A DNA stretch of 64,000 nucleotides. Source: Lysobacter antibioticus. Lineage in GTDB: Bacteria; Pseudomonadota; Gammaproteobacteria; Xanthomonadales; Xanthomonadaceae. Below are positions 1 to 64,000 of this stretch, in pieces; positions within the stretch are counted from its first letter, which is position 1, and the number at the start of each line of letters is the position of its first letter. Below the pieces are notes generated by a model. It saw only the letters and a list, made by a program, of their open reading frames with translations, did not search any database and was not told where the DNA came from. Position numbers and translations under genes: made by a program. Location: assembly GCF_000731095.1 (NCBI RefSeq), contig NZ_JMTZ01000019.1, positions 1-64,000 of the forward strand, given 5' to 3'.

Positions 1-2279
1 CGCTTGACCAGGCCGGTCGGCCAGTACTCGACCCGGGTGATGCGGTCGTCGGTCTCCACATTGTTGTCGGCGCCGCGCACCTTCGTCGCGGCGAGCCAAC
101 CGCGCGGGTGGTACTCGTAATCGGTGACGATGCCGTTGGCGTCGACGACCGACAACGGACGTCCCTGCGGGTCGTAACCGAAGGTCTCGGTGCTGCGGCC
201 CAGCGCGTCGACGACCTTGCGCAGGTCGCCCTTGCGGTAGGTGCACAGCGCTGGCTGGGTCGCGCAAGTGCTGTCGTCGCTGCCGTAGTACTGGAACGTC
301 GTGATGTCGTTGACGTCGGTGCGCGGGCCGTCGACCGACTTGACCAGGCCCAGGATCGGGCAGGTGCTGTTGCTCGCGACCACGTCGGCCGCTTCGCAGT
401 AGGCATACGCGGTCGTGCGGGTCTGGTTGCTGATGGTGTCGCGCACGGTGACCGTGACCGGCTGCAGGCGCGCGTTGCGGACGATGCGGGTCTCGCGATT
501 GCCGACCTGGGTCAATACGGTGCGGTTGCTGGCGAGGTCGCGGCGTTCCGCGCTGCTGCGCTCCTGCGCGAGGCCGACCGCTTCTTTGACCGTATGCGTG
601 CGCGCCGGCTGTCCGGTCACCGGGTCATTCGCATCGGCATACGTGTGCTTGGTCTGGGTGCCGTTGCGGTCGGTGACGGTGTCGAGGCGGCGGCGGAAGT
701 CGGTGGCGGTATCGGTATATGTCTGCGTCACCGAGCCGCGACTGTCGGTGAATCCGGAGACCTTGCGGGGCAGGGCACCAGAGCCTGGGGTCAGGCCATA
801 ATCCTCTTGCTGGCCGAGCGCTCCGGTAACTACCGCTCCGCCGGCCGAGGTGTAAGCGAGGCTGACGCCATCCGCGCCTCCGGCATGAACGCTGGATATA
901 ACTCGACCCTGTCCGTCATACGAGAACGTACTGAACCGCGCGTTGTCCTCGGTGCTGACACCCGTCAGATGCTTGGTGAAACGAGTATCTTCGTAGTGAT
1001 ACTTACGCGACTTCCCATCCGCGTAGGTTGCGGTTTCTATCAGGCCGACCGTTGGAAAGTTGGGAAACTCGTAAAGGTAGGTATAACTGACGAGTGTCGT
1101 GCCTTCCGACGAGATCGAACTGATCGGAGAGTCGATCGCGGAGCCTTCGTAGTGCAGTTCGAGGGATCGTCCACTCGTATGGGTGACGCGCTCGATACGA
1201 CCGTAATTATCGTAAGAGTAGGACAGCGAAATACCGCTATCGAGCAAGAACTGTAGAGGGCGCCCTTCATTGTCGAAAATAAGTGTGCTGCCATCGGTAT
1301 GAAGCATCCAGCCGGAGCCATTGGCGACAAGGCGATCGCCACTGTCATCCGTTGCCAGATAGGTTGTCCCGTCCTGACGAAACCGGCGCTGGTAACCGCT
1401 GCTGTCGATCAGGCCGATGCTGGTGCCGTCAATCGCCAGGCGAGTAGATAGCGAGTGTGTCCAGCCTGGCCCGAAGCCACCGTTGCTGGTCGCAGAGCCC
1501 GAATGATAGAAACGGCGGAACGCAATCCACCCCAGATCGAAATCCTGCTGAGTTTCGAACTTCTCGCCTGTCTTTACGTCGCACGGATTCCCGACGAGAC
1601 CGCTGGCTTGGCCCGCCGTGCCTTCGCATGAATTGACTTTACCGGCGAGGGTGGCGGTGATTTCGGTATTTACGCAGGCGTTGTACTCGTCACTCCATTG
1701 TGTATGCCCATTCGGACACTCGATTCGCCTGGTTCGACCGATGTTGGTGGGGCCGAAGTCGTGCAGGGTGCATGGGGAGTCTGGTGTGTTTTTACCGACC
1801 TTGACGAGCTGCGAGTAACTTCTCTTCTCCATCCGCCCTTCGTAGCCTGGCTGCGATTCTTGCCAGTCATTGAGTGGTTCGGCGACGGCAGAAGGCGCGC
1901 AGGCAGCGCTCATCCCGTCCAGGGTCTGTTTGATCTTCGTGGCCGCATCGGCTTCCGTAACGAAGCCGCTTCCATATACGGTGCCGTACTTCCAGTCTGG
2001 ATCGGTCGGCTGGTCCTTGCCCATCCAGTACGTGATGAGGACGTTGCCCTCTTCATCTATCTTCGTGCTCTTTATTTGCTCGACGAACTGATAGGCGCCC
2101 TCTGTTTCGGGTGTGGGCGCCGGTAGCTCCCAGATCGCCTCGACAGCTTCTTGTTGAGTGTTGTACTCGGTCGATTGTCCCGCCGGATCGGAGATCTTCC
2201 ACTTATTTCCGCTTTCTTGTGCAGAAACGCCGGCGCTAAACGAGTAGCACATTACAGCGGCGAACAAGCTACGGCTCAT
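1..2279 (-). CDS. RHS/YD-repeat protein, N-terminal part (runs off the left edge)
   Basis: An open frame starts at an ATG (complement of 2277-2279) and stays open to base 1, giving 759 codons. The first 21 residues look like a signal peptide (MSRSLFAAVMCYSFSAGVSAQ minus its last residue). A region of no recognised family follows, then an RHS N-terminal domain of the DUF6531 type (around GNPCDVKTGEKF and FRRFYHSGS), then YD-type repeats such as YDNYGRIERV and FGYDPQGRPLSVVD. RHS proteins usually form a shell around a variable C-terminal toxin; that end, and any immunity gene, lie outside the window. The apparent Sec-type signal peptide is not typical of T6SS-loaded RHS proteins. Family assignment is strong; a toxin role is inference. 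Confidence 0.88.
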   Translation of the reverse strand, partial: MSRSLFAAVMCYSFSAGVSAQESGNKWKISDPAGQSTEYNTQQEAVEAIWELPAPTPETEGAYQFVEQIKSTKIDEEGNVLITYWMGKDQPTDPDWKYGTVYGSGFVTEADAATKIKQTLDGMSAACAPSAVAEPLNDWQESQPGYEGRMEKRSYSQLVKVGKNTPDSPCTLHDFGPTNIGRTRRIECPNGHTQWSDEYNACVNTEITATLAGKVNSCEGTAGQASGLVGNPCDVKTGEKFETQQDFDLGWIAFRRFYHSGSATSNGGFGPGWTHSLSTRLAIDGTSIGLIDSSGYQRRFRQDGTTYLATDDSGDRLVANGSGWMLHTDGSTLIFDNEGRPLQFLLDSGISLSYSYDNYGRIERVTHTSGRSLELHYEGSAIDSPISSISSEGTTLVSYTYLYEFPNFPTVGLIETATYADGKSRKYHYEDTRFTKHLTGVSTEDNARFSTFSYDGQGRVISSVHAGGADGVSLAYTSAGGAVVTGALGQQEDYGLTPGSGALPRKVSGFTDSRGSVTQTYTDTATDFRRRLDTVTDRNGTQTKHTYADANDPVTGQPARTHTVKEAVGLAQERSSAERRDLASNRTVLTQVGNRETRIVRNARLQPVTVTVRDTISNQTRTTAYAYCEAADVVASNSTCPILGLVKSVDGPRTDVNDITTFQYYGSDDSTCATQPALCTYRKGDLRKVVDALGRSTETFGYDPQGRPLSVVDANGIVTDYEYHPRGWLAATKVRGADNNVETDDRITRVEYWPTGLVK

Positions 2280-2907
2280 GGTCGAGTGGGCAATCTGGAG
2301 TAGCCCTCTCGCTGAACTCACTCTTGAAAATGGTTGGTGAAGTCTCAAAGGCATACCTAATCCTTGGTAAAAGTCGCTGGCACGACAAGCGGGCCCCGTT
2401 AGGCTCCGAATGGGGCGCGACGGAGCTGCGAATAAAGGTGAGGTTTGATGCAGATGGGTGGCGTCTTCCCTCCGTGGCGACGCAATAGATCGATAGGGGC
2501 CCAGTTCCGTGGCCGTACTAGATTCTCGTCAGGGGAACCCTAAAGTGCAAGCGTCTCGTTGCTTGCGATGAGGGCTGATTGCCGGGTTATGTGTGTTTTA
2601 TTGCAATGCGCCATCGCGCAGGAGTAAACGAAAGTATCGGTGACCTTTTCCTTTGCATCAGCCGAATAGGTTGGGCTTAAAGGTTCTGGGTCGGCGGTCG
2701 TGGGGTTGGCATGCGAACTCGGCCCGAGATATGTCGATGGCGATCAAGGCCTCGGCCCCTGGACCTGCACCGCTGCAAGCGGCTTCTCGGTCGCACCTAG
2801 CAATGCCCAGATAATCGGGTGGAGCTGTGGCTGGCCGTACTGGATTCTCATCCCTGCTTCGTCATGACTAGCGGATACACGATCCGCAACCGGAACTCAG
2901 AGGAACC
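2280..2907. other. Intergenic region, no gene seen
   Basis: This 628-base spacer lies between the divergent RHS gene and the next gene. No frame with convincing coding character was found. It holds a degenerate 21-base direct repeat (2510-2530 and 2832-2852, 19 of 21 identical) whose second copy resembles a decayed version of a stem-loop repeat common in Xanthomonadaceae. Promoters for both neighbours should lie here, but none could be assigned confidently. Confidence 0.5.
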
Positions 2908-3444
2908 ATGTCCAACTACTGCAACAAGCTCCTGTCTGTCGCCGCCTTGGCCGTGGCGCTGGCGCCCGCCCTGGCTTCGGCGCAAGACACCACCGCCAAG
3001 CGGGTGGCCGATTTCGTCGAGTGCAAGCTCAGCATGGAGCAGGTCAATGCGTTCGGCGACGAGCTCAACGCTGAGCAGATCCAGGGCCTGGCCCAGACCG
3101 ACGACGGCGGCGACGCCGCGTTGATGCTGTGGAAGAGCGCGCAGCCGTTGTCTGCCTGGGGCGAGAAGTCGAGCTACGTCAATTTCCCGAGCCGTCAGGA
3201 AATGCACCTTGCCTATAAGGTGCCGGTGGGGCAGGAATTGAAGGTCGGCGAGGCGCTGGCCAAGCGCATCGGCGGCATGAGCCCGCGCCCCGACCTGGCG
3301 GCCATGATCGAGACTTACAACTGGAAGGGGCTGGACTATCGCAAGGCGTTGCCGGGCGAGAAAACGGTGCGCGTGTTGGTCGATGTGTCCTATGCGCCGG
3401 GCTGGGTCACGGTCGGCTGCGGTTACGGCGACGCGATCCAATAA
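2908..3444 (+). CDS. Secreted hypothetical protein (178 aa)
   Basis: The protein begins with a clear signal peptide (MSNYCNKLLSVAALAVALAP, then ALASAQ), so the mature part should be periplasmic or exported. The mature chain is about 150 residues, with one Cys near the start (VECKLS) and one near the end (VGCGYG) that could form a disulfide. No catalytic motif or known domain was recognised. It stands alone and converges on the next minus-strand gene; a perfect palindrome between the two could end both transcripts. Function is unknown. Confidence 0.75.
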   Translation: MSNYCNKLLSVAALAVALAPALASAQDTTAKRVADFVECKLSMEQVNAFGDELNAEQIQGLAQTDDGGDAALMLWKSAQPLSAWGEKSSYVNFPSRQEMHLAYKVPVGQELKVGEALAKRIGGMSPRPDLAAMIETYNWKGLDYRKALPGEKTVRVLVDVSYAPGWVTVGCGYGDAIQ

Positions 3445-3576
3445 GCGGCGTTATCGTTACCCGAGGGTCGTGGCGGTACCGCTGCGATGCGATGGCATCG
3501 CCTTGGCGATGCCGGTAGGCGGTTTTCCATATCGCCGACGATCCGGGCGCCGGATCAGACCTTGTCGCGGTACGAC

Positions 3577-3606
3577 ACAGGCATTCGGGTTAACCCGAAT
3601 GCCTGT
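3577..3606. terminator. 30-bp perfect palindrome between convergent genes
   Basis: The 15-base half ending at 3591 is repeated as its exact reverse complement, centred on GGGTTAACCC. It lies between the ends of the genes at 2908-3444 and 3677-4180. There is no T-run on either side, so it may be a bidirectional factor-dependent terminator or a protein-binding site rather than a classical intrinsic terminator. Confidence 0.5.
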
Positions 3607-3676
3607 TCTCGTTGGGACGCGGCGCAACCGGATCGAGGCGGTATGTATCCGGCGGTCGCCGTTAGTGTCCGCTCGC

Positions 3677-4180
3677 TCAGTAGCTGCCGCGGCCCAGGAA
3701 GGCAGCGCCGATCGTGCAATGCGTGCCGCAGGAGTTGCATTTGTCTTCGGCGCGTTTGTAACTCGCTTTCTCGTCGGCGGAGAGTTTCGCCAGTTCGGCC
3801 ACGAACGCTTCGGAACCGGCACTGGTTTGCAAGAGCAGGCGTTCGGTGACCTCGCTGGCATCCATCGCGGCCTCGTACATCCCGTTGCAGCGGTAGTAGC
3901 AGAAGCCGTCGTGCACGGAGACCAGTTCGCGCGATCCGACTCCGGCCTTGGCCATCTCGGACTTGCAGCTCACCGTGGCGCCGGACAGGTAGCTGCGCAT
4001 GGCGCAGGTGCCGTCCTTGCAGGTCAGGCCCGCGTCGCAGACGGCGATGTTGGTGGCGTCTTCGCCGCAGGCGCCGCCGGCCTGGCGGACGCTGTATTTC
4101 TTCTCCGCGAATGCGGCCGCGGAGGCTAGGACCAGGGACATCAGCAGGCAGCAGGCAAGGATGGGTTTCGTCATATTCAA
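3677..4180 (-). CDS. Small secreted cysteine-rich hypothetical protein (167 aa)
   Basis: The N-terminus has a signal peptide (hydrophobic run to about residue 25, ending ASAAAFA). The mature part has ten cysteines, in clusters such as CGEDATNIAVCDAGLTCKDGTC? read in pieces as CGEDA, AVCDAG, LTCKDGTC, then FCYYRC, and KCNSCGTHC near the end. That even, clustered pattern suggests a disulfide-stabilised periplasmic or exported protein. No family was recognised. It converges on the gene at 2908, and its promoter must lie in the long spacer to its right. Confidence 0.72.
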   Translation of the reverse strand: MNMTKPILACCLLMSLVLASAAAFAEKKYSVRQAGGACGEDATNIAVCDAGLTCKDGTCAMRSYLSGATVSCKSEMAKAGVGSRELVSVHDGFCYYRCNGMYEAAMDASEVTERLLLQTSAGSEAFVAELAKLSADEKASYKRAEDKCNSCGTHCTIGAAFLGRGSY

Positions 4181-4705
4181 TCTCCCTTTGAGAGTGCGAA
4201 CGACAACTGCGTCGTGATGGCGAATGCCGTGGTCGGGCGTGCGGACTGCGATGAGCGTGAGCGGGCTGTGGATCCTCCAGTGGGCGGGTTGGCGTATACG
4301 CAGGGGCGATTTCGCTTACGGGATGGAGAATGTCGCGAGCGTTCGCGAGTGCTCGTGCGGTGTTGCCGAGCGAGCTTAGGGTGCGCTCGCGAATCGAGAA
4401 CGTGACTGCCTCAGCGGCGTGAGCGAGGGTGAGGTTGATGCGCGCGAGCCAGCGCAGATCGGCGTCGGAGCGGATGCATGCACGAGGCCGATGCCGCGCA
4501 ATCGCCGGGCTCTTCGCGCTGCAGCGGGGCAGCCGCCGACGTAGCAACTGGTCCGGTCGGATTCGCGGGGACTGGCTCACTCAAGGAACCAGTCGGGCCG
4601 TAGCGTGAGGCCTCGAAGTGGCGATGCATGCGAGGGCGGCCTCGGCCGACCGTGCCCGGTGGGCCGATCGCGCATCGCCTTGCTGTCCCTTATCGAGGAA
4701 TCCGT
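4181..4705. other. Intergenic region, no gene seen
   Basis: This 525-base spacer separates the divergent cysteine-rich gene and the thioredoxin-fold/dsbD operon. Short frames exist on both strands but show no recognisable protein or good start. A GAGGA sequence at 4695-4699 is the ribosome binding site of the downstream gene. Confidence 0.5.
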
Positions 4706-5809
4706 ATGACTGTGTACTCCTCGCGCCTGTGGGCGCGAACGTCGGTGGCTGCCTGTGTTTTGCTCGCGCTGTGGTGGTCGGGCGGCGTTCGGCCAGCACG
4801 GGCCGAAACCGGCAAGGACTACGCGCAACAGGTCGGCGCGCGCCTGGTCGGGCGAGCGGTGCCGGCGCTCGTTCTGACTACCGTCGATGGTCAGCGCTTG
4901 GACTTGGGCGCATTGCGCGGCCGCAAGGCGGTGTATCTGAAGTTCTGGGCCACCTGGTGCGTGCCCTGTCGCGAGCAGATGCCGCATTTCGAGAAGGCAC
5001 AGCGCAGCGCCGGCGACGATCTGCAGGTGATCGCGATCAATATCGGTTTCGACGACACGGCCGAGCAGATCAAGGCCTATCGGCGAGAGCTCGGCTTGAG
5101 CATGCCGATCGTGCGCGACGATGACGGTTCGCTTGGCGAACGCTTCGGTTTGCGGGTCACCCCGCAGCACGTGGTGATCGGCAAGGACGGCACCGTCCGT
5201 TACGTCGGGCATCTGGCCGATGCGCGGCTCGATGCCGCGGTCGCGCAGGCGCGGAGCATGCCGGCGTTCGACCCCCGCACGCTCGCCGCGGAAACGCCGG
5301 TCGCACCCGCACGGAATATTCTCCAAATCGGCGAGCCGGTGCCGACGTCGAAGATCCTCACCCTCGAAGCGCGCAAGCTCGCCTTGACCGATCCGGTGGG
5401 CCAGCGACCGAGCGTGTTGGCTTTCCTCTCGCCTTGGTGCGAAAGCTATTTGCAAAAGACGCGGCCGCAATCGTCGAAGCAATGCCGAGTGCTGCGCGAG
5501 CAATTGGTGTCGTTGGGGCGCGACCGTCGCGTGCGTTGGGTCGGCATCGCCTCGGGCTTGTGGGCGTCGGATCAGGACCTGCGTGATTATCGCAACGAGC
5601 ATCGGGTGCCGGTGCCGTTGAGTCTGGATCGCGACGGCGTGCTGTTTCGTCGTTTCGGCATCCAGCGCGTGCCGGCCGTGCTGGTCGTCGGTGCCGATGG
5701 GCGGCTGCTGCGGCGCATCGAGGTCGACGAAGCGCTGCCGGCGCGTCTGCAGTCCCTGCTCGGTGGGGCGGGCGGCATGGCGCGCGGCAACGCGGCAGGG
5801 GCTCGTTGA
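4706..5809 (+). CDS. Periplasmic TlpA-like protein with two thioredoxin-type domains
   Basis: The start is the ATG at 4706, which has GAGGA seven bases upstream and begins a signal peptide (to about residue 33). The first domain has the redox motif WCVPC (Cys85 and Cys88) in a TlpA/ResA-like context (FWATWCVPCREQMPHFEK). A second thioredoxin-like domain from about residue 205 keeps the fold-like sequence (LAFLSPWCESYL) but has only Cys245 and no CXXC, so it is probably redox-degenerate. The next gene, dsbD, begins directly after the stop codon, so DsbD probably reduces this protein. The client proteins are unknown. Confidence 0.82.
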   Translation: MTVYSSRLWARTSVAACVLLALWWSGGVRPARAETGKDYAQQVGARLVGRAVPALVLTTVDGQRLDLGALRGRKAVYLKFWATWCVPCREQMPHFEKAQRSAGDDLQVIAINIGFDDTAEQIKAYRRELGLSMPIVRDDDGSLGERFGLRVTPQHVVIGKDGTVRYVGHLADARLDAAVAQARSMPAFDPRTLAAETPVAPARNILQIGEPVPTSKILTLEARKLALTDPVGQRPSVLAFLSPWCESYLQKTRPQSSKQCRVLREQLVSLGRDRRVRWVGIASGLWASDQDLRDYRNEHRVPVPLSLDRDGVLFRRFGIQRVPAVLVVGADGRLLRRIEVDEALPARLQSLLGGAGGMARGNAAGAR

Positions 5810-7612
5810 ATGACCGGCCTGCTGCGCGATGCCCTGCGATGGGCCGGCTCGACGGCACGCGGTCTGGCGTTGGCGGCGGCGGTGCTGCTGTCGCCTTCGA
5901 TCGCGTTCGCCGAGGGAGCGACGACGAACAACGCTTACGACAGCAGCGCTTCCGACCCGAGCCGCTCGGTCGTCGATGCCGAGCCGCTGCCGGTCGAACA
6001 AGCTTTCGCACTCACCTCGAAACTGCTGGAAGACGGCAGCGTGGCCTTGGAATGGCGGATGCCGCCGGGCTATTACCTGTACCGCGACCGGTTTTCCCTG
6101 CAGGCCGCCGATGCGCCGCAGGCGCTCGGCGCGCTGCAATGGTCCGAAGGTCGTCAACACAAAGACCCGCAATTCGGCGAGGTCACGGTGTTCTACGAAT
6201 ATGCGCGACTGCGTGTCCCGCTGCAGTCGGGTGCGCCGCTGCCGCAGCGGTTGGAACTCAAACTGAGTTTTCAGGGTTGTCTGGAGAACAGCGTCTGTTA
6301 TCCACCGACATTGCGGCGCTTGTCGCTCCAACTGCCGCCGTCGCTGCGTGCGCAGGAACAGGCCTCATCGCCCTGGCTGGGCATGTTGCTGATGGCGTTC
6401 GCCGGCGGCCTGCTGTTGAACCTGATGCCTTGCGTGTTGCCGGTGTTGTCGCTGAAAGCGTTCTCGATCCTGCACGCGGCCGACGACCCGGTCGGGGCCA
6501 AGCGGCGTGCGCTGGCCTACACCGCCGGCGTGGTGTCGTCGTTCGCCGCATTGGGCGGGGTGGTGCTGGCCATACGCGCGGCCGGCGGTGGCGCGGGCTG
6601 GGGTTTCCACATGCAGCAACCGTGGGTGATCGGCCTGTTGGTGCTGGTGATGTTGGCGGTCGGCTTGGGCTTGTCCGGCGTGGTGAATTTCGGCGCCGGT
6701 CTGACCGGTGTCGGTCAACGCCATGCCCAGGGCCGTGGGTTACTCGGCGACTTCGTCACCGGCGTGTTGGCCTGCGTCGTCGCCAGCCCGTGCACTGCGC
6801 CGTTCATGGGCGCGTCGCTGGCCTATGCCTTGGCTTCGCCGCAGCCGTGGCTGGCGTTGGCGGTATTCGTCGTGCTGGGGCTCGGGCTGGCGGCGCCGTT
6901 CCTGTTGATCGCATTCGTGCCGCGCGCCGCACGCTGGCTGCCCAGGCCGGGGGCCTGGATGGACGGCTTGAAGCAATGGCTGGCCTTCCCGATGTACGCC
7001 ACTGCGGTGTGGCTGCTGTGGGTACTCGGCAAGCAGCGCGGCGTGGACGCGATGGCGATCGTATTGTTGGCCGCGCTGGTGCTGATCCTGGGGCTGTGGT
7101 GGTTCGAGAAGAATCGCTTCGGCGGGGCCCGGCACCGCCTGCTCGCGGTCCTCATCGTTGCCTTGCCGCTCTCGCCGCTGGCGATGTTGGGTGCGCGCAC
7201 AGGCGATGCGGGGCCGTCCGTCGCGTCGAAAGCCGAACTGCCGTCCGGCGCCGAGCGTTTCAGCCCCGCACGGCTGGCCGAGTTGCGCGGTCAGGGCCGA
7301 GCGGTGTTCGTCAACGTCACCGCCGACTGGTGCCTGACTTGCAAGGTCAACCAGGCCGCGGTGCTCGAACGCGACGGCTTTCGCGCCCTGCTGAAAGATG
7401 CCGATGCGGTGTACTTGGTCGCGGACTACACCCAGCCCGATGCGGCCATCGCCGCCTTGCTGAAGCAGCAGGGCGAGGTCGGCGTGCCCTTGTACGTTGG
7501 TTACGACCGCGAAGGGCGGCGGACGAAACTGCCCGCGGTGCTGTCCTTGCAGGGCATCGTCGATGCCCTGGCGCAGGGCGGCTCGCCGGCAACGTCGAGG
7601 GTGGGCGGCTAG
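5810..7612 (+). CDS. dsbD: Thiol:disulfide interchange protein DsbD
   Basis: This inner-membrane protein passes electrons from cytoplasmic thioredoxin to periplasmic acceptors. All three modules are visible in 600 residues. A signal peptide precedes the N-terminal domain with Cys157 and Cys163. The membrane domain has paired cysteines in NLMPCVLPVL (Cys208) and ASPCTAPFMG (Cys328), and the C-terminal thioredoxin domain has WCLTC (Cys508/Cys511). The spacing matches the three cysteine pairs of E. coli DsbD. The start codon follows the upstream stop codon without a gap, indicating an operon and likely translational coupling with the double-thioredoxin protein. Confidence 0.95.
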   Translation: MTGLLRDALRWAGSTARGLALAAAVLLSPSIAFAEGATTNNAYDSSASDPSRSVVDAEPLPVEQAFALTSKLLEDGSVALEWRMPPGYYLYRDRFSLQAADAPQALGALQWSEGRQHKDPQFGEVTVFYEYARLRVPLQSGAPLPQRLELKLSFQGCLENSVCYPPTLRRLSLQLPPSLRAQEQASSPWLGMLLMAFAGGLLLNLMPCVLPVLSLKAFSILHAADDPVGAKRRALAYTAGVVSSFAALGGVVLAIRAAGGGAGWGFHMQQPWVIGLLVLVMLAVGLGLSGVVNFGAGLTGVGQRHAQGRGLLGDFVTGVLACVVASPCTAPFMGASLAYALASPQPWLALAVFVVLGLGLAAPFLLIAFVPRAARWLPRPGAWMDGLKQWLAFPMYATAVWLLWVLGKQRGVDAMAIVLLAALVLILGLWWFEKNRFGGARHRLLAVLIVALPLSPLAMLGARTGDAGPSVASKAELPSGAERFSPARLAELRGQGRAVFVNVTADWCLTCKVNQAAVLERDGFRALLKDADAVYLVADYTQPDAAIAALLKQQGEVGVPLYVGYDREGRRTKLPAVLSLQGIVDALAQGGSPATSRVGG

Positions 7613-7869
7613 GGCGGCCGTTCCGTTTTCGGAGGCGCGCGCCGTCGCAGTGTGCAATCGCCGATTCGGCCGGCATACGGCAGCGCATTGCGAGAGTGGC
7701 GCTCGCATCGGTGAAGCCGGCGCCGGCAAACCAGGCCTCGGCAGATCAGACATCGGTAAATCGGGATGATTTTTTCCAATCGCGGGTATCGAGCGAATGT
7801 GCTCGCGCACAGCGGGTTCGACCGTCGCCGAAGCTGTGCTAGTTTGGCCGACAGCCAAGAGAGCCCGCC

Positions 7870-9336
7870 ATGTCCTCAAGCCCGCGACGCACCAAGATTC
7901 TCGCTACCCTCGGCCCGGCCACCGATCCGCCGGGCGTGCTCGACGCCTTGCTCAACGCCGGCGTCGATGTCGTCCGCCTGAATTTCTCGCACGGCGATCC
8001 GTCCTCGCAGGTCGCGCGCGCCCAGGCCGTGCGCGAGGCCGCGCTGCGGGTCGGCGTGGAGGTCGGCATCCTCGCCGATCTGCCCGGGCCGAAGATACGC
8101 ATCGAGCGCTTCGCCGAAGGCCGGGTCCTGCTCAAGGCCGGCGACCGCTTCGACCTGATCGCCAGTGCGAGCGCCCCTCCGGGCAATCTGCGCGAGGTCG
8201 GGGTGAGCTATCTGGGCCTGCCCAACGACGTCACGCCCGGCGACGTGCTGTTGCTCGACGACGGCCTGCTGCAACTGCGGGTCGGCGCGGTCGACGGCGA
8301 GCGCATCATCACCACCGTGCTCAACGACGGCGCCCTGTCGGACCGCAAGGGCCTGAACAAGCTCGGCGGCGGCCTGTCCCTGGGCGCGCTGACCGAGCGC
8401 GACAAGGAACTGATCCTGGTCGCCGCCGAACTCGGCGCCGACTTCATCGCGGTGTCGTTCTGCCGCAATGCCGAGGACATGCACGAGGCCCGCCGCATCG
8501 CCCGCGCCGCCGGCAGCGATGCCGCGCTGGTGTCGAAAATCGAGCGAGCCGAAGCCATCGAAAACCTGGCCGAAATCGTCGACGCCAGCGACGTGGTCAT
8601 GGTCGCGCGCGGCGACCTCGGCGTGGAAATCGGCGATGCCGAACTGCCGGGCCTGCAGAAGAAGATCATCCGCGAATCGCTGGCGCGCAACCGCGTGGTC
8701 ATCACCGCCACGCAGATGATGCAATCGATGGTCGACAACCCGATCCCGACCCGCGCCGAAGTGCTGGACGTCGCCAACGCGGTGATCGACGGCACCGATG
8801 CGGTGATGCTGTCGCAGGAATCCGCGGCCGGGCGTTATCCGGTCAAGGCGGTCGAGGCGATGTCGCGCATCTGCCTCGGCGCCGAGCGCCAGTTCGACCA
8901 CGACACCGATTTCGAAGCCGCGCCGCGCAACCTCGAGCGCGCCGACCAGGCCATCGCGATGGCGGCGATGTTCCTGTCCGAGCACATCGGCGTGCGCGCC
9001 ATCGTCGCCATGACCGAATCCGGCGGCACCGTGCGTTTCCTCTCGCGCTTCCGCTCGAATGCACCGATCTACGCGTTCTCGCGCCACGGCGGCGCGCGCC
9101 GCCGCATGTCGATGATGCGCGACGTCTACCCGATCGATTTCGACAGCCGCGGCCTGGCCTCGCGCGACGCCGCGCGCAACGTCGTCAAGCAGTTGTTCGA
9201 TGCCGGCAAGCTGGGCCAGGGCGAGCGGGTGATCTTCACCAGCGGCGACACCATGGAACAGCACGGCGCGACCAATACCCTGCGCCTGCTGCAAGTGGGC
9301 GAGGGCGGTTGCGCCGAGGGGCTCGGCGAGCTCTGA
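7870..9336 (+). CDS. pyk: Pyruvate kinase
   Basis: This enzyme converts phosphoenolpyruvate and ADP to pyruvate and ATP in the last step of glycolysis. The 488 residues match the family length. The N-terminus has the typical RRTKILATLGPATD; the active-site region reads SKIERAEAI and VMVARGDLGVEI; the following ITATQMMQSM is also characteristic. The C-terminal allosteric domain is present. It is monocistronic, with a possible extended -10 element (TGTGCTAGTTT) about 25 bases before the start. A REP-like repeat follows the gene. Confidence 0.96.
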   Translation: MSSSPRRTKILATLGPATDPPGVLDALLNAGVDVVRLNFSHGDPSSQVARAQAVREAALRVGVEVGILADLPGPKIRIERFAEGRVLLKAGDRFDLIASASAPPGNLREVGVSYLGLPNDVTPGDVLLLDDGLLQLRVGAVDGERIITTVLNDGALSDRKGLNKLGGGLSLGALTERDKELILVAAELGADFIAVSFCRNAEDMHEARRIARAAGSDAALVSKIERAEAIENLAEIVDASDVVMVARGDLGVEIGDAELPGLQKKIIRESLARNRVVITATQMMQSMVDNPIPTRAEVLDVANAVIDGTDAVMLSQESAAGRYPVKAVEAMSRICLGAERQFDHDTDFEAAPRNLERADQAIAMAAMFLSEHIGVRAIVAMTESGGTVRFLSRFRSNAPIYAFSRHGGARRRMSMMRDVYPIDFDSRGLASRDAARNVVKQLFDAGKLGQGERVIFTSGDTMEQHGATNTLRLLQVGEGGCAEGLGEL

Positions 9337-9377
9337 GGCGATATGGCGGCTCGGATAAGGAGCCGCCGAACCATCCC

Positions 9378-9497
9378 GGGTAGGAGCGGCGCAAGCCGCG
9401 ACCGTGATACCGCGCTTACCTCGCTGCGGTGAGGTCCAGGTCGCGGCTCGTGACCGAAGGAAATCCAGCCGGACGCCGCTCCGCCCTAGGAGCGGCG
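9378..9497. repeat. REP-like stem-loop element (family A)
   Basis: It starts with GGAGCGGCGCAAGCCGCGAC preceded by GGGTA, then about 35 bases later has GTCGCGGCTCG, the short string ACCGAAGGAAATCCAG and a closing GCCGCTCC. The two ends can pair into an imperfect long hairpin. A near-identical arrangement occurs at 19421-19516, and the first half recurs at 56531 and 57641. Confidence 0.8.
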
Positions 9498-9507
9498 CCG
9501 ACACTCG

Positions 9508-10845
9508 TCAGACGCCGACGTAGCCGCCCGCATATACCGGTTTCCACTGGCCGGATTGCTGGCTCCAGATCTGATATTCGCTGCCTTCGTACTGGTGGAG
9601 GCGGAAGATCAGTTCGGCCACACCGTCGCCGTCCAGGTCCAGGGCGTCGTGGAAGGAATGCGACTCGACCCCGTCGCCGCCGGTCTCGCGTGCGACTTCC
9701 CCGACCTTGCGGTATTGCTTGCCCGAGGCCTCCAACAACAACACCGAGTCCAGGGTGGTATCGGCCTGGTCAGCGTTGCGCGGCGGCACCGCCGCCACTG
9801 CGGTGGCGACCAACAGGCGCTTGCCGCCCGCCAGGTCGAGCGCATGCACGCGCAGGCCGCTGCGCTCTTCCTCGTCATAAGGACGCAGCGCCTTTTCGAC
9901 CGCGGCGCGGTCCAGGCGCTGCCGGCCCAGCACGGAACGCAGCTCGCGTTCGATCGCACGACGCTCGTCCGCGCTTACTTTCGCCGCGATGACGGCGGCA
10001 CCGGCGCCGAGCGTTTCGTTGCTGGCCAGGCCGCTCAGGCGTTCGTCGCGTTCGGTCGCGGGCGGGCGACGGACCTGCGCTTCCATGCCGAGGCCGACGG
10101 CATCGCCGCGGTCGATGATCTGCACCAGCCCGTCGGCGGCGCCGTTGCGGTACAGGTGGAAACCGCGCCAGACCGCGTAGGTACTGTCCGGCGCCGCGGC
10201 ATCGGCATAGCGGCCGCGGCCGTCGATGCGCGCGATCGTGGTCAGGTAGCCGCCGTCCACACCGAACAGCAGGCGCGGCTCGCCGGCCAGGCGCTCGACT
10301 TTGGGCGCGGTCATGCGCTCGCGGCGCGCGGTCGCGGCCTGCACCGCGGCGTTGTCGCCGTCGGCCTGTGCGGCATCGATCGCCAATTGATGGCTGTCGC
10401 GCGCGAACGGGCGCAGCGCGATCGCGCGCTCGGCGATGGTGCGCCGCTCGGCGCCGGCGGCGCGGCGGTAGTCCTGCTCCAGCGAAGCCGCGGTCGGCGC
10501 GCGCGGCCCGAGCAGGTCGGCGCGGATCCAGCCGACGGAGGGGTTGGGACGTTCGGAGGTCGCGCGCACCCATTCGCCGAACACGCATTGCACCTTGACC
10601 TCGGCGCCGATCGGCACCGACGTCACCGCACCCCCCTCGGCGCGCGGCAGCGAACGCATCCGCGCCGCATCGACGACGACGTAACGGACCGATGGCTGCG
10701 GATGCGATTCGCAATGGGCGACGGCTTCGCGGTAATCGCGGTCGGCGTCGTTGGACTGGGCGAGGGCGGTGGTGGCCGGCAACAGGCTAAGCGCACTGAT
10801 GAGCGCTGCGGCCAGAATGCGGCGGCGGGAATGAAGATCGGACAT
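9508..10845 (-). CDS. Secreted protein with SH3-like domain and VCBS-like C-terminus
   Basis: The frame is open for 87 codons further upstream. The likely start is the ATG at 10845, which has AAGGAAG at good spacing and opens a signal peptide (RRRILAAALISALSLLPATT, then ALAQ). After it comes a bacterial SH3-like segment (around VDAARMRSLPRAEGG to VKVQCVFGEWVRA, residues 50-95). The C-terminus has LDLDGDGVAELIF, a calcium-binding-like repeat seen in VCBS/FG-GAP proteins. It probably sits in the periplasm or cell envelope. Its substrate and role are unknown. It is divergent from the aldolase gene. Confidence 0.75.
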   Translation of the reverse strand: MSDLHSRRRILAAALISALSLLPATTALAQSNDADRDYREAVAHCESHPQPSVRYVVVDAARMRSLPRAEGGAVTSVPIGAEVKVQCVFGEWVRATSERPNPSVGWIRADLLGPRAPTAASLEQDYRRAAGAERRTIAERAIALRPFARDSHQLAIDAAQADGDNAAVQAATARRERMTAPKVERLAGEPRLLFGVDGGYLTTIARIDGRGRYADAAAPDSTYAVWRGFHLYRNGAADGLVQIIDRGDAVGLGMEAQVRRPPATERDERLSGLASNETLGAGAAVIAAKVSADERRAIERELRSVLGRQRLDRAAVEKALRPYDEEERSGLRVHALDLAGGKRLLVATAVAAVPPRNADQADTTLDSVLLLEASGKQYRKVGEVARETGGDGVESHSFHDALDLDGDGVAELIFRLHQYEGSEYQIWSQQSGQWKPVYAGGYVGV

Positions 10846-11154
10846 GCGGAAGGCTTCCTTGCAGCGGTGAGAGGGCGGCGTCCATGGCGCGCCGGATGCC
10901 AGCGGATGCTCGGCGGTCGCCGCATGGGTGTCAACGCGGGACCGGTTCGCTGCCTTGGGGCTCCGGTCCGCGGGATCGGCGGTGCAGTCCGCCGCTGCCG
11001 GCATCCGCGTTTTGACATCGATGACGGCCATGCGCTGAAAACGGTTTCCGTCGAAACTGAGCGCAAGTGCCTGATTCGACAGGCCCAAGGAGGGGGCAAG
11101 GTTCACCGTCAGCGGCTATAATCGCGGGCTTCCCACCGCTGCCGCAGGATCTCC
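10846..11154. other. Divergent promoter region
   Basis: A 309-base spacer between the SH3-like gene and the aldolase gene. It contains a good -10 box for the aldolase. No RNA gene or further reading frame was recognised. Confidence 0.5.
11117..11122 (+). promoter_or_regulatory. -10 box (TATAAT) of the aldolase gene
   Basis: A consensus TATAAT lies 33 bases before the aldolase start codon in otherwise very GC-rich DNA. No good -35 hexamer is seen at 16-18 bases upstream, so activator dependence is possible. Confidence 0.55.
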
Positions 11155-12165
11155 ATGAGCATCGAACAGCTTGCCGAAACCGCCCAGGCCATGGTCGCCG
11201 CGGGCAAGGGCATCATCGCGATCGACGAGTCGAACGCCACCATCGCCAAGCGTTTCGCCGGCGTCGGCATCGACAACACCGAAGAAAATCGCCGCGCCTA
11301 CCGCGAGCTGCTGCTCACCACGCCGAAGATCGGCGACTACATCTCCGGCGCGATCCTGTACGACGAAACCATCCGTCAGTCGACCAAGGCCGGCGTGCCG
11401 TTCACCAAGGTCATGATGGACAACGGCGTGATCCCGGGCATCAAGGTCGACAAGGGCCCGCAGCCGCTTGCCGGCTTCCCGGGCGAAGTCGTGACCGAGG
11501 GCCTCGACGGCCTGCGCGCGCGCCTGGAGGAGTACTACAAGCTCGGCGCCCGTTTCGCCAAGTGGCGCGCGGTCATCAACATCGGCGACGACATCCCGTC
11601 GGGCACCTGCATCGAGGCCAACAGCCACGCGCTGGCGCGTTACGCCGCGCTGTGCCAGGAGCAGGGCCTGGTGCCGATGGTCGAGCCGGAAGTCATCATG
11701 GACGGCAGCCACGACATCGACACCTGCTTCGAAGTCACCGAAGTGACCCTGCGTTCGCTGTTCGGCGCGCTGTATGAGCAGAGCGTGGTCCTCGAAGGCA
11801 CCATCCTGAAGGCGTCGATGGTCCTGCCGGGCACCCTGGCCAGCGACCGCGCCAGCGTCGACGACGTCGCCGCAGCCACCCTGCAGTGCCTGAAGTCGAC
11901 CGTGCCGGCGACCCTGCCGGGCATCGTGTTCCTGTCGGGCGGCCAGTCGGACGAGGACGCCACCGCGCACCTCAACGCGATGAACCAGATGGGCCCGAAC
12001 CCGTGGCCGCTGTCGTTCTCCTACGGCCGCGCCATGCAGTCGGCGGCGCTGAAGCTGTGGTCGCAGGACCTGGTCGGCAACATCGCCAAGGCCCAGCAGA
12101 CCGTGTACGAGCGCGCCAAGGCCAACGGCCTGGCGGCGCTGGGCCAGTGGAAGTCGGCGGCGTAA
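11155..12165 (+). CDS. Class I fructose-bisphosphate aldolase
   Basis: This glycolytic enzyme splits fructose-1,6-bisphosphate into two triose phosphates through a Schiff base. It is the class I, animal-type family (336 residues). The motifs GKGIIAIDES near the start, MVEPEVIMDGSHD in the middle, and LEGTILKASMV with the Schiff-base lysine at residue 219 are all present, as is FLSGGQSDEDA. Many proteobacteria use only the class II zinc enzyme, so this type is a useful lineage mark. A strong intrinsic terminator follows. Confidence 0.95.
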   Translation: MSIEQLAETAQAMVAAGKGIIAIDESNATIAKRFAGVGIDNTEENRRAYRELLLTTPKIGDYISGAILYDETIRQSTKAGVPFTKVMMDNGVIPGIKVDKGPQPLAGFPGEVVTEGLDGLRARLEEYYKLGARFAKWRAVINIGDDIPSGTCIEANSHALARYAALCQEQGLVPMVEPEVIMDGSHDIDTCFEVTEVTLRSLFGALYEQSVVLEGTILKASMVLPGTLASDRASVDDVAAATLQCLKSTVPATLPGIVFLSGGQSDEDATAHLNAMNQMGPNPWPLSFSYGRAMQSAALKLWSQDLVGNIAKAQQTVYERAKANGLAALGQWKSAA

Positions 12166-12186
12166 GCTTCGGCTACGACGCATCGG

Positions 12187-12215
12187 AAAAACGCCGGCCT
12201 CGCGCCGGCGTTTTT
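12187..12215 (+). terminator. Intrinsic terminator of the aldolase gene
   Basis: A 12-bp perfect stem (5' arm 12187-12198, 3' arm 12204-12215) with a 5-base loop ends in a run of five T. The A-run on the 5' side lets it work in both directions. Confidence 0.9.
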
Positions 12216-12259
12216 CGTTAGCGCCCACCGTTCCTTTCAACCTGCACGGACCCGGACGC

Positions 12260-12886
12260 ATGGAAACCCAGTGGCTCGCTTTCTCCGTCGCCGCGCTGAT
12301 GCTGACGCTAATGCCCGGCCCCGACACGTTCCTGGTGATCGGCAACGCGCTCGGCGGCGCGCGCCGCGGGCTTGCGGCGGTCGCCGGCATCACCTTCGGC
12401 GGGCTGTTCCATGTCGCGCTGTTCGCCTTGGGCGTGACCCAGTTGTTGATGTATTCCGAGCGCGCGTTCTGGACGGTGAAAATGCTCGGCGCTGCGTATC
12501 TGGCGTATCTCGGCGTGAAGGCCCTGCGCGCGGCGCTGCGGCCGCGCGCCGACGCGCCGTTGCCGGAGCTGGCCGCGCCCGCGACCGGGCTGTGGCGCGC
12601 GTTCGCGCAGGGCGCGCTGACTAACGCGCTCAATCCGAAGATCGCGATGTTCTATCTCGCGTTTCTGCCGCAATTCCTCGCCCCGGGCGCGCACATGGCG
12701 CGCGATTCGATGCTGATGATCGGCCTGCATTACAGCATCGGCGCGGTGTGGCTGTGCGTGGTCGCGGTGGCCGCCTCGCGCATGGCCGGGACCTTGCGCA
12801 GCGCGCGGACAGCGCGCGCGCTCGATGGCCTGATCGGCACCATGATGCTGGGCTTCGGCGCCAAGCTGGCGTGGTCGTCGCGCTGA
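12260..12886 (+). CDS. LysE/RhtB-family amino-acid exporter
   Basis: A 208-residue inner-membrane protein with the family's six hydrophobic segments. Typical family sequences are seen: LTLMPGPDTFLVIGNAL at the N-terminus, GGARRGLAAVAGITFG, LGAAYLAYLGVKALR and TNALNPKIAMFYLAFLPQF. These transporters export amino acids, homoserine lactones or related compounds; the substrate cannot be told from sequence. It is transcribed on its own after the aldolase terminator. Confidence 0.92.
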   Translation: METQWLAFSVAALMLTLMPGPDTFLVIGNALGGARRGLAAVAGITFGGLFHVALFALGVTQLLMYSERAFWTVKMLGAAYLAYLGVKALRAALRPRADAPLPELAAPATGLWRAFAQGALTNALNPKIAMFYLAFLPQFLAPGAHMARDSMLMIGLHYSIGAVWLCVVAVAASRMAGTLRSARTARALDGLIGTMMLGFGAKLAWSSR

Positions 12887-12964
12887 GGCACGGCGTGCGG
12901 GCGTGACGGATCCGGCCCCGGCCCGTTAGGCTGGCGGGATCCGCAGCCGGCAAGGAGCCCCGCG

Positions 12965-13612
12965 ATGAGCGACCACCGCACGCCCTTCATACCGCCGCAG
13001 GCGGCCACGCTGTTGCGCGCCGGCCGCAAGATCGAGGCGATCAAGCTGGTGCTGGATGCGAATCCGGGGCTGGGCCTGCGCGACGCGAAGGACGCGGTCG
13101 AGCATTACCAGCGCGAGCCTGCCGAAGGCGGGCATTCCCACGCCGCCCCGGACGAGGCACCGTCGCCGCCCGAGGGTTTCCCGGCGCAGGCCGAACTGGC
13201 GCTGCGCAGCGGCAACAAGATCGAGGCGGTCAAGATCGTGCGCGCGGTCCACCGGCTCGACCTGCGCGATGCGCTCGCGGTGGTCGATGCGCATTTGCGC
13301 GGGCAACACGCGGACGCGTCCACCACCGGGGTGGGCGCCGGTCGCGCCGATTTGCCCGCCGATGTAACTATGGCGCTGCTGCGCGGCGACCGGGTCGGTG
13401 CGCTCGAACTGCTGGAAAAAACCCACGGGCTTGCGAACGCGGAGGCGATCAAGCGCGTGCTCGACCACGAACGCCAGCGCAGCAAGCGCGGCCTGAGCGG
13501 CCGCGCCGACGGCACGGTCCGGCGCGACGAAAGCAACGCCGGGATGCTGTGGTGGGCGTTGCTGATCGCCGTTGCAGCAGTGACGCTGTGGTATCTCGTG
13601 TTCCGCAACTGA
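12965..13612 (+). CDS. Membrane-anchored protein with three L7/L12-like segments
   Basis: The 215-residue protein has three related segments. The first (residues about 13-47) contains GRKIEAIKLV and GLGLRDAKDAVE, very like the C-terminal domain of ribosomal protein L7/L12. The second (about 78-112) has GNKIEAVKIV and LDLRDALAVVD, and the third (about 136-168) has GDRVGALELL and ANAEAIKRVLD. A hydrophobic helix near the C-terminus (LWWALLIAVAAVTLWYLVF) would anchor it in the membrane with the N-terminal part in the cytoplasm. Function is unknown; a protein-protein contact role is a guess. Confidence 0.75.
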   Translation: MSDHRTPFIPPQAATLLRAGRKIEAIKLVLDANPGLGLRDAKDAVEHYQREPAEGGHSHAAPDEAPSPPEGFPAQAELALRSGNKIEAVKIVRAVHRLDLRDALAVVDAHLRGQHADASTTGVGAGRADLPADVTMALLRGDRVGALELLEKTHGLANAEAIKRVLDHERQRSKRGLSGRADGTVRRDESNAGMLWWALLIAVAAVTLWYLVFRN

Positions 13613-13642
13613 GCGCGCGAACGCCCGCGACCTGCCAGAGCC

Positions 13643-14599
13643 TCAGCCCAGCGAGGCCAGCCAGTCGTCGTCGCTGCCTTCGTTGATGCCTTCGAACAGG
13701 AAGGTGCTCAGGTAGCGCTCGCCGGTGTCGGGCAGCATCGCCAGGATCACCGCGCCGTGTTCGGCGGTGCGCGCGACTTCTAGCGCCGCGGCCGCGGTGG
13801 CGCCGGCCGAGATGCCGACGAAGATGCCTTCCTCCAGCGCCAGGCGGCGCGCGGTGTCGCGCGCGAGCACTTCGTCGACGGTCAGCACGTCGTGGGCGGC
13901 GTCGCGGTTGAGCACGGCCGGGACGAAGTCCGGGGTCCAGCCCTGGATCTTGTGCGGTTGCCAGGCGTTGCCGCTGAGCAGGGCCGCGCCGGCCGGTTCG
14001 CAGGCGGTGATGCGCACTTCCGGGCGCGCCACCCGCAGCACTTCGCCGACACCGGTGAGGGTGCCGCCGGTGCCCCAGCCGGTGACGAAATGATCGAGCC
14101 GACGGCCGGCGAAGTCCTGCAGGATCTCGGCCGCGGTGGTGTTGCGGTGATAGGCGGGGTTGGCCGGGTTCTCGAACTGGCGGGCGAGGAACCAGCCGTG
14201 TTTCGCCGCGAGTTCCTCGGCGCGCCGGACCATGCCGCTGCCGCGTTCGGCGGCCGGGGTCAGGATCACCTTGGCGCCGTAGGCGCGCATGAGCTTGCGG
14301 CGCTCCATCGAGAAGGTTTCGCTCATGGTGGCGACGAATTTGTAACCGAGTGCGGCGCAGACCATCGCCAGCGCCACGCCGGTGTTGCCCGAAGTCGCTT
14401 CGACCACGGTGTCGCCGGGCTTGATCAGCCCCTTGGCTTCGGCGTCGAGGATGATCGCCAGGGCCAGGCGGTCCTTGACCGAGCCGCCGGGATTGAAGGC
14501 TTCGACCTTGGCGTACAGGCTGACGTGCGCCGGGGCGAGGCGGTGCAGGCGGATCACCGGGGTGCGGCCGATGGTGTCGAGGATGCTGTCGTGGATCAT
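13643..14599 (-). CDS. Cysteine synthase family protein (O-acetylserine sulfhydrylase)
   Basis: The likely start is the ATG at 14599 (GGAG eight bases upstream); the frame continues upstream, but that stretch is not family-like. The enzyme uses PLP to make cysteine from O-acetylserine and sulfide. The PLP lysine is Lys42 in NPGGSVKDR; the substrate loop EATSGNTG, the phosphate loop GWGTGGTLTGVG and the C-terminal GISAGAT are present. Length (318) fits CysK/CysM. The pairing of substrates (CysK versus CysM) is not decided here. Confidence 0.92.
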   Translation of the reverse strand: MIHDSILDTIGRTPVIRLHRLAPAHVSLYAKVEAFNPGGSVKDRLALAIILDAEAKGLIKPGDTVVEATSGNTGVALAMVCAALGYKFVATMSETFSMERRKLMRAYGAKVILTPAAERGSGMVRRAEELAAKHGWFLARQFENPANPAYHRNTTAAEILQDFAGRRLDHFVTGWGTGGTLTGVGEVLRVARPEVRITACEPAGAALLSGNAWQPHKIQGWTPDFVPAVLNRDAAHDVLTVDEVLARDTARRLALEEGIFVGISAGATAAAALEVARTAEHGAVILAMLPDTGERYLSTFLFEGINEGSDDDWLASLG

Positions 14600-14928
14600 G
14601 ACCAGGCTCCAACTGGGGGACTCGCGGAGTATGAACTCCGTCCGTGCCGCCCGCGCCATCACGTTGATTACGGCGATGAAACATCGGCGCGGCAGTCGTC
14701 CAGGCCGACCTTCGTCGGCCGCATGCCGGCCCGAACACATCGCCGGGACGACTTTGCCTATACGGTGGTCAACCAATGGCCCACGCGAGCGTTAATGCTG
14801 CACCGCTAGAATCGCGCGGCTTCATCGCCGCGCCGGTTCTCCCTTCCGCGCGGATCGCCTGGCCGGGCCGCACCAGCGCCCGCCAGACCCGCGCCGCCGC
14901 CCTCACGGGTACCCGTTCAGAGATCCGC
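14600..14928. other. Divergent promoter region
   Basis: A 329-base spacer between the cysteine synthase gene and the RND efflux operon. Frames from both genes extend into it but lack good starts or family-like sequence. No regulatory site could be assigned. Confidence 0.45.
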
Positions 14929-16035
14929 ATGCGACCACGTTCCGGCCTTCGCACCTGCTGCACCCTTGTCTTCGCCCTCGCCCTGACCGCCTGCGGCAGC
15001 AAGGGCGGGGCGCCCCAGGGGGGCCAGGGCGGCGATCGCCCGATTCCGGTCACCACCGAGCCGGTCCGCTTGCGGCCCTGGAACGACACCGTGCAGGCGC
15101 TCGGCAACGTCAAGGCGCGCGAGTCGATCACGGTCACCGCCAAGGTCAGCGAGATCGTCCAGGGCGTGCATTTCGACAGCGGCGACCAGGTCGCCGCCGG
15201 CGCGTCGCTGATCACCCTCAGCGGCAAGGCCCAGCAGGCCGCCCTGGCCCAGGCCGAGGCCACCGCCAAGGAAGCCGCCGCCCTGTACCAGCGCCAGAGC
15301 GAACTCGCCGCGCAGCAGTTGATCGCGCGTTCGGCGCTCGACACCCAGCGTGCCACCCGCGACGCCACCCGCGCCCGGGTCGAGCAGATGAAGGCCGACA
15401 TCGGCGACCGGGTGATCCGCGCGCCGTTCTCCGGCGTGCTCGGCATTCGCCAGGTCAGCCCCGGCTCGCTGGTCACCCCGGGCACGCCGATCGCTACCCT
15501 GGACGACACCGGCCGGGTCTATGTCGATTTCCCGGTGCCGGAAACGCTGTTGGCGCGCGTCGCCAAGGGCCAGACCGTCGACGGCACCAGCGCCGCGTAT
15601 CCGGGCCAGCCGTTCCAGGGCGAGGTCAGCACGATCGACGCGCGGGTCGACCCGGCCACGCGCGCGATCACGGTGCGCGCCGATTTCCCCAATCCCGACC
15701 ATCGCCTGCGGCCGGGCATGTTGATGCAGGTGACCTTGCTGCAACCCGAGCGCCAGGCCCTGTTGATACCGGAGATCGCGGTGGTGCAGGTGGGCACCGA
15801 TTCCTACGTGTTCCGGGTCAAGCCCGACAACACCGTCGAGCGCGCCGACGTCGAAGTCGGCACGCGTCGCGAAGGGCTGGCCGAGATCGTCAAGGGCCTG
15901 CAGGTCGGCGATGTCATCGTCGTCGACGGCACCGGCAAGCTGCGCGTCGGCAACAAGGTCCAGGCCGCCGGTGCGAATGCGCCCGCGAAGCGCCAGGGCG
16001 AGCCGGCTGCAGCCAAGGGCCGCGCGAATGGCTGA
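14929..16035 (+). CDS. RND efflux periplasmic adaptor lipoprotein
   Basis: The ATG at 14929 begins a lipoprotein signal with lipobox LTACGS (Cys22). The 368-residue protein has the membrane fusion protein order: barrel and lipoyl halves (GNVKARESITVTAKVSEIV, FDSGDQVAAGASL), a coiled-coil hairpin (about residues 105-145, Ala/Glu/Arg-rich), the second lipoyl half (IRAPFSGVLGIRQVSPG) and the membrane-proximal domain. It links the inner-membrane pump encoded downstream to an outer-membrane channel. No TolC-like gene is in this operon. The final codons overlap the next small gene by 8 bases. Confidence 0.93.
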   Translation: MRPRSGLRTCCTLVFALALTACGSKGGAPQGGQGGDRPIPVTTEPVRLRPWNDTVQALGNVKARESITVTAKVSEIVQGVHFDSGDQVAAGASLITLSGKAQQAALAQAEATAKEAAALYQRQSELAAQQLIARSALDTQRATRDATRARVEQMKADIGDRVIRAPFSGVLGIRQVSPGSLVTPGTPIATLDDTGRVYVDFPVPETLLARVAKGQTVDGTSAAYPGQPFQGEVSTIDARVDPATRAITVRADFPNPDHRLRPGMLMQVTLLQPERQALLIPEIAVVQVGTDSYVFRVKPDNTVERADVEVGTRREGLAEIVKGLQVGDVIVVDGTGKLRVGNKVQAAGANAPAKRQGEPAAAKGRANG

Positions 16036-16267
16036 CTGGATGCGGTCCCTGCTGTCTTCGTTTCCGCGCAAGCCCGATGCCGGCGACCTGCGCGCCGCGG
16101 TCAAGCGCGCCCTGGACTTCCGCCTGCGCGGCATGTCCGGGGCTCCGCCTGAAGACCCGGCCTACGACCCCGAGCAGGCCCCGGGCGGCCGGCCCAAGGT
16201 CGTGCCGATCTACATAGCGCCGAAGCGCAGCGCGCCCAAGCGCCGCAACGGCGGCGACGCGCGATGA
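16028..16267 (+). CDS. Small protein (79 aa) embedded in the RND efflux operon
   Basis: The ATG at 16028 overlaps the adaptor stop codon by 8 bases, and its own stop overlaps the pump's ATG (ATGA). This strongly suggests a real, translationally coupled gene. The product begins MADWMRSLLSSFPRK, is rich in Arg/Lys and Pro, has a PAYDPEQAPGGRPKVVPIYI middle, and ends in a basic tail (APKRSAPKRRNGG). There is no signal peptide or clear membrane segment. No family was recognised. A cytoplasmic or peripheral role in pump assembly or regulation is only suggested by its position. Confidence 0.65.
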   Translation: MADWMRSLLSSFPRKPDAGDLRAAVKRALDFRLRGMSGAPPEDPAYDPEQAPGGRPKVVPIYIAPKRSAPKRRNGGDAR

Positions 16268-19200
16268 ATATTTCCGACCTGTCGATCCGCCGTCCGGTGT
16301 TCGCCACCGTGATGAGCCTGCTGCTGATCACCCTGGGCGTGATGGCGTTCTCGCGCCTGACCTTGCGCGAATTGCCGGCGATCGACCCGCCGGTGGTCTC
16401 GGTCGACGTGACCTATCCCGGCGCCTCGGCGGCGGTGGTCGAGACCCGCATCACCCAGGTGCTCGAAGACGCCTTGGCCGGCATCGAAGGCATCGAGAGC
16501 ATCGAATCGCGCAGCGTCAACGGACGCGCCTCGATCAGCATCGAGTTCACCTTGCAGCGCGAGATCGAGGCTGCGGCCAACGACGTGCGCGATGCGGTCA
16601 GCCGCGTCTCCAACCGCATGCCGGAAGAGGCCGACCCGCCGCAGATCGAAAAGGTCGAGAGCGACGCCGACCCGATCATGTGGCTGAACATGAGCTCCAA
16701 GCAGATGGACACGCTGCAGCTGTCCGACTACGCGGAGCGTTACGTGGTCGACCGTCTGTCCTCGGTCGACGGCGTCGCCCAGGTCCGGATCGGCGGCCAG
16801 CAGCGTTATGCCATGCGCATCTGGCTCGACCAGGACGCGTTGGCGGCGCGCGACATCACCGTCAACGAGGTCGAGGCCGCGCTGCGCGCCGAGAACGTCG
16901 AACTGCCGGCCGGGCGCATCGAATCGCAGACGCGCGACTTCACTCTGCGAGTCGCGCGCAGCTACCAAAAACCCGAGGACTTCGCCCAGATTCCGCTGAA
17001 GAAGGGCGCCGACGGTTATGTCGTGCGGCTCGGCGACGTCGCCAAGATCCAGCTCGATTCGGCCGAACGCCGCGCCTATTACCGCAGCAACGGCGAGCCG
17101 AACATCGGCCTGGGCATCGTCAAGACCTCCACCGCGAACAGCCTCGACGTGGCCCGCGCGATCCGCGCCGAGGCCGACAAGATCCGCCCGGGCCTGCCGG
17201 ACGGCACCAACATCTTCGTCGCCTTCGACACCACCATCTTCATCGAGTCGGCGGTCGAGCGCGTGTACCACACGCTGGCCGAAGCGGTGATCCTGGTGTT
17301 GATCGTGATCTGGTTGTTCCTCGGCAGTTTCCGCGCCGCGCTGATCCCGGCGGTGACCGTGCCGGTGTGCCTGATCGCTGCCTTCATTCCGCTGTACGCC
17401 TTCGATTTCTCGATCAACCTGCTGACTCTGCTGGCGCTGGTGCTGTGCATCGGCCTGGTGGTCGACGATGCGATCGTGGTGCTGGAGAACATCCAGCGCC
17501 GCGCCGACCTGGGTGAACCGAAGCTGGTCGCCGCCGCGCGCGGCACCAAGCAGGTCGCGTTCGCGGTGATCGCCACCACCGCGGTGCTGGTGGCGGTGTT
17601 CCTGCCGATCGGCTTCATGGAAGGCAACACCGGGCGCCTGTTCCGCGAGCTGTCGGTGGCGCTGGCCGGCGCGGTGGCCTTGTCGGCCTTCGTCGCGCTG
17701 ACCCTCACGCCGATGATGTCGTCGAAGTTCGTGCGCCCGCACAGCGAAGAGAAATCCAACCCGGTCAACCGCTGGGTCAATGCGCGCCTGGAAAGCGTGA
17801 GCCGGCGCTATAAAGGCCTGCTCGACCACACCGTCGAGCGGCCGTGGCTGTTCGGCGTGCTGATGGTGATCGCGCTGGCATTGAGCTTCGGCCTGTTCAA
17901 GCTGGTGCCTTCGGAGCTCGCGCCGCAGGAAGACCGCGGCTCGTTCCAGGTCTCGATCATCGGGCCGGAAGGCGCCGGCTACGACTACACGGTCAAGCAG
18001 GTGCAGCAGGTCGAGAAGATCATCGCCTCGCACACCGGCCCGGACCAGACCATCCAGCGCTACAACCCGCGCGTGCCCGGCGGTTTCGGCGCCAGCGAGG
18101 AAATGCACACCGGCCGCATCGCGGTGTTCCTGCAGGATTGGGACAAGCGCGACGTCAGCACCGCCGACGTCGCCGACGGTCTGCGCAGCGAGCTCGGTCA
18201 GTTGACCGGCGTGCGCGCGCTGCCGCAGGTCGGCGGCGGCCTGGTGCGTACGCGCGGGCAGCCGATCCAGATCGTGCTCGGCGGCCCCGAATACGTCGAA
18301 CTGGCGAAGTGGCGCGATCGTCTGCTCGCCCGCATCGAGCAGAACAAGGGCCTGTTCTCGGTCGACTCGGACTACAAGGAAACCCGCCCGCAGATGCGCG
18401 TGGAGATCGACCGCCAGCGCGCCGCCGATCTCGGCGTCAGCGTCACCGACATCGGCCATTCGCTGGAAACCATGATGGGTTCGCGGCGTGCGACCACCTT
18501 CGTGCAGAACGGCGAGGAGTACGACGTGATCGTCCAGGCCGGACGCGAAGTGCGCGCCTCGCCGGCCGACCTGGCGGCGATCCAGGTGCGCGCCCGCGAC
18601 GGCGGCCTGGTGCCGCTGTCGAACTTGGTCACCTTGAAGGAACTGGCCGAGCCCGGCAGCCTCAACCGCTTCAACCGCCTGCGCGCGATCACCGTCAGCG
18701 CCGGCCTCGCGCCGGGCTACACCATGGGCGAGGCGATCACCTGGCTCAACCAGGTGGTCGAGGAAGAATTGCCGGAACAGGCGCAGATCGACTGGAAGGG
18801 CGAATCGCGCGAGTACCAGAAGGCCGGCGGCGCGGTGCTGATGACCTTCACTCTCGCGTTGCTGGTCGTGTACCTGGTGCTCGCCGCGCAATTCGAGAGC
18901 TTCATCCATCCGTTCGTGATCATGCTGACCGTGCCGCTGGGCGTGCTCGGCGCCTTGCTCGGCCTGTGGATGACCGGCGGCACCCTCAACCTGTTCAGTC
19001 AGATCGGCATCGTCATGCTGGTCGGCCTGGCGGCGAAGAACGGCATCCTGATCGTCGAGTTCGCCAATCAGTTGCGCGACGAGGGCCGCAGCATCCACGA
19101 GGCCATCGTCGAGTCCTCGGCGGTGCGCCTGCGCCCGATCCTGATGACCTCGATCGCGACCGTGGTCGGTGCCGTGCCCCTGGTCCTGGCCGGCGGCCCG

Positions 19201-19389
19201 GGCTCGGCGAGCCGGGCGACGATCGGCATCGTGGTGATCTTCGGCGTGTCGTTCTCGACCCTGTTGTCGCTGTTCATCGTGCCGGCGTTCTACGTCCTGC
19301 TGGCGCGCTACACCAAATCGCCCGAGGCGGTCGCGCACGAGTTGGAGAAGCTGGAAAAGGACACCCCGCAGGCCGGCGGCCACGCGTGA
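16264..19389 (+). CDS. RND multidrug efflux permease (HAE1 type)
   Basis: A 1041-residue inner-membrane proton-drug antiporter. It starts MNISDLSIRRPVFATVMSLL, a classical RND beginning. The proton-relay aspartates in transmembrane segment 4 are present (GLVVDDAIVVLEN, Asp401/Asp402), as are the duplicated-half features: porter loops, then VYLVLAAQFESF and LVGLAAKNGILIVEFANQ in the second half. It forms an operon with the adaptor and the 79-residue protein. The substrate range is not readable from sequence. A REP-like element follows the stop codon. Confidence 0.96.
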   Translation: MNISDLSIRRPVFATVMSLLLITLGVMAFSRLTLRELPAIDPPVVSVDVTYPGASAAVVETRITQVLEDALAGIEGIESIESRSVNGRASISIEFTLQREIEAAANDVRDAVSRVSNRMPEEADPPQIEKVESDADPIMWLNMSSKQMDTLQLSDYAERYVVDRLSSVDGVAQVRIGGQQRYAMRIWLDQDALAARDITVNEVEAALRAENVELPAGRIESQTRDFTLRVARSYQKPEDFAQIPLKKGADGYVVRLGDVAKIQLDSAERRAYYRSNGEPNIGLGIVKTSTANSLDVARAIRAEADKIRPGLPDGTNIFVAFDTTIFIESAVERVYHTLAEAVILVLIVIWLFLGSFRAALIPAVTVPVCLIAAFIPLYAFDFSINLLTLLALVLCIGLVVDDAIVVLENIQRRADLGEPKLVAAARGTKQVAFAVIATTAVLVAVFLPIGFMEGNTGRLFRELSVALAGAVALSAFVALTLTPMMSSKFVRPHSEEKSNPVNRWVNARLESVSRRYKGLLDHTVERPWLFGVLMVIALALSFGLFKLVPSELAPQEDRGSFQVSIIGPEGAGYDYTVKQVQQVEKIIASHTGPDQTIQRYNPRVPGGFGASEEMHTGRIAVFLQDWDKRDVSTADVADGLRSELGQLTGVRALPQVGGGLVRTRGQPIQIVLGGPEYVELAKWRDRLLARIEQNKGLFSVDSDYKETRPQMRVEIDRQRAADLGVSVTDIGHSLETMMGSRRATTFVQNGEEYDVIVQAGREVRASPADLAAIQVRARDGGLVPLSNLVTLKELAEPGSLNRFNRLRAITVSAGLAPGYTMGEAITWLNQVVEEELPEQAQIDWKGESREYQKAGGAVLMTFTLALLVVYLVLAAQFESFIHPFVIMLTVPLGVLGALLGLWMTGGTLNLFSQIGIVMLVGLAAKNGILIVEFANQLRDEGRSIHEAIVESSAVRLRPILMTSIATVVGAVPLVLAGGPGSASRATIGIVVIFGVSFSTLLSLFIVPAFYVLLARYTKSPEAVAHELEKLEKDTPQAGGHA

Positions 19390-19420
19390 TCGGGTGATCG
19401 CAGGCCGGCGCACCGCTTCA

Positions 19421-19516
19421 GGGTAGGAGCGGCGCAAGCCGCGACCGCGGGGCCTCGGCTACGACGCGTGTCGCGGCTCGCGACCGAAGGAAATCCAGGA
19501 GGACGCCGCTCCTGCC
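19421..19516. repeat. REP-like stem-loop element (family A)
   Basis: This is a second copy of the composite at 9378-9497: GGGTA then GGAGCGGCGCAAGCCGCGAC, a short variable middle, TCGCGGCTCGCGACCGAAGG, AAATCCAG and a closing GACGCCGCTCCTGCC. Both copies lie just 3' of plus-strand genes. Confidence 0.8.
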
Positions 19517-19576
19517 CGGACGCCGTTCCGCGGCCCCGGTTTCCGCCCGCCAACAGTGATGCAGTACGCTATCGCC

Positions 19577-20143
19577 ATGAACGCCGCTCCCTTATCCGAC
19601 CCGGGCGATATCCGCCTGCTTGGCGAAGGCTTCGTCCTGCGCCCCTGGCGGCCCGACGACCTCGACAGCCTGGTCGAACACGCCAACGACGAACACGTCT
19701 CGCGTTCCACCAGCGATCGTTTTCCCTATCCCTATACCCGCGAAGACGGCGAGCGCTTCCTGTCCGGCCAGGTCGTCAATCTCAACGACCCGGTCATGGC
19801 GATCGAAGTCGACGGCCGCGCCTGCGGCGGCATCGGCGTGCGCGCCGGCCAGGGCGAGCGCGGCCATAGCGCCGAGCTGGGCTATTGGCTCGGGCGCGCG
19901 CTGTGGAATGCCGGCCTGATGACGCGCGCGGTCGCCGTGTTCGCGCCTTGGGTCATGCGCGAGCTGTCCCTGTATCGCTTGTGCGCGACGGTGCTCGACC
20001 ACAACCCGGCCTCGGCGCGGGTGTTGCTGAAGAACGGTTTCGAAGAAGAAGGCGCGCAACGCTGCGCCGTGTTCAAGCGCGGGCAGCTGCACGACCTGCG
20101 TGTATTCGCCAAGGTAAGAAGGAGTCTCGACGATGCGACGTGA
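19577..20143 (+). CDS. GNAT-family acetyltransferase (RimJ/RimL type)
   Basis: The start could be the ATG at 19559 or 19577; neither has a strong ribosome binding site, and 19577 opens the family-like part. The product (188 residues) has the RimJ/RimL pattern: an N-terminal LRPWRPDDLDSLVEHAND, the middle GYWLGRALWNAGLMTRA acetyl-CoA binding region, and the terminal NPASARVLLKNGFEEEG. It probably acetylates a protein N-terminus or a small amine. The next gene overlaps its end by 11 bases. Confidence 0.85.
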   Translation: MNAAPLSDPGDIRLLGEGFVLRPWRPDDLDSLVEHANDEHVSRSTSDRFPYPYTREDGERFLSGQVVNLNDPVMAIEVDGRACGGIGVRAGQGERGHSAELGYWLGRALWNAGLMTRAVAVFAPWVMRELSLYRLCATVLDHNPASARVLLKNGFEEEGAQRCAVFKRGQLHDLRVFAKVRRSLDDAT

Positions 20144-21248
20144 TCCCCCGCGCGGTCCGCGCCCCCCCATCGCTCCGGGACAGAGCCCCTGGCGCACCGG
20201 TCCGCGCCGCGACGACGAACAACGCCCGCGGCGCGAGCCCGATGCGCAAGGCAGCGCGGGGCCGGTCGATCCGCCGCCGTCGCCGTACCGCGGCGGACAC
20301 GATCGCGGCGGACACGCACATGCGCATCCGCATTCGCGCTTGGAACGACGCGAGCAGCGCAACCAACATCCCGCCGATGCGCGCACGCCGCGCGAGCGGG
20401 CGCGGCCGGAACGCCACGAGCGCGACGAGCGGGTCTATCGCCAGCGCGACGAGGCCGATCTGCGTCAGCCCCTCGGCGACGACATGTTCGAGGCGCCGCA
20501 TCCGCAACGCGCGCGTCGCGACGTCGAGCTGCGCCTGTACGGCCTCAATGCGATCCGCGCCGTGTTCGCGCGCCGGCCGCAGGCGATCCGCAAGCTGTAT
20601 CTGAGCGGCAACCGCATTCCCGCGCTGCAGCCCTTGCTGGCGTGGTGCGTGGCCAACCGCGTCGGCTATCGCGTGGTCGAGGAAGCCGACCTCGACAAAC
20701 TCGCGGCCAGCGGGCATCACGAAGGCGTGGTCGCCGACGTGTTGCGCGAGGAGCCGGCTTCGCTGTCGGAATGGCTGCGCGAATTGCCCGCAGGCCCGCA
20801 GTTGGCGATCTGGCTCGACGGCGTCGGCAATCCGCACAACCTCGGTGCGATCCTGCGTTCGGCCGCGCATTTCGGCGTGGCCGCGGTGCTGATGCCGAAG
20901 GATTCGACCCTGGCCCTGTCGGGCGCCGCCGCGCGCGTCGCCGAGGGCGGCGCCGAAGCGGTGCCGATGGTGCGCATGGGCCGCAGCGACAATGCGCTGA
21001 CCCAGTTGCGCGGCGCCGGATTCGCCTTGGCCGCGACGGTGGTGTCCGGCGGCGACAACGCCTTCGCGACTCAATTGCCGCAGCGTTTGGTCTATGTGTT
21101 GGGTGCGGAGAGCGAAGGCATGGACCGCGACCTCGTCGCGGCCTGCGACCTGCGTTTGTCGATTCCCGGCAGCGGCAAGGTCGAAAGCCTCAACGTCGCC
21201 GCGGCGACCGCGGTGTTGTTGGCGGCGTGGACTGCGCGTAGCGCATAG
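20133..21248 (+). CDS. TrmH/SpoU-family RNA 2'-O-methyltransferase (YfiF-like)
   Basis: The ATG at 20133 has AAGGAGT at ideal spacing and overlaps the acetyltransferase end. Residues 1-120 are basic, rich in Arg/Pro/His and probably disordered. Then come a substrate-binding domain (LYGLNAIRAVFARRP) and the SpoU methylase domain with its three motifs: DGVGNPHNLGAILRSA, VYVLGAESEGMDRDL and IPGSGKVESLNVAAATAV, which form the knotted SAM site. The long N-terminal extension resembles E. coli YfiF. The RNA target is not known. Confidence 0.9.
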   Translation: MRRDPPRGPRPPIAPGQSPWRTGPRRDDEQRPRREPDAQGSAGPVDPPPSPYRGGHDRGGHAHAHPHSRLERREQRNQHPADARTPRERARPERHERDERVYRQRDEADLRQPLGDDMFEAPHPQRARRDVELRLYGLNAIRAVFARRPQAIRKLYLSGNRIPALQPLLAWCVANRVGYRVVEEADLDKLAASGHHEGVVADVLREEPASLSEWLRELPAGPQLAIWLDGVGNPHNLGAILRSAAHFGVAAVLMPKDSTLALSGAAARVAEGGAEAVPMVRMGRSDNALTQLRGAGFALAATVVSGGDNAFATQLPQRLVYVLGAESEGMDRDLVAACDLRLSIPGSGKVESLNVAAATAVLLAAWTARSA

Positions 21249-21264
21249 GCCATCGCGCTAAAGC

Positions 21265-21288
21265 CCCTCTCCCGCAGGCGGGAGAGGG
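21265..21288. terminator. GC-rich hairpin between convergent genes
   Basis: An 11-bp perfect inverted repeat (CCCTCTCCCGC and its complement) with a 2-base gap lies between the methyltransferase and the M28 peptidase gene ends. There is no T-run. It is either a factor-dependent terminator or a dispersed palindromic repeat of a type common in this family. Confidence 0.5.
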
Positions 21289-21336
21289 AGCTGAGACGCG
21301 TCGGCGAACACGGCACGCAATGAGTGTCGTGCCGCC

Positions 21337-22749
21337 TCACTCCTCCGGCGGCGTAACCTGCTTGGCTTCGCTGCCGAAATCGCCGTCGGCCGAAGCGGCC
21401 AGATAGGCGAACACCGCATACGCCGCGACGTTCTGCGCCAATGCCTTCGGGTCGATCTTGTCGAGGGTGTCGTCGGGCGTGTGGTGGTAGTCGAAATAAT
21501 CGCTGCCGTCCTGGGCCAGACGCGCCCAGGCCAGGCCGCGCGCGGCGAACGGCGAGATGTCCGGGCCGGGGCCGCCCTTGCCGGGCGTGTGCTCGATGCC
21601 GAGCGGTGCCAGGGCCTCGGCGATCTGCTTGTCGGCGGCCTGCGCATGCGCCGGCGCCGAACTCGAATAAGCGTAGATACGGCCCGCGCCGAAATCGCTC
21701 TCGGCGCCGATCTGGTGCTGTTTGACCTGCGCGGCATGCTTGAGCGCATAGGCCTTGCCGCCGTACAGGCCCTGTTCTTCGTTGGCGAAGGCGATCACCC
21801 GGATGCTGCGCGCCGGGCGCAGCTTGCTCTGGCCGATCAGCTTGCCCGCGGCCATGGTCAGGCCGACGCCGGCGCCGTCGTCGATCGCGCCGGTACCGAG
21901 ATCCCACGAATCCAGATGGCCGCCGATCACCACGACTTCCTCGGGCTTGCTCTTGCCGCGGATCTCGCCGATGACGTTGTGCGAAGTCGCTTCGCCGTCC
22001 CAGCCGCAATCCAGGGCGACGCGCACGCGCACCGGGCCGCGCGCGGCCAGGCGCGCGAGCTGGTCGGCGTCCGGCGCGGCCAGCGCGGCTGACGGAATCG
22101 GGGTCAGGCCGTCGTCGAAACGGGTGATGCCGGTGTGCGGATTGCGGTGCGAGTCGGTGCCGGCCGAACGCATCAGATAGGCGCTGGCGCCGGCGCGGAT
22201 CGCCGCCGACGGGCCGCGGCTGCGCACGCGTCCGCCGGGGCCGTAGCCGGCGCCGTCCTTGGCGCGCTCCATGCGGTAGTCGATGAAGGCGATCTTGCCC
22301 TTGAGCGAACCGGCCGGCGCGGCTTCCAGCGCGGCGAGGTCGGCGAAGCGCACGATCTCGCCTTCGACCTTGCCGGCGGGGCTGCCGCCCAGGGCGGTCA
22401 GGTTCAGCGGCTGGCGATGTTCGCCGAGCACTTCGGCCTGCTCGCTGCGGCGCTCCCACTTCGGAAACGTCACCGGTTCCAGCCAGACCTTGTCGAAGCC
22501 GAGCTCGCGGAATTTGGCTTCGGCCCACTTCACCGCGCGCGCATCCGCCTCGCTGCCGGCCAGGCGCGGGCCGACCTCGGTGGTCAACGACTCGGTGATG
22601 CGATAGCCCAGGTCGCTGGCGAGCGCGCTTTCGCGCAATTCGCCGGCGGCGGCGATAGCGGCCTCGGGAATGCGCGTCTCGCGCGGGGTGGCCACGGCGG
22701 AGCCGACGAACAACACAGCAGCGATCGCTGCCCACAACGGTGCGCGCAT
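21337..22749 (-). CDS. Secreted M28-family zinc aminopeptidase
   Basis: Two nearby starts are possible; the ATG at 22749 has GGGAG at good spacing. A signal peptide (RAPLWAAIAAVLFVGSAVA) directs export. The 470-residue protein carries the M28 zinc ligands: GGHLDSWDLG and IDDGAG (His and bridging Asp), FANEEQGLYG (catalytic Glu and a Glu ligand), and FDYHHTPDDT (last His). A protease-associated-like region precedes the catalytic domain. It probably removes amino acids from peptides in the periplasm or outside the cell. Confidence 0.93.
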   Translation of the reverse strand: MRAPLWAAIAAVLFVGSAVATPRETRIPEAAIAAAGELRESALASDLGYRITESLTTEVGPRLAGSEADARAVKWAEAKFRELGFDKVWLEPVTFPKWERRSEQAEVLGEHRQPLNLTALGGSPAGKVEGEIVRFADLAALEAAPAGSLKGKIAFIDYRMERAKDGAGYGPGGRVRSRGPSAAIRAGASAYLMRSAGTDSHRNPHTGITRFDDGLTPIPSAALAAPDADQLARLAARGPVRVRVALDCGWDGEATSHNVIGEIRGKSKPEEVVVIGGHLDSWDLGTGAIDDGAGVGLTMAAGKLIGQSKLRPARSIRVIAFANEEQGLYGGKAYALKHAAQVKQHQIGAESDFGAGRIYAYSSSAPAHAQAADKQIAEALAPLGIEHTPGKGGPGPDISPFAARGLAWARLAQDGSDYFDYHHTPDDTLDKIDPKALAQNVAAYAVFAYLAASADGDFGSEAKQVTPPEE

Positions 22750-22934
22750 CCCCAACTCCCTCATCTGGAAAGACCGGAGGCCGCCTGCAACCAGGCGGCC
22801 GGAAAAGACGAAGCCGCGAGCTTAGCAACCCGCGGCCCCGTCTCTACCTGTCGCAAGTCACGCCGGACTTGAGGGTTTTTTGTCGCTGCCTATCGCCACG
22901 TTTGAGGCACTTTGCCGCAACGGGCGAAGCGTTC

Positions 22935-23348
22935 TCACTTCTTCAGCGAATCGCGGATCTCGCGCAGCAGCACGATGTCCTCGGGCGTTGCCGCCGGCGC
23001 CGCGTCGGCGGGCTTGCGGACCTTGTTGTAAGCCTTGAGGAACAGGAAGATCACGAACGCGATCAGGACGAAGTCGATCGCGGTCTGCAGGAAGGCGCCG
23101 TACTTGATCGCGACTTCGGCCGCGACTTCCTTGCCGGCGGCATCCATCTGCGCCGCGGTCAGCACGTACTTGGCGTCGCCGAGGCTGACCCCGCCGCTGA
23201 GGTAGCCGATGAAGGGCATGACGATGCCGTCGACCAGGGCCGTGACGATCTTGCCGAAGGCCGCGCCGATCACCACACCGACGGCCAGATCGACCACGTT
23301 GCCGCGCGCTATGAACTCTTTGAACTCGCTGATCATGCCCATCCGCAT
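22935..23348 (-). CDS. mscL: Large-conductance mechanosensitive channel
   Basis: MscL opens under membrane tension to release solutes after osmotic downshift. The 137-residue length fits. The N-terminal amphipathic helix and first membrane helix (FKEFIARGNVVDLAVGVVIG, then AAFGKIV) are characteristic, followed by a periplasmic loop, the second helix (AIDFVLIAFVIFLFLKAYN) and a cytoplasmic tail. The ATG at 23348 has GGGAG six bases upstream. It is a single-gene unit. Confidence 0.97.
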   Translation of the reverse strand: MRMGMISEFKEFIARGNVVDLAVGVVIGAAFGKIVTALVDGIVMPFIGYLSGGVSLGDAKYVLTAAQMDAAGKEVAAEVAIKYGAFLQTAIDFVLIAFVIFLFLKAYNKVRKPADAAPAATPEDIVLLREIRDSLKK

Positions 23349-23397
23349 GCTCTCCCTGTGTTGACGACATGAATGCGGCGCCGCAGCGCCGAGGCGA

Positions 23398-24126
23398 CTA
23401 TACCGGCGCCGGGATGATGTGTCCGTGCAGTTCGGCCACGCCTTCGAGCACGGCGTGATAGCGGTCGCCGGGCTGCAGCGGGCCGACCCCGGAGGGCGTG
23501 CCCATGTAGATCAGGTCGCCGGCGCGCAGCGCGTACAGCCGCGACAGCTCGTGCAGGATTTCGGGCACGTTCCAGACCAGGTCGGCGAGCGTGCCGCGCT
23601 GGCGGACTTCGCCGTTCACTTCCAGGCTCAAGGCGCGCGCGCCGAGTTCGCCGACGTCGGCGACCGGCACGATTGCGCTGATCGGCGCGGCGTGGTCGAA
23701 GGACTTGCCGGTATCCCAGGGCAGCCCCTTGGCCTTGGCCTGCGATTGCAGGTCGCGGCGGGTCAGGTCTAGCCCGACGGCATAGCCGTAGACCAACGCC
23801 TGGGCGTCGGCGACGGCGAGTTCGCCGGCCGGCGCATCGCGACCGATCGCGACCACCAGTTCGACCTCATGGTGCAGGTCGTCGGTGCCGGGCGGGTAGG
23901 GCACGGCTTCGCCGAGCTCGATGGCGTCGTGCGGCTTGAGGAAGAACACCGGACGGCCGCGATCGGCGGCCGAGGTCGGTACGGCCGCGCCCATTTCGCG
24001 TGCGTGTTCGGCGAAGTTGCGCCCGACGCAGTAGACGCGGCGGACCGGGAAGGTGGTGCCGTCGGCGACGTCGGCGCCGCGGACCGGAATACGGGTATGC
24101 GGCGGTGCCGCGATCGCGTCGCTCAT
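23398..24126 (-). CDS. Fumarylacetoacetate hydrolase family protein
   Basis: The ATG at 24126 lies four bases after the upstream gene's stop codon, suggesting an operon. The 242-residue product is a short FAH-family enzyme: RRVYCVGRNFAEHAREMG, FFLKPHDAI, the metal-binding HHEVELVVAIG, and LPWDTGKSFDHAAPIS, LIYMGTPSGVGPLQPGD. Members act on beta-diketones, acylpyruvates or oxaloacetate. The substrate cannot be fixed here. The first 48 codons of the longer open frame are not family-like and were left out. Confidence 0.9.
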   Translation of the reverse strand: MSDAIAAPPHTRIPVRGADVADGTTFPVRRVYCVGRNFAEHAREMGAAVPTSAADRGRPVFFLKPHDAIELGEAVPYPPGTDDLHHEVELVVAIGRDAPAGELAVADAQALVYGYAVGLDLTRRDLQSQAKAKGLPWDTGKSFDHAAPISAIVPVADVGELGARALSLEVNGEVRQRGTLADLVWNVPEILHELSRLYALRAGDLIYMGTPSGVGPLQPGDRYHAVLEGVAELHGHIIPAPV

Positions 24127-24130
24127 GCGT

Positions 24131-24469
24131 TCAATGCGTGGAAGAAGTAGGGGAGCGATGGCCGAGGCGGGCCGCATCGACGACGCGGAACTCGCCTTCG
24201 ACGATGTCGTGGCCGTGGGCATCGCGACGCGCCATCGGCTTGCCGCGGCGCTTCCACAGTTTGTAGGCAAGGCCGACGGCGATCATCGCCGCGCCGACGA
24301 ACACGCTGAACATCACCAGCAGCGCCAGCAGCCCGAGCCCGATCACGCCGAGCACGAAACGCAGGAGGCGGTGACGCGGCTTGCGCGGCTCGAAAGCGGT
24401 GCGCACGCGCGACTGGAACGCATTCCATTGCGGTCGGTGATCGGAGAATCGGAAGGTCTGGGCAAACAT
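24131..24469 (-). CDS. Small membrane protein (112 aa), unknown
   Basis: A hydrophobic region (about residues 37-70, LRFVLGVIGLGLLALLVMF then SVFVGAAMIAVGLAY) predicts one long or two short membrane helices, with a basic tail that includes EGEFRVVD. No family was recognised, though small proteins of this build are found next to FAH-family genes in the lineage (inference from position only). It is co-directional with and four bases from the FAH gene. Confidence 0.72.
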   Translation of the reverse strand: MFAQTFRFSDHRPQWNAFQSRVRTAFEPRKPRHRLLRFVLGVIGLGLLALLVMFSVFVGAAMIAVGLAYKLWKRRGKPMARRDAHGHDIVEGEFRVVDAARLGHRSPTSSTH

Positions 24470-24525
24470 TTAGGGTGTCGTGAGACAATGCGGCAAACGC
24501 CGGACACAGGAGTATCGTTCCAGGC

Positions 24526-24906
24526 ATGGACGAGGGTGTGAGAAGTTCGTTAAATCATCCCGGCGAAGGCGGCAACGCAGTGTTGCCCCTGATCGAGCTG
24601 GCGCGGCTGGCCGACGGTGCGTTCGCCGAGGTCGAAGCGACCCTGGACGGCGACGCCGAATCGCTGCTGCTGTATCGCGACGGCGAGGCCGTACGCGCCT
24701 GGTTGAATATTTGCCCGCATGCCGGCCGCCGTCTCGACTGGGCGCCGGGCCAGTTCCTCAAGAGCAAGGACGGCCTGCTGGTCTGCGCCGCGCATGGCGC
24801 GAGTTTCGAGTTGCAAGGCGGCCAATGCGTCGCCGGCCCCTGCCGCGGCGAAGCGCTGCGCGCGGTCGCGGTGACGGTGCGCGATGGGGCGGTGTGGTTG
24901 GGGTGA
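24526..24906 (+). CDS. Rieske [2Fe-2S] protein
   Basis: A 126-residue soluble Rieske-fold protein. Both cluster motifs are visible: ICPHAGRRL (Cys and His) and VCAAHGASF (Cys and His). Such stand-alone proteins resemble ferredoxin parts of dioxygenases or NirD-like domains. No oxygenase gene is nearby, so the partner is unknown. It is divergent from the small membrane protein and followed by repeat DNA. Confidence 0.88.
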   Translation: MDEGVRSSLNHPGEGGNAVLPLIELARLADGAFAEVEATLDGDAESLLLYRDGEAVRAWLNICPHAGRRLDWAPGQFLKSKDGLLVCAAHGASFELQGGQCVAGPCRGEALRAVAVTVRDGAVWLG

Positions 24907-24928
24907 GTTGGGATTGTTAGTGGACAGT

Positions 24929-24970
24929 CAACAGCCAACAGCCAACAGCCAACAGCCAACAGCCAACAGC
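24929..24970. repeat. Six tandem copies of the heptamer CAACAGC
   Basis: Six perfect 7-base units occupy 42 bases directly before the palindromic element at 24971. The array is non-coding, so changes in copy number would not shift a reading frame. Perfect identity suggests recent slippage. Confidence 0.95.
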
Positions 24971-25149
24971 AAATCCCCCCTGCCCCCCTTTTGCAAAGGG
25001 GGGATAAGCGAATGCGGGGTTCGTCTTCGCTAGGACTTGCAGCGATCCGGCCGTACCGACAAGCGAGCGAGCCCGGGGCGAGGCGCCGAGCTCATACGGA
25101 CCCACCAGATGCATTCCCCCCCTTTGGAAAAGGGGGGCAGGGGGGATTT
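24971..25149. repeat. MITE-like element with G/C-tract ends (family B)
   Basis: The first 22 bases (from AAATCCCCCCTG) are the exact reverse complement of the last 22 (ending CAGGGGGGATTT). Each end also forms its own hairpin of C-run, CTTTTGCAAAG or CTTTGGAAAAG, G-run. The central 115 bases are unique in the window. Related single ends lie at 31808, 31931 and 32038. No transposase is encoded. Confidence 0.85.
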
Positions 25150-25190
25150 GCTTTTCCCGCCACCGCACCGAAGCTGCGGCGTCTGCGAGG

Positions 25191-27038
25191 TCACTTGCCC
25201 CAGAACAGCAAATTCACCATCAGCACCGTCACCACGGTGTAGATCAGCGACAGCGGGCCGCCGATGCGCCACAGCTCCTTGCCGGTGTAGCCGGCCGGGC
25301 CGGTGATCATCGAGATCACCGGGTTCGAGGCGGTCATGAAGTTGTTCGAGGCCGACAGCGCCACGATCAGGGCGAAGGCGGTCGGGTTGCCGCCGGCGGC
25401 GAGCGCGAGGTTGACCGCGAGCGGCACCACCACGATGGTCGCGCCGACATGGCTGATGACCAACGAAAACATCGTCGTCAGCAAGCCGATGAAGATCTCC
25501 AGCAGCCACACCGGCGTGCCGCTCGGCAGGCGCTCGATGGTATGGCCGGCGATCCACGCCGCCGCGCCGCTGGAATCCATGGCCCAGCCCAATGGAATCA
25601 GGCAGGCCATCAGGAACACGGTCTTCCAGTTGATCGCCGCGTAGGCCTCGTCGATGTTGATGACACCGGCGATCAGCATGCCGGCCACGCCGGTCATCAG
25701 CGCGATCGACACCGGCAGGCGCGAGGACAGGGCCAGCAGCATCGCCACGGCGAAGATGGTCAGCGCGAGCTTGAGCTTGTGCGGGCGCTGCTCGCCCTTC
25801 GGGTAGTCGGTGACGACGACCAGGTCCTTGCTCGCCGCCGCGGTCGCCAGGTCGGTCCAGATGCTGTGGAACACCAGCATGTCGCCGGCGCGCATCGGCA
25901 CGGTGCGCACGTTGTCGCGCAGCACGCTCTTGTCGCGGTTGATCGCCAGCAGGCTCAGGCCGGCATGCTTGCGCAGGTGCAGGTCGCCGGCGGTCTTGCC
26001 GATATACCCGGAGGTCGCCGGCACCACCGCTTCGGAAATGCCGGCGCGGCTGGGGTTGAACAGGTCGGCGAAGTTACGCAGGCGCGAGGACAAACGCAGG
26101 AACTGGTTTTGGGCGAAGTCGGCGACCTGCTGCTTCGGCCCCATCGCACCGAGCACGCTGCCGACCCAGATGCGGGTGTCGGCCGGCGGCGCCAGGCGCG
26201 CCTCGCCGTCGCTCTTGAGCGCGAGCAGCAGGGGCGCGCCGCGCAGCGCTTCGGCCTCGCCGAGCGACATGCCGACCAACGGGCTGTCGGCGGTGACCGT
26301 CATTTCGTAGACGTCGCCCTCGATGCCGTAGGCCTTGGCGAAATAACTCTGGGTGCGCGCCGGCGTGGCGCCCTTGTCGCTGTCGTCGCGCAGCAGCTTG
26401 TCGCCGAAGAAATGGAAATACGCCAGCGAGGCGACCAGCAGGGCGATGCCGATCGGCATCGGCGCGAACATCTTCAGCGGCTCGATGGTCGCCGCGCCCG
26501 AGGGCAGGTTGCTGTTGGCGTTGAGCAACAAGTCGTTGAGCAGGATCAGCGGCGAGTTGCCGACCATGGTCAGGGCGCCGCCCATGACGATGGCCGCGGC
26601 GATCGGCAGCAACAGGCGCGGCAGCGACAGGCCGGTGCGCGAGGACAGGCGCGAGGCGACAGGCATGTACAACGCCATCACTGACGGGTTCTGCATGAAG
26701 GAGGAGTTGAGGCCGGCCACCGCCGTGGTCAGCAACAGCAAGCGTTGTTCGACGCCGTGCGCGCGCCGCAGCAGCCAGGCAGCGAGGCGGTTGAGGGCGC
26801 CGGTGCGGTCGAGGCCGGCGCCGAGGATCATCGTGGCGATGATGCTGATGACCGCGTTGCCCGAGAAGCCGTTGAACAGTTCGTCCGGCTCGACCAGGCC
26901 CGACAGGCCGAGCAGCACCAGCACGACCAGGGCGACGACGTCGGCGCGGATGCGCTCGAACAGGAACATCGCCATCGTGAAGACCACCAGCCCGAGGACG
27001 AGCTTCATGTCGGTGGTGAGCGCGAGGGCGGTATCCAT
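25191..27038 (-). CDS. SLC13/DASS-family transporter with RCK_C domains
   Basis: A 615-residue inner-membrane permease. Two hydrophobic halves are separated by a soluble section (about residues 215-400) that looks like two TrkA-C (RCK_C) regulatory domains (YEMTVTADSPLVGMSLGEAE; SRAGISEAVVPATSGYIG). The first half has the family-type FSGNAVISIIATMILG and the second SLVISHVGATIVVVPLAVN. Such proteins carry sulfate, dicarboxylates or related anions with sodium or protons. The start codon lies only 5 bases from a repeat element, and no Shine-Dalgarno is seen. Confidence 0.9.
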   Translation of the reverse strand: MDTALALTTDMKLVLGLVVFTMAMFLFERIRADVVALVVLVLLGLSGLVEPDELFNGFSGNAVISIIATMILGAGLDRTGALNRLAAWLLRRAHGVEQRLLLLTTAVAGLNSSFMQNPSVMALYMPVASRLSSRTGLSLPRLLLPIAAAIVMGGALTMVGNSPLILLNDLLLNANSNLPSGAATIEPLKMFAPMPIGIALLVASLAYFHFFGDKLLRDDSDKGATPARTQSYFAKAYGIEGDVYEMTVTADSPLVGMSLGEAEALRGAPLLLALKSDGEARLAPPADTRIWVGSVLGAMGPKQQVADFAQNQFLRLSSRLRNFADLFNPSRAGISEAVVPATSGYIGKTAGDLHLRKHAGLSLLAINRDKSVLRDNVRTVPMRAGDMLVFHSIWTDLATAAASKDLVVVTDYPKGEQRPHKLKLALTIFAVAMLLALSSRLPVSIALMTGVAGMLIAGVINIDEAYAAINWKTVFLMACLIPLGWAMDSSGAAAWIAGHTIERLPSGTPVWLLEIFIGLLTTMFSLVISHVGATIVVVPLAVNLALAAGGNPTAFALIVALSASNNFMTASNPVISMITGPAGYTGKELWRIGGPLSLIYTVVTVLMVNLLFWGK

Positions 27039-27043
27039 TTAAG

Positions 27044-27185
27044 GCCGGGAATCGGGAATGGAGAATCGGGAATCGGAAGAGCAGGAGCAAGGCAACGCGT
27101 CGCCGCCGGATTCGGTCTCAGCAAGGCATCGCGAATGTTCGGTGGGGCGCATCCGATTCCCTATTCCCGATTCCCTATTCCCGGC
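27044..27185. repeat. Element with GCCGGGAATC inverted ends (family C)
   Basis: The left end reads GCCGGGAATCGGGAAT with further GGGAATC heptamers; the right end is the inverted form, with GATTCCC units ending ATTCCCGGC. The element spans the space between the SLC13 start codon and the end of trmB, and overlaps the last trmB codons. A second element of the same build is at 51143-51309. Confidence 0.8.
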
Positions 27186-27916
27186 TGCTTGTCGTACAGC
27201 AGATCCCAGACGCCGTGGCCGAGTTTCTGGCCGCGGGTCTCGAAGTGCGTCTGCGGACGCCACGGCGGCCGGGCCACGCTGCCGCGCGGGCCGGCGCGGT
27301 TGACCAGGCCTGCGGTCGCATCGAGCACGTCCCACATCTGTTCGGCATAGTCCTGCCAATCGGTGGCGAGGTGCAAGCGACCGTCGGGCGAAAGTTTGCG
27401 CACCAGCAGATCGGCGAACGCGGGCTGGACCAGGCGGCGCTTGTTGTGGCGCTTCTTGTGCCACGGGTCCGGGAAATAGATGCGGACCTCGTCGAGCGAG
27501 CCGTCGGCGACTTCGTGGTTCAACACTTCGACCGCGTCGTGGTGATACAGGCGGACATGGTCGCTGCCGTCTTCGGCCAGGGCGTTCAACAGCCGGCCGA
27601 CGCCGGGGGCGTGGACCTCGATGCCGATCAGGTCGCGCTCGCGGTCGTGCTGGGCGGCGAAACGCAGGGCTTCGCCGTTGCCGAAGCCGATCTCGAGCAC
27701 GCGCTTGGCGCTACGGCCGAAGATTTCGTCGTAATCGCGCGGCGAACCCTGGTAGTCGATGCCGAAACGCGGCCACAGCTCGTCGAAGGCGCGCTGCTGG
27801 GCCGGAGTGAAGCGGCCCTGGCGCAGGACGAAGCTGCGCACCTGGCGCCGGCCTTCTTCCACGGTGAACGGCTTGGGCGGGGTCTTGGCGCCGTCGCTGG
27901 AGAACGGGTCCGTCAT
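27161..27916 (-). CDS. trmB: tRNA (guanine-N7)-methyltransferase
   Basis: TrmB makes m7G46 in tRNA using SAM. The SAM-binding [16 protein letters not shown], the catalytic region [15 protein letters not shown] and the C-terminal [17 protein letters not shown] are all present in 251 residues. The start overlaps the thiG stop by four bases (ATGA), so the two are coupled. The last residues (QPGIGNRE) are translated from a family C repeat, so the native C-terminus appears to have been replaced or extended by the element; the conserved core is intact. Confidence 0.95.
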
Positions 27917-28707
27917 TCGATCAAACCGTCCACCGGGCTCGACGCGCTGGCATAACGCTTGCGCGGAATGCGGCCGGCCTTGAACGCGGCGCGGCCGGCC
28001 TCGATCGCCAGCTTCATGGCATGCGCCATCAGGATCGGGTCGCGGGCGCCGGCGATGGCGGTGTTCATGAGCACGCCGTCGCAGCCCAGCTCCATGGCGA
28101 TGGCCGCGTCCGAGGCGGTGCCGACGCCGGCGTCGACCAGGATCGGCACCTTGGCGTTCTCGATGATCTCGAGCAGGTTGTACTTGTTCTGCACGCCCAG
28201 GCCCGAGCCGATCGGCGCCGCCAGCGGCATCACCGCCACGCAGCCGATCTGTTCCAGGCGCTTGGCCAGGATCGGGTCGTCGGAGGTGTAGACCATCACG
28301 TCGAAACCGTCCTTGACCAGGATTTCGGCCGCGGCCAGGGTCTGGACGACGTCGGGGAACAGCGTGCGCTGGTCGCCGAGCACTTCGAGCTTGACCAGCT
28401 TGTGGCCGTCGAGCAGTTCGCGGGCCAGGCGGCAGGTGCGCACGGCGTCGTCGGCGGTGTAGCAGCCGGCGGTGTTGGGCAGCAGGGTGTAGCGGTCCGG
28501 GGGCAGCACATCGAGCAGGTTCGGCTCGCCCGGGTTCTGGCCGATATTGGTGCGGCGGATGGCGACGGTGACGATCTCGGCGCCGGCGGCTTCGGTCGCC
28601 AGGCGGGTCTCGTCGAGGTCCTTGAACTTGCCGGTGCCGGTCAACAGGCGCGAGCGGTAGGTTTTGCCGGCGATGACCAGCGGATCGGATAAGGCGTTGT
28701 TCGTCAT
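27913..28707 (-). CDS. thiG: Thiazole synthase
   Basis: ThiG forms the thiazole phosphate of thiamine from DXP, dehydroglycine and the ThiS thiocarboxylate. The 264 residues match the family. Motifs include LTGTGKF, the Schiff-base region [20 protein letters not shown] and [18 protein letters not shown]. It is coupled to trmB. Its partner thiS lies 9 kb away at 37698 on the same strand, on the other side of an accessory block. No TPP riboswitch was seen upstream. Confidence 0.96.
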
Positions 28708-28809
28708 CGGTGAATTATGTCGGATAACGCCCTGCGCTTGGACCCCGCGCGGCCCGCCGTTTCACCCGGCGTGCGGTTTTCGCTCTTCCGCCGCGGCGCG
28801 GCCGGGCGA

Positions 28810-28848
28810 GGGTTGGGCGGGGGTTGGGCGGGGGTTGGGCGGGCTGGG
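28810..28848 (+). repeat. Three tandem 11-mers, G-quadruplex-prone
   Basis: Three perfect GGGTTGGGCGG units are followed by GCTGGG. Runs of three or more G separated by 1-2 bases make this a strong G-quadruplex candidate on the plus strand. It lies about 100 bases upstream of thiG, in the spacer shared with the c-di-GMP-controlled gene. Confidence 0.8.
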
Positions 28849-28926
28849 CGACGGCCGCAAAACGCGGTTCGTGGTCGTCCCCGGCGCCATCCATCCAGAA
28901 CGGCGACCGTTCGTCGCCGGATGATG

Positions 28927-28950
28927 AAAATGTGATTGCAATCACATTTT
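28927..28950. promoter_or_regulatory. CRP/Clp-type operator (24-bp perfect palindrome)
   Basis: The core TGTGATTGCAATCACA fits TGTGA-N6-TCACA exactly, flanked by A and T runs that complete a 24-bp perfect palindrome. In Xanthomonadaceae this is the consensus of Clp, a CRP homologue whose DNA binding is blocked by c-di-GMP (known for Xanthomonas). A -10-like TATATT at 28957-28962 places the site near -30, a position that could fit repression or an unusual activation geometry. Confidence 0.85.
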
Positions 28951-29063
28951 GAAGCGTATATTGGCCGGCAAGCGGTACTGGGGCGGCGCTGAAGGTTCGC
29001 GACGCATCGGCCATCGCCGGCGGCGTCCGCTGGGGGAAGCGGGCGCCGCGCCGTCGTACGGGA

Positions 29064-29146
29064 CTCGAAAAAGGCACAACCGGTGAAAGCCGGTGTCGCA
29101 AAGCCACGGGTGCGGGCCGTCCGGTCAGCATGGCCGAGCTACCGAG
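29064..29146 (+). ncRNA. Cyclic-di-GMP-I (GEMM-I) riboswitch
   Basis: The aptamer signature is clear: an outer P1 helix (CTCG 29064-29067 with CGAG 29143-29146), AAGGCACAACC, a first hairpin capped by a GAAA tetraloop (29085-29088), the conserved GTCGCAAAGCCACGGG, a second arm, and the tetraloop-receptor strand ATGGCCGAGCTACCG. This class binds c-di-GMP. It sits in the leader of the secreted protein gene, 46 bases before its ATG. A small hairpin (GGGTG/CACCC, 29158-29173) between aptamer and ribosome binding site may be part of the switch; the direction of control is not evident. Confidence 0.92.
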
Positions 29147-29191
29147 CGCGAAGAACAGGGTGCTTTGCCACCCCGCTCACGGAGTTCTGAC

Positions 29192-31678
29192 ATGTCCACC
29201 ACTCGACGTTGGCGTCCGTTGCTTGCAACGGCGCTCTTGCTTGCTACCGCTGCCGCCTTGCCCACCGGGGCCTGGGCGGCCTCGGTGCAGCCGACCACTT
29301 TCTCGGGCAACTTCACCAGTTGCGACGACCTGCCCGGCGTAGCGACCTGGGCCGGATTGGGCGGCAGCACCGGCAGCGCACCGGTCAACGGCCAAAGCTA
29401 CAACCTTGGCGCACCCGGTCAAACCATCACCTTCAACTACACACCTGCCGACCAAAGCAAATTTATCGGCTTCACCTCGACCGTGCCGATGGACTACATC
29501 GTGGTCAAGGGCGGCAACGCCTATAACGTCTTCCACTACGACCCCGCCGCCCTCAGCGACATCAATCTGTTCGCACCGATCAATTCCAGCGGCGAACCCG
29601 CCGGCGTCAGCCATGTCGTGTTCTGCTTCCTGCCCAAGCCCAGCGGCGAGAAAACCGCCACGGCGAGCTGGAAGCGCTATACCGATTGGCAGATCGAAAA
29701 GACCGTGACGCCCGAGAGCATCGTGATGTTCGATGGCGACAGCCACCAGGTCGAATACACCGTCACCGCCACGCCGACCACCCGTGGCATGTATCGCGTC
29801 GCCGGCGCCATCACCGTCAAGGACCCGTTCGGCTTCGGTTGGAAGACCACCGCCGTGGTCGACACCATGCAGTTCAACAACAGCGCGACCCAGTTCCAGC
29901 TGAGTTGGACCTCGCAGGGCGGCGACACCGACACCCTGGCCTGCGTCAAGCCGGCCGCGAATCCGGACAAGATCATCCTGACCTGCGATTACGCGTTCGA
30001 CCTGAGCAGCAACACCCATCCGTTCCTGCTCAACGCCAGCGGAGGCGTCAACGCCGCCGGCATCACCAGCGAGCGCAACGGCGGCACCTATACGTTCGTG
30101 GCTTCCGCTGCGTTCTCGATCCCGGCGAACCCGGCCGAGAGCTACGGCGACACGTTCGTGATCGACGACTCGATGCTGCCGGGCGATCCGAACCACAGCT
30201 TCAGCCTCGGCAACGGTCCGTATGTGTGGACCTATCCGCGTCCGTCGCCGTTCGTGTGCGGTGCCGACGAAGGTCAGCACAACAACACCGCAACCGGTAC
30301 CTGGAGCACCAGCGCCAGCACCAATGCCACGGCCAGCGATTCGGCCATGGTCACCGTCGCCTGCCGGACCGTCGCGATCAGCAAGACCGCGCAGACCCGC
30401 TACGACCGCGACTATGCCTGGGCGCCCGACAAGCATGTGGTGGTCTCGCCGGCCGACGCCAAGGTCGTCGGCATGCAGGGCTGCCTGCCCGATCCGATCG
30501 CCAGCGGCATCTATGCCGGTAACTTCCTGTGCGACGACGTCGACGTGCTGCTCAATGTCGGCGGCAACTACGAGACGGTCTATCGTCTCGCGGCGACCCG
30601 CAGCACCGAGTCCGAGAGCGGCTTTGCGGTCAGCGGCAGCATCATGGTCACCTGGCCTGCCGACGCGACACCGCAGTTCAGCCCGGCCGATCCGAGCGAC
30701 ACTCTGCACTTCGCCGGTGGAGGCACCCAGTCGGTGTCGCCGACGTGCGACCCGCAGGGCGCGACCTCGCTCAACTGCACCTACGACGCAGCGCTGAGCG
30801 GCAAGCTCGAAGGCTATAACGAGGCGAGCATCCAGCGCGTGCTGAAGTGCTACGACGCTGCCGGCAACGCCAGCGATTGCGGCTTCACGAGCTACACCTC
30901 CAACCAGGCCGCACTGGTGTACGGCTCGCCGAACGTCGAAACCGACGCCTGCGTGCAGGTCAGCGACCTGTTCAACGGCATCCCGGGCCTCAACCTCGGC
31001 GATACCTTCGGTTGGCAGGTCAGCCCGCTGATGTGCAGCAGCTTCGCCCAGTACGTCACTGGCGACATCAACCCCGATCCGGGCATCGTCAACAGCCTCG
31101 ACCTGTTCGCGGCGTGGATACTGCCGAGCCAGACCGGACCCGGTAACACTTGCGAATTCATGGTTCCGAACCTCTTGACCTTGGCGACCGACAACGGCGT
31201 CAACAAGAGCGACGAAGCCGTGATCACCGTGAGCGTGCCGGAACTGTGCGCCAACAGCGGATGCACCTACACCCAGGGTTATTGGAAGACCCACTCGAAG
31301 TACGGCCCCGCGCCGTATGACGCGACCTGGGCCGCGATCGGAGAAGACACGCTGTTCTTCGCCTCCGGTCAGACCTGGTACAAGGTGTTCTGGACGCCGC
31401 CGAAGGGTGGCAACGCGTACTACATCCTCGCGCACCAGTACATGGCCGCACGCCTCAACGCCGAAGCCGGCGCAGGCGCACCGTCCAACGTGCAGGCCGC
31501 TATCGCCGAAGCCACCGCATGGTTCATCGGTCGCAGCACCACTGCGCCGAAGGGCGCGGCACGCGACACCGCGATCAGGCTCGCCGGCATTCTCGGCGCC
31601 TACAACGAAGGCACGACCGGACCTGGCCATTGCTCGGTCTCGCCGGCCACCGTGATCGACGGAGGCGGCAACAGCTGA
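29192..31678 (+). CDS. Large secreted protein under c-di-GMP riboswitch control
   Basis: The ATG at 29192 has GGAG eight bases upstream and opens a signal peptide (RWRPLLATALLLATAAALP, then TGAWAA). The 828-residue product is rich in Thr, Ser, Asn and Asp, typical of beta-sandwich surface proteins. Two related segments start near residues 168 (IEKTVTPESIVMFDG) and 396 (ISKTAQTRYDRDYAWAPDK). A C-terminal domain from about residue 692 begins CTYTQGYWKTHSKYGP. There is no cell-wall anchor or beta-barrel, so it is probably released or attached non-covalently. The riboswitch suggests a role in attachment, matrix or lifestyle change. Exact function is unknown. Confidence 0.8.
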   Translation: MSTTRRWRPLLATALLLATAAALPTGAWAASVQPTTFSGNFTSCDDLPGVATWAGLGGSTGSAPVNGQSYNLGAPGQTITFNYTPADQSKFIGFTSTVPMDYIVVKGGNAYNVFHYDPAALSDINLFAPINSSGEPAGVSHVVFCFLPKPSGEKTATASWKRYTDWQIEKTVTPESIVMFDGDSHQVEYTVTATPTTRGMYRVAGAITVKDPFGFGWKTTAVVDTMQFNNSATQFQLSWTSQGGDTDTLACVKPAANPDKIILTCDYAFDLSSNTHPFLLNASGGVNAAGITSERNGGTYTFVASAAFSIPANPAESYGDTFVIDDSMLPGDPNHSFSLGNGPYVWTYPRPSPFVCGADEGQHNNTATGTWSTSASTNATASDSAMVTVACRTVAISKTAQTRYDRDYAWAPDKHVVVSPADAKVVGMQGCLPDPIASGIYAGNFLCDDVDVLLNVGGNYETVYRLAATRSTESESGFAVSGSIMVTWPADATPQFSPADPSDTLHFAGGGTQSVSPTCDPQGATSLNCTYDAALSGKLEGYNEASIQRVLKCYDAAGNASDCGFTSYTSNQAALVYGSPNVETDACVQVSDLFNGIPGLNLGDTFGWQVSPLMCSSFAQYVTGDINPDPGIVNSLDLFAAWILPSQTGPGNTCEFMVPNLLTLATDNGVNKSDEAVITVSVPELCANSGCTYTQGYWKTHSKYGPAPYDATWAAIGEDTLFFASGQTWYKVFWTPPKGGNAYYILAHQYMAARLNAEAGAGAPSNVQAAIAEATAWFIGRSTTAPKGAARDTAIRLAGILGAYNEGTTGPGHCSVSPATVIDGGGNS

Positions 31679-31707
31679 TACGCAGCGTTACTTGCAACCC
31701 GCAACAG

Positions 31708-31734
31708 AGCCCCGGCTTCGGCCGGGGCTTTTTT
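31708..31734 (+). terminator. Intrinsic terminator
   Basis: A 9-bp perfect stem AGCCCCGGC with a TTCG loop (31717-31720) is followed by six T. It ends the transcript of the riboswitch-controlled gene. Confidence 0.95.
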
Positions 31735-31807
31735 ATGCGCCGATGTCATTTGCTTGAACATCGCACCGACACGTAAGGCCCCCTCAAATATCGCATCGAC
31801 ACATGAA

Positions 31808-32075
31808 CTCCCCCCTTTGAAAAAGGGGGGGTAGGGGGGATTTGCTCTTATCCCATCCACATCAAGGCGATCTGCCCGGAAATCCCCCGGCGCAGCGGGC
31901 TTGTCGCTCCGCCGAACGACGCAGGCGCCCGCCCCCTTTGCAAAGGGGGCTTGTGTAGGTGTTTCCGCAGGCCGTTCACGCCCGTCGATCCGTCGGCGTC
32001 GAGCACACGGTGTTGATGTAGCCGCTGCCCAGAGAGGTCCCCCTTTGGAAAAGGGGGGGCAGGGGGGGATTTGCT
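31808..32075. repeat. Cluster of three family B palindromes
   Basis: Three members lie in this spacer: 31808-31846 (C-run, CTTTGAAAAAG, G-run, then AGGGGGGATTTGCT), 31931-31950 (perfect 20-bp palindrome centred on TTTGCAAA), and 32038-32075 (same type as the first). The first and last have the same orientation and end like the right end of the element at 24971-25149. They fill most of the 605-base gap before the TonB receptor gene; nothing coding was seen there. Confidence 0.85.
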
Positions 32076-32169
32076 CCTGCTCCGCTATGCATTCGCGCCC
32101 CGCATTCGCCCAGCAAGCAAGCTTGACCGATCCTGGCGCCAACCACCGCGCACGCAATTCCATCGACGG

Positions 32170-32187
32170 CTGTCACGAATCTTTAAA
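32170..32187 (+). promoter_or_regulatory. Candidate PHO box
   Basis: CTGTCAC-GAAT-CTTTAAA: the first half matches the PhoB half-site exactly, the 4-base spacer is AT-biased as in the consensus, and the second half matches 4 of 7. It lies about 100 bases before the TonB receptor of a phosphoesterase operon. The weak second half keeps this tentative. Confidence 0.4.
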
Positions 32188-32283
32188 CGTCGCGGCCCAG
32201 CATGCGCAGGATTGCCGGGCTCGACGCAGGGCCTTCGGACGGAACCGGCCGGCAGCCTTCCCTTCCTTCCGAACGCCGAATCC

Positions 32284-34857
32284 ATGATGCCTTCCACCCG
32301 CCAGCTGAGCCGGGCGATCCGTTGCGCCCTCGTACTGACCGCATTCGCCGTTTCTAGCGCACAGGCCCAGGACACCGCAGCGACTGCCGCCAGCGATGCG
32401 AGCATGGCCGCCGCCAGCGCAACCGATCTCGACACCGTCATCGTCACCGGCCGTTCCGGCACGCGCCAGCGCAGCAAGGCCGAGACCAGCTACTCGATCA
32501 CCGCCATCGACGAAGACCGCCTACGCATGCAGGCGCCGACCTCGGTCACCGAGGCGATGAAGTCGGTGCCGGGCTTTTGGGTCGAAGCCACCGGCGGCGA
32601 AGCCAGCGGCAACATCCGTGCGCGCGGCATCCCGGTCGACGGGTTCGGTTCGGTCACCCTGCTCGAAGACGGCATCCCGGTGCAGCACGACCCGGCCCTG
32701 GGCTTCCTCAACGGCGACCAGGCGTTCCGACTCGACGAGACCATCGAACGCATCGAAGTGGTGCGCGGCGGCCCCTCCTCGGTGTTCTACTCGAACGCGC
32801 CGGCCGGCGCGATCAACTTCATCCCGCGCGTGGTCGGCGACAGCGCCGAAGGCGTGGTCAAGTACACCGCAGGCGACTACGGCCTGAACCGCTACGACTT
32901 CTTCTTCGGTACGCCGCTTGGCGCCGGCTGGAAGCTCGGCCTCGGCGGCTTTTATCGTTTCGACGACGGCATCCGCGATCCCGGCTTCCAGGCCAACGAC
33001 GGCGGCCAGTACCGGCTCAACCTGAGCAAGGCGTTCGAGCGCGGCCGCTTCGCCTTCGACTACAAGCGCCTGGACGACAACGTCGCGCTGTACCTCGGCA
33101 TCCCGATGCGCACCTATGCCGACGGCAAGATCCGCGGCGTGCCCGGCTTCGACGATCACTACGGCACCCTGGCCGGCCCGGACACCCGCCATGCCTCGAT
33201 GCTGCAGGGCGACCGCAGCCGCTATGCCTTCGACAACGCGCGCGGCACCGAAGTGAAGCGCGACCAGTACACGGTCAAGTTCGATTACGAACTCGGCGCC
33301 GGCTTCAAGCTCGCCCAGTCGCTGCGCTACGACCGCACCGAGACCCAGCGCAACGGCGTGTTCCCGCTGCAGTTGCTCAGCGCCTCCAAGTTCCTGTCCG
33401 ACCCTGCGCTGAAAAAGCAGCTCGCGGCGATTCCCGGCGCCGCCGGCGCGCAGCTGCGCTACGTCAACGGCGCGGGCCAGGTGTTCGACGTCGCCAACCA
33501 GAACGGCAACGGCCTGGTCACGGTCGGCGGCCTGCGCGGCGTGACCATGCCGGTCGACGAGCTGATCAGCGACACCCGCCTGATGCGCCGTTTCGACTTC
33601 GGCGGGCAGAGCCACGACCTCACCTTCGGCTACTACTACGCACGCTTCGACCAGGACTTCGACCGCTATTCGTCGACGACCCTGCTCGACGTGCGCGATA
33701 ACGCGCGCCTGCTCGATCTGGTCGCGGTCGACGCCGCCGGCCGCCCATTGGCGACGCTGACCGACCACGGCTTCTACCGCTACGGTTATGAGTGGGAGAA
33801 CGCCAGCGGCCGCTCGACCACCCAGGCCGTGTACCTGTCGGACGAATGGCAGGTCAACGAGCGCCTGCGCATCGACGCCGGTGTGCGCTGGGAAAAGGTC
33901 AACGCCAAGGGTTGGACCGAGATCCGCAAGCAGGTCAACCTGGGCACTCCGGCGAGCTCGCAAATCCTGACCGGCTCGGGCCGCTTCGTGAACTACGACC
34001 GCGACTACGACAAGCTCGGCTGGACCGTCGGTGCCAATTGGCAGTTCGACAAATACTCGGGCCTGTTCGCGCGCTGGACCCCGACCTTCCGCCTGCCCAA
34101 TCTGTCGAGCTTCATCACCCGCTATTCCAACTGCACCCAGGCCGCGGCCCAGGACTGCGTGAGCAAGGACACCGCGGCGCAGCCGGTGATCCAGACCATG
34201 CAGCTCGGCGAGGTCGGCTACAAGTTCAGCAACGAAACCTTCGACGTGTTCGCCACGCTGTTCTACACCAAGTACGAGAACGTCGGTTTCAGCAATGCCG
34301 TGTTCGACCTCAACGCCGGCACCTCGACCGTGCAGCAGGGCTATGCCGACACCAAGACCACCGGCCTGGAGTTGGAAGCGTCGTGGTTCCCGGTGCGCTG
34401 GTTCGACATGCAGCTGACCGCGACCGTGCAGGACCCGCAATACAAAGGCCTGCGCTACACCGAGATCGTCAACGGCGCGCCGGTGTTGCGCGACTTCGTC
34501 GGCAACCAGTTGATCCGCGTGCCGAAGAACAGCTTCCGCATCGTGCCCGGCATCAACCTGCTCGACGACCGTCTGCGCCTGCAGCTCGCCTACGAATACC
34601 AGGGCGAGCGTTTCGTCGACACCGCCAATTCGGTGCGGCTGCCGTCGTACAACGTGCTCAACGCCAGCGCCCGCTACGAGTTCACCCCGGGGCTGACCCT
34701 GTTCCTGTACGGCGACAACCTGACCAACTCGCGCGGCCTGACCGAAGGCAACCCGCGCGCCGGCGAGCTGCAGAGCGCCGACGCCGGCGCCAACACCTTC
34801 ATCGCCCGCCCGCTGCTCGGCCGTGCCTTCCGCGCCGCGCTGATGTACCGGTTCTGA
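32284..34857 (+). CDS. TonB-dependent outer-membrane receptor
   Basis: The start is one of two adjacent ATGs (32284 or 32287) that open a signal peptide ending SSAQAQ. The 857-residue protein has an N-terminal plug (VIVTGRSGTRQRSKAETSYS; VTEAMKSVPGFWVEATGG; IERIEVVRGGPSSVFYSNAP) and a 22-strand-type barrel ending in the usual aromatic residue (FRAALMYRF). Substrate specificity is not evident; it was probably not acquired for common siderophores, since the genes just downstream encode phosphodiester hydrolases. The next gene begins 5 bases after its stop. Confidence 0.94.
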   Translation: MMPSTRQLSRAIRCALVLTAFAVSSAQAQDTAATAASDASMAAASATDLDTVIVTGRSGTRQRSKAETSYSITAIDEDRLRMQAPTSVTEAMKSVPGFWVEATGGEASGNIRARGIPVDGFGSVTLLEDGIPVQHDPALGFLNGDQAFRLDETIERIEVVRGGPSSVFYSNAPAGAINFIPRVVGDSAEGVVKYTAGDYGLNRYDFFFGTPLGAGWKLGLGGFYRFDDGIRDPGFQANDGGQYRLNLSKAFERGRFAFDYKRLDDNVALYLGIPMRTYADGKIRGVPGFDDHYGTLAGPDTRHASMLQGDRSRYAFDNARGTEVKRDQYTVKFDYELGAGFKLAQSLRYDRTETQRNGVFPLQLLSASKFLSDPALKKQLAAIPGAAGAQLRYVNGAGQVFDVANQNGNGLVTVGGLRGVTMPVDELISDTRLMRRFDFGGQSHDLTFGYYYARFDQDFDRYSSTTLLDVRDNARLLDLVAVDAAGRPLATLTDHGFYRYGYEWENASGRSTTQAVYLSDEWQVNERLRIDAGVRWEKVNAKGWTEIRKQVNLGTPASSQILTGSGRFVNYDRDYDKLGWTVGANWQFDKYSGLFARWTPTFRLPNLSSFITRYSNCTQAAAQDCVSKDTAAQPVIQTMQLGEVGYKFSNETFDVFATLFYTKYENVGFSNAVFDLNAGTSTVQQGYADTKTTGLELEASWFPVRWFDMQLTATVQDPQYKGLRYTEIVNGAPVLRDFVGNQLIRVPKNSFRIVPGINLLDDRLRLQLAYEYQGERFVDTANSVRLPSYNVLNASARYEFTPGLTLFLYGDNLTNSRGLTEGNPRAGELQSADAGANTFIARPLLGRAFRAALMYRF

Positions 34858-34862
34858 GCGCG

Positions 34863-36107
34863 ATGCGGATGGGGGCGGTCAAGGCTGGGCTGAGTTGCGG
34901 CGCGCTGATCGTCGGCGCGCTTATGGCCGGCCCACTCATGGCCGGCGCCGCCGGTGCGCAAACCAGCGCAGCCATCGCGGGCGCTGGCTGCAAGCTCGAC
35001 GCCGATCGCGCCTCGGCGGCCGGCCCGGACTGCAGCCAGACCTGGATCGACGCGCGCCTGCGCATCAACGATCTGCAGGCGATCGGCACCCACAACAGCT
35101 ACAAGCTCGCGATCCCGCCGCAGGAGCTGGCCGCGCACCGCGCGGTCGATGCGGCCGGCGCGGACTCGCTGGACTATGCGCATCCGCCCTTGTTCGCGCA
35201 GTTGGAGCAGGGCGCCCGCACGCTCGAGCTCGATGTCTACTACGACCCGCGCGGCGGCCGTTATGCGCATCCGCCCGGTGCCTTGCGCCGGGGCTATGGC
35301 GAGGCCGGCCCCTGGTCGCCCGCAGTCGCGGCCGAAATGACGCAGCCCGGCTTCAAGGTCATGCACCTGGCCGATATCGACTTCCGCAGCCAGTGCATGG
35401 TTTTCGTGCAGTGCCTGCGGCAGATCCGCGCCTGGTCGCAAAGCCACCGCGAGCATGCGCCGATCCTGATCCTGATCAACGCCAAGGACGGCCGCAGTGG
35501 GCCCGGTGCGGTTGCGCCGCTGCCGTTCGACGGCGCCGCCTTCGATGCGCTCGATGGCGAAATCCGTTCGGTCTTTACCGCCGCCGAACTGATCGTTCCC
35601 GACGACGTGCGCGGCGATGCGCCGAGCCTGCGCGAAGCGGTGCTGGCCGGACGCTGGCCGACGCTGGCGCAGGCGCGCGGCAAGGTCCTGTTCGCGCTCG
35701 ACGAGGACGCGCGCAAGATCGGCTTGTACCGCGGCGCGCGACGCTCGCTGGAAGGGCGGGCGATGTTCGTCAACACAGACGAGCAGGCCTCCGATGCCGC
35801 CTATCTGACCCTCAACGACCCGATCGGGCAGGGCGTACGCATTGCCAAGGCGGTCGACGCCGGCTTCCTGGTGCGCACCCGCGCCGACGCCGACACGCTC
35901 GAGGCGCGGCGCAACGACCCGCGCCGGCGCGAGGCCGCCTTCGCCAGCGGCGCGCATTACATCTCCACCGATTACCCGCAGCCCGACCGGCGTTTCAGCC
36001 GCTATCGCGTGGTGTTCCCGCGCAGCGAAATCGCGCGCTGCAACCCGCGCCGCCAGCCCGAGCGTTGCAACCAGCGTCCGGTCGAAGCGCTCGAGAAGCA
36101 CGATTGA
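34863..36107 (+). CDS. PI-PLC-like calcium-dependent phosphodiesterase, secreted
   Basis: The ATG at 34863 follows the receptor stop by 5 bases. A signal peptide (about residues 1-33) precedes a domain of the PLC-like phosphodiesterase TIM-barrel superfamily, C1-like type: IGTHNSYK with the first catalytic His, LELDVYYDPRGG with metal-binding Glu and Asp, HLADIDFRSQC, ILILINAKDG and GAHYISTDYPQP at the end. Members cleave phosphatidylinositol or related phosphodiesters. With the receptor and the following PHP hydrolase it forms a probable scavenging operon. Confidence 0.85.
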   Translation: MRMGAVKAGLSCGALIVGALMAGPLMAGAAGAQTSAAIAGAGCKLDADRASAAGPDCSQTWIDARLRINDLQAIGTHNSYKLAIPPQELAAHRAVDAAGADSLDYAHPPLFAQLEQGARTLELDVYYDPRGGRYAHPPGALRRGYGEAGPWSPAVAAEMTQPGFKVMHLADIDFRSQCMVFVQCLRQIRAWSQSHREHAPILILINAKDGRSGPGAVAPLPFDGAAFDALDGEIRSVFTAAELIVPDDVRGDAPSLREAVLAGRWPTLAQARGKVLFALDEDARKIGLYRGARRSLEGRAMFVNTDEQASDAAYLTLNDPIGQGVRIAKAVDAGFLVRTRADADTLEARRNDPRRREAAFASGAHYISTDYPQPDRRFSRYRVVFPRSEIARCNPRRQPERCNQRPVEALEKHD

Positions 36108-36118
36108 CGAACCGGGGC

Positions 36119-37642
36119 ATGATCATGAAATCGCTTATTGCGCTGCTGATGCTCGCCTTGGCCTGTGGGGCACCCATGGCCGGTGCGGCCAGCGCTGCCG
36201 AGGCCGCCGACGTGACCATCGAGGGCGCGATCGAAGGCCGCGACAATCGCAGCTATCGCGAACTGCCGTTCCGGGTGCCGAACGGCGTCGTTCGCATCAC
36301 GGTCGAGTTCGCCTACGACGGGCGCGAGCACAAGACCACGATCGACCTGGGCTTGATCGGCCCTGGCGACTTCCTCGGCCGCGACGGCTTCCGCGGTTGG
36401 AGCGGCGGCAACAAACGCGTGTTCACCGTCAGCGCCGCCGATGCGACCCCGTCGTATCCGGCCGGCGCCTTGCCCGCGGGCGAGTGGAAAGTCCTGCTCG
36501 GCATTCCCAACATCCGCGCCGAGCAGCGCGCCCGCTATGTCGCGCGCATCCATTTCGGCATGGCCGATGAACCCGATGCGTTACCTGCCGCGATCGCCGC
36601 CAAGCCCCTGCGCTCCGGGCCGGGCTGGTACCGCGGCGACCTGCACATGCACAGCGGCCACAGCGACGGCAGCTGCGCCTCACAGGGCGGCAGCAAGGTG
36701 CCGTGCCCATTGTTCCTGACCGCGCAGGCGGCGAGTCGGCACGGGTTGGATTTCGTCGCCGTCACCGAACACAACACGGTCTCGCATCTTTCGGGCCTGC
36801 GTGAGCTGCAGCCGTATTTCGATCGTTTGTTGCTGATGCCGGGCATCGAGATCACCACCTTCCAGGGCCATGCGAACGTGTTCGGCACCTACGCCCCGGT
36901 CGACTTCCGCGTCGGCAGCACCGCGGTGCCGGATTGGGACACGGTTTTGCGCGCGCTGGAGAAGCGCGGCGCGCCGGTGTCGATCAATCACCCGATCCGT
37001 CCCTCCGACGAACGCTGCATGGGCTGCGGCTGGACGCCGATGCCGGCGGCGGACCTGTCGCGGGTCAGCATGGTCGAGGCCGTCAACGGCGGCGACGCCG
37101 ACACCCCGGGCTCGGGCATCGCCTTCTGGCAGCGCGAACTCAACGCCGGCCATCGTTTGACCGGCATCGGCGGCAGCGATAACCACGATGCCCCGACCGA
37201 GGCCGAAGAAACCTTCGGCGCCAGCCGGATCGGCCGGCCGACCACGGTTGTGCATGCGCGCGAGCTGTCGATGCCGGCGATCCTGGAGGGCCTGCGCGCC
37301 GGCAATGTCTTCGTGGACGTGCGCGGATCGAAGGATCGCGCCCTGGAGCTGAGCGCGAGCCACGGACGCGAGCAAACCGCGATGGGCGGCGAGTTGCGCC
37401 TGCGCGCCGGCGACGAGGCGAGGTTGAGCCTGACGGTACGCAACGTCCCCGACGGCCGGGTCGAAACCATCGTCGACGGCGTCGCCGTGCCCCTGATCGA
37501 GCAGCCGGCGATCGGCGCAGCCGAGCAGCGCTTCGACTTCCGTTGGCGCAGCGATGGCGCCCGCCATTGGCTGCGCGTCGACGTGCGCGATGCGCAGGGG
37601 CGGCTCGCCTTGATGGGCAACCCGGTGTACTTCAACCGCTAA
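36119..37642 (+). CDS. PHP-domain metallohydrolase of the CehA/McbA type, secreted
   Basis: The start is the ATG at 36119 or 36125; both open the same signal peptide. Residues 30-160 form a beta-rich N-terminal domain, followed by a PHP catalytic domain: GDLHMHSGHSDGSC, FVAVTEHNT, MPGIEITTFQGHANVFG, VSINHPIRP and GGSDNHDA, giving the metal-binding His/Asp/Glu set. PHP enzymes hydrolyse phosphoesters; some CehA/McbA members act on other esters. A short Ig-like C-terminal region ends the 507-residue chain. It is 11 bases after the PI-PLC-like gene and convergent with thiS. Confidence 0.85.
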   Translation: MIMKSLIALLMLALACGAPMAGAASAAEAADVTIEGAIEGRDNRSYRELPFRVPNGVVRITVEFAYDGREHKTTIDLGLIGPGDFLGRDGFRGWSGGNKRVFTVSAADATPSYPAGALPAGEWKVLLGIPNIRAEQRARYVARIHFGMADEPDALPAAIAAKPLRSGPGWYRGDLHMHSGHSDGSCASQGGSKVPCPLFLTAQAASRHGLDFVAVTEHNTVSHLSGLRELQPYFDRLLLMPGIEITTFQGHANVFGTYAPVDFRVGSTAVPDWDTVLRALEKRGAPVSINHPIRPSDERCMGCGWTPMPAADLSRVSMVEAVNGGDADTPGSGIAFWQRELNAGHRLTGIGGSDNHDAPTEAEETFGASRIGRPTTVVHARELSMPAILEGLRAGNVFVDVRGSKDRALELSASHGREQTAMGGELRLRAGDEARLSLTVRNVPDGRVETIVDGVAVPLIEQPAIGAAEQRFDFRWRSDGARHWLRVDVRDAQGRLALMGNPVYFNR

Positions 37643-37697
37643 CCGCACGACGCCCCGGGGCCGTCGGCGCCGACCCGGGACAGTCCGGGTATCGCGC

Positions 37698-37898
37698 TCA
37701 GCCGCCGCCGAGGGCGTGCACGATCTCGACCTTGTCGCCTTCGGCAAGCGCGCGTTCGGCGTGGCGCCCGCGCGGGACGATCTCGCCGTTGATCTCGACC
37801 GCGACCCGGCGTTCGCCCAGGCCTTCGTTGTGCAGCAGTTCGACCACGGTGGTCGGCGCCGCGAGCGCGCGCGGTTCGCCATTGAGCAGGATATTCAT
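37698..37898 (-). CDS. thiS: Sulfur carrier protein ThiS
   Basis: The ATG at 37898 gives a 66-residue ubiquitin-like protein: MNILLNGEPRALAAPTTVVE, then AVEINGEIVPRG and EGDKVEIVHALGGG. The terminal Gly-Gly, which is adenylated and converted to a thiocarboxylate, is present (here Gly-Gly-Gly). ThiS gives sulfur to ThiG. It usually lies just upstream of thiG; here thiG is 9 kb away in the same direction, with five unrelated transcription features between. Confidence 0.95.
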   Translation of the reverse strand: MNILLNGEPRALAAPTTVVELLHNEGLGERRVAVEINGEIVPRGRHAERALAEGDKVEIVHALGGG

Positions 37899-38185
37899 GC
37901 CGCCATTGTCGCGTGGGCGCCCGCTTGCGGCCAGTCTCGGCCCTGGCGGTTGGCAGCATCCGAACCGCAGCAAAGGCCCGCTCTGTGACCTCTGGCCCCG
38001 GCGCCGGAGCGGCCGGCCGGGGATAATCGCGGCATCGTTTTGCCGCGCTGCGCCTTGCCTTGATCCGCCGGCGCGTGCTTCGATTCGGCCATCCGCCGGC
38101 GTATGTCACGCCCGCGCGGAGCTTCTACCGGCAATCGACCGATCATTCGATCGCCATCACCCGTCACATCACCGCAGGGAAGTTC

Positions 38186-40006
38186 ATGATGAAACCCGTT
38201 CGTACCGTGCTGGCCGCCGCCCTCGTGCTGGCCGCCGCTCCGGCCTTCGCCCAGGAGTATTCGCAGACCGTCTTCATCGGCGACAGCCTGACCGACTCCG
38301 GCCATTTCCGCCCGGCCCTGTTCCAGGCGGTCGGTCCGAACGCGGCCCTGATCGGCCGCTTCACCACCAACCCGGGCCTGGTCTGGTCGGAATATGTCGC
38401 CGAGTACTACGGCACCAACGCCACCAGCGCCAATCAGGGCGGCACCAACTACGCCGTCGGCGGCGCCCGCACCGGCACCAACAGCGCCAGCCCGCTCGGC
38501 GCGATTCCGTCGCTGGCCACGCAGACCACCAACTACCTCGCCGCCAACGGCGGCCGCGCCGACCCGAACGCGCTGTACACCGTGTGGGGCGGCGCCAACG
38601 ACCTGTTCGCAGTCGTCGCCGGCGCCCCGGCGCAGGCCACCATCACCAATGCCGTCACCGCGCAGATCGGTGTGGTCGCCGCGCTGCAGAACGCCGGCGC
38701 CCAGTACGTGCTGGTGCCGACCGTGCCGAACCTCGGCCTGACCCCGCAGTTCCGCGCGGGCGGCGCCGCCGCCCAGGCCGCCGGCACCCAGCTGTCGACC
38801 ACCTACAACAACGCCCTGTACGGCGGCCTCGCCGCGGCCGGCCTGCGCGTGATTCCGCTCAACACCTTCAGCCTGCTGGCGGAAATCACCGCCAACCCGG
38901 CGCCGTACGGCATCACCAACGTCACCGGCACCGGCTGCAATCCGCAGATCACCGCCTCGTCGCTGACCTGCAGCCCGCTCAACTACGCTGCCCCCGACGC
39001 GCCGGAAACCTACGCTTTCGCCGATGGCGTGCATCCGTCGAGCAAGGCCCATCGCATCCTCGCCGACTACGCGCTGTCGGTGCTCGAAGCGCCGCGTTTC
39101 ATCGCCGTGCTGCCGAACTCGGCGGCGATGAGCGGCCGCGCCCGCGCCGACCAGGTCGCCAACCACCTCGCCGGCCCGCAGGAAGGCGACGGCATGCGTT
39201 GGTGGACCAGCCTGCGCGGCGACTTCCAGCGCTACGGCCACGGCGACCTGTACGACGGCGCCGGTCCGGCGCTGAGCGGCGGCATCGACTGGAACCGCGG
39301 CAACCTGGTGTTCGGCGCCTTCGCCGGCTACGGCCAGCAGAAGAACGACTTCGGCCTGCGCAACGGCGAATTCGAGCAGAAGGAAGCCACCCTCGGCGGC
39401 TTCGTCGGCTGGTACGGCGAACGCGCCTGGGTCAACGGCCAGGTCAGCTACACCCAGCTCGACTTCGACATCGACCGCAACGCCAACCTCGGCCCGGTCA
39501 CCCGCGTCCACCACGGTTCCGCCGACGGCGACAACCTCACCATCGCCGTCAACGGCGGCTGGGAGTTCGGCCAGGACGCCCTGCGTCACGGCCCGGTGCT
39601 CGGCCTGGTCTCGCAGAAGATCGAAGTCGACGGCTTCGCCGAAAGCGACCCGACGCTCGCGACCTCGCTGGCCTATCCGAAGCAGGAGTTCGACTCGCTG
39701 ATCGGCAGCGTGGGTTGGCAGATCAACTACACCCACAGCGAAAGCTTCCGCCCCTACGCGCGCCTGACCGTCGACCGCGAGTTCGAGGACGCCCCCGAAC
39801 ACGCTTACGCACGCCTGCAGACCGTGCCGGGCCTGGGCGACTACGCCGTGATGGGCCGCAAGTTCGACCAGAACTACGGCAGCCTGCTGTTCGGCGTGCG
39901 CACCCACCTGTTCGGCCTCGACGCCAACATCGGCGCCAGCGCGACGGTCGGCCAGGGCGGCGGCAACACCACCACTGTGTTCGCACAGGTGGGCCGCGGG
40001 TTCTGA
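38186..40006 (+). CDS. GDSL-family esterase autotransporter (EstA-like)
   Basis: The ATG pair at 38186/38189 has AGGGA at good spacing and opens a signal peptide ending APAFAQ. The passenger is a GDSL hydrolase: FIGDSLTDSG (Ser), GGANDLF (Asn block) and FADGVHPSSKAH (Asp/His). From about residue 320 a C-terminal beta-barrel of the autotransporter type follows (GGIDWNRGNLVFGAFAGYG), ending in Phe (VGRGF). It would be displayed on the cell surface as an esterase or phospholipase, like Pseudomonas EstA. It is monocistronic with its own terminator. Confidence 0.94.
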   Translation: MMKPVRTVLAAALVLAAAPAFAQEYSQTVFIGDSLTDSGHFRPALFQAVGPNAALIGRFTTNPGLVWSEYVAEYYGTNATSANQGGTNYAVGGARTGTNSASPLGAIPSLATQTTNYLAANGGRADPNALYTVWGGANDLFAVVAGAPAQATITNAVTAQIGVVAALQNAGAQYVLVPTVPNLGLTPQFRAGGAAAQAAGTQLSTTYNNALYGGLAAAGLRVIPLNTFSLLAEITANPAPYGITNVTGTGCNPQITASSLTCSPLNYAAPDAPETYAFADGVHPSSKAHRILADYALSVLEAPRFIAVLPNSAAMSGRARADQVANHLAGPQEGDGMRWWTSLRGDFQRYGHGDLYDGAGPALSGGIDWNRGNLVFGAFAGYGQQKNDFGLRNGEFEQKEATLGGFVGWYGERAWVNGQVSYTQLDFDIDRNANLGPVTRVHHGSADGDNLTIAVNGGWEFGQDALRHGPVLGLVSQKIEVDGFAESDPTLATSLAYPKQEFDSLIGSVGWQINYTHSESFRPYARLTVDREFEDAPEHAYARLQTVPGLGDYAVMGRKFDQNYGSLLFGVRTHLFGLDANIGASATVGQGGGNTTTVFAQVGRGF

Positions 40007-40064
40007 TTGCTGCGGCCTTAGGCCGCACTACTGCGTCATAGCGGCATAGCGTTATTGCGTCACC

Positions 40065-40095
40065 GAAACCGGGCCGAGAGGCCCGGTTTCTTTTT
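40065..40095 (+). terminator. Intrinsic terminator
   Basis: An 11-bp perfect stem GAAACCGGGCC with a GAGA loop (40076-40079) and five T, 59 bases after the autotransporter gene. Confidence 0.95.
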
Positions 40096-40249
40096 GGGCG
40101 GGGCGTCGGGGTGGTGGGCGTCAGGCGAGGGCGGTGCTTCGATAAGTACGCAGACACAGCAGGCAGTACGACAGAGAGTCGACGAAGCGCCTGGGTAGAG
40201 CAGACGGGGAGGGCGCCAGCCTCGTGCCGCAGCGCCATCAGCCCGATGT

Positions 40250-40277
40250 TTGCCACCCGCGCGGCCTGCGCTATAAA
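40250..40277 (+). promoter_or_regulatory. Promoter of tRNA-Gly
   Basis: A -35 TTGCCA (40250-40255), 16-base spacer and -10 TATAAA (40272-40277) lie just upstream of the tRNA 5' end. Confidence 0.75.
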
Positions 40278-40288
40278 CTGGCCCGCAA

Positions 40289-40362
40289 GCGGGTGTAGTT
40301 CAATGGTAGAACTGCAGCTTCCCAAGCTGCTAGCGTGGGTTCGATTCCCATCACCCGCTCCA
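40289..40362 (+). tRNA. tRNA-Gly (anticodon CCC), CCA encoded
   Basis: The acceptor arms GCGGGTG (40289-40295) and CACCCGC (40352-40358) pair fully. The D arm, the anticodon arm (GCAGC, loop TTCCCAA, GCTGC) and the T arm (loop TTCGATT) are all in place. The anticodon CCC reads GGG glycine codons. The discriminator is T and the 3' CCA is encoded. Confidence 0.97.
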
Positions 40363-40517
40363 TCTCTCCCGGCGGTGCGCAACGCACTGAGCAAGACCGG
40401 GCTTCCTTGCGAGCGATATCCTGCGGACCGGGCTTGCCGAGATGCCGAGTTTAGGTGGCGTCCCGCGTCTGTAGCCGCGCATACTCTTTCTAGTTGGGAA
40501 AGCGATGGGATGCACGG

Positions 40518-41186
40518 ATGGCAAAGGTCATAGCGCAACCAATAGTTCTGATAGCGTTTGGAATGGCGCTCTGCGCCTGCGCTGAGTCGTCCAGCTCAAT
40601 GCAACCTCCAGCAAACAGGACCGCGGTTCCAGCTGCCGCTCAAGTTGTCAGCACCACCCAGCAGGTGGGATACGACACTGCCGAACTGCAGCGGCGGTTA
40701 GTCGATGTGGCGAGCGGCCTGCGTTCCTTCTCTGACCTTTCACCGCACGCCCTGCAAAAACGTTTGGGCCTGGCTCTGCACCCGGATCCTAAACGGCCGC
40801 AGGCAACTGCCGGCATCGGTGCGTTGAGCAACGGGTGGGTTTATCAAGTGCAGGCATGGCAGCTCACTGGCACTACACCGCCCCCTGGCCCAGTTCAGTT
40901 CTACTTCTTTCCCGGCACATCGGTTGACCCGAAATGGTGGGGCGGTGCTCGCTGCTTTCTCGACAGTGGAGCGTTACTCGAAAGTTTAAAAGCGCAGGGC
41001 TTAGCCATCGATGGTCAGCGCCACGATGGGGGCTTGCAGACGACGTCGCTTTCCCGGAGCAGTCCTACGGCTGTGTTCACCATTGTTGTTGGCGATCATC
41101 TTGCCAACGCAGTCCGAGAAGGCAGTCAGCGCTGTCTGCGCAAGCTGACGCTCACCGCTAAAGCGTCGAGCTCGAAGGGAAGATGA
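40518..41186 (+). CDS. Predicted lipoprotein, unknown (222 aa)
   Basis: The ATG at 40518 is preferred over a TTG 24 bases upstream. The N-terminus (MAKVIAQPIVLIAFGMALCA) ends in a probable lipobox with Cys21, so the protein is likely membrane-anchored. The rest has no recognised domain; it includes PVQFYFFPGTS and GGARCFLDSGALL, and Cys near the end (QRCLRKL). Its base composition is visibly less GC-rich than its neighbours and it lies directly after tRNA-Gly, which suggests acquisition, but no integrase or repeated tRNA end was found. Confidence 0.65.
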   Translation: MAKVIAQPIVLIAFGMALCACAESSSSMQPPANRTAVPAAAQVVSTTQQVGYDTAELQRRLVDVASGLRSFSDLSPHALQKRLGLALHPDPKRPQATAGIGALSNGWVYQVQAWQLTGTTPPPGPVQFYFFPGTSVDPKWWGGARCFLDSGALLESLKAQGLAIDGQRHDGGLQTTSLSRSSPTAVFTIVVGDHLANAVREGSQRCLRKLTLTAKASSSKGR

Positions 41187-41653
41187 GCTGTGGGCTTGTT
41201 GCGCTGGCAAGGCGGATAGACGCAGTGGATTCCGCGCTGTGACGCTAATGCGATTTCTGCTGCAATGCTGTTCGTTCAACAGACAGCCGCCGGCGCAATA
41301 AGGCGCTTAACCGACAGGTTGTTGGCGCTGCCGTTCATGACGCATCGTTCGGCAATTGCCCAGCGATCTGGCCGAACACATCCGACTCAATGTTCGCCAC
41401 TCGCTGACGTTTCTTGCCCCTTACGCATCCCGCGCAGGCTCCACTTCTACGCCAAGTACCAAAACGTGATGCAGCCCCCCGCCGCTGTTGCAGCGCACAT
41501 TGCACCCCCTGGAACCATACGCTAGCGTCCGGGGGCGATGGCAGGGGGGCGTGCCGCGGGGTTCGGGCATCCCCATCGTGATTCGGGTTTCGCGTTACTC
41601 ATCGGGCACCGGCAGGTGTCCGCAGCGCACATCATCTCGAAGGGGAATTAAGG
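41187..41653. other. Lower-GC intergenic stretch, no gene seen
   Basis: This 467-base spacer between the lipoprotein gene and the SGNH hydrolase continues the less GC-rich composition of the former. Frames are short and show no recognisable protein. It may be decayed sequence left by a transfer event next to tRNA-Gly. No copy of the tRNA 3' end was seen in it. Confidence 0.5.
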
Positions 41654-42742
41654 ATGAAGATTCTGTTCCGCAATAAGGCGGGGCGGTTGCTTTCGGCTGT
41701 GGCGCTGTTCGCGCTCTCGGCCTCGGGCATGGCCAGCACGCTCAATCAGAACGTTTCCTGGACCGTCGATCGGCCCGCGACCAGCACCAAGTACCGCGTC
41801 GTCGCTTACGGCGATTCGATTTTCGCCGGCTATAACGGTTCGATCAGCAACGCGGCGCGCTATTCGGCGCCGACGGTGGATGCCGAGTATCTGTCGGCGC
41901 GCTGGAACGCGGACGTCGAAAGCATTCGCCGCGCCAAGTCCGGTGCGGTGGCCCGCGATGTTTACGAGAATAAGATCGTCGCCGATCGTTCCTACATGCA
42001 GGCCGCCTCGACCCGCGTGGTGAGCTTCGAGATGTGCGGCAACGACGGTCTGCAGGCGCGCACGGCGTTCAAGGAGCAAACCGGTACCTGCAATTACAGC
42101 GGGCTGGATGCGGCGGTCAATTCCTGCAGGACCTACGTGGCGGCGGCGATGGACTACATCAACGCCAATGCGCATGCCAACACCAAGCTCAAGGTGATCT
42201 CCAATCTGTACTACCCCGGCTACAACGCCGACAACGTGCAGAGCTCGTGCCGCGACTCCGCCACCGGGCAGACGGTGAACATGCGCGATCGCTTCTTGCC
42301 GGCCATCGCCAAGATGAACTACTGGATGTGCGAATACGCCCGCCAGAAGGGTTTCCAGTGTGCGGACAGCTTCGCCCAGTACATGGGCGCGGACTACGAC
42401 AGCAACGGCGACGGGCAGATCGATTCCGACGCGCTGCGCTATGTGTCCGGCGAAAGCGAGGCCAGCTACATCAACCGCACCGCAGTCACCCTGCGTGCGA
42501 CCTTGCGCGACGCCAACACCAAGTTCGTGTCGTCGTCGAGCTCGTTCGACTACATCCAGTCCGACGACACCCATCCGACCTACACCGGCGGCACGGTGTC
42601 GGCCGGCCTCTGGGGCGGCAGCACCGGCACCGGCGCGCCGCGCTACTCCAGCTTCACCAACGGCCGCAGCCCGATCTGGAACCAGTACGGGCACGAGCGC
42701 ATGGGCTGGGCTTTGTCGGTCTATCAGCCGGCTTCGCCCTGA
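41654..42742 (+). CDS. Secreted SGNH/GDSL-type hydrolase
   Basis: A signal peptide (LLSAVALFALSASGMAS) precedes a 335-residue mature SGNH hydrolase. Blocks seen: VVAYGDSIFAGYNG (nucleophile Ser), SFEMCGNDGLQ (Gly/Asn), and QSDDTHPTYTGG (Asp and His). A DSNGDGQIDSDAL sequence looks like a calcium-binding EF-hand-type loop. Cysteines are several, consistent with disulfides. It probably acts outside the cytoplasm on esters such as acylated polysaccharide or lipid. Confidence 0.88.
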   Translation: MKILFRNKAGRLLSAVALFALSASGMASTLNQNVSWTVDRPATSTKYRVVAYGDSIFAGYNGSISNAARYSAPTVDAEYLSARWNADVESIRRAKSGAVARDVYENKIVADRSYMQAASTRVVSFEMCGNDGLQARTAFKEQTGTCNYSGLDAAVNSCRTYVAAAMDYINANAHANTKLKVISNLYYPGYNADNVQSSCRDSATGQTVNMRDRFLPAIAKMNYWMCEYARQKGFQCADSFAQYMGADYDSNGDGQIDSDALRYVSGESEASYINRTAVTLRATLRDANTKFVSSSSSFDYIQSDDTHPTYTGGTVSAGLWGGSTGTGAPRYSSFTNGRSPIWNQYGHERMGWALSVYQPASP

Positions 42743-42769
42743 CGGACGCGTCCGGCGGATAGCCGACTC

Positions 42770-43441
42770 ATGACCAAGCGCGATCATCCGCATGCCCCGT
42801 CGTCCCGAGCGGACGGCGAGGGCATGCGTGTGATTGCGAAAGCGCCCGTGGCCCGCGGTGGGCGCTTGCTGTGGGCGGCCTGCGCCATCGTGGTGATCGC
42901 CGTGGCGTCGGTGGGCTGGTGGTGGATGCGCGAGCCTGCGCAAGGCGCGAATGCGGTCGTTGCACAGGCCGACGTGGATCGGGACGCGGCCGCTCCGCCG
43001 GACAGCCGTTCGCTGTCTACGCGGGCAAGACAGCAAGCCGCGTCGCAGCAGGAGCCACCGGCCATGCCGAGCAACGATCCCAACGACTTGGCGGCTTATT
43101 TCCAACCCGGCGATCCGGAACCCACCGGCGCGCAGGTCATCGAGGCCTTGCAGCAGGCCGGCGTGCGCACGGGGCTGGGCGCGTTCAATCCGCCCGGCAC
43201 CAGTCCGCCGCTGCTCGGCTTGGCCGTGCCGGAAAACTACGAATTGCCGCAAGGCTATGTTCGCCATCATCAGGTGACCGACGAGGGCGTGCCGATCGAG
43301 CCGGTGCTGATGTTCGCGCCCGGCTTCACTTTGTACGACGCGCAGGGCCGACCCATCGCGATGCCGGCCGACCGGATCGTGCCGCCGGAACTCGCACCGC
43401 CCGGGATGCCGCAGCGGCCGATCCGGATTCCCCCGCGCTGA
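42770..43441 (+). CDS. Single-pass membrane protein, unknown (223 aa)
   Basis: A basic N-terminal tail of about 30 residues is followed by one membrane helix (LLWAACAIVVIAVASVGWWW), then a Pro-rich periplasmic part (NPPGTSPPLLGLAVP; PPELAPPGMPQRPIRIPPR). No family was recognised. It starts 27 bases after the SGNH hydrolase gene and ends 24 bases before the Lnt-like gene, so the three probably form one operon. Confidence 0.65.
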   Translation: MTKRDHPHAPSSRADGEGMRVIAKAPVARGGRLLWAACAIVVIAVASVGWWWMREPAQGANAVVAQADVDRDAAAPPDSRSLSTRARQQAASQQEPPAMPSNDPNDLAAYFQPGDPEPTGAQVIEALQQAGVRTGLGAFNPPGTSPPLLGLAVPENYELPQGYVRHHQVTDEGVPIEPVLMFAPGFTLYDAQGRPIAMPADRIVPPELAPPGMPQRPIRIPPR

Positions 43442-43465
43442 CCCAGCGACACGGAGTGTTTCGAT

Positions 43466-45931
43466 TTGATCCAGGAGCGGTTGTCCCCGTCCCGCTGGCG
43501 TAGCCTCGCCGGCATTCTCGCCACCGCTGCCTTGCTCGGCCTGTACGCTCGCGGCGGCCCCGCCTGGGGCCTGGGCTTCGTCGCGCTGGTGCCGTGGCTG
43601 TTGGTGCTCGACAACGACAAGACCACGCTGCGCGCGCTGGCCAACGGCGCGTTGATGAGCGTCGTCTTCGTGGCCGCGGTGTTTCATTGGTTCGGTGCGG
43701 CGATCGGCGCCTACACCGAGGTGGGCGCGTTGACCGCGACGGCGGCGCTGCTGGTGCTGGCGCCGTTGTTGCAGCCGCAATTCATCGCCTTCGCGCTGGT
43801 GCGCCAATGGGCGGGGCGCCGCTACGGGCCGGTGCTGCGCGCCCTGGCCGCGGTGTCGGCTTGGTTGGCCTGCGAACGGCTGATGCCCAAGCTGTTGGGC
43901 GACACCTTGGGGCACGGCTTGTTTCCATCCGCGGTGTTGCGCCAGGTGGCCGACCTCGGCGGCGCCGCGGGCCTCACCGCGTTGCTGCTGCTGGTCAACG
44001 AGGCGGCCGCCTTCGCCATCGAACAGCGCAAACGCGGCGCGCGCACGCTGCTGCGGCCGCTCGCGCTCGGGGCGCTGATCGTGGTGTGCATGGCCGGTTA
44101 CGGTGCGATGCGGCGCGCGGATTTGCAGGCACCGGTGGCCAATGAAGCGCCGACCCTGCGCGTCGCCATGGTCCAGGCCAACATCACCGACTACGAGCGG
44201 CTGCGTAAGGAAATCGGCGCCTACGCAGTGGTCCGGAAGGTGCTCGACACGCACTACGAACTTTCGTGGTCGGCGATCCGCGACCACGATGCGGACGTGC
44301 TGCTGTGGTCGGAAACCGTATATCCCACCAGCTTCGCCAGCCCGCGCAGCGAGGACGGCGCGGCGCTGGACCGCGAGATCCAGGGCTTCGTCGATACGGC
44401 GGGCGTGCCCTTGGTGTTCGGCACCTACGACCGCGACGGGCAAGGCGAATACAACGCGGCGGCGTTCCTCGAACCGGGCAAGGGCTTGCTCGGCTTCTAT
44501 CGCAAGACCTACCCGTTCCCGCTGACCGAATACGTGCCGCGTTGGCTCGATGGGCCGGTGTTGCGGCGCTGGTTGCCGTGGGTCGGCGGTTGGCGCGCGG
44601 GCGACGGCGCGCGCGTGCTGCCCTTGCGCAGCGCGGACGGGCGCGAGGTCAACGTGGTGCCGTTGATCTGCCTGGACGACGTGCATACCGACCTGGCCAT
44701 CGACGGCGCGCGGCTCGGCGCGCAAGCCATCATCGGCATGTCCAACGATTCCTGGTTCACCGCGTACCCGGTGGGCGCGCGCCTGCATCTGGCGGTCGCG
44801 GCCTTCCGCAGCATCGAAACGCGGCTGCCGCAGGTGCGCGTCACCACCAACGGGCTCAGCGCGATCATCGACGACACCGGCGAGGTGCTCGCGAACACCG
44901 CGGTCGGCGACCAGGCCGTGTTGACCGCCTTCGTCAGCGCCCGCGATCCGTCGCCCACCTTGATGGTGCGCTGGGGCGATTGGGTGGGGCGTGCGGGCAT
45001 CGTCTTCCTGCTGGCCTTGGCGGCACTGGCGGCGTGGCAGGCCTTGCGTCGCCGCGCCGTCGCCGCGCCGGAAGTGGAGCCGGTCATCGAGGTCGTGCTG
45101 CTGACGCCGTTCTGGCGTGCGCTGAGCGGCGCGTTGAGGTTGTGCGCAGGCCTGGGGCTGCTGTGGCTGGCCTTCGACATGCTGGCGCGCATCGGTCTGC
45201 AGGTCCAATCCCTGTCGCAGCTGCGGTTGTTCGCCGCGGCCGTGCTGCTGCCGTCCGTGGCGGCATGGGCCATCGAGCGCAGGTTCGCCGCGCAAGCGCG
45301 CGTCGAAGGTGCGCTATGGGTGCTCGACCAGCGCCGGCAACGGATCGAGCTTCCGCTGGCGCCGATCGCCGCGCTGCGGCCCTGGCGTCTGCCGTTGCCG
45401 CGCAGCGGTGTCGATGTGCGCCTGGCCGCAGGTCCGCTCTGGACGCGGGGCCTGGCGTTGACGCGCCCGGAGGCCTTGCGGCGTCTGTTGACCGCGACCG
45501 GCATGCCGATCGCTTGGGAAGGCCGTTTCGCCGCCGGTCGGGCCGATCTGATCCAGTCCCGCGACGACGCGCATCGACGCCGGCTCGATCACCCTCTGGT
45601 GAAATTCGCGCTGTTCCCGTTGCTGTTGGCACTGGTCGCTTTCCGTCTGCACCAGGTCATCGCCTTCGGCGGTGCCTTCGGCGAGTACTACAGCTACGGA
45701 TTGGCGGCTTATCTCACCGGATTGCTGATCTGGTGGGCCTCGTGGTCGATCGGCTTGATGTTGTTCGCCGCCGTGCTGCGGGTCGCGATCGAAACGGTCG
45801 TGGTACTCGCCATGGCGTTGCGTTACGCGCACGCGGCCACCCTGCGCGACGCGCTCGAATGGCTGGGCCGTTTGGCGTTCTACCTCGGCGTGCCGGCTTG
45901 GTTGGCGTGGCGGTTGCTGTCTACGGGGTGA
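43466..45931 (+). CDS. Apolipoprotein N-acyltransferase-like protein with large C-terminal extension
   Basis: The start is a TTG with GGAG nine bases upstream. The first 520 residues match the Lnt family: N-terminal membrane helices, then a nitrilase-type domain with Glu283 (LLWSETVYP), Lys347 (FYRKTYPFPLTEYVP) and Cys402 (PLICLDDVH), the expected catalytic triad, and MSNDSWF. Lnt adds the third acyl chain to lipoproteins. The protein is 821 residues, about 300 more than usual: residues 530-821 hold further membrane helices around a soluble segment. It may be a second, specialised Lnt rather than the housekeeping one. Confidence 0.82.
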   Translation: MIQERLSPSRWRSLAGILATAALLGLYARGGPAWGLGFVALVPWLLVLDNDKTTLRALANGALMSVVFVAAVFHWFGAAIGAYTEVGALTATAALLVLAPLLQPQFIAFALVRQWAGRRYGPVLRALAAVSAWLACERLMPKLLGDTLGHGLFPSAVLRQVADLGGAAGLTALLLLVNEAAAFAIEQRKRGARTLLRPLALGALIVVCMAGYGAMRRADLQAPVANEAPTLRVAMVQANITDYERLRKEIGAYAVVRKVLDTHYELSWSAIRDHDADVLLWSETVYPTSFASPRSEDGAALDREIQGFVDTAGVPLVFGTYDRDGQGEYNAAAFLEPGKGLLGFYRKTYPFPLTEYVPRWLDGPVLRRWLPWVGGWRAGDGARVLPLRSADGREVNVVPLICLDDVHTDLAIDGARLGAQAIIGMSNDSWFTAYPVGARLHLAVAAFRSIETRLPQVRVTTNGLSAIIDDTGEVLANTAVGDQAVLTAFVSARDPSPTLMVRWGDWVGRAGIVFLLALAALAAWQALRRRAVAAPEVEPVIEVVLLTPFWRALSGALRLCAGLGLLWLAFDMLARIGLQVQSLSQLRLFAAAVLLPSVAAWAIERRFAAQARVEGALWVLDQRRQRIELPLAPIAALRPWRLPLPRSGVDVRLAAGPLWTRGLALTRPEALRRLLTATGMPIAWEGRFAAGRADLIQSRDDAHRRRLDHPLVKFALFPLLLALVAFRLHQVIAFGGAFGEYYSYGLAAYLTGLLIWWASWSIGLMLFAAVLRVAIETVVVLAMALRYAHAATLRDALEWLGRLAFYLGVPAWLAWRLLSTG

Positions 45932-46138
45932 AAGAGCGGGGATACGCGTGATGGCCGGGCCTCGCGGATTCGGCCGGCGAAGCTTTAACCGCGGCCAACG
46001 GCGCTCGCTGCCGAACCTTGCGGCACTGATCGCAGCAGGCACACTGCTGCGCGATCGACAGCGAAGGGATGCGAGCGATGGGGCAGGATGCCGGGGTCAT
46101 GAGGTGGCTGTGCGCGTCAGCGATGAGCGGGGGCGCCG

Positions 46139-46795
46139 ATGCGCGCGCATGAGTTCGGCGAAGTGCGCTTCGAACGTGCTCTTGCCTGGACGGTGGTCGC
46201 GCTGGTTCATGCGGGCTTGATCTGGGCGGCGTTGCAGTTGCGCAGGCCGGCCGACCCGGTCGACAGCGAAGCGAGCCTGACGGTGATTCTTCTGCGGCCG
46301 GCGGCTTCGTCGCCTTCGCGCCCGAACGAAGCGGTGCGCACAGCGCCGGCACGCGATTTGCCGAAGAAGACGGCGCCACGTTCGCCGCGCCCCGCATTCA
46401 TCCCCGAAGCTGCCGCGCCGCTCCAGATAGCGCCGCCACACGCCGCGCCGATTGCTACGACCGAACCTGCCGAAGCGACCGGCCTCACCGCGATCCGCAT
46501 CGACCGTAACGCGCTCGATCCGGCCGGCGCGACGCGAGCGCCGTGGGATGAGCCTGGCCCCGATCTCTTGGCCAGTCGCATGCCGGTCCTGCCGGGGCAG
46601 GGCGCGCGGCGTTTCCGCATGCAACCGCCGAACTCGATCGCCCGTACGGTCGAGCGCGTCGGTCGACTGTTCGGCGGCCGCGGCGAGGACCCTTGCCTGC
46701 GCACGCGCGACAACATCGGCGAACTGGCGGTGCAGGGCGATTCGACCGCGCTGCAGCGCGAGCTGGAGTACGAGCGCCGGCTCTGCCGCCCCTGA
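46139..46795 (+). CDS. Membrane-anchored TonB-like hypothetical protein (218 aa)
   Basis: An N-terminal membrane helix (LAWTVVALVHAGLIWAALQL) is followed by a long Pro/Ala-rich region (residues 45-120), as in TonB-type proteins, but no TonB C-terminal domain is seen. The C-terminus has two cysteines (GEDPCLRTRDN; RRLCRP). Proteins of this build occur in Xanthomonadaceae near envelope genes; function is unknown. The ATG has a G-run at ribosome-binding distance. Confidence 0.65.
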   Translation: MRAHEFGEVRFERALAWTVVALVHAGLIWAALQLRRPADPVDSEASLTVILLRPAASSPSRPNEAVRTAPARDLPKKTAPRSPRPAFIPEAAAPLQIAPPHAAPIATTEPAEATGLTAIRIDRNALDPAGATRAPWDEPGPDLLASRMPVLPGQGARRFRMQPPNSIARTVERVGRLFGGRGEDPCLRTRDNIGELAVQGDSTALQRELEYERRLCRP

Positions 46796-46915
46796 CCGGT
46801 TCAGCGATTCCAGGCGGCGGTGCGATGTGAAGGTTCATTGCTAAGCCTGTGGTTCTTGCCCGATCCGGCCGCAGCGAGGCGCGCATCGACGCTTCACCGT
46901 CGGCGCGCTAGACTG

Positions 46916-47024
46916 CGCGCCCGGTCCCGAGTGGGTCGTCGCGTATCGCACCGTAGCCCCAGGCCGGACGATCCGCGCCTGCTCCGGTCCGATACGTACG
47001 GCGGCCGCGAGGTCGCCGTTTTTT
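46916..47024 (+). ncRNA. Candidate small RNA or leader ending in a terminator
   Basis: A -10-like TAGACT lies near 46910 with TTCACC upstream. About 100 bases later a 9-bp stem (46998-47006 with 47011-47019, one G-U pair) with a GCGA loop is followed by six T: a good intrinsic terminator in the middle of the 330-base gap before the zinc protease gene. It either ends a small RNA or attenuates the protease-rimK transcript. No open frame of note is inside. Confidence 0.4.
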
Positions 47025-47125
47025 GTCGGCGCGCGGCACCTGGAACGGAACGACCGACGGTGGTCGCGGTCCAAGTCGGGTCGCGGTCGTCCCAGGCCGG
47101 CAGCAGTCGCTACAGCGGAGGTACG

Positions 47126-47575
47126 ATGTCATCGAAGATCGTCCTCGGTTGGCGCGAGGCGGCGGCGTTGCCCGAGTTGGGTCTGGCCGCGATACGCGCC
47201 AAGATCGACACCGGCGCGCGCAGTTCGGCGCTGCACGTCGATTCGCAATGGCGCTTCGTCGAGGCCGGCATGCCCTGGGTCGGTTTCGAGCTGAGTCCGG
47301 GTGCGCTGGGCGCCGGCCGGGTCGAGGCGCAGGCGCCGGTGCACGACGAGCGTTGGGTCACCGACTCCGGCGGTCACCGCAGCAGCCGGGTCTTCATCCG
47401 CACCGTGCTGAGTCTGGCCGGCATCGAACGCGAAATTGAAATAAACCTGGCGGATCGTCGTGGCATGCGTTTCCCGATGTTGCTCGGCCGCACCGCGGTG
47501 ACCGGGGTGTTCACGGTCGATCCGGCACGCTCGTTCCTGCATGGACGCATCCGGCGGCGCCACCCGCGCGTCTGA
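47126..47575 (+). CDS. Retropepsin-like zinc/ATP-dependent protease family protein (RimB-like)
   Basis: The ATG at 47126 has GGAGG at ideal spacing. The 149 residues fit the family annotated as ATP-dependent zinc protease: LGWREAAALPELG, then the retropepsin-type IRAKIDTGARSSALHV with the catalytic Asp, and RFPMLLGRTAVTG near the end. Members next to rimK are thought to process or be modified by RimK. It is 60 bases before rimK and very likely co-transcribed. Confidence 0.88.
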   Translation: MSSKIVLGWREAAALPELGLAAIRAKIDTGARSSALHVDSQWRFVEAGMPWVGFELSPGALGAGRVEAQAPVHDERWVTDSGGHRSSRVFIRTVLSLAGIEREIEINLADRRGMRFPMLLGRTAVTGVFTVDPARSFLHGRIRRRHPRV

Positions 47576-47635
47576 ACGCGCCGGGCCGTTCGCCTTTCTT
47601 CTCCACGTTTCTTCCACCCACGCGAATCCCTTCCG

Positions 47636-48544
47636 ATGAAGCTTGCGATCCTGTCGCGCAACACCAAGCTCTATTCGACCCGCCGGCTGGTGGAGGCCGC
47701 CCGCGAGCGCGGCCACAGCGTGCGCGTGCTCGACCCGTTGCGCTGCTACATGCGCATCGCGTCCGACGGCTTCGAGATGCACTACAAGGGGCGCGAGATC
47801 TCCGGCTACCACGCCGTGATCCCGCGCATCGGCGCCTCGGTGACCCGCTACGGCTCGGCGGTCCTGCGCCAGTTCGAGCTCATGGACACCTACACCCCGA
47901 ACACCTCCGACGCGATCCTGCGCGCGCGCGACAAGCTGCGCAGCCATCAACTGCTGGCCGCCGAGCGCATCGGCCTGCCGGCGACGGTGTTCGGCGACAA
48001 CCCCGACGACACCGCCGACCTGCTGTCGATGCTCGGCCCGCCGCCGCACGTGATCAAGCTCAACGAAGGCACCCAGGGCGCCGGGGTGATGCTGACCGAG
48101 AAACTGTCGGCGTCGAAGGGCGTGATCGAAGCGCTGCGCGGGCTGTATGCGAATTTCCTGGTTCAGGAGTTCGTCGCCGAGGCCAAGGGCGCCGACCTGC
48201 GCTGCTTCGTGGTCGGCGGCAGGGTGGTTGCGGCGATGAAGCGGCAGGCGCCGAAGGGCGACTTCCGTTCCAACCTGCACCGCGGCGGCACCGCCAAGGG
48301 CGTGCGCGCCAGCACGGCCGAGCAGGAGGTGGCGGTCCGCGCTGCCCGCGTGCTCGGCCTGGGCGTGGCCGGCGTCGACCTGATCCGCTCGGTCCGCGGC
48401 CCCCTGGTGCTGGAGGTCAACGCCTCGCCGGGTCTGGAGGGCATCGAGGAGGCCAGCGGGGTCGACGTGGCCGGGGAAATCATCGAGCACGTGGCCGGTC
48501 AGCTGAAGCTGGGGACCGGGCGTCGCACCGCCACGAGACGCTGA
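47636..48544 (+). CDS. rimK: RimK: ATP-grasp ligase adding glutamate to ribosomal protein S6
   Basis: RimK adds glutamates to the C-terminus of ribosomal protein S6 (in E. coli) and so adjusts the ribosome. The 302-residue protein has the expected order: N-terminal domain ([20 protein letters not shown]), the central [16 protein letters not shown] nucleotide loop, [20 protein letters not shown], and the metal-binding [15 protein letters not shown]. In pseudomonads RimK activity responds to c-di-GMP (established there, not shown here). Confidence 0.95.
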
Positions 48545-48660
48545 ACAGGCGTCCGGCCGGGCCCCGGAGCGGGCCGGCCGAGGAGAATGGCAAGCCTGGC
48601 AGGTCATCTGCCGGCGATCCGCCGAACGGTGCCTCCCCGGCGCGGAAGGGCCGGGCCCTC

Positions 48661-48893
48661 AAGATGACAACTTCAGGTTGTACTTAATTATTTTTTAACA
48701 TCGTTTTTAACGACGGTTTAATCGAAATCCGCGTAGCGTTACCCGGACCGCAGCACTGCCGCTCCTCCAAGTCACGCTCCTCGTCAGAACGTTACGGATA
48801 GGGATCTGGTCGGAAGCAGGTTACGGTAATCGGGGCAATACCCTTTTGGCCCAGGCGCGGTGGCCCCGCGTCTGGGCCTTTGTTTTTTGCGGT
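48661..48893 (+). ncRNA. Probable small RNA locus with strong terminator
   Basis: A 582-base gap before the two-component genes begins with an unusually AT-rich strip (48678-48725) that includes an ACAAC/GTTGT inverted repeat, suggesting a promoter. About 130 bases later comes a 13-bp hairpin with a T-run. The stretch between has no usable frame and several short GGA-type and repeated GTTAC-like motifs (CGTTACCC, CGTTACGG, GGTTACGG). This architecture fits a stand-alone small RNA. Its family could not be named. Confidence 0.55.
48848..48888 (+). terminator. Intrinsic terminator
   Basis: A 13-bp stem (5' arm 48848-48860, 3' arm 48866-48878, one G-U pair, 5-base loop) followed by TTTGTTTTTT. 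The nearest upstream gene (rimK) ends 300 bases earlier, so it more likely ends an RNA encoded in the gap. Confidence 0.93.
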
Positions 48894-49126
48894 CTTTTCC
48901 GGCGTTTTCCGTATGTTGGCGCTGCCGGGCGAGCCATGACTTTCGGCCTAGGCCGGTGCCGCGGCGTTTGAACGGCGGCCCAGCCCCTGTTCACCTTTTC
49001 CGTTCACTTTACATACGCTCTGGCAGAATCGGACGCTTGCCGCCGCTGCGCATCGCACAGCGGCCCACGAATACGGAACCTCGGACGTCTTAGCACGGTC
49101 GAACGCCAACCCACTGGGAAGAGCAC

Positions 49127-49810
49127 ATGCGCATACTCGTGATCGAAGACAACCAGGACATCGCCGCCAACCTCGGCGACTTCCTCGAAGACCGCGGCCA
49201 CACGGTGGATTTCGCCGCCGACGGCATCACCGGACTGCACCTGGCGGTCGTGCACGACTTCGACGCCATCGTCCTCGATCTGAACCTGCCCGGTCTCGAC
49301 GGCCTGGAGGTCTGCCGCAAGCTGCGCAACGAAGCGCGCAAGCAGACTCCGGTGCTGATGCTGACCGCGCGCGACAGCCTCGACAACAAGCTCGCCGGTT
49401 TCGATTCCGGCGCCGACGACTATCTGATCAAGCCGTTCGCCCTGCAGGAAGTCGAGGTCCGCCTCAACGCACTGTCGCGCCGCGGCCGCGGCGTGCAGAC
49501 CCGCGTGCTCAACGCCGCCGACCTGGAATACAACCTCGACACCCTGGAAGTGCGCCGCCAGGGCAAGCTGCTGCAGCTCAACCCGACCGCGCTGAAGATC
49601 CTGCAGGCGCTGATGGAAGCTTCGCCGGCGGTGGTCACGCGCCAGGAGCTGGAAACCCGCGTGTGGGGCGAAGAACTGCCCGACTCCGACAGCCTGCGCG
49701 TGCACATCCACGGTTTGCGCGCGGTGGTCGACAAGCCGTTCGAGACGCCGCTGATCCAGACCCGCCACGGCATCGGCTACCGCATCGCAGCGCCCGAAAG
49801 CAACGGTTGA
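49127..49810 (+). CDS. OmpR/PhoB-family response regulator
   Basis: A 227-residue regulator with a receiver domain (ILVIEDNQDIAANLGDFLED; phospho-acceptor Asp51 in IVLDLNLPGLDG; Thr in LMLTARDS; Lys in YLIKPFA) and a winged-helix DNA-binding domain (LQLNPTALKILQALMEASPA; LRVHIHGLRAVVDKPF). The histidine kinase gene starts four bases after its stop. The target genes are not known. The probable small RNA upstream could be connected with its control. Confidence 0.93.
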   Translation: MRILVIEDNQDIAANLGDFLEDRGHTVDFAADGITGLHLAVVHDFDAIVLDLNLPGLDGLEVCRKLRNEARKQTPVLMLTARDSLDNKLAGFDSGADDYLIKPFALQEVEVRLNALSRRGRGVQTRVLNAADLEYNLDTLEVRRQGKLLQLNPTALKILQALMEASPAVVTRQELETRVWGEELPDSDSLRVHIHGLRAVVDKPFETPLIQTRHGIGYRIAAPESNG

Positions 49811-49814
49811 TCGC

Positions 49815-51140
49815 GTGGCTGCAGAGGATCCTTCCGCGGCGCGGCTGAAGAAAAAGAAGCGCTACCGGCGGCGGTTGCGCAGCCGTATCGTCCTGTCCTT
49901 CGTACTGCTGGGCTTCGGCCTGACGGCGATGTTCGCGTTCGCGACCAACTGGACGCGCACGCGGGTCGAGAACGAACTCGTCGCCGACGTGGTGAATCGG
50001 AACATCGACGAATACGCGCGACAGTATTACTCGGCGCCGAATTTGAAGCCCGAGGTGCCGTTCCAGCAGATGTGGTTGCGCGTATACAAAAGCGACAGCT
50101 TCGAAAGAGTGCGCATCGAGCAACCCGACTGGTACACCTTGCCCGACGGCATTCACAACATCCAGGGCAAGGACCCCGACGGCAGCCCGTTCTCGTACAA
50201 GCTCGGGGTGCGCAAGACGCCGACGGAATGGTTCTTCCTGGCCTACGACATGAGCCAGGGCGCGCTCAGCGAGGCGCAGTTCAATCGCGCGATCTATTTG
50301 TCGGTACCGGTGTTTACCTTGTTCTCGCTGCTGGTCGGCCTGTGGGCGGCCTCGCGCGTGATGAGCCCGGTGTCGGAGCTGGCCAACCGGCTCAAGCGCT
50401 CCGGCCGCAGTTCGCAAGCCGAGGCCTTGGCCGCGCACTTCCCCGACGACGAAGTCGGCCAGCTCGCCGAGGCCCTGGACGATTACGCCGAGCGCCTGAC
50501 CAACGTGGTCCAGCGCGACCGCGAGTTCAACGCCGACGTCAGCCATGAGCTGCGCACGCCGCTGGCCGTGATCAAGGGCGCGGTCGAGCTGTTGCTGTCG
50601 CGGCCGGACATCGAGGACAAGACTCGCAATCGATTATTGCGTATTCAGCGTGCCGAACAGCAATGCACCGATCTGATCAGCGCCTTGCTGCTGTTGTCGC
50701 GCAACGAGCGCGGGCACGGCTCCACCGACATCGCGCGGCTGGCGGAGCAACTGCTCGACGCCCACCGCGCCCAGCTCGGCGGCAAGCCGTTGACCCTGCG
50801 CATCGAAGGCGAGCAGGGCCTGGTCGTCGACGCCCCGGAAGCGGCGGTCGCGGTGGCGCTGGGCAACCTGATCGGCAATGCGGTCAAGTACACGACCCAG
50901 GGCGAGGTAGTGGTGCGCCTGCACCCGCGTACGGTCGAGGTCATCGATTCCGGCCCCGGCCTCAGCGCCGAGGATGCGGCCAAGCTGTTCGAGCGCGGCT
51001 ACCGCGGCACCCATGCCGGCCACTCGCAAGGCGGCGGCATCGGCCTGTCGATCGTGCGCCGGCTGTGCGAACTCTACGGCTGGGACGTACGGGTCAAACC
51101 CGGCGAGGTCAGGGGCGTGGTGGCGACGCTGACTTTCTGA
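49815..51140 (+). CDS. Sensor histidine kinase
   Basis: The start is a GTG at 49815. The 441-residue protein has a membrane helix (about 24-44), a periplasmic sensor of about 115 residues, a second helix (162-181), a HAMP linker, and the kinase core: His244 in DVSHELRTPL, N box NLIGNAVKYT (351-360), G1 DSGPGLS (378-384) and G2 GGGIGLSIV (407-415). The sensor domain has no recognised ligand motif. It pairs with the preceding response regulator. Confidence 0.93.
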   Translation: MAAEDPSAARLKKKKRYRRRLRSRIVLSFVLLGFGLTAMFAFATNWTRTRVENELVADVVNRNIDEYARQYYSAPNLKPEVPFQQMWLRVYKSDSFERVRIEQPDWYTLPDGIHNIQGKDPDGSPFSYKLGVRKTPTEWFFLAYDMSQGALSEAQFNRAIYLSVPVFTLFSLLVGLWAASRVMSPVSELANRLKRSGRSSQAEALAAHFPDDEVGQLAEALDDYAERLTNVVQRDREFNADVSHELRTPLAVIKGAVELLLSRPDIEDKTRNRLLRIQRAEQQCTDLISALLLLSRNERGHGSTDIARLAEQLLDAHRAQLGGKPLTLRIEGEQGLVVDAPEAAVAVALGNLIGNAVKYTTQGEVVVRLHPRTVEVIDSGPGLSAEDAAKLFERGYRGTHAGHSQGGGIGLSIVRRLCELYGWDVRVKPGEVRGVVATLTF

Positions 51141-51142
51141 GA

Positions 51143-51309
51143 GCCGGGATTGGTGATTCGGGAATCGGGAATCGGGAATCGTCAAAGCAAAAAACAAAAC
51201 GCCCGGCTTCGTCGAAGCCGGGCGTTTTGTTTTCGTCGTGCGGTGATGGGGCTTCGGGCTCGCGGCGAACCGCTCTTACGACTCCCGAATCCCATTCCCG
51301 ATTCCCGGC
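51143..51309. repeat. Element with GCCGGGAATC-type inverted ends (family C)
   Basis: It starts 2 bases after the kinase stop (GCCGGGATT, then GGGAATC heptamers) and ends with GATTCCCGGC one base before the ilvE stop codon. It contains the intrinsic terminator at 51191. Its ends match those of the element at 27044-27185. Confidence 0.8.
51191..51233. terminator. Bidirectional intrinsic terminator
   Basis: A 20-bp perfect stem (51191-51210 with 51214-51233) and a 3-base loop, with A-run on one side and T-run on the other, between the convergent kinase and ilvE genes. It can serve both strands. Confidence 0.95.
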
Positions 51310-51310
51310 T

Positions 51311-52225
51311 TTAAGCGACGGGCTCAAGCCAGCCGTACTTATCCGCCGTCTTGCCGTTGAACAGGCCGAAGAACAGCTCCTGGATGCGCTCGGTGACCGG
51401 GCCGCGGCGGCCGCTGCCGACCTGGCGGCCGTCGACCGAACGGATCGGGGTGATCTCGGCGGCGGTGCCGCACATGAACAGCTCGTCGCACAGGTACAGG
51501 TATTCGCGCGGTAGGTCGCGTTCGATCACTTCGATGCCGACGTCGCGGGCGAGGGTGATGATGGTGTTGCGGGTCAGGCCGTTGAGCAGGGCGGCGCTGA
51601 CCGGGGTGGTGTGCAGGGCGCCGTTGAACACCAGGAACAGGTTTTCGCCCGCGCCTTCCGAAAGCAGGCCGGTCGAGGCCAGGGCGATGCCTTCGCCGAA
51701 GCCCAGGCGACGCGCCTCGCGCGCGACCAACTGGCCGGACAGGTAGTTGCCGCCGGCCTTGGCGCCGGCCGGGATGGTGTTCGGCGCGAAGCGCTGCCAG
51801 CTCGACACGCAGGCGTCGATGCCTTCCTCGAGCACGCTGGCGCCGAGGTACTGGCCCATCTTCCAGGTCGCCACGGCGACGTCGGTCGGGGTGTCGGCCG
51901 ACAGGCCGAAGCCGCCGAGACCGCGGTAGGCGACCGGACGCAGATAGTCGGTGGTGTTGCCGTTGGCCTTGATCACTTCATGGCAGGCCTGGTTGATCTG
52001 CTCGACCGTGTAGGGGATGCCCATGTCGTAGATCTTCGCCGAGGCGAACAAACGGGTGTTGTGGTCGTTGAGGCGGAAGATCACCGGACCCTGCGGCGTG
52101 TCGTAGGTGCGAATGCCCTCGAATACGGACGAACCGTAGTGCAGCGCGTGCGACATGACGTGGGTGGTTGCTTCGGCCCAGCGCTTGATCGCACCGTTGT
52201 GCCAGATCCATTCGGGGTATTGCAT
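51311..52225 (-). CDS. ilvE: Branched-chain amino-acid aminotransferase
   Basis: A class IV PLP aminotransferase of 304 residues that makes and breaks down Leu, Ile and Val. Signature parts: MSHALHYGSSVFEGIRTY, YLRPVAYRGLGG, the PLP lysine region AGAKAGGNYLSGQLVAREA, EGAGENLFLV and ELFMCGTAAEITPIRSVDG. It stands alone and is convergent with the two-component genes. A family C element ends directly against its stop codon. Confidence 0.95.
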   Translation of the reverse strand: MQYPEWIWHNGAIKRWAEATTHVMSHALHYGSSVFEGIRTYDTPQGPVIFRLNDHNTRLFASAKIYDMGIPYTVEQINQACHEVIKANGNTTDYLRPVAYRGLGGFGLSADTPTDVAVATWKMGQYLGASVLEEGIDACVSSWQRFAPNTIPAGAKAGGNYLSGQLVAREARRLGFGEGIALASTGLLSEGAGENLFLVFNGALHTTPVSAALLNGLTRNTIITLARDVGIEVIERDLPREYLYLCDELFMCGTAAEITPIRSVDGRQVGSGRRGPVTERIQELFFGLFNGKTADKYGWLEPVA

Positions 52226-52329
52226 CGTCGGCTTCCGTGGTGGGTGAGGAAACCCCTATTGTGCCCTGCCTGCCCGGTTCAGGCCCAATCGAGCGGCGTA
52301 TGGACGCCATGCGGAGCCGGGCGCAAGGC

Positions 52330-53061
52330 TCAGCCGCCGCGGATCCACCAGCAGCCGAAGTGGCGGTAGAGGCCGAATACGGTGCGCGACGGCGTCACCC
52401 CATTGGCCATGGTTTGCTCCAGGCGCAGCGCCACCGGCGTGCGCCGTTGCGGGGCGTGCGCTGCGGGCGCCGGCGCGGAGGTCGTGTCTTCGCTCGCGGC
52501 GTCGCTCGCATCGGCCGTGGCGGCGCCGGCGGGGCTGCCCAGCGGCGTCGCCGGTGCCGGGATCGGCGGCAGCGGCGCGGTGGCCGCGTTCGCCGCGGCC
52601 GGCGGCAGGGTGGTCCAGGCGGCGCCGCTGGGTTCGGACGGCGGCGGTGCCGGCGACGACAGGATCGGTGCGATGTCGAGCAAGGGGCGCTGGGCGATCG
52701 CGTCGAGCCGCTGCAATACCGCATAGCCCTGGTCGCCGGACATGCCGGTCCAGTGATAGACCGCGGCCAGACGGTTGCTGTCGCGGGCGTCGATCGCGCT
52801 GGTGATCAGCCCGATCAGGTCGCGCAGATTGCGCGCGCAACCGCCGACGTAGGCCTGCTGCTGCTTTTGCTGGGCGGCGGCGCCGCGCGGCAGGCGGTCG
52901 ACGCCGCCGACCGAGGCGCAGTCGCGATCGGTGTAGACCGAGTTGCCGTGGGTGTCGGTGCAGCGGCGGATCTGCGCCGCGGCGGTGCCCGGGTACAGCG
53001 TCGCCACGGCCCACAGGGCGGTCAACGACAGGAACAGACAGAGTCGGGCGAACGAAGGCAT
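52330..53061 (-). CDS. Secreted DUF4124-type protein (243 aa)
   Basis: A signal peptide (LFLSLTALWAVATLYPGTAA, then AQ) is followed by a DUF4124-like segment (IRRCTDTHGNSVYTDRDC), which many Xanthomonadaceae envelope proteins share. After a helix-rich part (about 70-125) comes a Pro/Ala-rich stretch (about 130-210), then a C-terminal piece with FGLYRHFGCWWIRGG. Function is unknown; periplasmic location is likely. Confidence 0.78.
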   Translation of the reverse strand: MPSFARLCLFLSLTALWAVATLYPGTAAAQIRRCTDTHGNSVYTDRDCASVGGVDRLPRGAAAQQKQQQAYVGGCARNLRDLIGLITSAIDARDSNRLAAVYHWTGMSGDQGYAVLQRLDAIAQRPLLDIAPILSSPAPPPSEPSGAAWTTLPPAAANAATAPLPPIPAPATPLGSPAGAATADASDAASEDTTSAPAPAAHAPQRRTPVALRLEQTMANGVTPSRTVFGLYRHFGCWWIRGG

Positions 53062-53235
53062 CGGCGAAGACTAGCGCCGAGGGCCGGCCAGGGACAGTGC
53101 GGCGATGCCGAAAGGATGCCGCGGGCACATCGGTCGGCGGCGCATCGCGCCGCGAACGCCGCGGCCGGATCGCCGCGGCGTCGGCAGGGACGCAGCCCGC
53201 AGGCTGCGCCCTTGCGGCTGTCGCCTAGACGGCGA

Positions 53236-54504
53236 TCAGCGGAACGCACCCACGGTGGCGGCGCGTTCGTTGAGCACGCGGGCGTTGTTGCTCTTCGCCG
53301 CGGTGCCCATCGGCACGCCGTTGTAGGTGATGTTGGGGTTCGACCAGTAGTTCAGGCGCGGGCAGTTGGAGCCGCAGTTGTAGGCCATGATGGTGCGCCA
53401 GGTCTTGTTCGGCGCCCAGTAACCGTGACCGTAGGCGTAGGCGGTGTTGTTGCCGTTGCTGGGGTCGTGGTGCGCGCCGAAGTTGTGGCCGATTTCGTGG
53501 GCGAAGCTGTAGTAGCCGGTCATGCAGGTGTTGCCGACCACGCTGAAGGCGCTGGCCGCGTTCGAGTTCAGATAGCCCAGGCCGCAGTACGCCGGGTCGG
53601 TGATGATCAACACGTTGACGTCGGCGGCGATGGTGTTGCGGGTGGCGTGGTAGCCGTCGAGATAACCGTCGCTGGTGCCGCGGAAGCGGCTCAGGTCGGT
53701 GTCGAAGCCGGCGCTGACATAGCTGTTGGTGTAGTTGCCGGCCAACACGAAGCGTACGTTGACCGCGCTGTTGGCGAAGCTCTGGTTGCTCTCGGTGATC
53801 GCCAGGTTGGACTTGGTGGTGATGTTGCCGACCGCATTCGCGGCCGCCTGGGTGTAGACCACCATGACGCGCACGGTGACCGGCGCCTTCTCGCCGGCGG
53901 CGGCCTCATTGAACTTGGGGTCGTTGAGGAAGGGCACGATGGGCTTGGCGGTATAACCCGAGGCCGGGTGATCCGGCGGCATCAGCGATTCGTCGATCAG
54001 GCTGATGGTGTGGCCGCCGTTCTTGAGCGGATCGATGCGGTAGAGCTTGCCGCCGCTGCGCACCGTGCCGGACATCTGATCGCCCTGGCGCACGATGGTG
54101 GCCGATTCCTCCGGATCGCCGATGAGTTCGGCACCGGTGAACTGGTTGATGCGCTTGAGCTGGGTCTTCGGGTCGCCGACCAGGCCCTGCCAGATCACCA
54201 CGCCGTCGGACTTGCGCTCGGCCTGCAGCTTGTGTGCCTTGAGACTGACGCCGGGTGCGAGGTTGAGCAGCAGTTCCTGCTGGTTTTCGGTGATCTGTGC
54301 GGTGTTGGCGCGGACCAGGTCGACTTTGACCGCGGCGCGCTCGGCCTTGACGGCCTGGTAAGCGGTATCGGTATTGGCGCTGCGTACCTGACTGACGGCA
54401 GGCGAAGCGAACAGCGGGGCCGGTTCGGCGGCCGAGGCGGCGCCGGCGAGGCCGAGCGACAGAGCGATGGCGAGGTTCAACGGCAGCAACTTGCGTGCGG
54501 ACAT
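53236..54504 (-). CDS. Secreted M12-type (reprolysin-like) zinc metalloprotease
   Basis: The likely start is the ATG at 54504 with GGAGAG upstream, opening a signal peptide (LPLNLAIALSLGLAGAASA). A propeptide-like region runs to about residue 190. The catalytic domain has the full metzincin zinc motif HEIGHNFGAHHD (His336, Glu337, His340, His346) and a Met-turn (TIMAYNCG). It is probably an exported protease, in keeping with a predatory or saprophytic bacterium. Confidence 0.93.
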   Translation of the reverse strand: MSARKLLPLNLAIALSLGLAGAASAAEPAPLFASPAVSQVRSANTDTAYQAVKAERAAVKVDLVRANTAQITENQQELLLNLAPGVSLKAHKLQAERKSDGVVIWQGLVGDPKTQLKRINQFTGAELIGDPEESATIVRQGDQMSGTVRSGGKLYRIDPLKNGGHTISLIDESLMPPDHPASGYTAKPIVPFLNDPKFNEAAAGEKAPVTVRVMVVYTQAAANAVGNITTKSNLAITESNQSFANSAVNVRFVLAGNYTNSYVSAGFDTDLSRFRGTSDGYLDGYHATRNTIAADVNVLIITDPAYCGLGYLNSNAASAFSVVGNTCMTGYYSFAHEIGHNFGAHHDPSNGNNTAYAYGHGYWAPNKTWRTIMAYNCGSNCPRLNYWSNPNITYNGVPMGTAAKSNNARVLNERAATVGAFR

Positions 54505-54752
54505 GATGCGCTCTCTCCAGTGAGGACCGCTGCGCGTCGGGGCACGGGGCCCCGACGGCGGTCGCGAGGGCATCGCCCGTCGTGGCGATGCGTCCTGCTG
54601 GCAGTGAGCTACCGCGCCGTCTCGCCGCTCAAGACCGAACTTGTCGGCGGACAAGTCGGAGATGAGACCTGTCTTAGCAATTCGCCATAAGCACTCGGTG
54701 CGCAACGTCGTCTCTTGACGCCTGCACTTGCGCTTTCAGGTGGCTGAATGCT

Positions 54753-55577
54753 TCAGGCGATGCGCGACAACACCGTCAGGGTCGGCTTGGCGAGGTTGAG
54801 CGTGTAGAAGTGCAGGCCCGGCGCGCCGCCTTCGATCAGGCGGCTGCACAGTTGCGCGACCACGTCGGCGCCGAATTCGCGCACGCTGTCGGCGTCGTCG
54901 CCATAGGCCTGCATGCGCTGGCCGATCCAGCGCGGGATCTCGGCCCCGCACAGATCGGAAAAGCGCCGCAGCTGGCTGAAGTTCGAGATCGGCATGATGC
55001 CCGGCACGATCGGGATGTCGATGCCGGCCGCGCGCACGTCGTCGACGAAACGGAAGTAGGCGTCGGGGTTGTAGAAGTATTGGGTGATCGCGCCGTCGGC
55101 GCCGGCGCGGACCTTGCGCTTGAAATTCTCCAGGTCCGACAGCGCATCGCGTGCCTGCGGATGGGTTTCCGGATAGGCCGCGACTTCGATGTGGAAATGG
55201 TCGCCGGTCTCGGCGCGGATGAACTCGACCAGCTCGTTGGCGTAGCGCAGGTCGCCGGCGCTGGCCATGCCCGAGGGCAGGTCGCCGCGCAGCGTGACCA
55301 GGCGGCGGCAACCGAGTTCGCGGTAGCGCGCCAGCAGCTCGCGGATTTCCGCGCGCGTGCCGCCCACGCAGGACAAATGCGGCGCGGCATCGAGGCGGTG
55401 CTTCTCGCGCAAGCGCTGGATCGTGTCGGGGGTGTAACTCAGGGTCGAGCCGCCGGCGCCGAAGGTGCAGGACACGTAGTTCGGCGAATAGGGCCTGAGC
55501 TTGGCCGCGGAACGGTCCAACTGAGTGCGCTGCTCGTCGGTCTTGGGCGGGTAGAACTCGAAGCTGATCGGCAGCAT
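54753..55577 (-). CDS. metF: 5,10-methylenetetrahydrofolate reductase
   Basis: MetF makes 5-methyl-THF for methionine synthesis, using FAD. The 274-residue protein starts MLPISFEFYPPKTDEQRT and has FGAGGSTLSYTPDTI, LVTLRGDLPSGM, QYFYNPDAYFRFVD, GIMPISNFSQLRRF and GLHFYTLNLAKPT at the end, all family-typical. In relatives it often follows ahcY behind one SAH riboswitch; here a GNAT gene, an unknown gene and repeats separate the two. Confidence 0.95.
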   Translation of the reverse strand: MLPISFEFYPPKTDEQRTQLDRSAAKLRPYSPNYVSCTFGAGGSTLSYTPDTIQRLREKHRLDAAPHLSCVGGTRAEIRELLARYRELGCRRLVTLRGDLPSGMASAGDLRYANELVEFIRAETGDHFHIEVAAYPETHPQARDALSDLENFKRKVRAGADGAITQYFYNPDAYFRFVDDVRAAGIDIPIVPGIMPISNFSQLRRFSDLCGAEIPRWIGQRMQAYGDDADSVREFGADVVAQLCSRLIEGGAPGLHFYTLNLAKPTLTVLSRIA

Positions 55578-55731
55578 GGGCGAGTCGCACGATGGTGGGT
55601 GTCTGGATAATATCTCTCTATCGCGATGAATGGAACAAGGCTCCCGCCCCGGGCTGGCGCTTGCCTAAACTGGGGCCGTTACCGCGACGAGCGGGCCCTG
55701 CCGACGAGTGCGAGCCGATGAGTGCGATCCG

Positions 55732-56430
55732 ATGAGCGACAGCCAGCCCCACGTCCTCGATAACCCGATCTGGTCGTCCCTGCGCAGCCGTCACGCCTCG
55801 CTGGCGCTGAGCAACGGGCCGTTGGCGCGCTACCCGGCGCAGATCGCCCCGTTCATGGGGGTAGCCGAGGAGGGCGCCGACGCCGGGGCCGCACTGGCCG
55901 AACTGGTGCCGGCGCAGGACAACGTGTTGCTGCTCGACCGCGCGCCGGCGATCCCGGCCGGCTGGGAGCTCAAACACCTCGCCGACCTGGCCCAGATGAT
56001 CTGCGAGGCGCCGATCGCCGAAGACCCGGCGACGGACGATGCACCCGACATCGTCGAACTCGGCGAACGCCAGCGCGACGACGTGCTCGCGCTGACCGCG
56101 CTGGTGTATCCGCATTATTTCCGCCCGCACACGATGGCCTTGGGCCGCTACTTCGGTGTTTACCGCGACGGCCGCCTCGCGGCGATGATCGGCGAACGCA
56201 TGGGCACGGACGCCTACACCGAGATCAGCGCCGTCTGCACGCACCCGGACTTCAACGGCCAAGGCCATGCGCGTCGCCTGCTGCGGTTTCTCTCCAACGA
56301 CAACCACGCTCGCGGGCGGATTCCTTTTTTGCACGTCAGCCACGAAAACCCGCGCGCGGTCGAGTTGTACGAACGCAACGGCTATCGCCTGCGGCGGGAT
56401 ATTCCGTTTTGGTCGTTGAGGCGGCTATAG
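55732..56430 (+). CDS. GNAT-family N-acetyltransferase
   Basis: The ATG at 55732 is preferred to a GTG 24 bases upstream. The 232-residue protein has a variable N-terminal half and a GNAT fold in the C-terminal half: YRDGRLAAMIGERM, the acetyl-CoA loop VCTHPDFNGQGHARRLLRFL and VSHENPRAVELYERNGY. Similar proteins are annotated as FR47-like. The substrate is unknown. It is the only plus-strand gene between metF and ahcY. Confidence 0.87.
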   Translation: MSDSQPHVLDNPIWSSLRSRHASLALSNGPLARYPAQIAPFMGVAEEGADAGAALAELVPAQDNVLLLDRAPAIPAGWELKHLADLAQMICEAPIAEDPATDDAPDIVELGERQRDDVLALTALVYPHYFRPHTMALGRYFGVYRDGRLAAMIGERMGTDAYTEISAVCTHPDFNGQGHARRLLRFLSNDNHARGRIPFLHVSHENPRAVELYERNGYRLRRDIPFWSLRRL

Positions 56431-56530
56431 GCACCGGCGTTTGCCGGTTGCCGCGCTTGCCTATCGTTCGGGTGAAAGCCGCAATGTGACGCGGGCTTGC
56501 TTGATCGATGCCTCCGCAATGCAGCGGCGT

Positions 56531-56638
56531 GTCGCGGCTTGCGCCGCTCCTACCCTTGGATGTGTAGCTTTGGGGCAGGAGCGGCGCGAGCCGCCTACCC
56601 TTGGATGTGTAGCTTTGGGGCAGGAGCGGCGCGAGCCG
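56531..56638. repeat. REP-like element (family A) with 44-bp tandem duplication
   Basis: It begins with GTCGCGGCTTGCGCCGCTCC then TACCC. The 44-base unit from CTACCCTTGGATGTGTAGC to GGAGCGGCGCGAGCCG occurs twice, at 56550-56593 and 56595-56638, without mismatch. The first part can pair with either of two right arms, so alternative hairpins are possible. Confidence 0.9.
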
Positions 56639-56689
56639 AGGCGACGATGCTGCGGCCCGCGGAGCTATTCCTGCTCATCCGTGGAACGT

Positions 56690-57466
56690 TCAGATCCCTG
56701 GAATACCAGGGATATCGTCCGGCAGATCGATATCGGGCAGATCGATGTCCGGCAAGCTCACGTCCGGCAACAGATCGAGATTCAGGTCTGGCAGGCCTAC
56801 TGGCGGCAGGTCGGTGATGTTCGGGAACCAGGATTGTTCGGTGAGGCGGTCGAACAGGCGTTCGCCCTGTTTGCCGACGGCGAGCGACGGCCCCAGTGGG
56901 GTAAAGGCGAAGGGACCTGCATCGCGCAGGTATTGCACGCCGGTGTCGCCGAGGATTTCCGGCACGTCCTCGGGTTCCAGTTTGCCGATGGTGATCTTGG
57001 TCTGGTCGATGCCTTCCTGGTTGAGCACGTCGCCGATGTCCGGGGTCAGCGCGATCACCGTCAGGTCCTGGACGGACAGGCCGTACAGGCCCGAATCGAC
57101 ATAGGCGTCGGGGTGGCTGGCGAAAGCGAAGCGGCGGAAGGCATCCGGGTCGCGTTCCAGATCGGCGAAGCCTTGCGGGTCGCGGATGCGGTAATCCTCG
57201 ATCGCCGTCTGCAGGGCGAGGGTGGTCTTGTCGCGCCATTCCAGCCCTTCCGGCGACAGGTCGGTGCGGTCCAGTGAGGCGAACCGTTCCATGTACTTGT
57301 CGCCGTAGCCCAGGTAATAGTCCGGCGGCTCCACGCCCGGGTTGCGCGCCTGGAAGTCGGCGAGGCGCTGTTCGTAGTAAGCCGGGGTGCCGACCTCGAC
57401 CGGCGCCGGATCGTTGGCGGGCGGGGTGTAGCTCGGAAACGACGGGCCGTCGATGGGGCGGATCAT
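56690..57466 (-). CDS. Hypothetical protein with LPDIDLPDID tail (258 aa)
   Basis: No signal peptide is seen. The main part has features such as YYLGYGDKYMERFASLDRTD, WRDKTTLALQTAIEDYR and FAFASHPDAYVDSGLYGLS, of no family known to me. The C-terminal 50 residues are a short acidic repeat (LPDLNLDLLPDVSLPDIDLP, then DIDLPDDIPGIPGI) that could be an extended or beta-helical segment. The N-terminus (MIRPIDGPSFPSYTPP) is Pro-rich. It stands between repeat elements, separating metF from ahcY. Confidence 0.7.
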   Translation of the reverse strand: MIRPIDGPSFPSYTPPANDPAPVEVGTPAYYEQRLADFQARNPGVEPPDYYLGYGDKYMERFASLDRTDLSPEGLEWRDKTTLALQTAIEDYRIRDPQGFADLERDPDAFRRFAFASHPDAYVDSGLYGLSVQDLTVIALTPDIGDVLNQEGIDQTKITIGKLEPEDVPEILGDTGVQYLRDAGPFAFTPLGPSLAVGKQGERLFDRLTEQSWFPNITDLPPVGLPDLNLDLLPDVSLPDIDLPDIDLPDDIPGIPGI

Positions 57467-57640
57467 GGCGCGCTCCTGCAGGATTTCGCTGCCAGCCTAA
57501 CGCTCGCGATTGCGCCTGCCAGCCTCGGTAGGACCCTAGGTCGGCGGGCGGTTCTCCGGTTCAGTCGCGGGGGATTCCAGTGTGCTTCATGGTCCATTTC
57601 ATCCGCTTACCGGATCGATGCACCGTACCTGCGGCGGCAT

Positions 57641-57707
57641 GTCGCGGCTTGCGCCGCTCCTACCCTTGGATGCGTGGCTTTGGGGTAGGAGCGGCGCAAG
57701 CCGCGAC
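57641..57707. repeat. Complete REP-like hairpin (family A)
   Basis: A 25-bp perfect stem (57641-57665 with 57683-57707) closes a 17-base loop (TTGGATGCGTGGCTTTG). This is the cleanest copy of the family and shows that the shorter copies are halves of one hairpin. It lies in the 404-base gap between the LPDID protein and ahcY, which holds nothing else but the ahcY terminator. Confidence 0.93.
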
Positions 57708-57802
57708 CGCGACGCCGCGGTCGGCGGCGCCACTTCGGCGCAGCCTGGCTGGACACAAGACGACGTAACCATTCGATCGCACGGCCCTGAAGCAGCTCCG
57801 CA

Positions 57803-57834
57803 CAAAAAGAAAACGGGCGCCGAAGCGCCCGTTT
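57803..57834 (-). terminator. Intrinsic terminator of ahcY
   Basis: On the minus strand a 10-bp perfect stem AAACGGGCGC with a TTCG loop is followed by TCTTTTTG, 37 bases after the ahcY stop. It shows that ahcY is not co-transcribed with metF. Confidence 0.95.
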
Positions 57835-57870
57835 CCCGTGTCGCATCGATCCGCCTCGCGGCGGGGTCGA

Positions 57871-59316
57871 TCAATAGCGGTAGTGATCCGGCTTGTACGG
57901 GCCGTCGACCGAGACGCCCAGGTACTTGGCCTGCTCGTCGGTCAGGGTGGTCAGCTTCACGCCGATCTTTTCCAGGTGCAGACGCGCGACTTCTTCGTCG
58001 AGCTTCTTCGGCAGGATGTAGACCTTCGCTTCGTAGGTTTCCTTGTTCGCCCACAGCTCGATCTGCGCCAGGGTCTGGTTGGCGAACGAGTTGGACATGA
58101 CGAAGCTCGGGTGGCCGGTGGCGCAGCCAAGGTTGACCAGGCGGCCTTCGGCCAGCAGGAAGATCGAGTTGCCACCGGCGAAGGTGTACTTGTCGACCTG
58201 CGGCTTGATGTTCAGGCGCTTGGCGCCCGACGCGGCCAGCGCATCGACCTGGATCTCGTTGTCGAAGTGGCCGATGTTGCAGACGATGGCCTGATCCTTC
58301 ATCTGCTGCATGTGGGCCAGGGTCAGCACGTCCTTGTTGCCGGTCGTGGTGACGTAGATGTCGCCGCGGCCGAGGGTGCTCTCGACGGTGTTGACCTCGA
58401 AGCCTTCCATCGCCGCCTGCAGGGCGTTGATCGGGTCGATCTCGGTGACCACGACGCGGGCGCCGTAAGCGCGCAACGAGTGAGCCGAGCCCTTGCCGAC
58501 GTCGCCGTAACCGCAGACCACCGCGACCTTGCCGGCCAGCATCACGTCCATCGCGCGCTTGAGGCCGTCGGCCAGCGATTCGCGGCAGCCGTAGAGGTTG
58601 TCGAACTTCGACTTGGTGACCGAGTCGTTGACGTTGATCGCCGGGACCAGCAGCGAGCCGGCTTCGGCGAGCTGGTACAGGCGGTGCACGCCGGTGGTGG
58701 TTTCTTCGGAGACGCCCTTCCAATGCTTGACCACTTCGTGCCAGAAGCCCGGGCGCTCGGCGTGCACGCGCTTGAGCAGGTTCTTGATGACCTGTTCTTC
58801 GTGGTTGCCCGACGGGGTGTTGACCCAGCCGTCGCCGTTTTCGAGCTCGTAGCCCTTGTGGATCAGCAGGGTGACGTCGCCGCCGTCGTCGACGACCAGC
58901 TCCGGGCCGCGGAACTTGACCGCGCCGTCGCCCGGGAAGGTCAGAGCTTCGAGGGTGCAATCCCAATACTCTTCCAGCGACTCGCCCTTCCAGGCGAACA
59001 CCGGGGTGCCGCTGGCGGCGATCGCGGCGGCAGCGTGGTCCTGGGTCGAGAAGATGTTGCACGAAGCCCAGCGCACGTCGGCGCCGAGGTCGCGCAGGGT
59101 CTCGATCAGCACCGCGGTCTGGATGGTCATGTGCAGCGAGCCGGTCACGCGCACGCCCTTCAGCGATTGCGCGGCGGCGTACTTCTTGCGGATCGACATC
59201 AGGCCCGGCATTTCGTGCTCGGCGATGTCGATTTCCTTGCGGCCCCAATCGGCCAGGGAGATGTCGGCAACCTTGTAGTCGCCTTCGGTCGAGAAGGTCT
59301 TGGGTACTGCGTTCAT
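57871..59316 (-). CDS. ahcY: Adenosylhomocysteinase (SAH hydrolase)
   Basis: AhcY splits S-adenosylhomocysteine into adenosine and homocysteine, using bound NAD. The 481-residue protein has [40 protein letters not shown] (with the active Asn/Lys region), the NAD loop [13 protein letters not shown] and the C-terminal [13 protein letters not shown], which contributes the conserved Lys and Tyr. Transcription is probably under the SAH riboswitch upstream and stops at the hairpin downstream. Confidence 0.98.
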
Positions 59317-59393
59317 GGTGTGTCGCTCCAGTTCTTTAGGGAGCCGGCGGATGCCGGGTCCGGCGAGTCATCGCTCGAAAGCGATCGCTCAAA

Positions 59394-59507
59394 CCGGGCG
59401 CCGTTGGGACTACGCCTCGCCGAGCCTGGCCGTCATTCTGGAAGTCCGTAGCGGGTACGGGCTTTGCGGAAAGATCCGCGGATGACGGTCGCAGCGCCCC
59501 TCGGCGG
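59394..59507 (-). ncRNA. S-adenosylhomocysteine (SAH) riboswitch
   Basis: Read on the minus strand: GCCGAG (complement of 59500-59505) pairs with CTCGGC (59419-59424) as P1; CCGTCAT/ATGACGG (59482-59488 and 59430-59436) forms P2; and GGGCGC (59494-59499) pairs with GCGCCC (59396-59401) as the pseudoknot. Conserved GGGGCGCTGCGACCG, CCAGGCTCGG and CCAACGGCGCC are present. It sits 78 bases before ahcY, which removes SAH. In this class, SAH binding turns the gene on. Confidence 0.93.
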
Positions 59508-59518
59508 GCTGAGCGCGC

Positions 59519-59524
59519 AGTATA
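59519..59524 (-). promoter_or_regulatory. -10 box of the ahcY riboswitch transcript
   Basis: TATACT on the minus strand lies about 12 bases before the first riboswitch helix, the position expected of the promoter. No good -35 was identified. Confidence 0.5.
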
Positions 59525-59827
59525 TCGCGGCGCCCATGACCGTCGCACGGCGCCGAGGCGGATGCGCCTGAATATGACGTTCATCGCGAAACCGGGGCGA
59601 TCCGGTTCCGGCCCGCTTTTCGGCCGGGTTTCCGGTCTGGCTCCGGCCCGATTTCCTGTATGGCTCCGGCAGGCCCGGAACAGCCCAATGGGATAGGCCG
59701 GCGGGCACGGTGGCGGGCTAAGCTCGGCGGAGGCGCCCCCAGGCGCAAGCGCATCCGCACCGGCCGGCACAGGCGCCGGCCGGCAGCGGCGCTTCGAGGC
59801 TTTCTTCACTTACCGATCGGATCGAGC
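59525..59827. other. Spacer between ahcY leader and the S9 peptidase gene
   Basis: About 300 bases between divergent genes. It contains several irregular CCGG-rich inverted repeats (around 59600-59680) but no recognised gene. The promoter of the peptidase gene should be here; it could not be located. Confidence 0.4.
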
Positions 59828-62389
59828 ATGAACCCACTCGCGCGACGCACCGGCCACGACGGCCGGTCCTCCCTGAAGCCGCTATCCCGGGCCCTGAGTC
59901 GGTCAGGTGTGTTGCTGCTCCTGCTGCCGCTGGCGGCGACCGCGCAGACCGCGCCCGTCAGCGGTTATCAGCTGCCGCCGAAGGCCTTGCAGGCCATCGT
60001 CGACGCGCCGCGGCCGCCGCAGATGTTCACCAGCCCGAAGCGCGATCGGGTCGCCCTGGTGCAGACCCCGTCGTTGCCCGGCATCGAAGTGGTCGCGCAA
60101 CCCGAACTCAAACTCGCCGGCCTGCGCATTCATCCGCGCACGCGGGCGCAGAGCCGCTTCGCCTTCGGCACCGGCCTGAGCCTGCTCGATATCGCCGGCG
60201 GCAAAACCTCGAATGTGGAAGGTCTGCCGGCGCCGCTGTCGTTGGCGACCCTGGAATGGTCGCCCGACCAGCGCTGGATCGCCTTCAACCGCGTCGACAG
60301 CGCCAGCGGCGCCAACGAGCTGTGGTTGGTCGAAGTCGAGCAGCGCCGCGCGCACAAGCTGGTGTCCGGCCTCAATACAGTGTCCGGGCGCGGCTATGCC
60401 TGGATGCCCGACAGCCGCCGCCTGTTGGTGCAGTTGCAGCCCGAAGGGCAGGGCGAAGCGCCGCCGATGAACGCCACGCCGACCGGGCCGGCGGTGCAGG
60501 AAACCGAAATCAGCGCGACGGTGCGGCAGATCCGTACTTACCAGGACTTGTTGCGCAACGAGAGCGATGCGCGCGTGTTCGAGTACTACCTGCGCTCGCA
60601 GCTCGCCACCGTCGACCTGGCCGGTGCCGTGGTCCGCGCCGGTGCGCCGCAGTTGTACCTGGCGGCGACGCCGTCGCCCGACGGCCGCCACGTTCTGGCG
60701 ACGCGGGTCGAGCGGCCGTTCTCCTATCAGGTGCCGGTGTCGATGTTCGGCCACCGTATCGAAGTGTTGGTGCCGGACGGCAAGTTCGAGCACGAAATCG
60801 CGCGCTTGCCCCTGGTCGACGGCTTGCCGACCGGCAACGACGCGGTGCCGACCGGCGTGCGCGAGATCGCCTGGCGCAGTGATGCGCCGGCGACCCTGGT
60901 CTGGGCCGAGGCCCAGGATGGCGGCGACCCGGCGCGTAAAACCGATATCCGCGATGCGGTGATGATGCAGGCCGCGCCGTTCGAGCGTCCGCCGCAGACG
61001 TTGATGCGCCTGGGCGCGCGTTACGCCGGTGCGCATTGGGGGCGCGGCGATCTGGCGCTGGTCGACGAATTCTGGTGGAAGACCCGGCAGACCCGGCAAT
61101 GGCGGATCGCGCCGGACCACGGCGATCGCGCGCCGGAGCTGGTGTTCGAGGGGCTCAGTGAAGACCGTTACAACGACCCCGGCGAGCCGGTCAGCACGCG
61201 CGACGCGAACGGCCAGCGCCGCCTGCTGACCACGGCCAACGGCGCCAGCCTGTTCTATATCGGCCAGGGCGCTTCGCCGGAAGGCGACCGGCCGTTTCTC
61301 GACCGCTACGACCTGGCCGACAAGCAGCGCACGCGGCTGTTCCATTCGCAGGCGCCGTACTACGAAGCGCCGCAGGTCGTGCTCGACGATCAGGGTAAGC
61401 GCCTGCTGACCCTGCGCGAGGCGCCGACCGAGCCGGGCAATCTGTACCTGCGCGATCTGAGTGCGAGCGCCGCCGTGCCGGTGGCGCTGACCCGCTTCGC
61501 GCATCCGACGCCGCAGCTCAAGGACATCAGGAAGGAACAGATCCGCTACCCGCGCGCCGACGGCGTCGAGTTGACCGCCGACCTGTACCTGCCGCCGGGT
61601 TTCGACGCCAAGCGCGACGGCCCGCTGCCGCTGTTGATGTACGCCTATCCGGCCGAGTTCAAATCGGCCGCTGCGGCCAGCCAGGTCACTGGTTCGCCTT
61701 ATCGCTTCAACGCGGTCAGCTTCTGGGGCCCGCTGCCGTACCTGGCGATGGGTTATGCCGTGCTCGACAACCCGTCGATGCCGATCGTCGGCGAAGGCGA
61801 GCGCGAGCCCAACGACACCTACATCGAGCAGTTGACCTCGAGTGCGCAAGCCGCGGTCGACGAAGTGGTGCGGCGCGGCGTTGCCGACCGCGAGCGCATC
61901 GCGGTCAGCGGCCATTCCTACGGTGCCTTCATGACCGCGAACCTGCTCGCCCACACGCGCTTGTTCAAGGCCGGCATCGCCCGCAGCGGTGCCTACAACC
62001 GCACCCTGACCCCGTTCGGCTTCCAGGCCGAAGAGCGCAACTACTGGCAGGCCGAGTCGACTTACCAGGCCATGTCGCCGTTCAACTATGCCGACAAGAT
62101 CAAGGACCCGCTGCTGTTGATCCACGGCGAGCAGGACAACAACTCCGGCACCTTCCCGATCCAGAGCGAGCGCCTGTTCGCCGCGATCAAGGGCCTCGGC
62201 GGCAAGGCGCGCCTGGTGATGCTGCCGAACGAAAGCCACGGCTACCGCGCGCGCGAATCGATCCTGCACATGCTGGCCGAGACCAACCGCTGGCTCGATC
62301 GGTATGTGAAGAACGCCAAGCCCGAAGCGGCGAGGCCCAAGACCGCTGGCGCGAAGTCCGCGCCGGACAAGCCGGCGGCTTCGAAGTAG
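59828..62389 (+). CDS. S9-family (prolyl-oligopeptidase type) secreted peptidase, S9D-like
   Basis: The ATG at 59828 opens a signal peptide (LSRSGVLLLLLPLAATAQ). An N-terminal beta-propeller (about 50-580) and a C-terminal alpha/beta-hydrolase follow in 853 residues. The catalytic triad is visible: Ser697 in SGHSYGAFM, Asp in HGEQDNNSGT and His in NESHGYRAR. The beginning (LPPKALQAIVDAPRPPQMF; LPGIEVVAQPELKLAGLRI) resembles glutamyl endopeptidases of subfamily S9D. It is probably periplasmic or exported. A terminator follows. Confidence 0.9.
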   Translation: MNPLARRTGHDGRSSLKPLSRALSRSGVLLLLLPLAATAQTAPVSGYQLPPKALQAIVDAPRPPQMFTSPKRDRVALVQTPSLPGIEVVAQPELKLAGLRIHPRTRAQSRFAFGTGLSLLDIAGGKTSNVEGLPAPLSLATLEWSPDQRWIAFNRVDSASGANELWLVEVEQRRAHKLVSGLNTVSGRGYAWMPDSRRLLVQLQPEGQGEAPPMNATPTGPAVQETEISATVRQIRTYQDLLRNESDARVFEYYLRSQLATVDLAGAVVRAGAPQLYLAATPSPDGRHVLATRVERPFSYQVPVSMFGHRIEVLVPDGKFEHEIARLPLVDGLPTGNDAVPTGVREIAWRSDAPATLVWAEAQDGGDPARKTDIRDAVMMQAAPFERPPQTLMRLGARYAGAHWGRGDLALVDEFWWKTRQTRQWRIAPDHGDRAPELVFEGLSEDRYNDPGEPVSTRDANGQRRLLTTANGASLFYIGQGASPEGDRPFLDRYDLADKQRTRLFHSQAPYYEAPQVVLDDQGKRLLTLREAPTEPGNLYLRDLSASAAVPVALTRFAHPTPQLKDIRKEQIRYPRADGVELTADLYLPPGFDAKRDGPLPLLMYAYPAEFKSAAAASQVTGSPYRFNAVSFWGPLPYLAMGYAVLDNPSMPIVGEGEREPNDTYIEQLTSSAQAAVDEVVRRGVADRERIAVSGHSYGAFMTANLLAHTRLFKAGIARSGAYNRTLTPFGFQAEERNYWQAESTYQAMSPFNYADKIKDPLLLIHGEQDNNSGTFPIQSERLFAAIKGLGGKARLVMLPNESHGYRARESILHMLAETNRWLDRYVKNAKPEAARPKTAGAKSAPDKPAASK

Positions 62390-62433
62390 GCCTTGCCGTA
62401 TCGGCGAGGCCGCGACGGCAACGAGCGGGACGG

Positions 62434-62463
62434 AACGGGGCGCATTGCGCTCCGTTTCTGTTT
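62434..62463 (+). terminator. Intrinsic terminator
   Basis: A 10-bp stem (62434-62443 with 62447-62456, one G-U pair) with a 3-base loop is followed by TCTGTTT, 44 bases after the peptidase gene. The T-run is imperfect. Confidence 0.7.
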
Positions 62464-62751
62464 GCACGGGGCGATCGGGCATTGCGTCGCAAGCGCTGGG
62501 TCCGCTTGGCGCTGCCGCACGCAGGCAAGAGCCAATTCCTTTTGAACGATCGAGGCCGATTACGCCCGAGCAGCGCCGGAGAACGACGGCACTAGCCTCG
62601 AATGAGCACGATGCTGTTCCGATATCGGGATCAGTGCCGATGCGCGATCCCAGGACAAGGATCGCGAACCCTGCCGTTGCACTCTGGCGCCACGCCGGAG
62701 CCGCGCATCGCGCGCTTCGCCGTATTCCTCCATCCTGTTTTCGAGGCGCCC
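62464..62751. other. Intergenic region, no gene seen
   Basis: The rest of the 362-base gap before the LysM gene. It has a short GATCCC/GGGATC-type inverted repeat near 62625-62650 but no reading frame or clear promoter. GAGG at 62743-62746 is the ribosome binding site of the next gene. Confidence 0.4.
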
Positions 62752-64000
62752 ATGCACCTGTCCGCATCCCAGCTCGGCTACGTCCCCTCGGTTACGCCGC
62801 AGACCGAGCCGACCACGCATCAGGTCGCGCACGGCGAGACCCTTCCTGCGATAGCGGACCAGTACGGCGTTACCCCGCAAGCGCTGCGAGCGGCCAATCC
62901 TGAGCTGTTCCAGGACAAATGGCGCCTCGATGAAGCGCAGCAGAGCGGCCGCGCAGACCCGATCTTCTACGGCGACACGTTGCGGATCCCGGCTGCGCCT
63001 ATGAGCGTGACGGCCGAGCCTATGGAGAGCCCTTACGAAGCCAGCCATGGCACGACCAACAGCGAATTCACCGCCGGCATGGGTTCGGTGAAGATCGGTT
63101 ACAACCCGGGCGACAACGCCACCAAGGTCACGGTAACGAACGAGGCCGCCGTGGAGGGCTCCAGCCAGGTCGGATTCAAGATCAGCGCCGAATCGTCGCT
63201 GGAAATCGGTTGGGTCGTGAAGGAGGGCAAGACCGAGTTCACCGTGACCGGCGCCAACGTCAACAAAACCCATGCCGAGGTCCGCAGCGGACAACTGGAA
63301 GCCGAGGTGTCGGTCGGCGCGGGGTTCCGCGCCCGCTACAAGGTGATCCTGCCGGGCGGAGGCCACGACCCGAAGGAAGTGGCCAAGATCGATCCCTTCG
63401 ACCCCAGCACGATTCCGCTCGGGGCGACCGTGATCATGGACGGTCAGTACTACACCCAGACCGAAATCGCCGGTTCGTTTCGCCATGTCGGCGGCGAGTC
63501 GGAGATCAAGGACGCCAGCGGAGTGAGTTATTCGATCACCCGTACCGGTTCGAACCAGGTGCAGATCATGAAGGGCCCGAGCGCTTCGATCGAGGCCTAC
63601 AACGGCGGTGGCGTTCGCTTCAAGGGGGCCGGAGGCGTCGAGGGTTCGCTGACCGTCGGGCAGCAGATCAACGTGGGCGATTCGATGATGCGCACCGCGA
63701 CGTTCGATCTGGACAGTGCCGCAGGCCGATCCGCCTATGGGAACTTCTTCGCCACCGGCGAAGCCGAGCATGGGGCGCCCGGGGTGTCCGATGTGGCGAC
63801 GGTGCATCGCCTGGACGTGTCCTCGCAGGGCCGGCTCAAGCTCAAGCTGAGCGCCGGCGAAGCGGAGGTGGAAGGCGACATCGCATTGCGCGCGGCCACG
63901 ACCGGGACCTACACCCAGACGACGTATCCCGACGGCTCCATCGCCCTGACCAGCGAATTCAAGTACGGCAACAACGTGCCGCTGAAGGTGACCCAACGTT
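62752..64000 (+). CDS. LysM-domain protein, N-terminal part (runs off the right edge)
   Basis: The ATG at 62752 has GAGG five bases before it, and the frame is open to the window end (416 codons). No signal peptide is seen. Residues about 22-78 form a LysM domain (THQVAHGETLPAIADQYGVT, then YGDTLRIP), which binds peptidoglycan or chitin. The rest is beta-rich and repetitive, with alternating short strands (for example VKIGYNPGDNATKVTVTNEA; EAEVSVGAGFRARYKVIL), of no known family. LysM without a signal peptide is common in proteins loaded by type VI or related secretion; this is a suggestion only. Confidence 0.82.
   Translation, partial: MHLSASQLGYVPSVTPQTEPTTHQVAHGETLPAIADQYGVTPQALRAANPELFQDKWRLDEAQQSGRADPIFYGDTLRIPAAPMSVTAEPMESPYEASHGTTNSEFTAGMGSVKIGYNPGDNATKVTVTNEAAVEGSSQVGFKISAESSLEIGWVVKEGKTEFTVTGANVNKTHAEVRSGQLEAEVSVGAGFRARYKVILPGGGHDPKEVAKIDPFDPSTIPLGATVIMDGQYYTQTEIAGSFRHVGGESEIKDASGVSYSITRTGSNQVQIMKGPSASIEAYNGGGVRFKGAGGVEGSLTVGQQINVGDSMMRTATFDLDSAAGRSAYGNFFATGEAEHGAPGVSDVATVHRLDVSSQGRLKLKLSAGEAEVEGDIALRAATTGTYTQTTYPDGSIALTSEFKYGNNVPLKVTQR

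Follow-up and report, generated by a model that had tools for sequence, protein, structure and literature searches.

We identified a c-di-GMP-I riboswitch directly in front of a single gene for a probably exported protein of 828 residues in Lysobacter antibioticus, and the pairing of this RNA with relatives of the gene recurs in two samples of genomes. Cyclic-di-GMP is the bacterial signal to settle down. In the stretch of DNA analysed, 64,000 nucleotides long and referred to here as the window, cmscan matched the RNA to the full RF01051 model (positions 1 to 87) at 57.2 bits against a gathering threshold of 35 (E 1.5e-08), and the GAAA tetraloop on the first hairpin and the receptor strand are both present in the alignment. 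The first-pass annotation had read the main GEMM-I marks from the letters and proposed a covariance search as a check; both proved right, with the GAAA-capped first hairpin, CGCAAAGCC, ATGGCCGAGCTACCG and P1 all in the sequence and the receptor intact. P1 is closed by four pairs (CTCG 29064-29067 with CGAG 29143-29146). The spacer between aptamer and ATG, previously given as 46 bases, comes to 45 (29147-29191). Among the ligand-contact positions, in Vc2 numbering, G20 and A47 were found by script and C92 by eye within ACCGAG; G20 and A47 recur in all 11 other aptamer copies of the genus. Judged by these features, the window RNA is a genuine, intact c-di-GMP-I riboswitch and is predicted to bind its ligand. 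Along the whole model it resembles the class (GEMM-I, RF01051) in both sequence and structure, with canonical positions 20 and 47, and the aptamer itself shows no difference from the class at large; the regulated gene family is nameless here. The c-di-GMP-I-GGC variant (RF03167) was rejected, as its model scored 54.4 bits, short of the 59 set as cut-off, and A rather than G stands at position 47. At E ≤ 0.001, RF01051 matched once in the 168 contigs of the genome, and the same search found it in none of 14 control genomes. Three cmscan matches in the window exceed gathering: RF01051, a tRNA gene (40289-40359, plus strand, Rfam 71.2 bits) and an SAH riboswitch (59389-59508, minus strand, 59.3 bits), which lies upstream of the S-adenosylhomocysteine hydrolase gene (57871-59316, minus strand) in an ordinary, known pairing.

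The longest mechanical open reading frame downstream has 861 codons for amino acids and begins at GTG 29093, within the aptamer. We prefer ATG 29192 as the start, because it is preceded by GGAG at a spacing of 7 and this arrangement (spacing 6-7) is kept in 12 of 12 leaders of the genus. The features of the region are collected in Table 1. Since the genome holds 16 GGDEF matches, c-di-GMP signalling is likely to operate in this organism.

Table 1. Features in and around the leader of the 828-aa gene; positions are those of the window.
Feature	Position	Strand	Basis or remark
thiG, upstream neighbour	27913-28707	opposite to 828-aa gene	
Perfect CRP/Clp-type palindrome TGTGA-N6-TCACA	28931..28946	.	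0 mismatches
Conserved GCGTATATT, putative -10 region	28954..28962	+	TATA(T/G)T similarly placed in 11/12 genus leaders
c-di-GMP-I aptamer (RF01051)	29063..29146	+	covariance match; positions 20/47 = G/A
Proposed expression platform	29144..29187	+	inferred; GAGCG 29144-29148 with CGCTC 29174-29178, inner hairpin GGGTG/CACCC 29158-29173
Alternative pairing of the aptamer 3′ strand with GGAGTTC	from 29136, with 29181-29187	+	inferred
Shine-Dalgarno GGAG	29181..29184	+	sequence and genus leaders
828-aa protein	29192..31678	+	Sec-type N terminus (by eye), N-terminal beta module, two Ig-like stretches, GYWKTH domain at about residues 690-815
Terminator-like hairpin and T run, 3′ of gene	31714..31736	+	scan: 6 found vs 2.7 expected in region
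TonB-dependent receptor, neighbour gene	32071-34857		

The pairing of riboswitch and gene is real in both family samples. The protein is present in 11 of the 19 other genomes of the genus; each of these 11 carriers has one RF01051 copy, just upstream of the gene, and the eight non-carriers have none. Two further genomes of the same family (G027 and G031) also hold both protein and RNA. Across 395 genomes of this family the protein profile matched 23, namely 16 with the full-length protein (the genome of the window included), six that have the C-terminal domain alone and a single stray match in G115 (E 3e-4, interrupted by one stop and on the opposite strand), which was not counted as full-length. 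RF01051 was found in 37 of the 395: it stands immediately upstream of the gene in 16/16 full-length carriers, occurs anywhere in 21 of the 379 other genomes and is absent from the six that have only the C-terminal domain (Fisher 1e-18 for the pairing, uncorrected for kinship). In the family of Rudaea, three of 197 genomes carry RF01051, and it is these three that encode the full-length protein, with 0/194 among the others; a match in G453 to the N-terminal stretch alone (E 5e-4) was not counted as full-length. Both samples pooled, 19/19 full-length relatives carry a c-di-GMP-I riboswitch. Searches across more than 40 genomes (the sets of 395, 197 and 147) used stricter filters, by which weak matches are lost, and the loci L036-L041, which are the genomes G010, G003, G006, G077, G027 and G031, were counted once. 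Named relatives include L. antibioticus HS124, L. tabacisoli C8-1, other Lysobacter, Rudaea cellulosilytica and a gammaproteobacterial MAG. The earlier interpretation of an intact aptamer before one gene of no known family thus gains a pairing kept in relatives; it does not extend to two more distant relatives of the same order (G041 and G051), which lack RF01051.

We inspected 18 c-di-GMP-I loci of the family and found relatives of the 828-aa gene downstream in two of them, L125 and L128. Most of the remaining 16 precede genes for exported proteins which, by their motifs, resemble GDSL esterases, spore-coat-U-like or adhesin-like proteins; L116 and L133 were left unassigned, and the aptamers of L116 and L117, loci cut by contig ends, could not be placed. 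GDSL-esterase-like genes (FFGDSLTDSG, by eye) lie near the c-di-GMP-I copies of L123, L126, L127 and L129-L132. Titles and abstract openings in open-access PMC yielded no c-di-GMP riboswitch target in Lysobacter, and Lysobacter or xanthomonad names occur 0 times in the main text of PMC12452182 and PMC9481103. In Bacillus thuringiensis, Bc2 RNA controls the collagen adhesion protein Cap (excerpt of PMC4933901). Both there and in the window, one c-di-GMP-I aptamer precedes a gene for a surface protein, predicted as such in the window. Cap, however, belongs to another phylum and, judging by its name alone, is unrelated to the 828-aa protein.

Translational activation by the ligand is the most likely mode of switching, and we regard it as moderately probable. 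Without ligand, the aptamer 3′ strand, or else the 5′ strand of P1, would pair with the Shine-Dalgarno (SD) region and block the ribosome; c-di-GMP would lock the aptamer and free the SD sequence, turning translation on. Pairing of the 3′ strand (GAGCU-A-CC-GAGCG) with CGCUC...GGAGUUC across the SD sequence is possible in 11 of 12 genus leaders, at −15.0 to −17.2 kcal/mol (mononucleotide-shuffle p 0.023-0.077), and in leader L013 it reaches −19.0 kcal/mol (p 0.007); the 5′ strand of P1 offers a second option, at −11.6 in the window. Free folds of the genus leaders leave the SD sequence unpaired at 0.03-0.24. In an uncontrolled comparison, forcing P1 opened it in 15 of 18 leaders, with two unchanged and one less open, and in 12/12 of those from the genus. 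When the whole aptamer was enforced on the window leader, opening was partial and varied with the chosen ends. Permutation of the pairing partners across clades supported neither strand (8742/40320 and 112690/362880), and shuffled platforms (60 each) closed the SD sequence about equally well, with 0/12 genus leaders and 2/6 other leaders (L041 and L149) at or below 0.05. We only infer the ON model, because the permutation and shuffle tests were unsupportive.

The main rival, which we consider unlikely, is an OFF switch. Here ligand binding would form P1 and release CGCTC (29174-29178) to pair with the adjacent GGAGT, hiding the SD sequence, whereas in the ligand-free RNA GAGCG would hold CGCTC and keep the site open. 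A short GCTC-acg-GAGT hairpin is indeed possible in the window, and the only partly open SD sequence in the enforced bound fold would suit such a switch. However, this hairpin is weak, its loop is too short in G009 and G018 (L011 and L012) because one base is missing, and the closed SD sequence in the free folds of the genus leaders argues against an open ligand-free state.

The proposed ON riboswitch may be joined by a second gate upstream. The palindrome in the putative promoter region conforms to TGTGA-N6-TCACA, the recognition motif of Clp. Up to one mismatch, 0.65 matches are expected by chance in the window; the genome holds ten perfect copies and none of a reversed control pattern. Five of 12 genus leaders retain the palindrome at this position with 0-1 mismatches; two others have it elsewhere with one mismatch, L012 has it with two, and four have none closer than four mismatches. 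Among shuffled leaders, 8 of 3000 came within one mismatch. The palindrome lies 10 bases ahead of the conserved TATA(T/G)T, and a sigma-70 consensus scan returned no promoter. If TATATT serves as the −10 element, Clp sitting on the palindrome would cover part of the promoter and act as a repressor when c-di-GMP is low, and the site would act in the same sense as the ON riboswitch. Clp of L. enzymogenes, a CRP-like protein, binds c-di-GMP and in doing so binds DNA less well (excerpt of PMC7577485). The window shares a CRP-type palindrome upstream with the Clp regulon of that species; there Clp loses DNA binding with c-di-GMP, whereas the window side of the comparison is a putative motif only.

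The product had been described in the first-pass annotation as an uncharacterised, secreted protein of 828 residues. Length and lack of a family stand, as Pfam and NCBIfam returned sub-threshold matches only; secretion is read from a Sec-type signal peptide judged by eye, by which the protein is probably exported in a Sec-dependent manner. It contains 18 cysteines, and conserved cysteines are among its features. A full-length AF2 model (13 rows) was poor (mean pLDDT 45.5), and the Ig-like matches that Foldseek gave for this low-confidence model are taken as a hint only. An unnamed domain, GYWKTH...LAHQ...GPGHC, forms the C-terminal end of the protein. The model of this domain (78-row alignment) is helical, and its pLDDT is 93-98 for residues 696-805 and 86 for 806-815 (segment mean 75.1). 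Foldseek found no match in the PDB at E ≤ 0.001 (best E 0.89), a PDB sequence search found none, and no Pfam or NCBIfam family was shared by more than 2 of the 78 members. In a phmmer comparison over the best 80 of 114 relatives, every locus matched the C-terminal domain, 18 matched the N-terminal module, and the first and second Ig-like stretches were matched by 22 and 9 loci, respectively; 52 of these loci were scanned by cmscan and 28 left out, some are cut upstream by contig ends, and alignment A2 took in 74. The domain lies near the C terminus in proteins of Chloroflexota, Thermus, Bacteroidota, Nannocystis, candidate phyla and archaeal MAGs. Open-access PMC, by titles and abstract openings, held no paper with GYWKTH-type strings.

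From this architecture we guess that an adhesin or matrix role is likely. The gene would be dedicated to a cysteine-rich, multi-domain surface or matrix protein, exported via Sec and made at high c-di-GMP, with the GYWKTH domain as its most conserved piece. Taken as a whole, c-di-GMP-I ON control of one gene for such an exported protein is our best explanation, and we give it an even chance of being right. Alternatively, the protein might serve as an enzyme or in predation, and the GYWKTH domain would then be a catalytic or metal site rather than part of a structural adhesin. Within the domain, C691, W713, N805 and G807 are invariant, H813 is conserved at 95% and C814 at 99%, and a set of polar residues that vary little or not at all (K699, H701, H748, Q749, N756, N805 and H813), in a confident model, would befit such a site. 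However, part of the conservation within the two search patterns stems from the way the sequences were selected (N805, G807, H813 and C814 lie outside the patterns), and neither an enzyme family nor a PDB match by sequence or fold came out of the searches. We regard this alternative as unlikely.

The C-terminal domain also occurs behind riboswitches of another class. At locus L073 (Anaerolineaceae) a c-di-GMP-II-type aptamer precedes a GYWKTH gene, scoring 40.2 bits with RF03169 (cut-off 40) and 38.3 with RF01786 (cut-off 53.5). Across 147 genomes of this family, RF01786 gave 208 matches in 68 genomes at E ≤ 0.001 and exceeded its cut-off in six genomes. The domain profile matched 16 of the 147; of these places, 13 loci hold 14 open reading frames with the motif, 11 of them assessable once three that reach contig ends (L232, L240 and the first of L237) are excluded. 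In seven of the 11 (L233-L239) the first ATG follows a same-strand aptamer at a distance of 30-147 bases, and each of the seven aptamers is followed by a T run. Four reach a cut-off, L233 with RF01786 and L235, L236 and L239 with the GAG variant RF03169; three stay below. The other four (L229, L230, L231 and L243) have no aptamer directly upstream, and a doublet before the preceding reading frame in L243 was counted as a miss. Assuming 3000 genes per genome, which gives about 0.0005 aptamers per gene, 7/11 is far beyond chance and 4/11 would be as well, kinship being uncorrected. An aptamer in L242 stands before a reading frame that lacks the motif. At the gathering threshold, 46 loci outside Lysobacter showed a switch upstream in Rudaea and L047 (class I) and in L073 (class II); the class I copy in L053 lies on the other strand and not upstream. 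Thermus, considered as a further case, was dropped, as its 10 loci held no c-di-GMP riboswitch at this threshold. Six c-di-GMP-I matches, some in tandem and one a strong GGC-variant match of 77.1 bits, were noted in the genome of an Anaerolineales MAG (G428; L246 and L247), before reading frames without the GYWKTH motif. The c-di-GMP-II riboswitches are an RNA class unrelated to c-di-GMP-I (excerpt of PMC12452182). In one Chloroflexota family, RF01786 and its GAG variant RF03169 thus stand before genes that share the C-terminal domain with the window gene, yet belong to an unrelated RNA class that is not found at the window and are followed by T runs. These class II-type aptamers probably sense the same signal as the window switch.

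Attenuation of transcription is common among c-di-GMP-I riboswitches. Together with the T runs behind all seven class II copies in the Chloroflexota family, this lends some plausibility to transcriptional or Rho-dependent attenuation instead of translational control. At the window, however, a scan of the plus strand between aptamer and ATG found no terminator-like site and the platform hairpin has no T run on its 3′ side, and we regard attenuation as quite unlikely.

Several relatives of the window gene are preceded by more than one aptamer. Doublets of c-di-GMP-I were found before the same gene in G027 (L040), in G077 (L039), in Rudaea and in the genome of L047 (first copy 35.7 bits), and a triplet in G069 (L149); the loci with such tandems include L046. 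Tandem arrangement is shared with the c-di-GMP-I class at large, for which 347 doublets and 12 triplets are known (excerpt of PMC9481103). Position 20 is A in G031, copy 1 of G027, copy 3 of G069 and both Rudaea copies, and C in copy 2 of G027; in this survey copy 1 of G077 was read as G by eye and copy 1 of L047 was left out. The replacement of G by A or C in the aptamers of L026, L033, L035, L046 and L149 makes a change of ligand possible, also within tandems. G at this position is linked to c-di-GMP and A to c-AMP-GMP (excerpt of PMC9481103). That the window aptamer binds a relative such as c-AMP-GMP instead of c-di-GMP, as A or C at position 20 before several relatives of the gene might suggest, is highly improbable given G20 and A47 in the window and in 11/11 other genus copies and a GGC variant score under its cut-off.

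Taken together, these observations permit a joint reading, which we put forward tentatively and would sooner see doubted than relied on. The widespread C-terminal domain (GYWKTH...LAHQ...GPGHC) may mark exported proteins of a c-di-GMP-dependent settling programme, with RNA control acquired independently through class I riboswitches, acting on translation, in Lysobacter and relatives and through class II riboswitches, probably acting on transcription, in a Chloroflexota family. In the lineage of the window the gene would be doubly gated by the Clp/CRP-type site and the riboswitch, both expected to be open at high c-di-GMP, and in some relatives tandems whose position 20 is G, A or C may read more than one dinucleotide. 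The interest of the system is raised by the steady pairing with one protein family in the two family samples and by the fact that a different phylum has the C-terminal domain of this family behind riboswitches of an unrelated class. In Lysobacter, c-di-GMP and Clp have already been linked to antifungal activity (excerpt of PMC7577485). If the joint reading is true, an unnamed domain of many bacterial phyla and some archaeal MAGs would be tied to c-di-GMP control, and Lysobacter would possess a direct c-di-GMP output, with a possible role of the domain in attachment or matrix.
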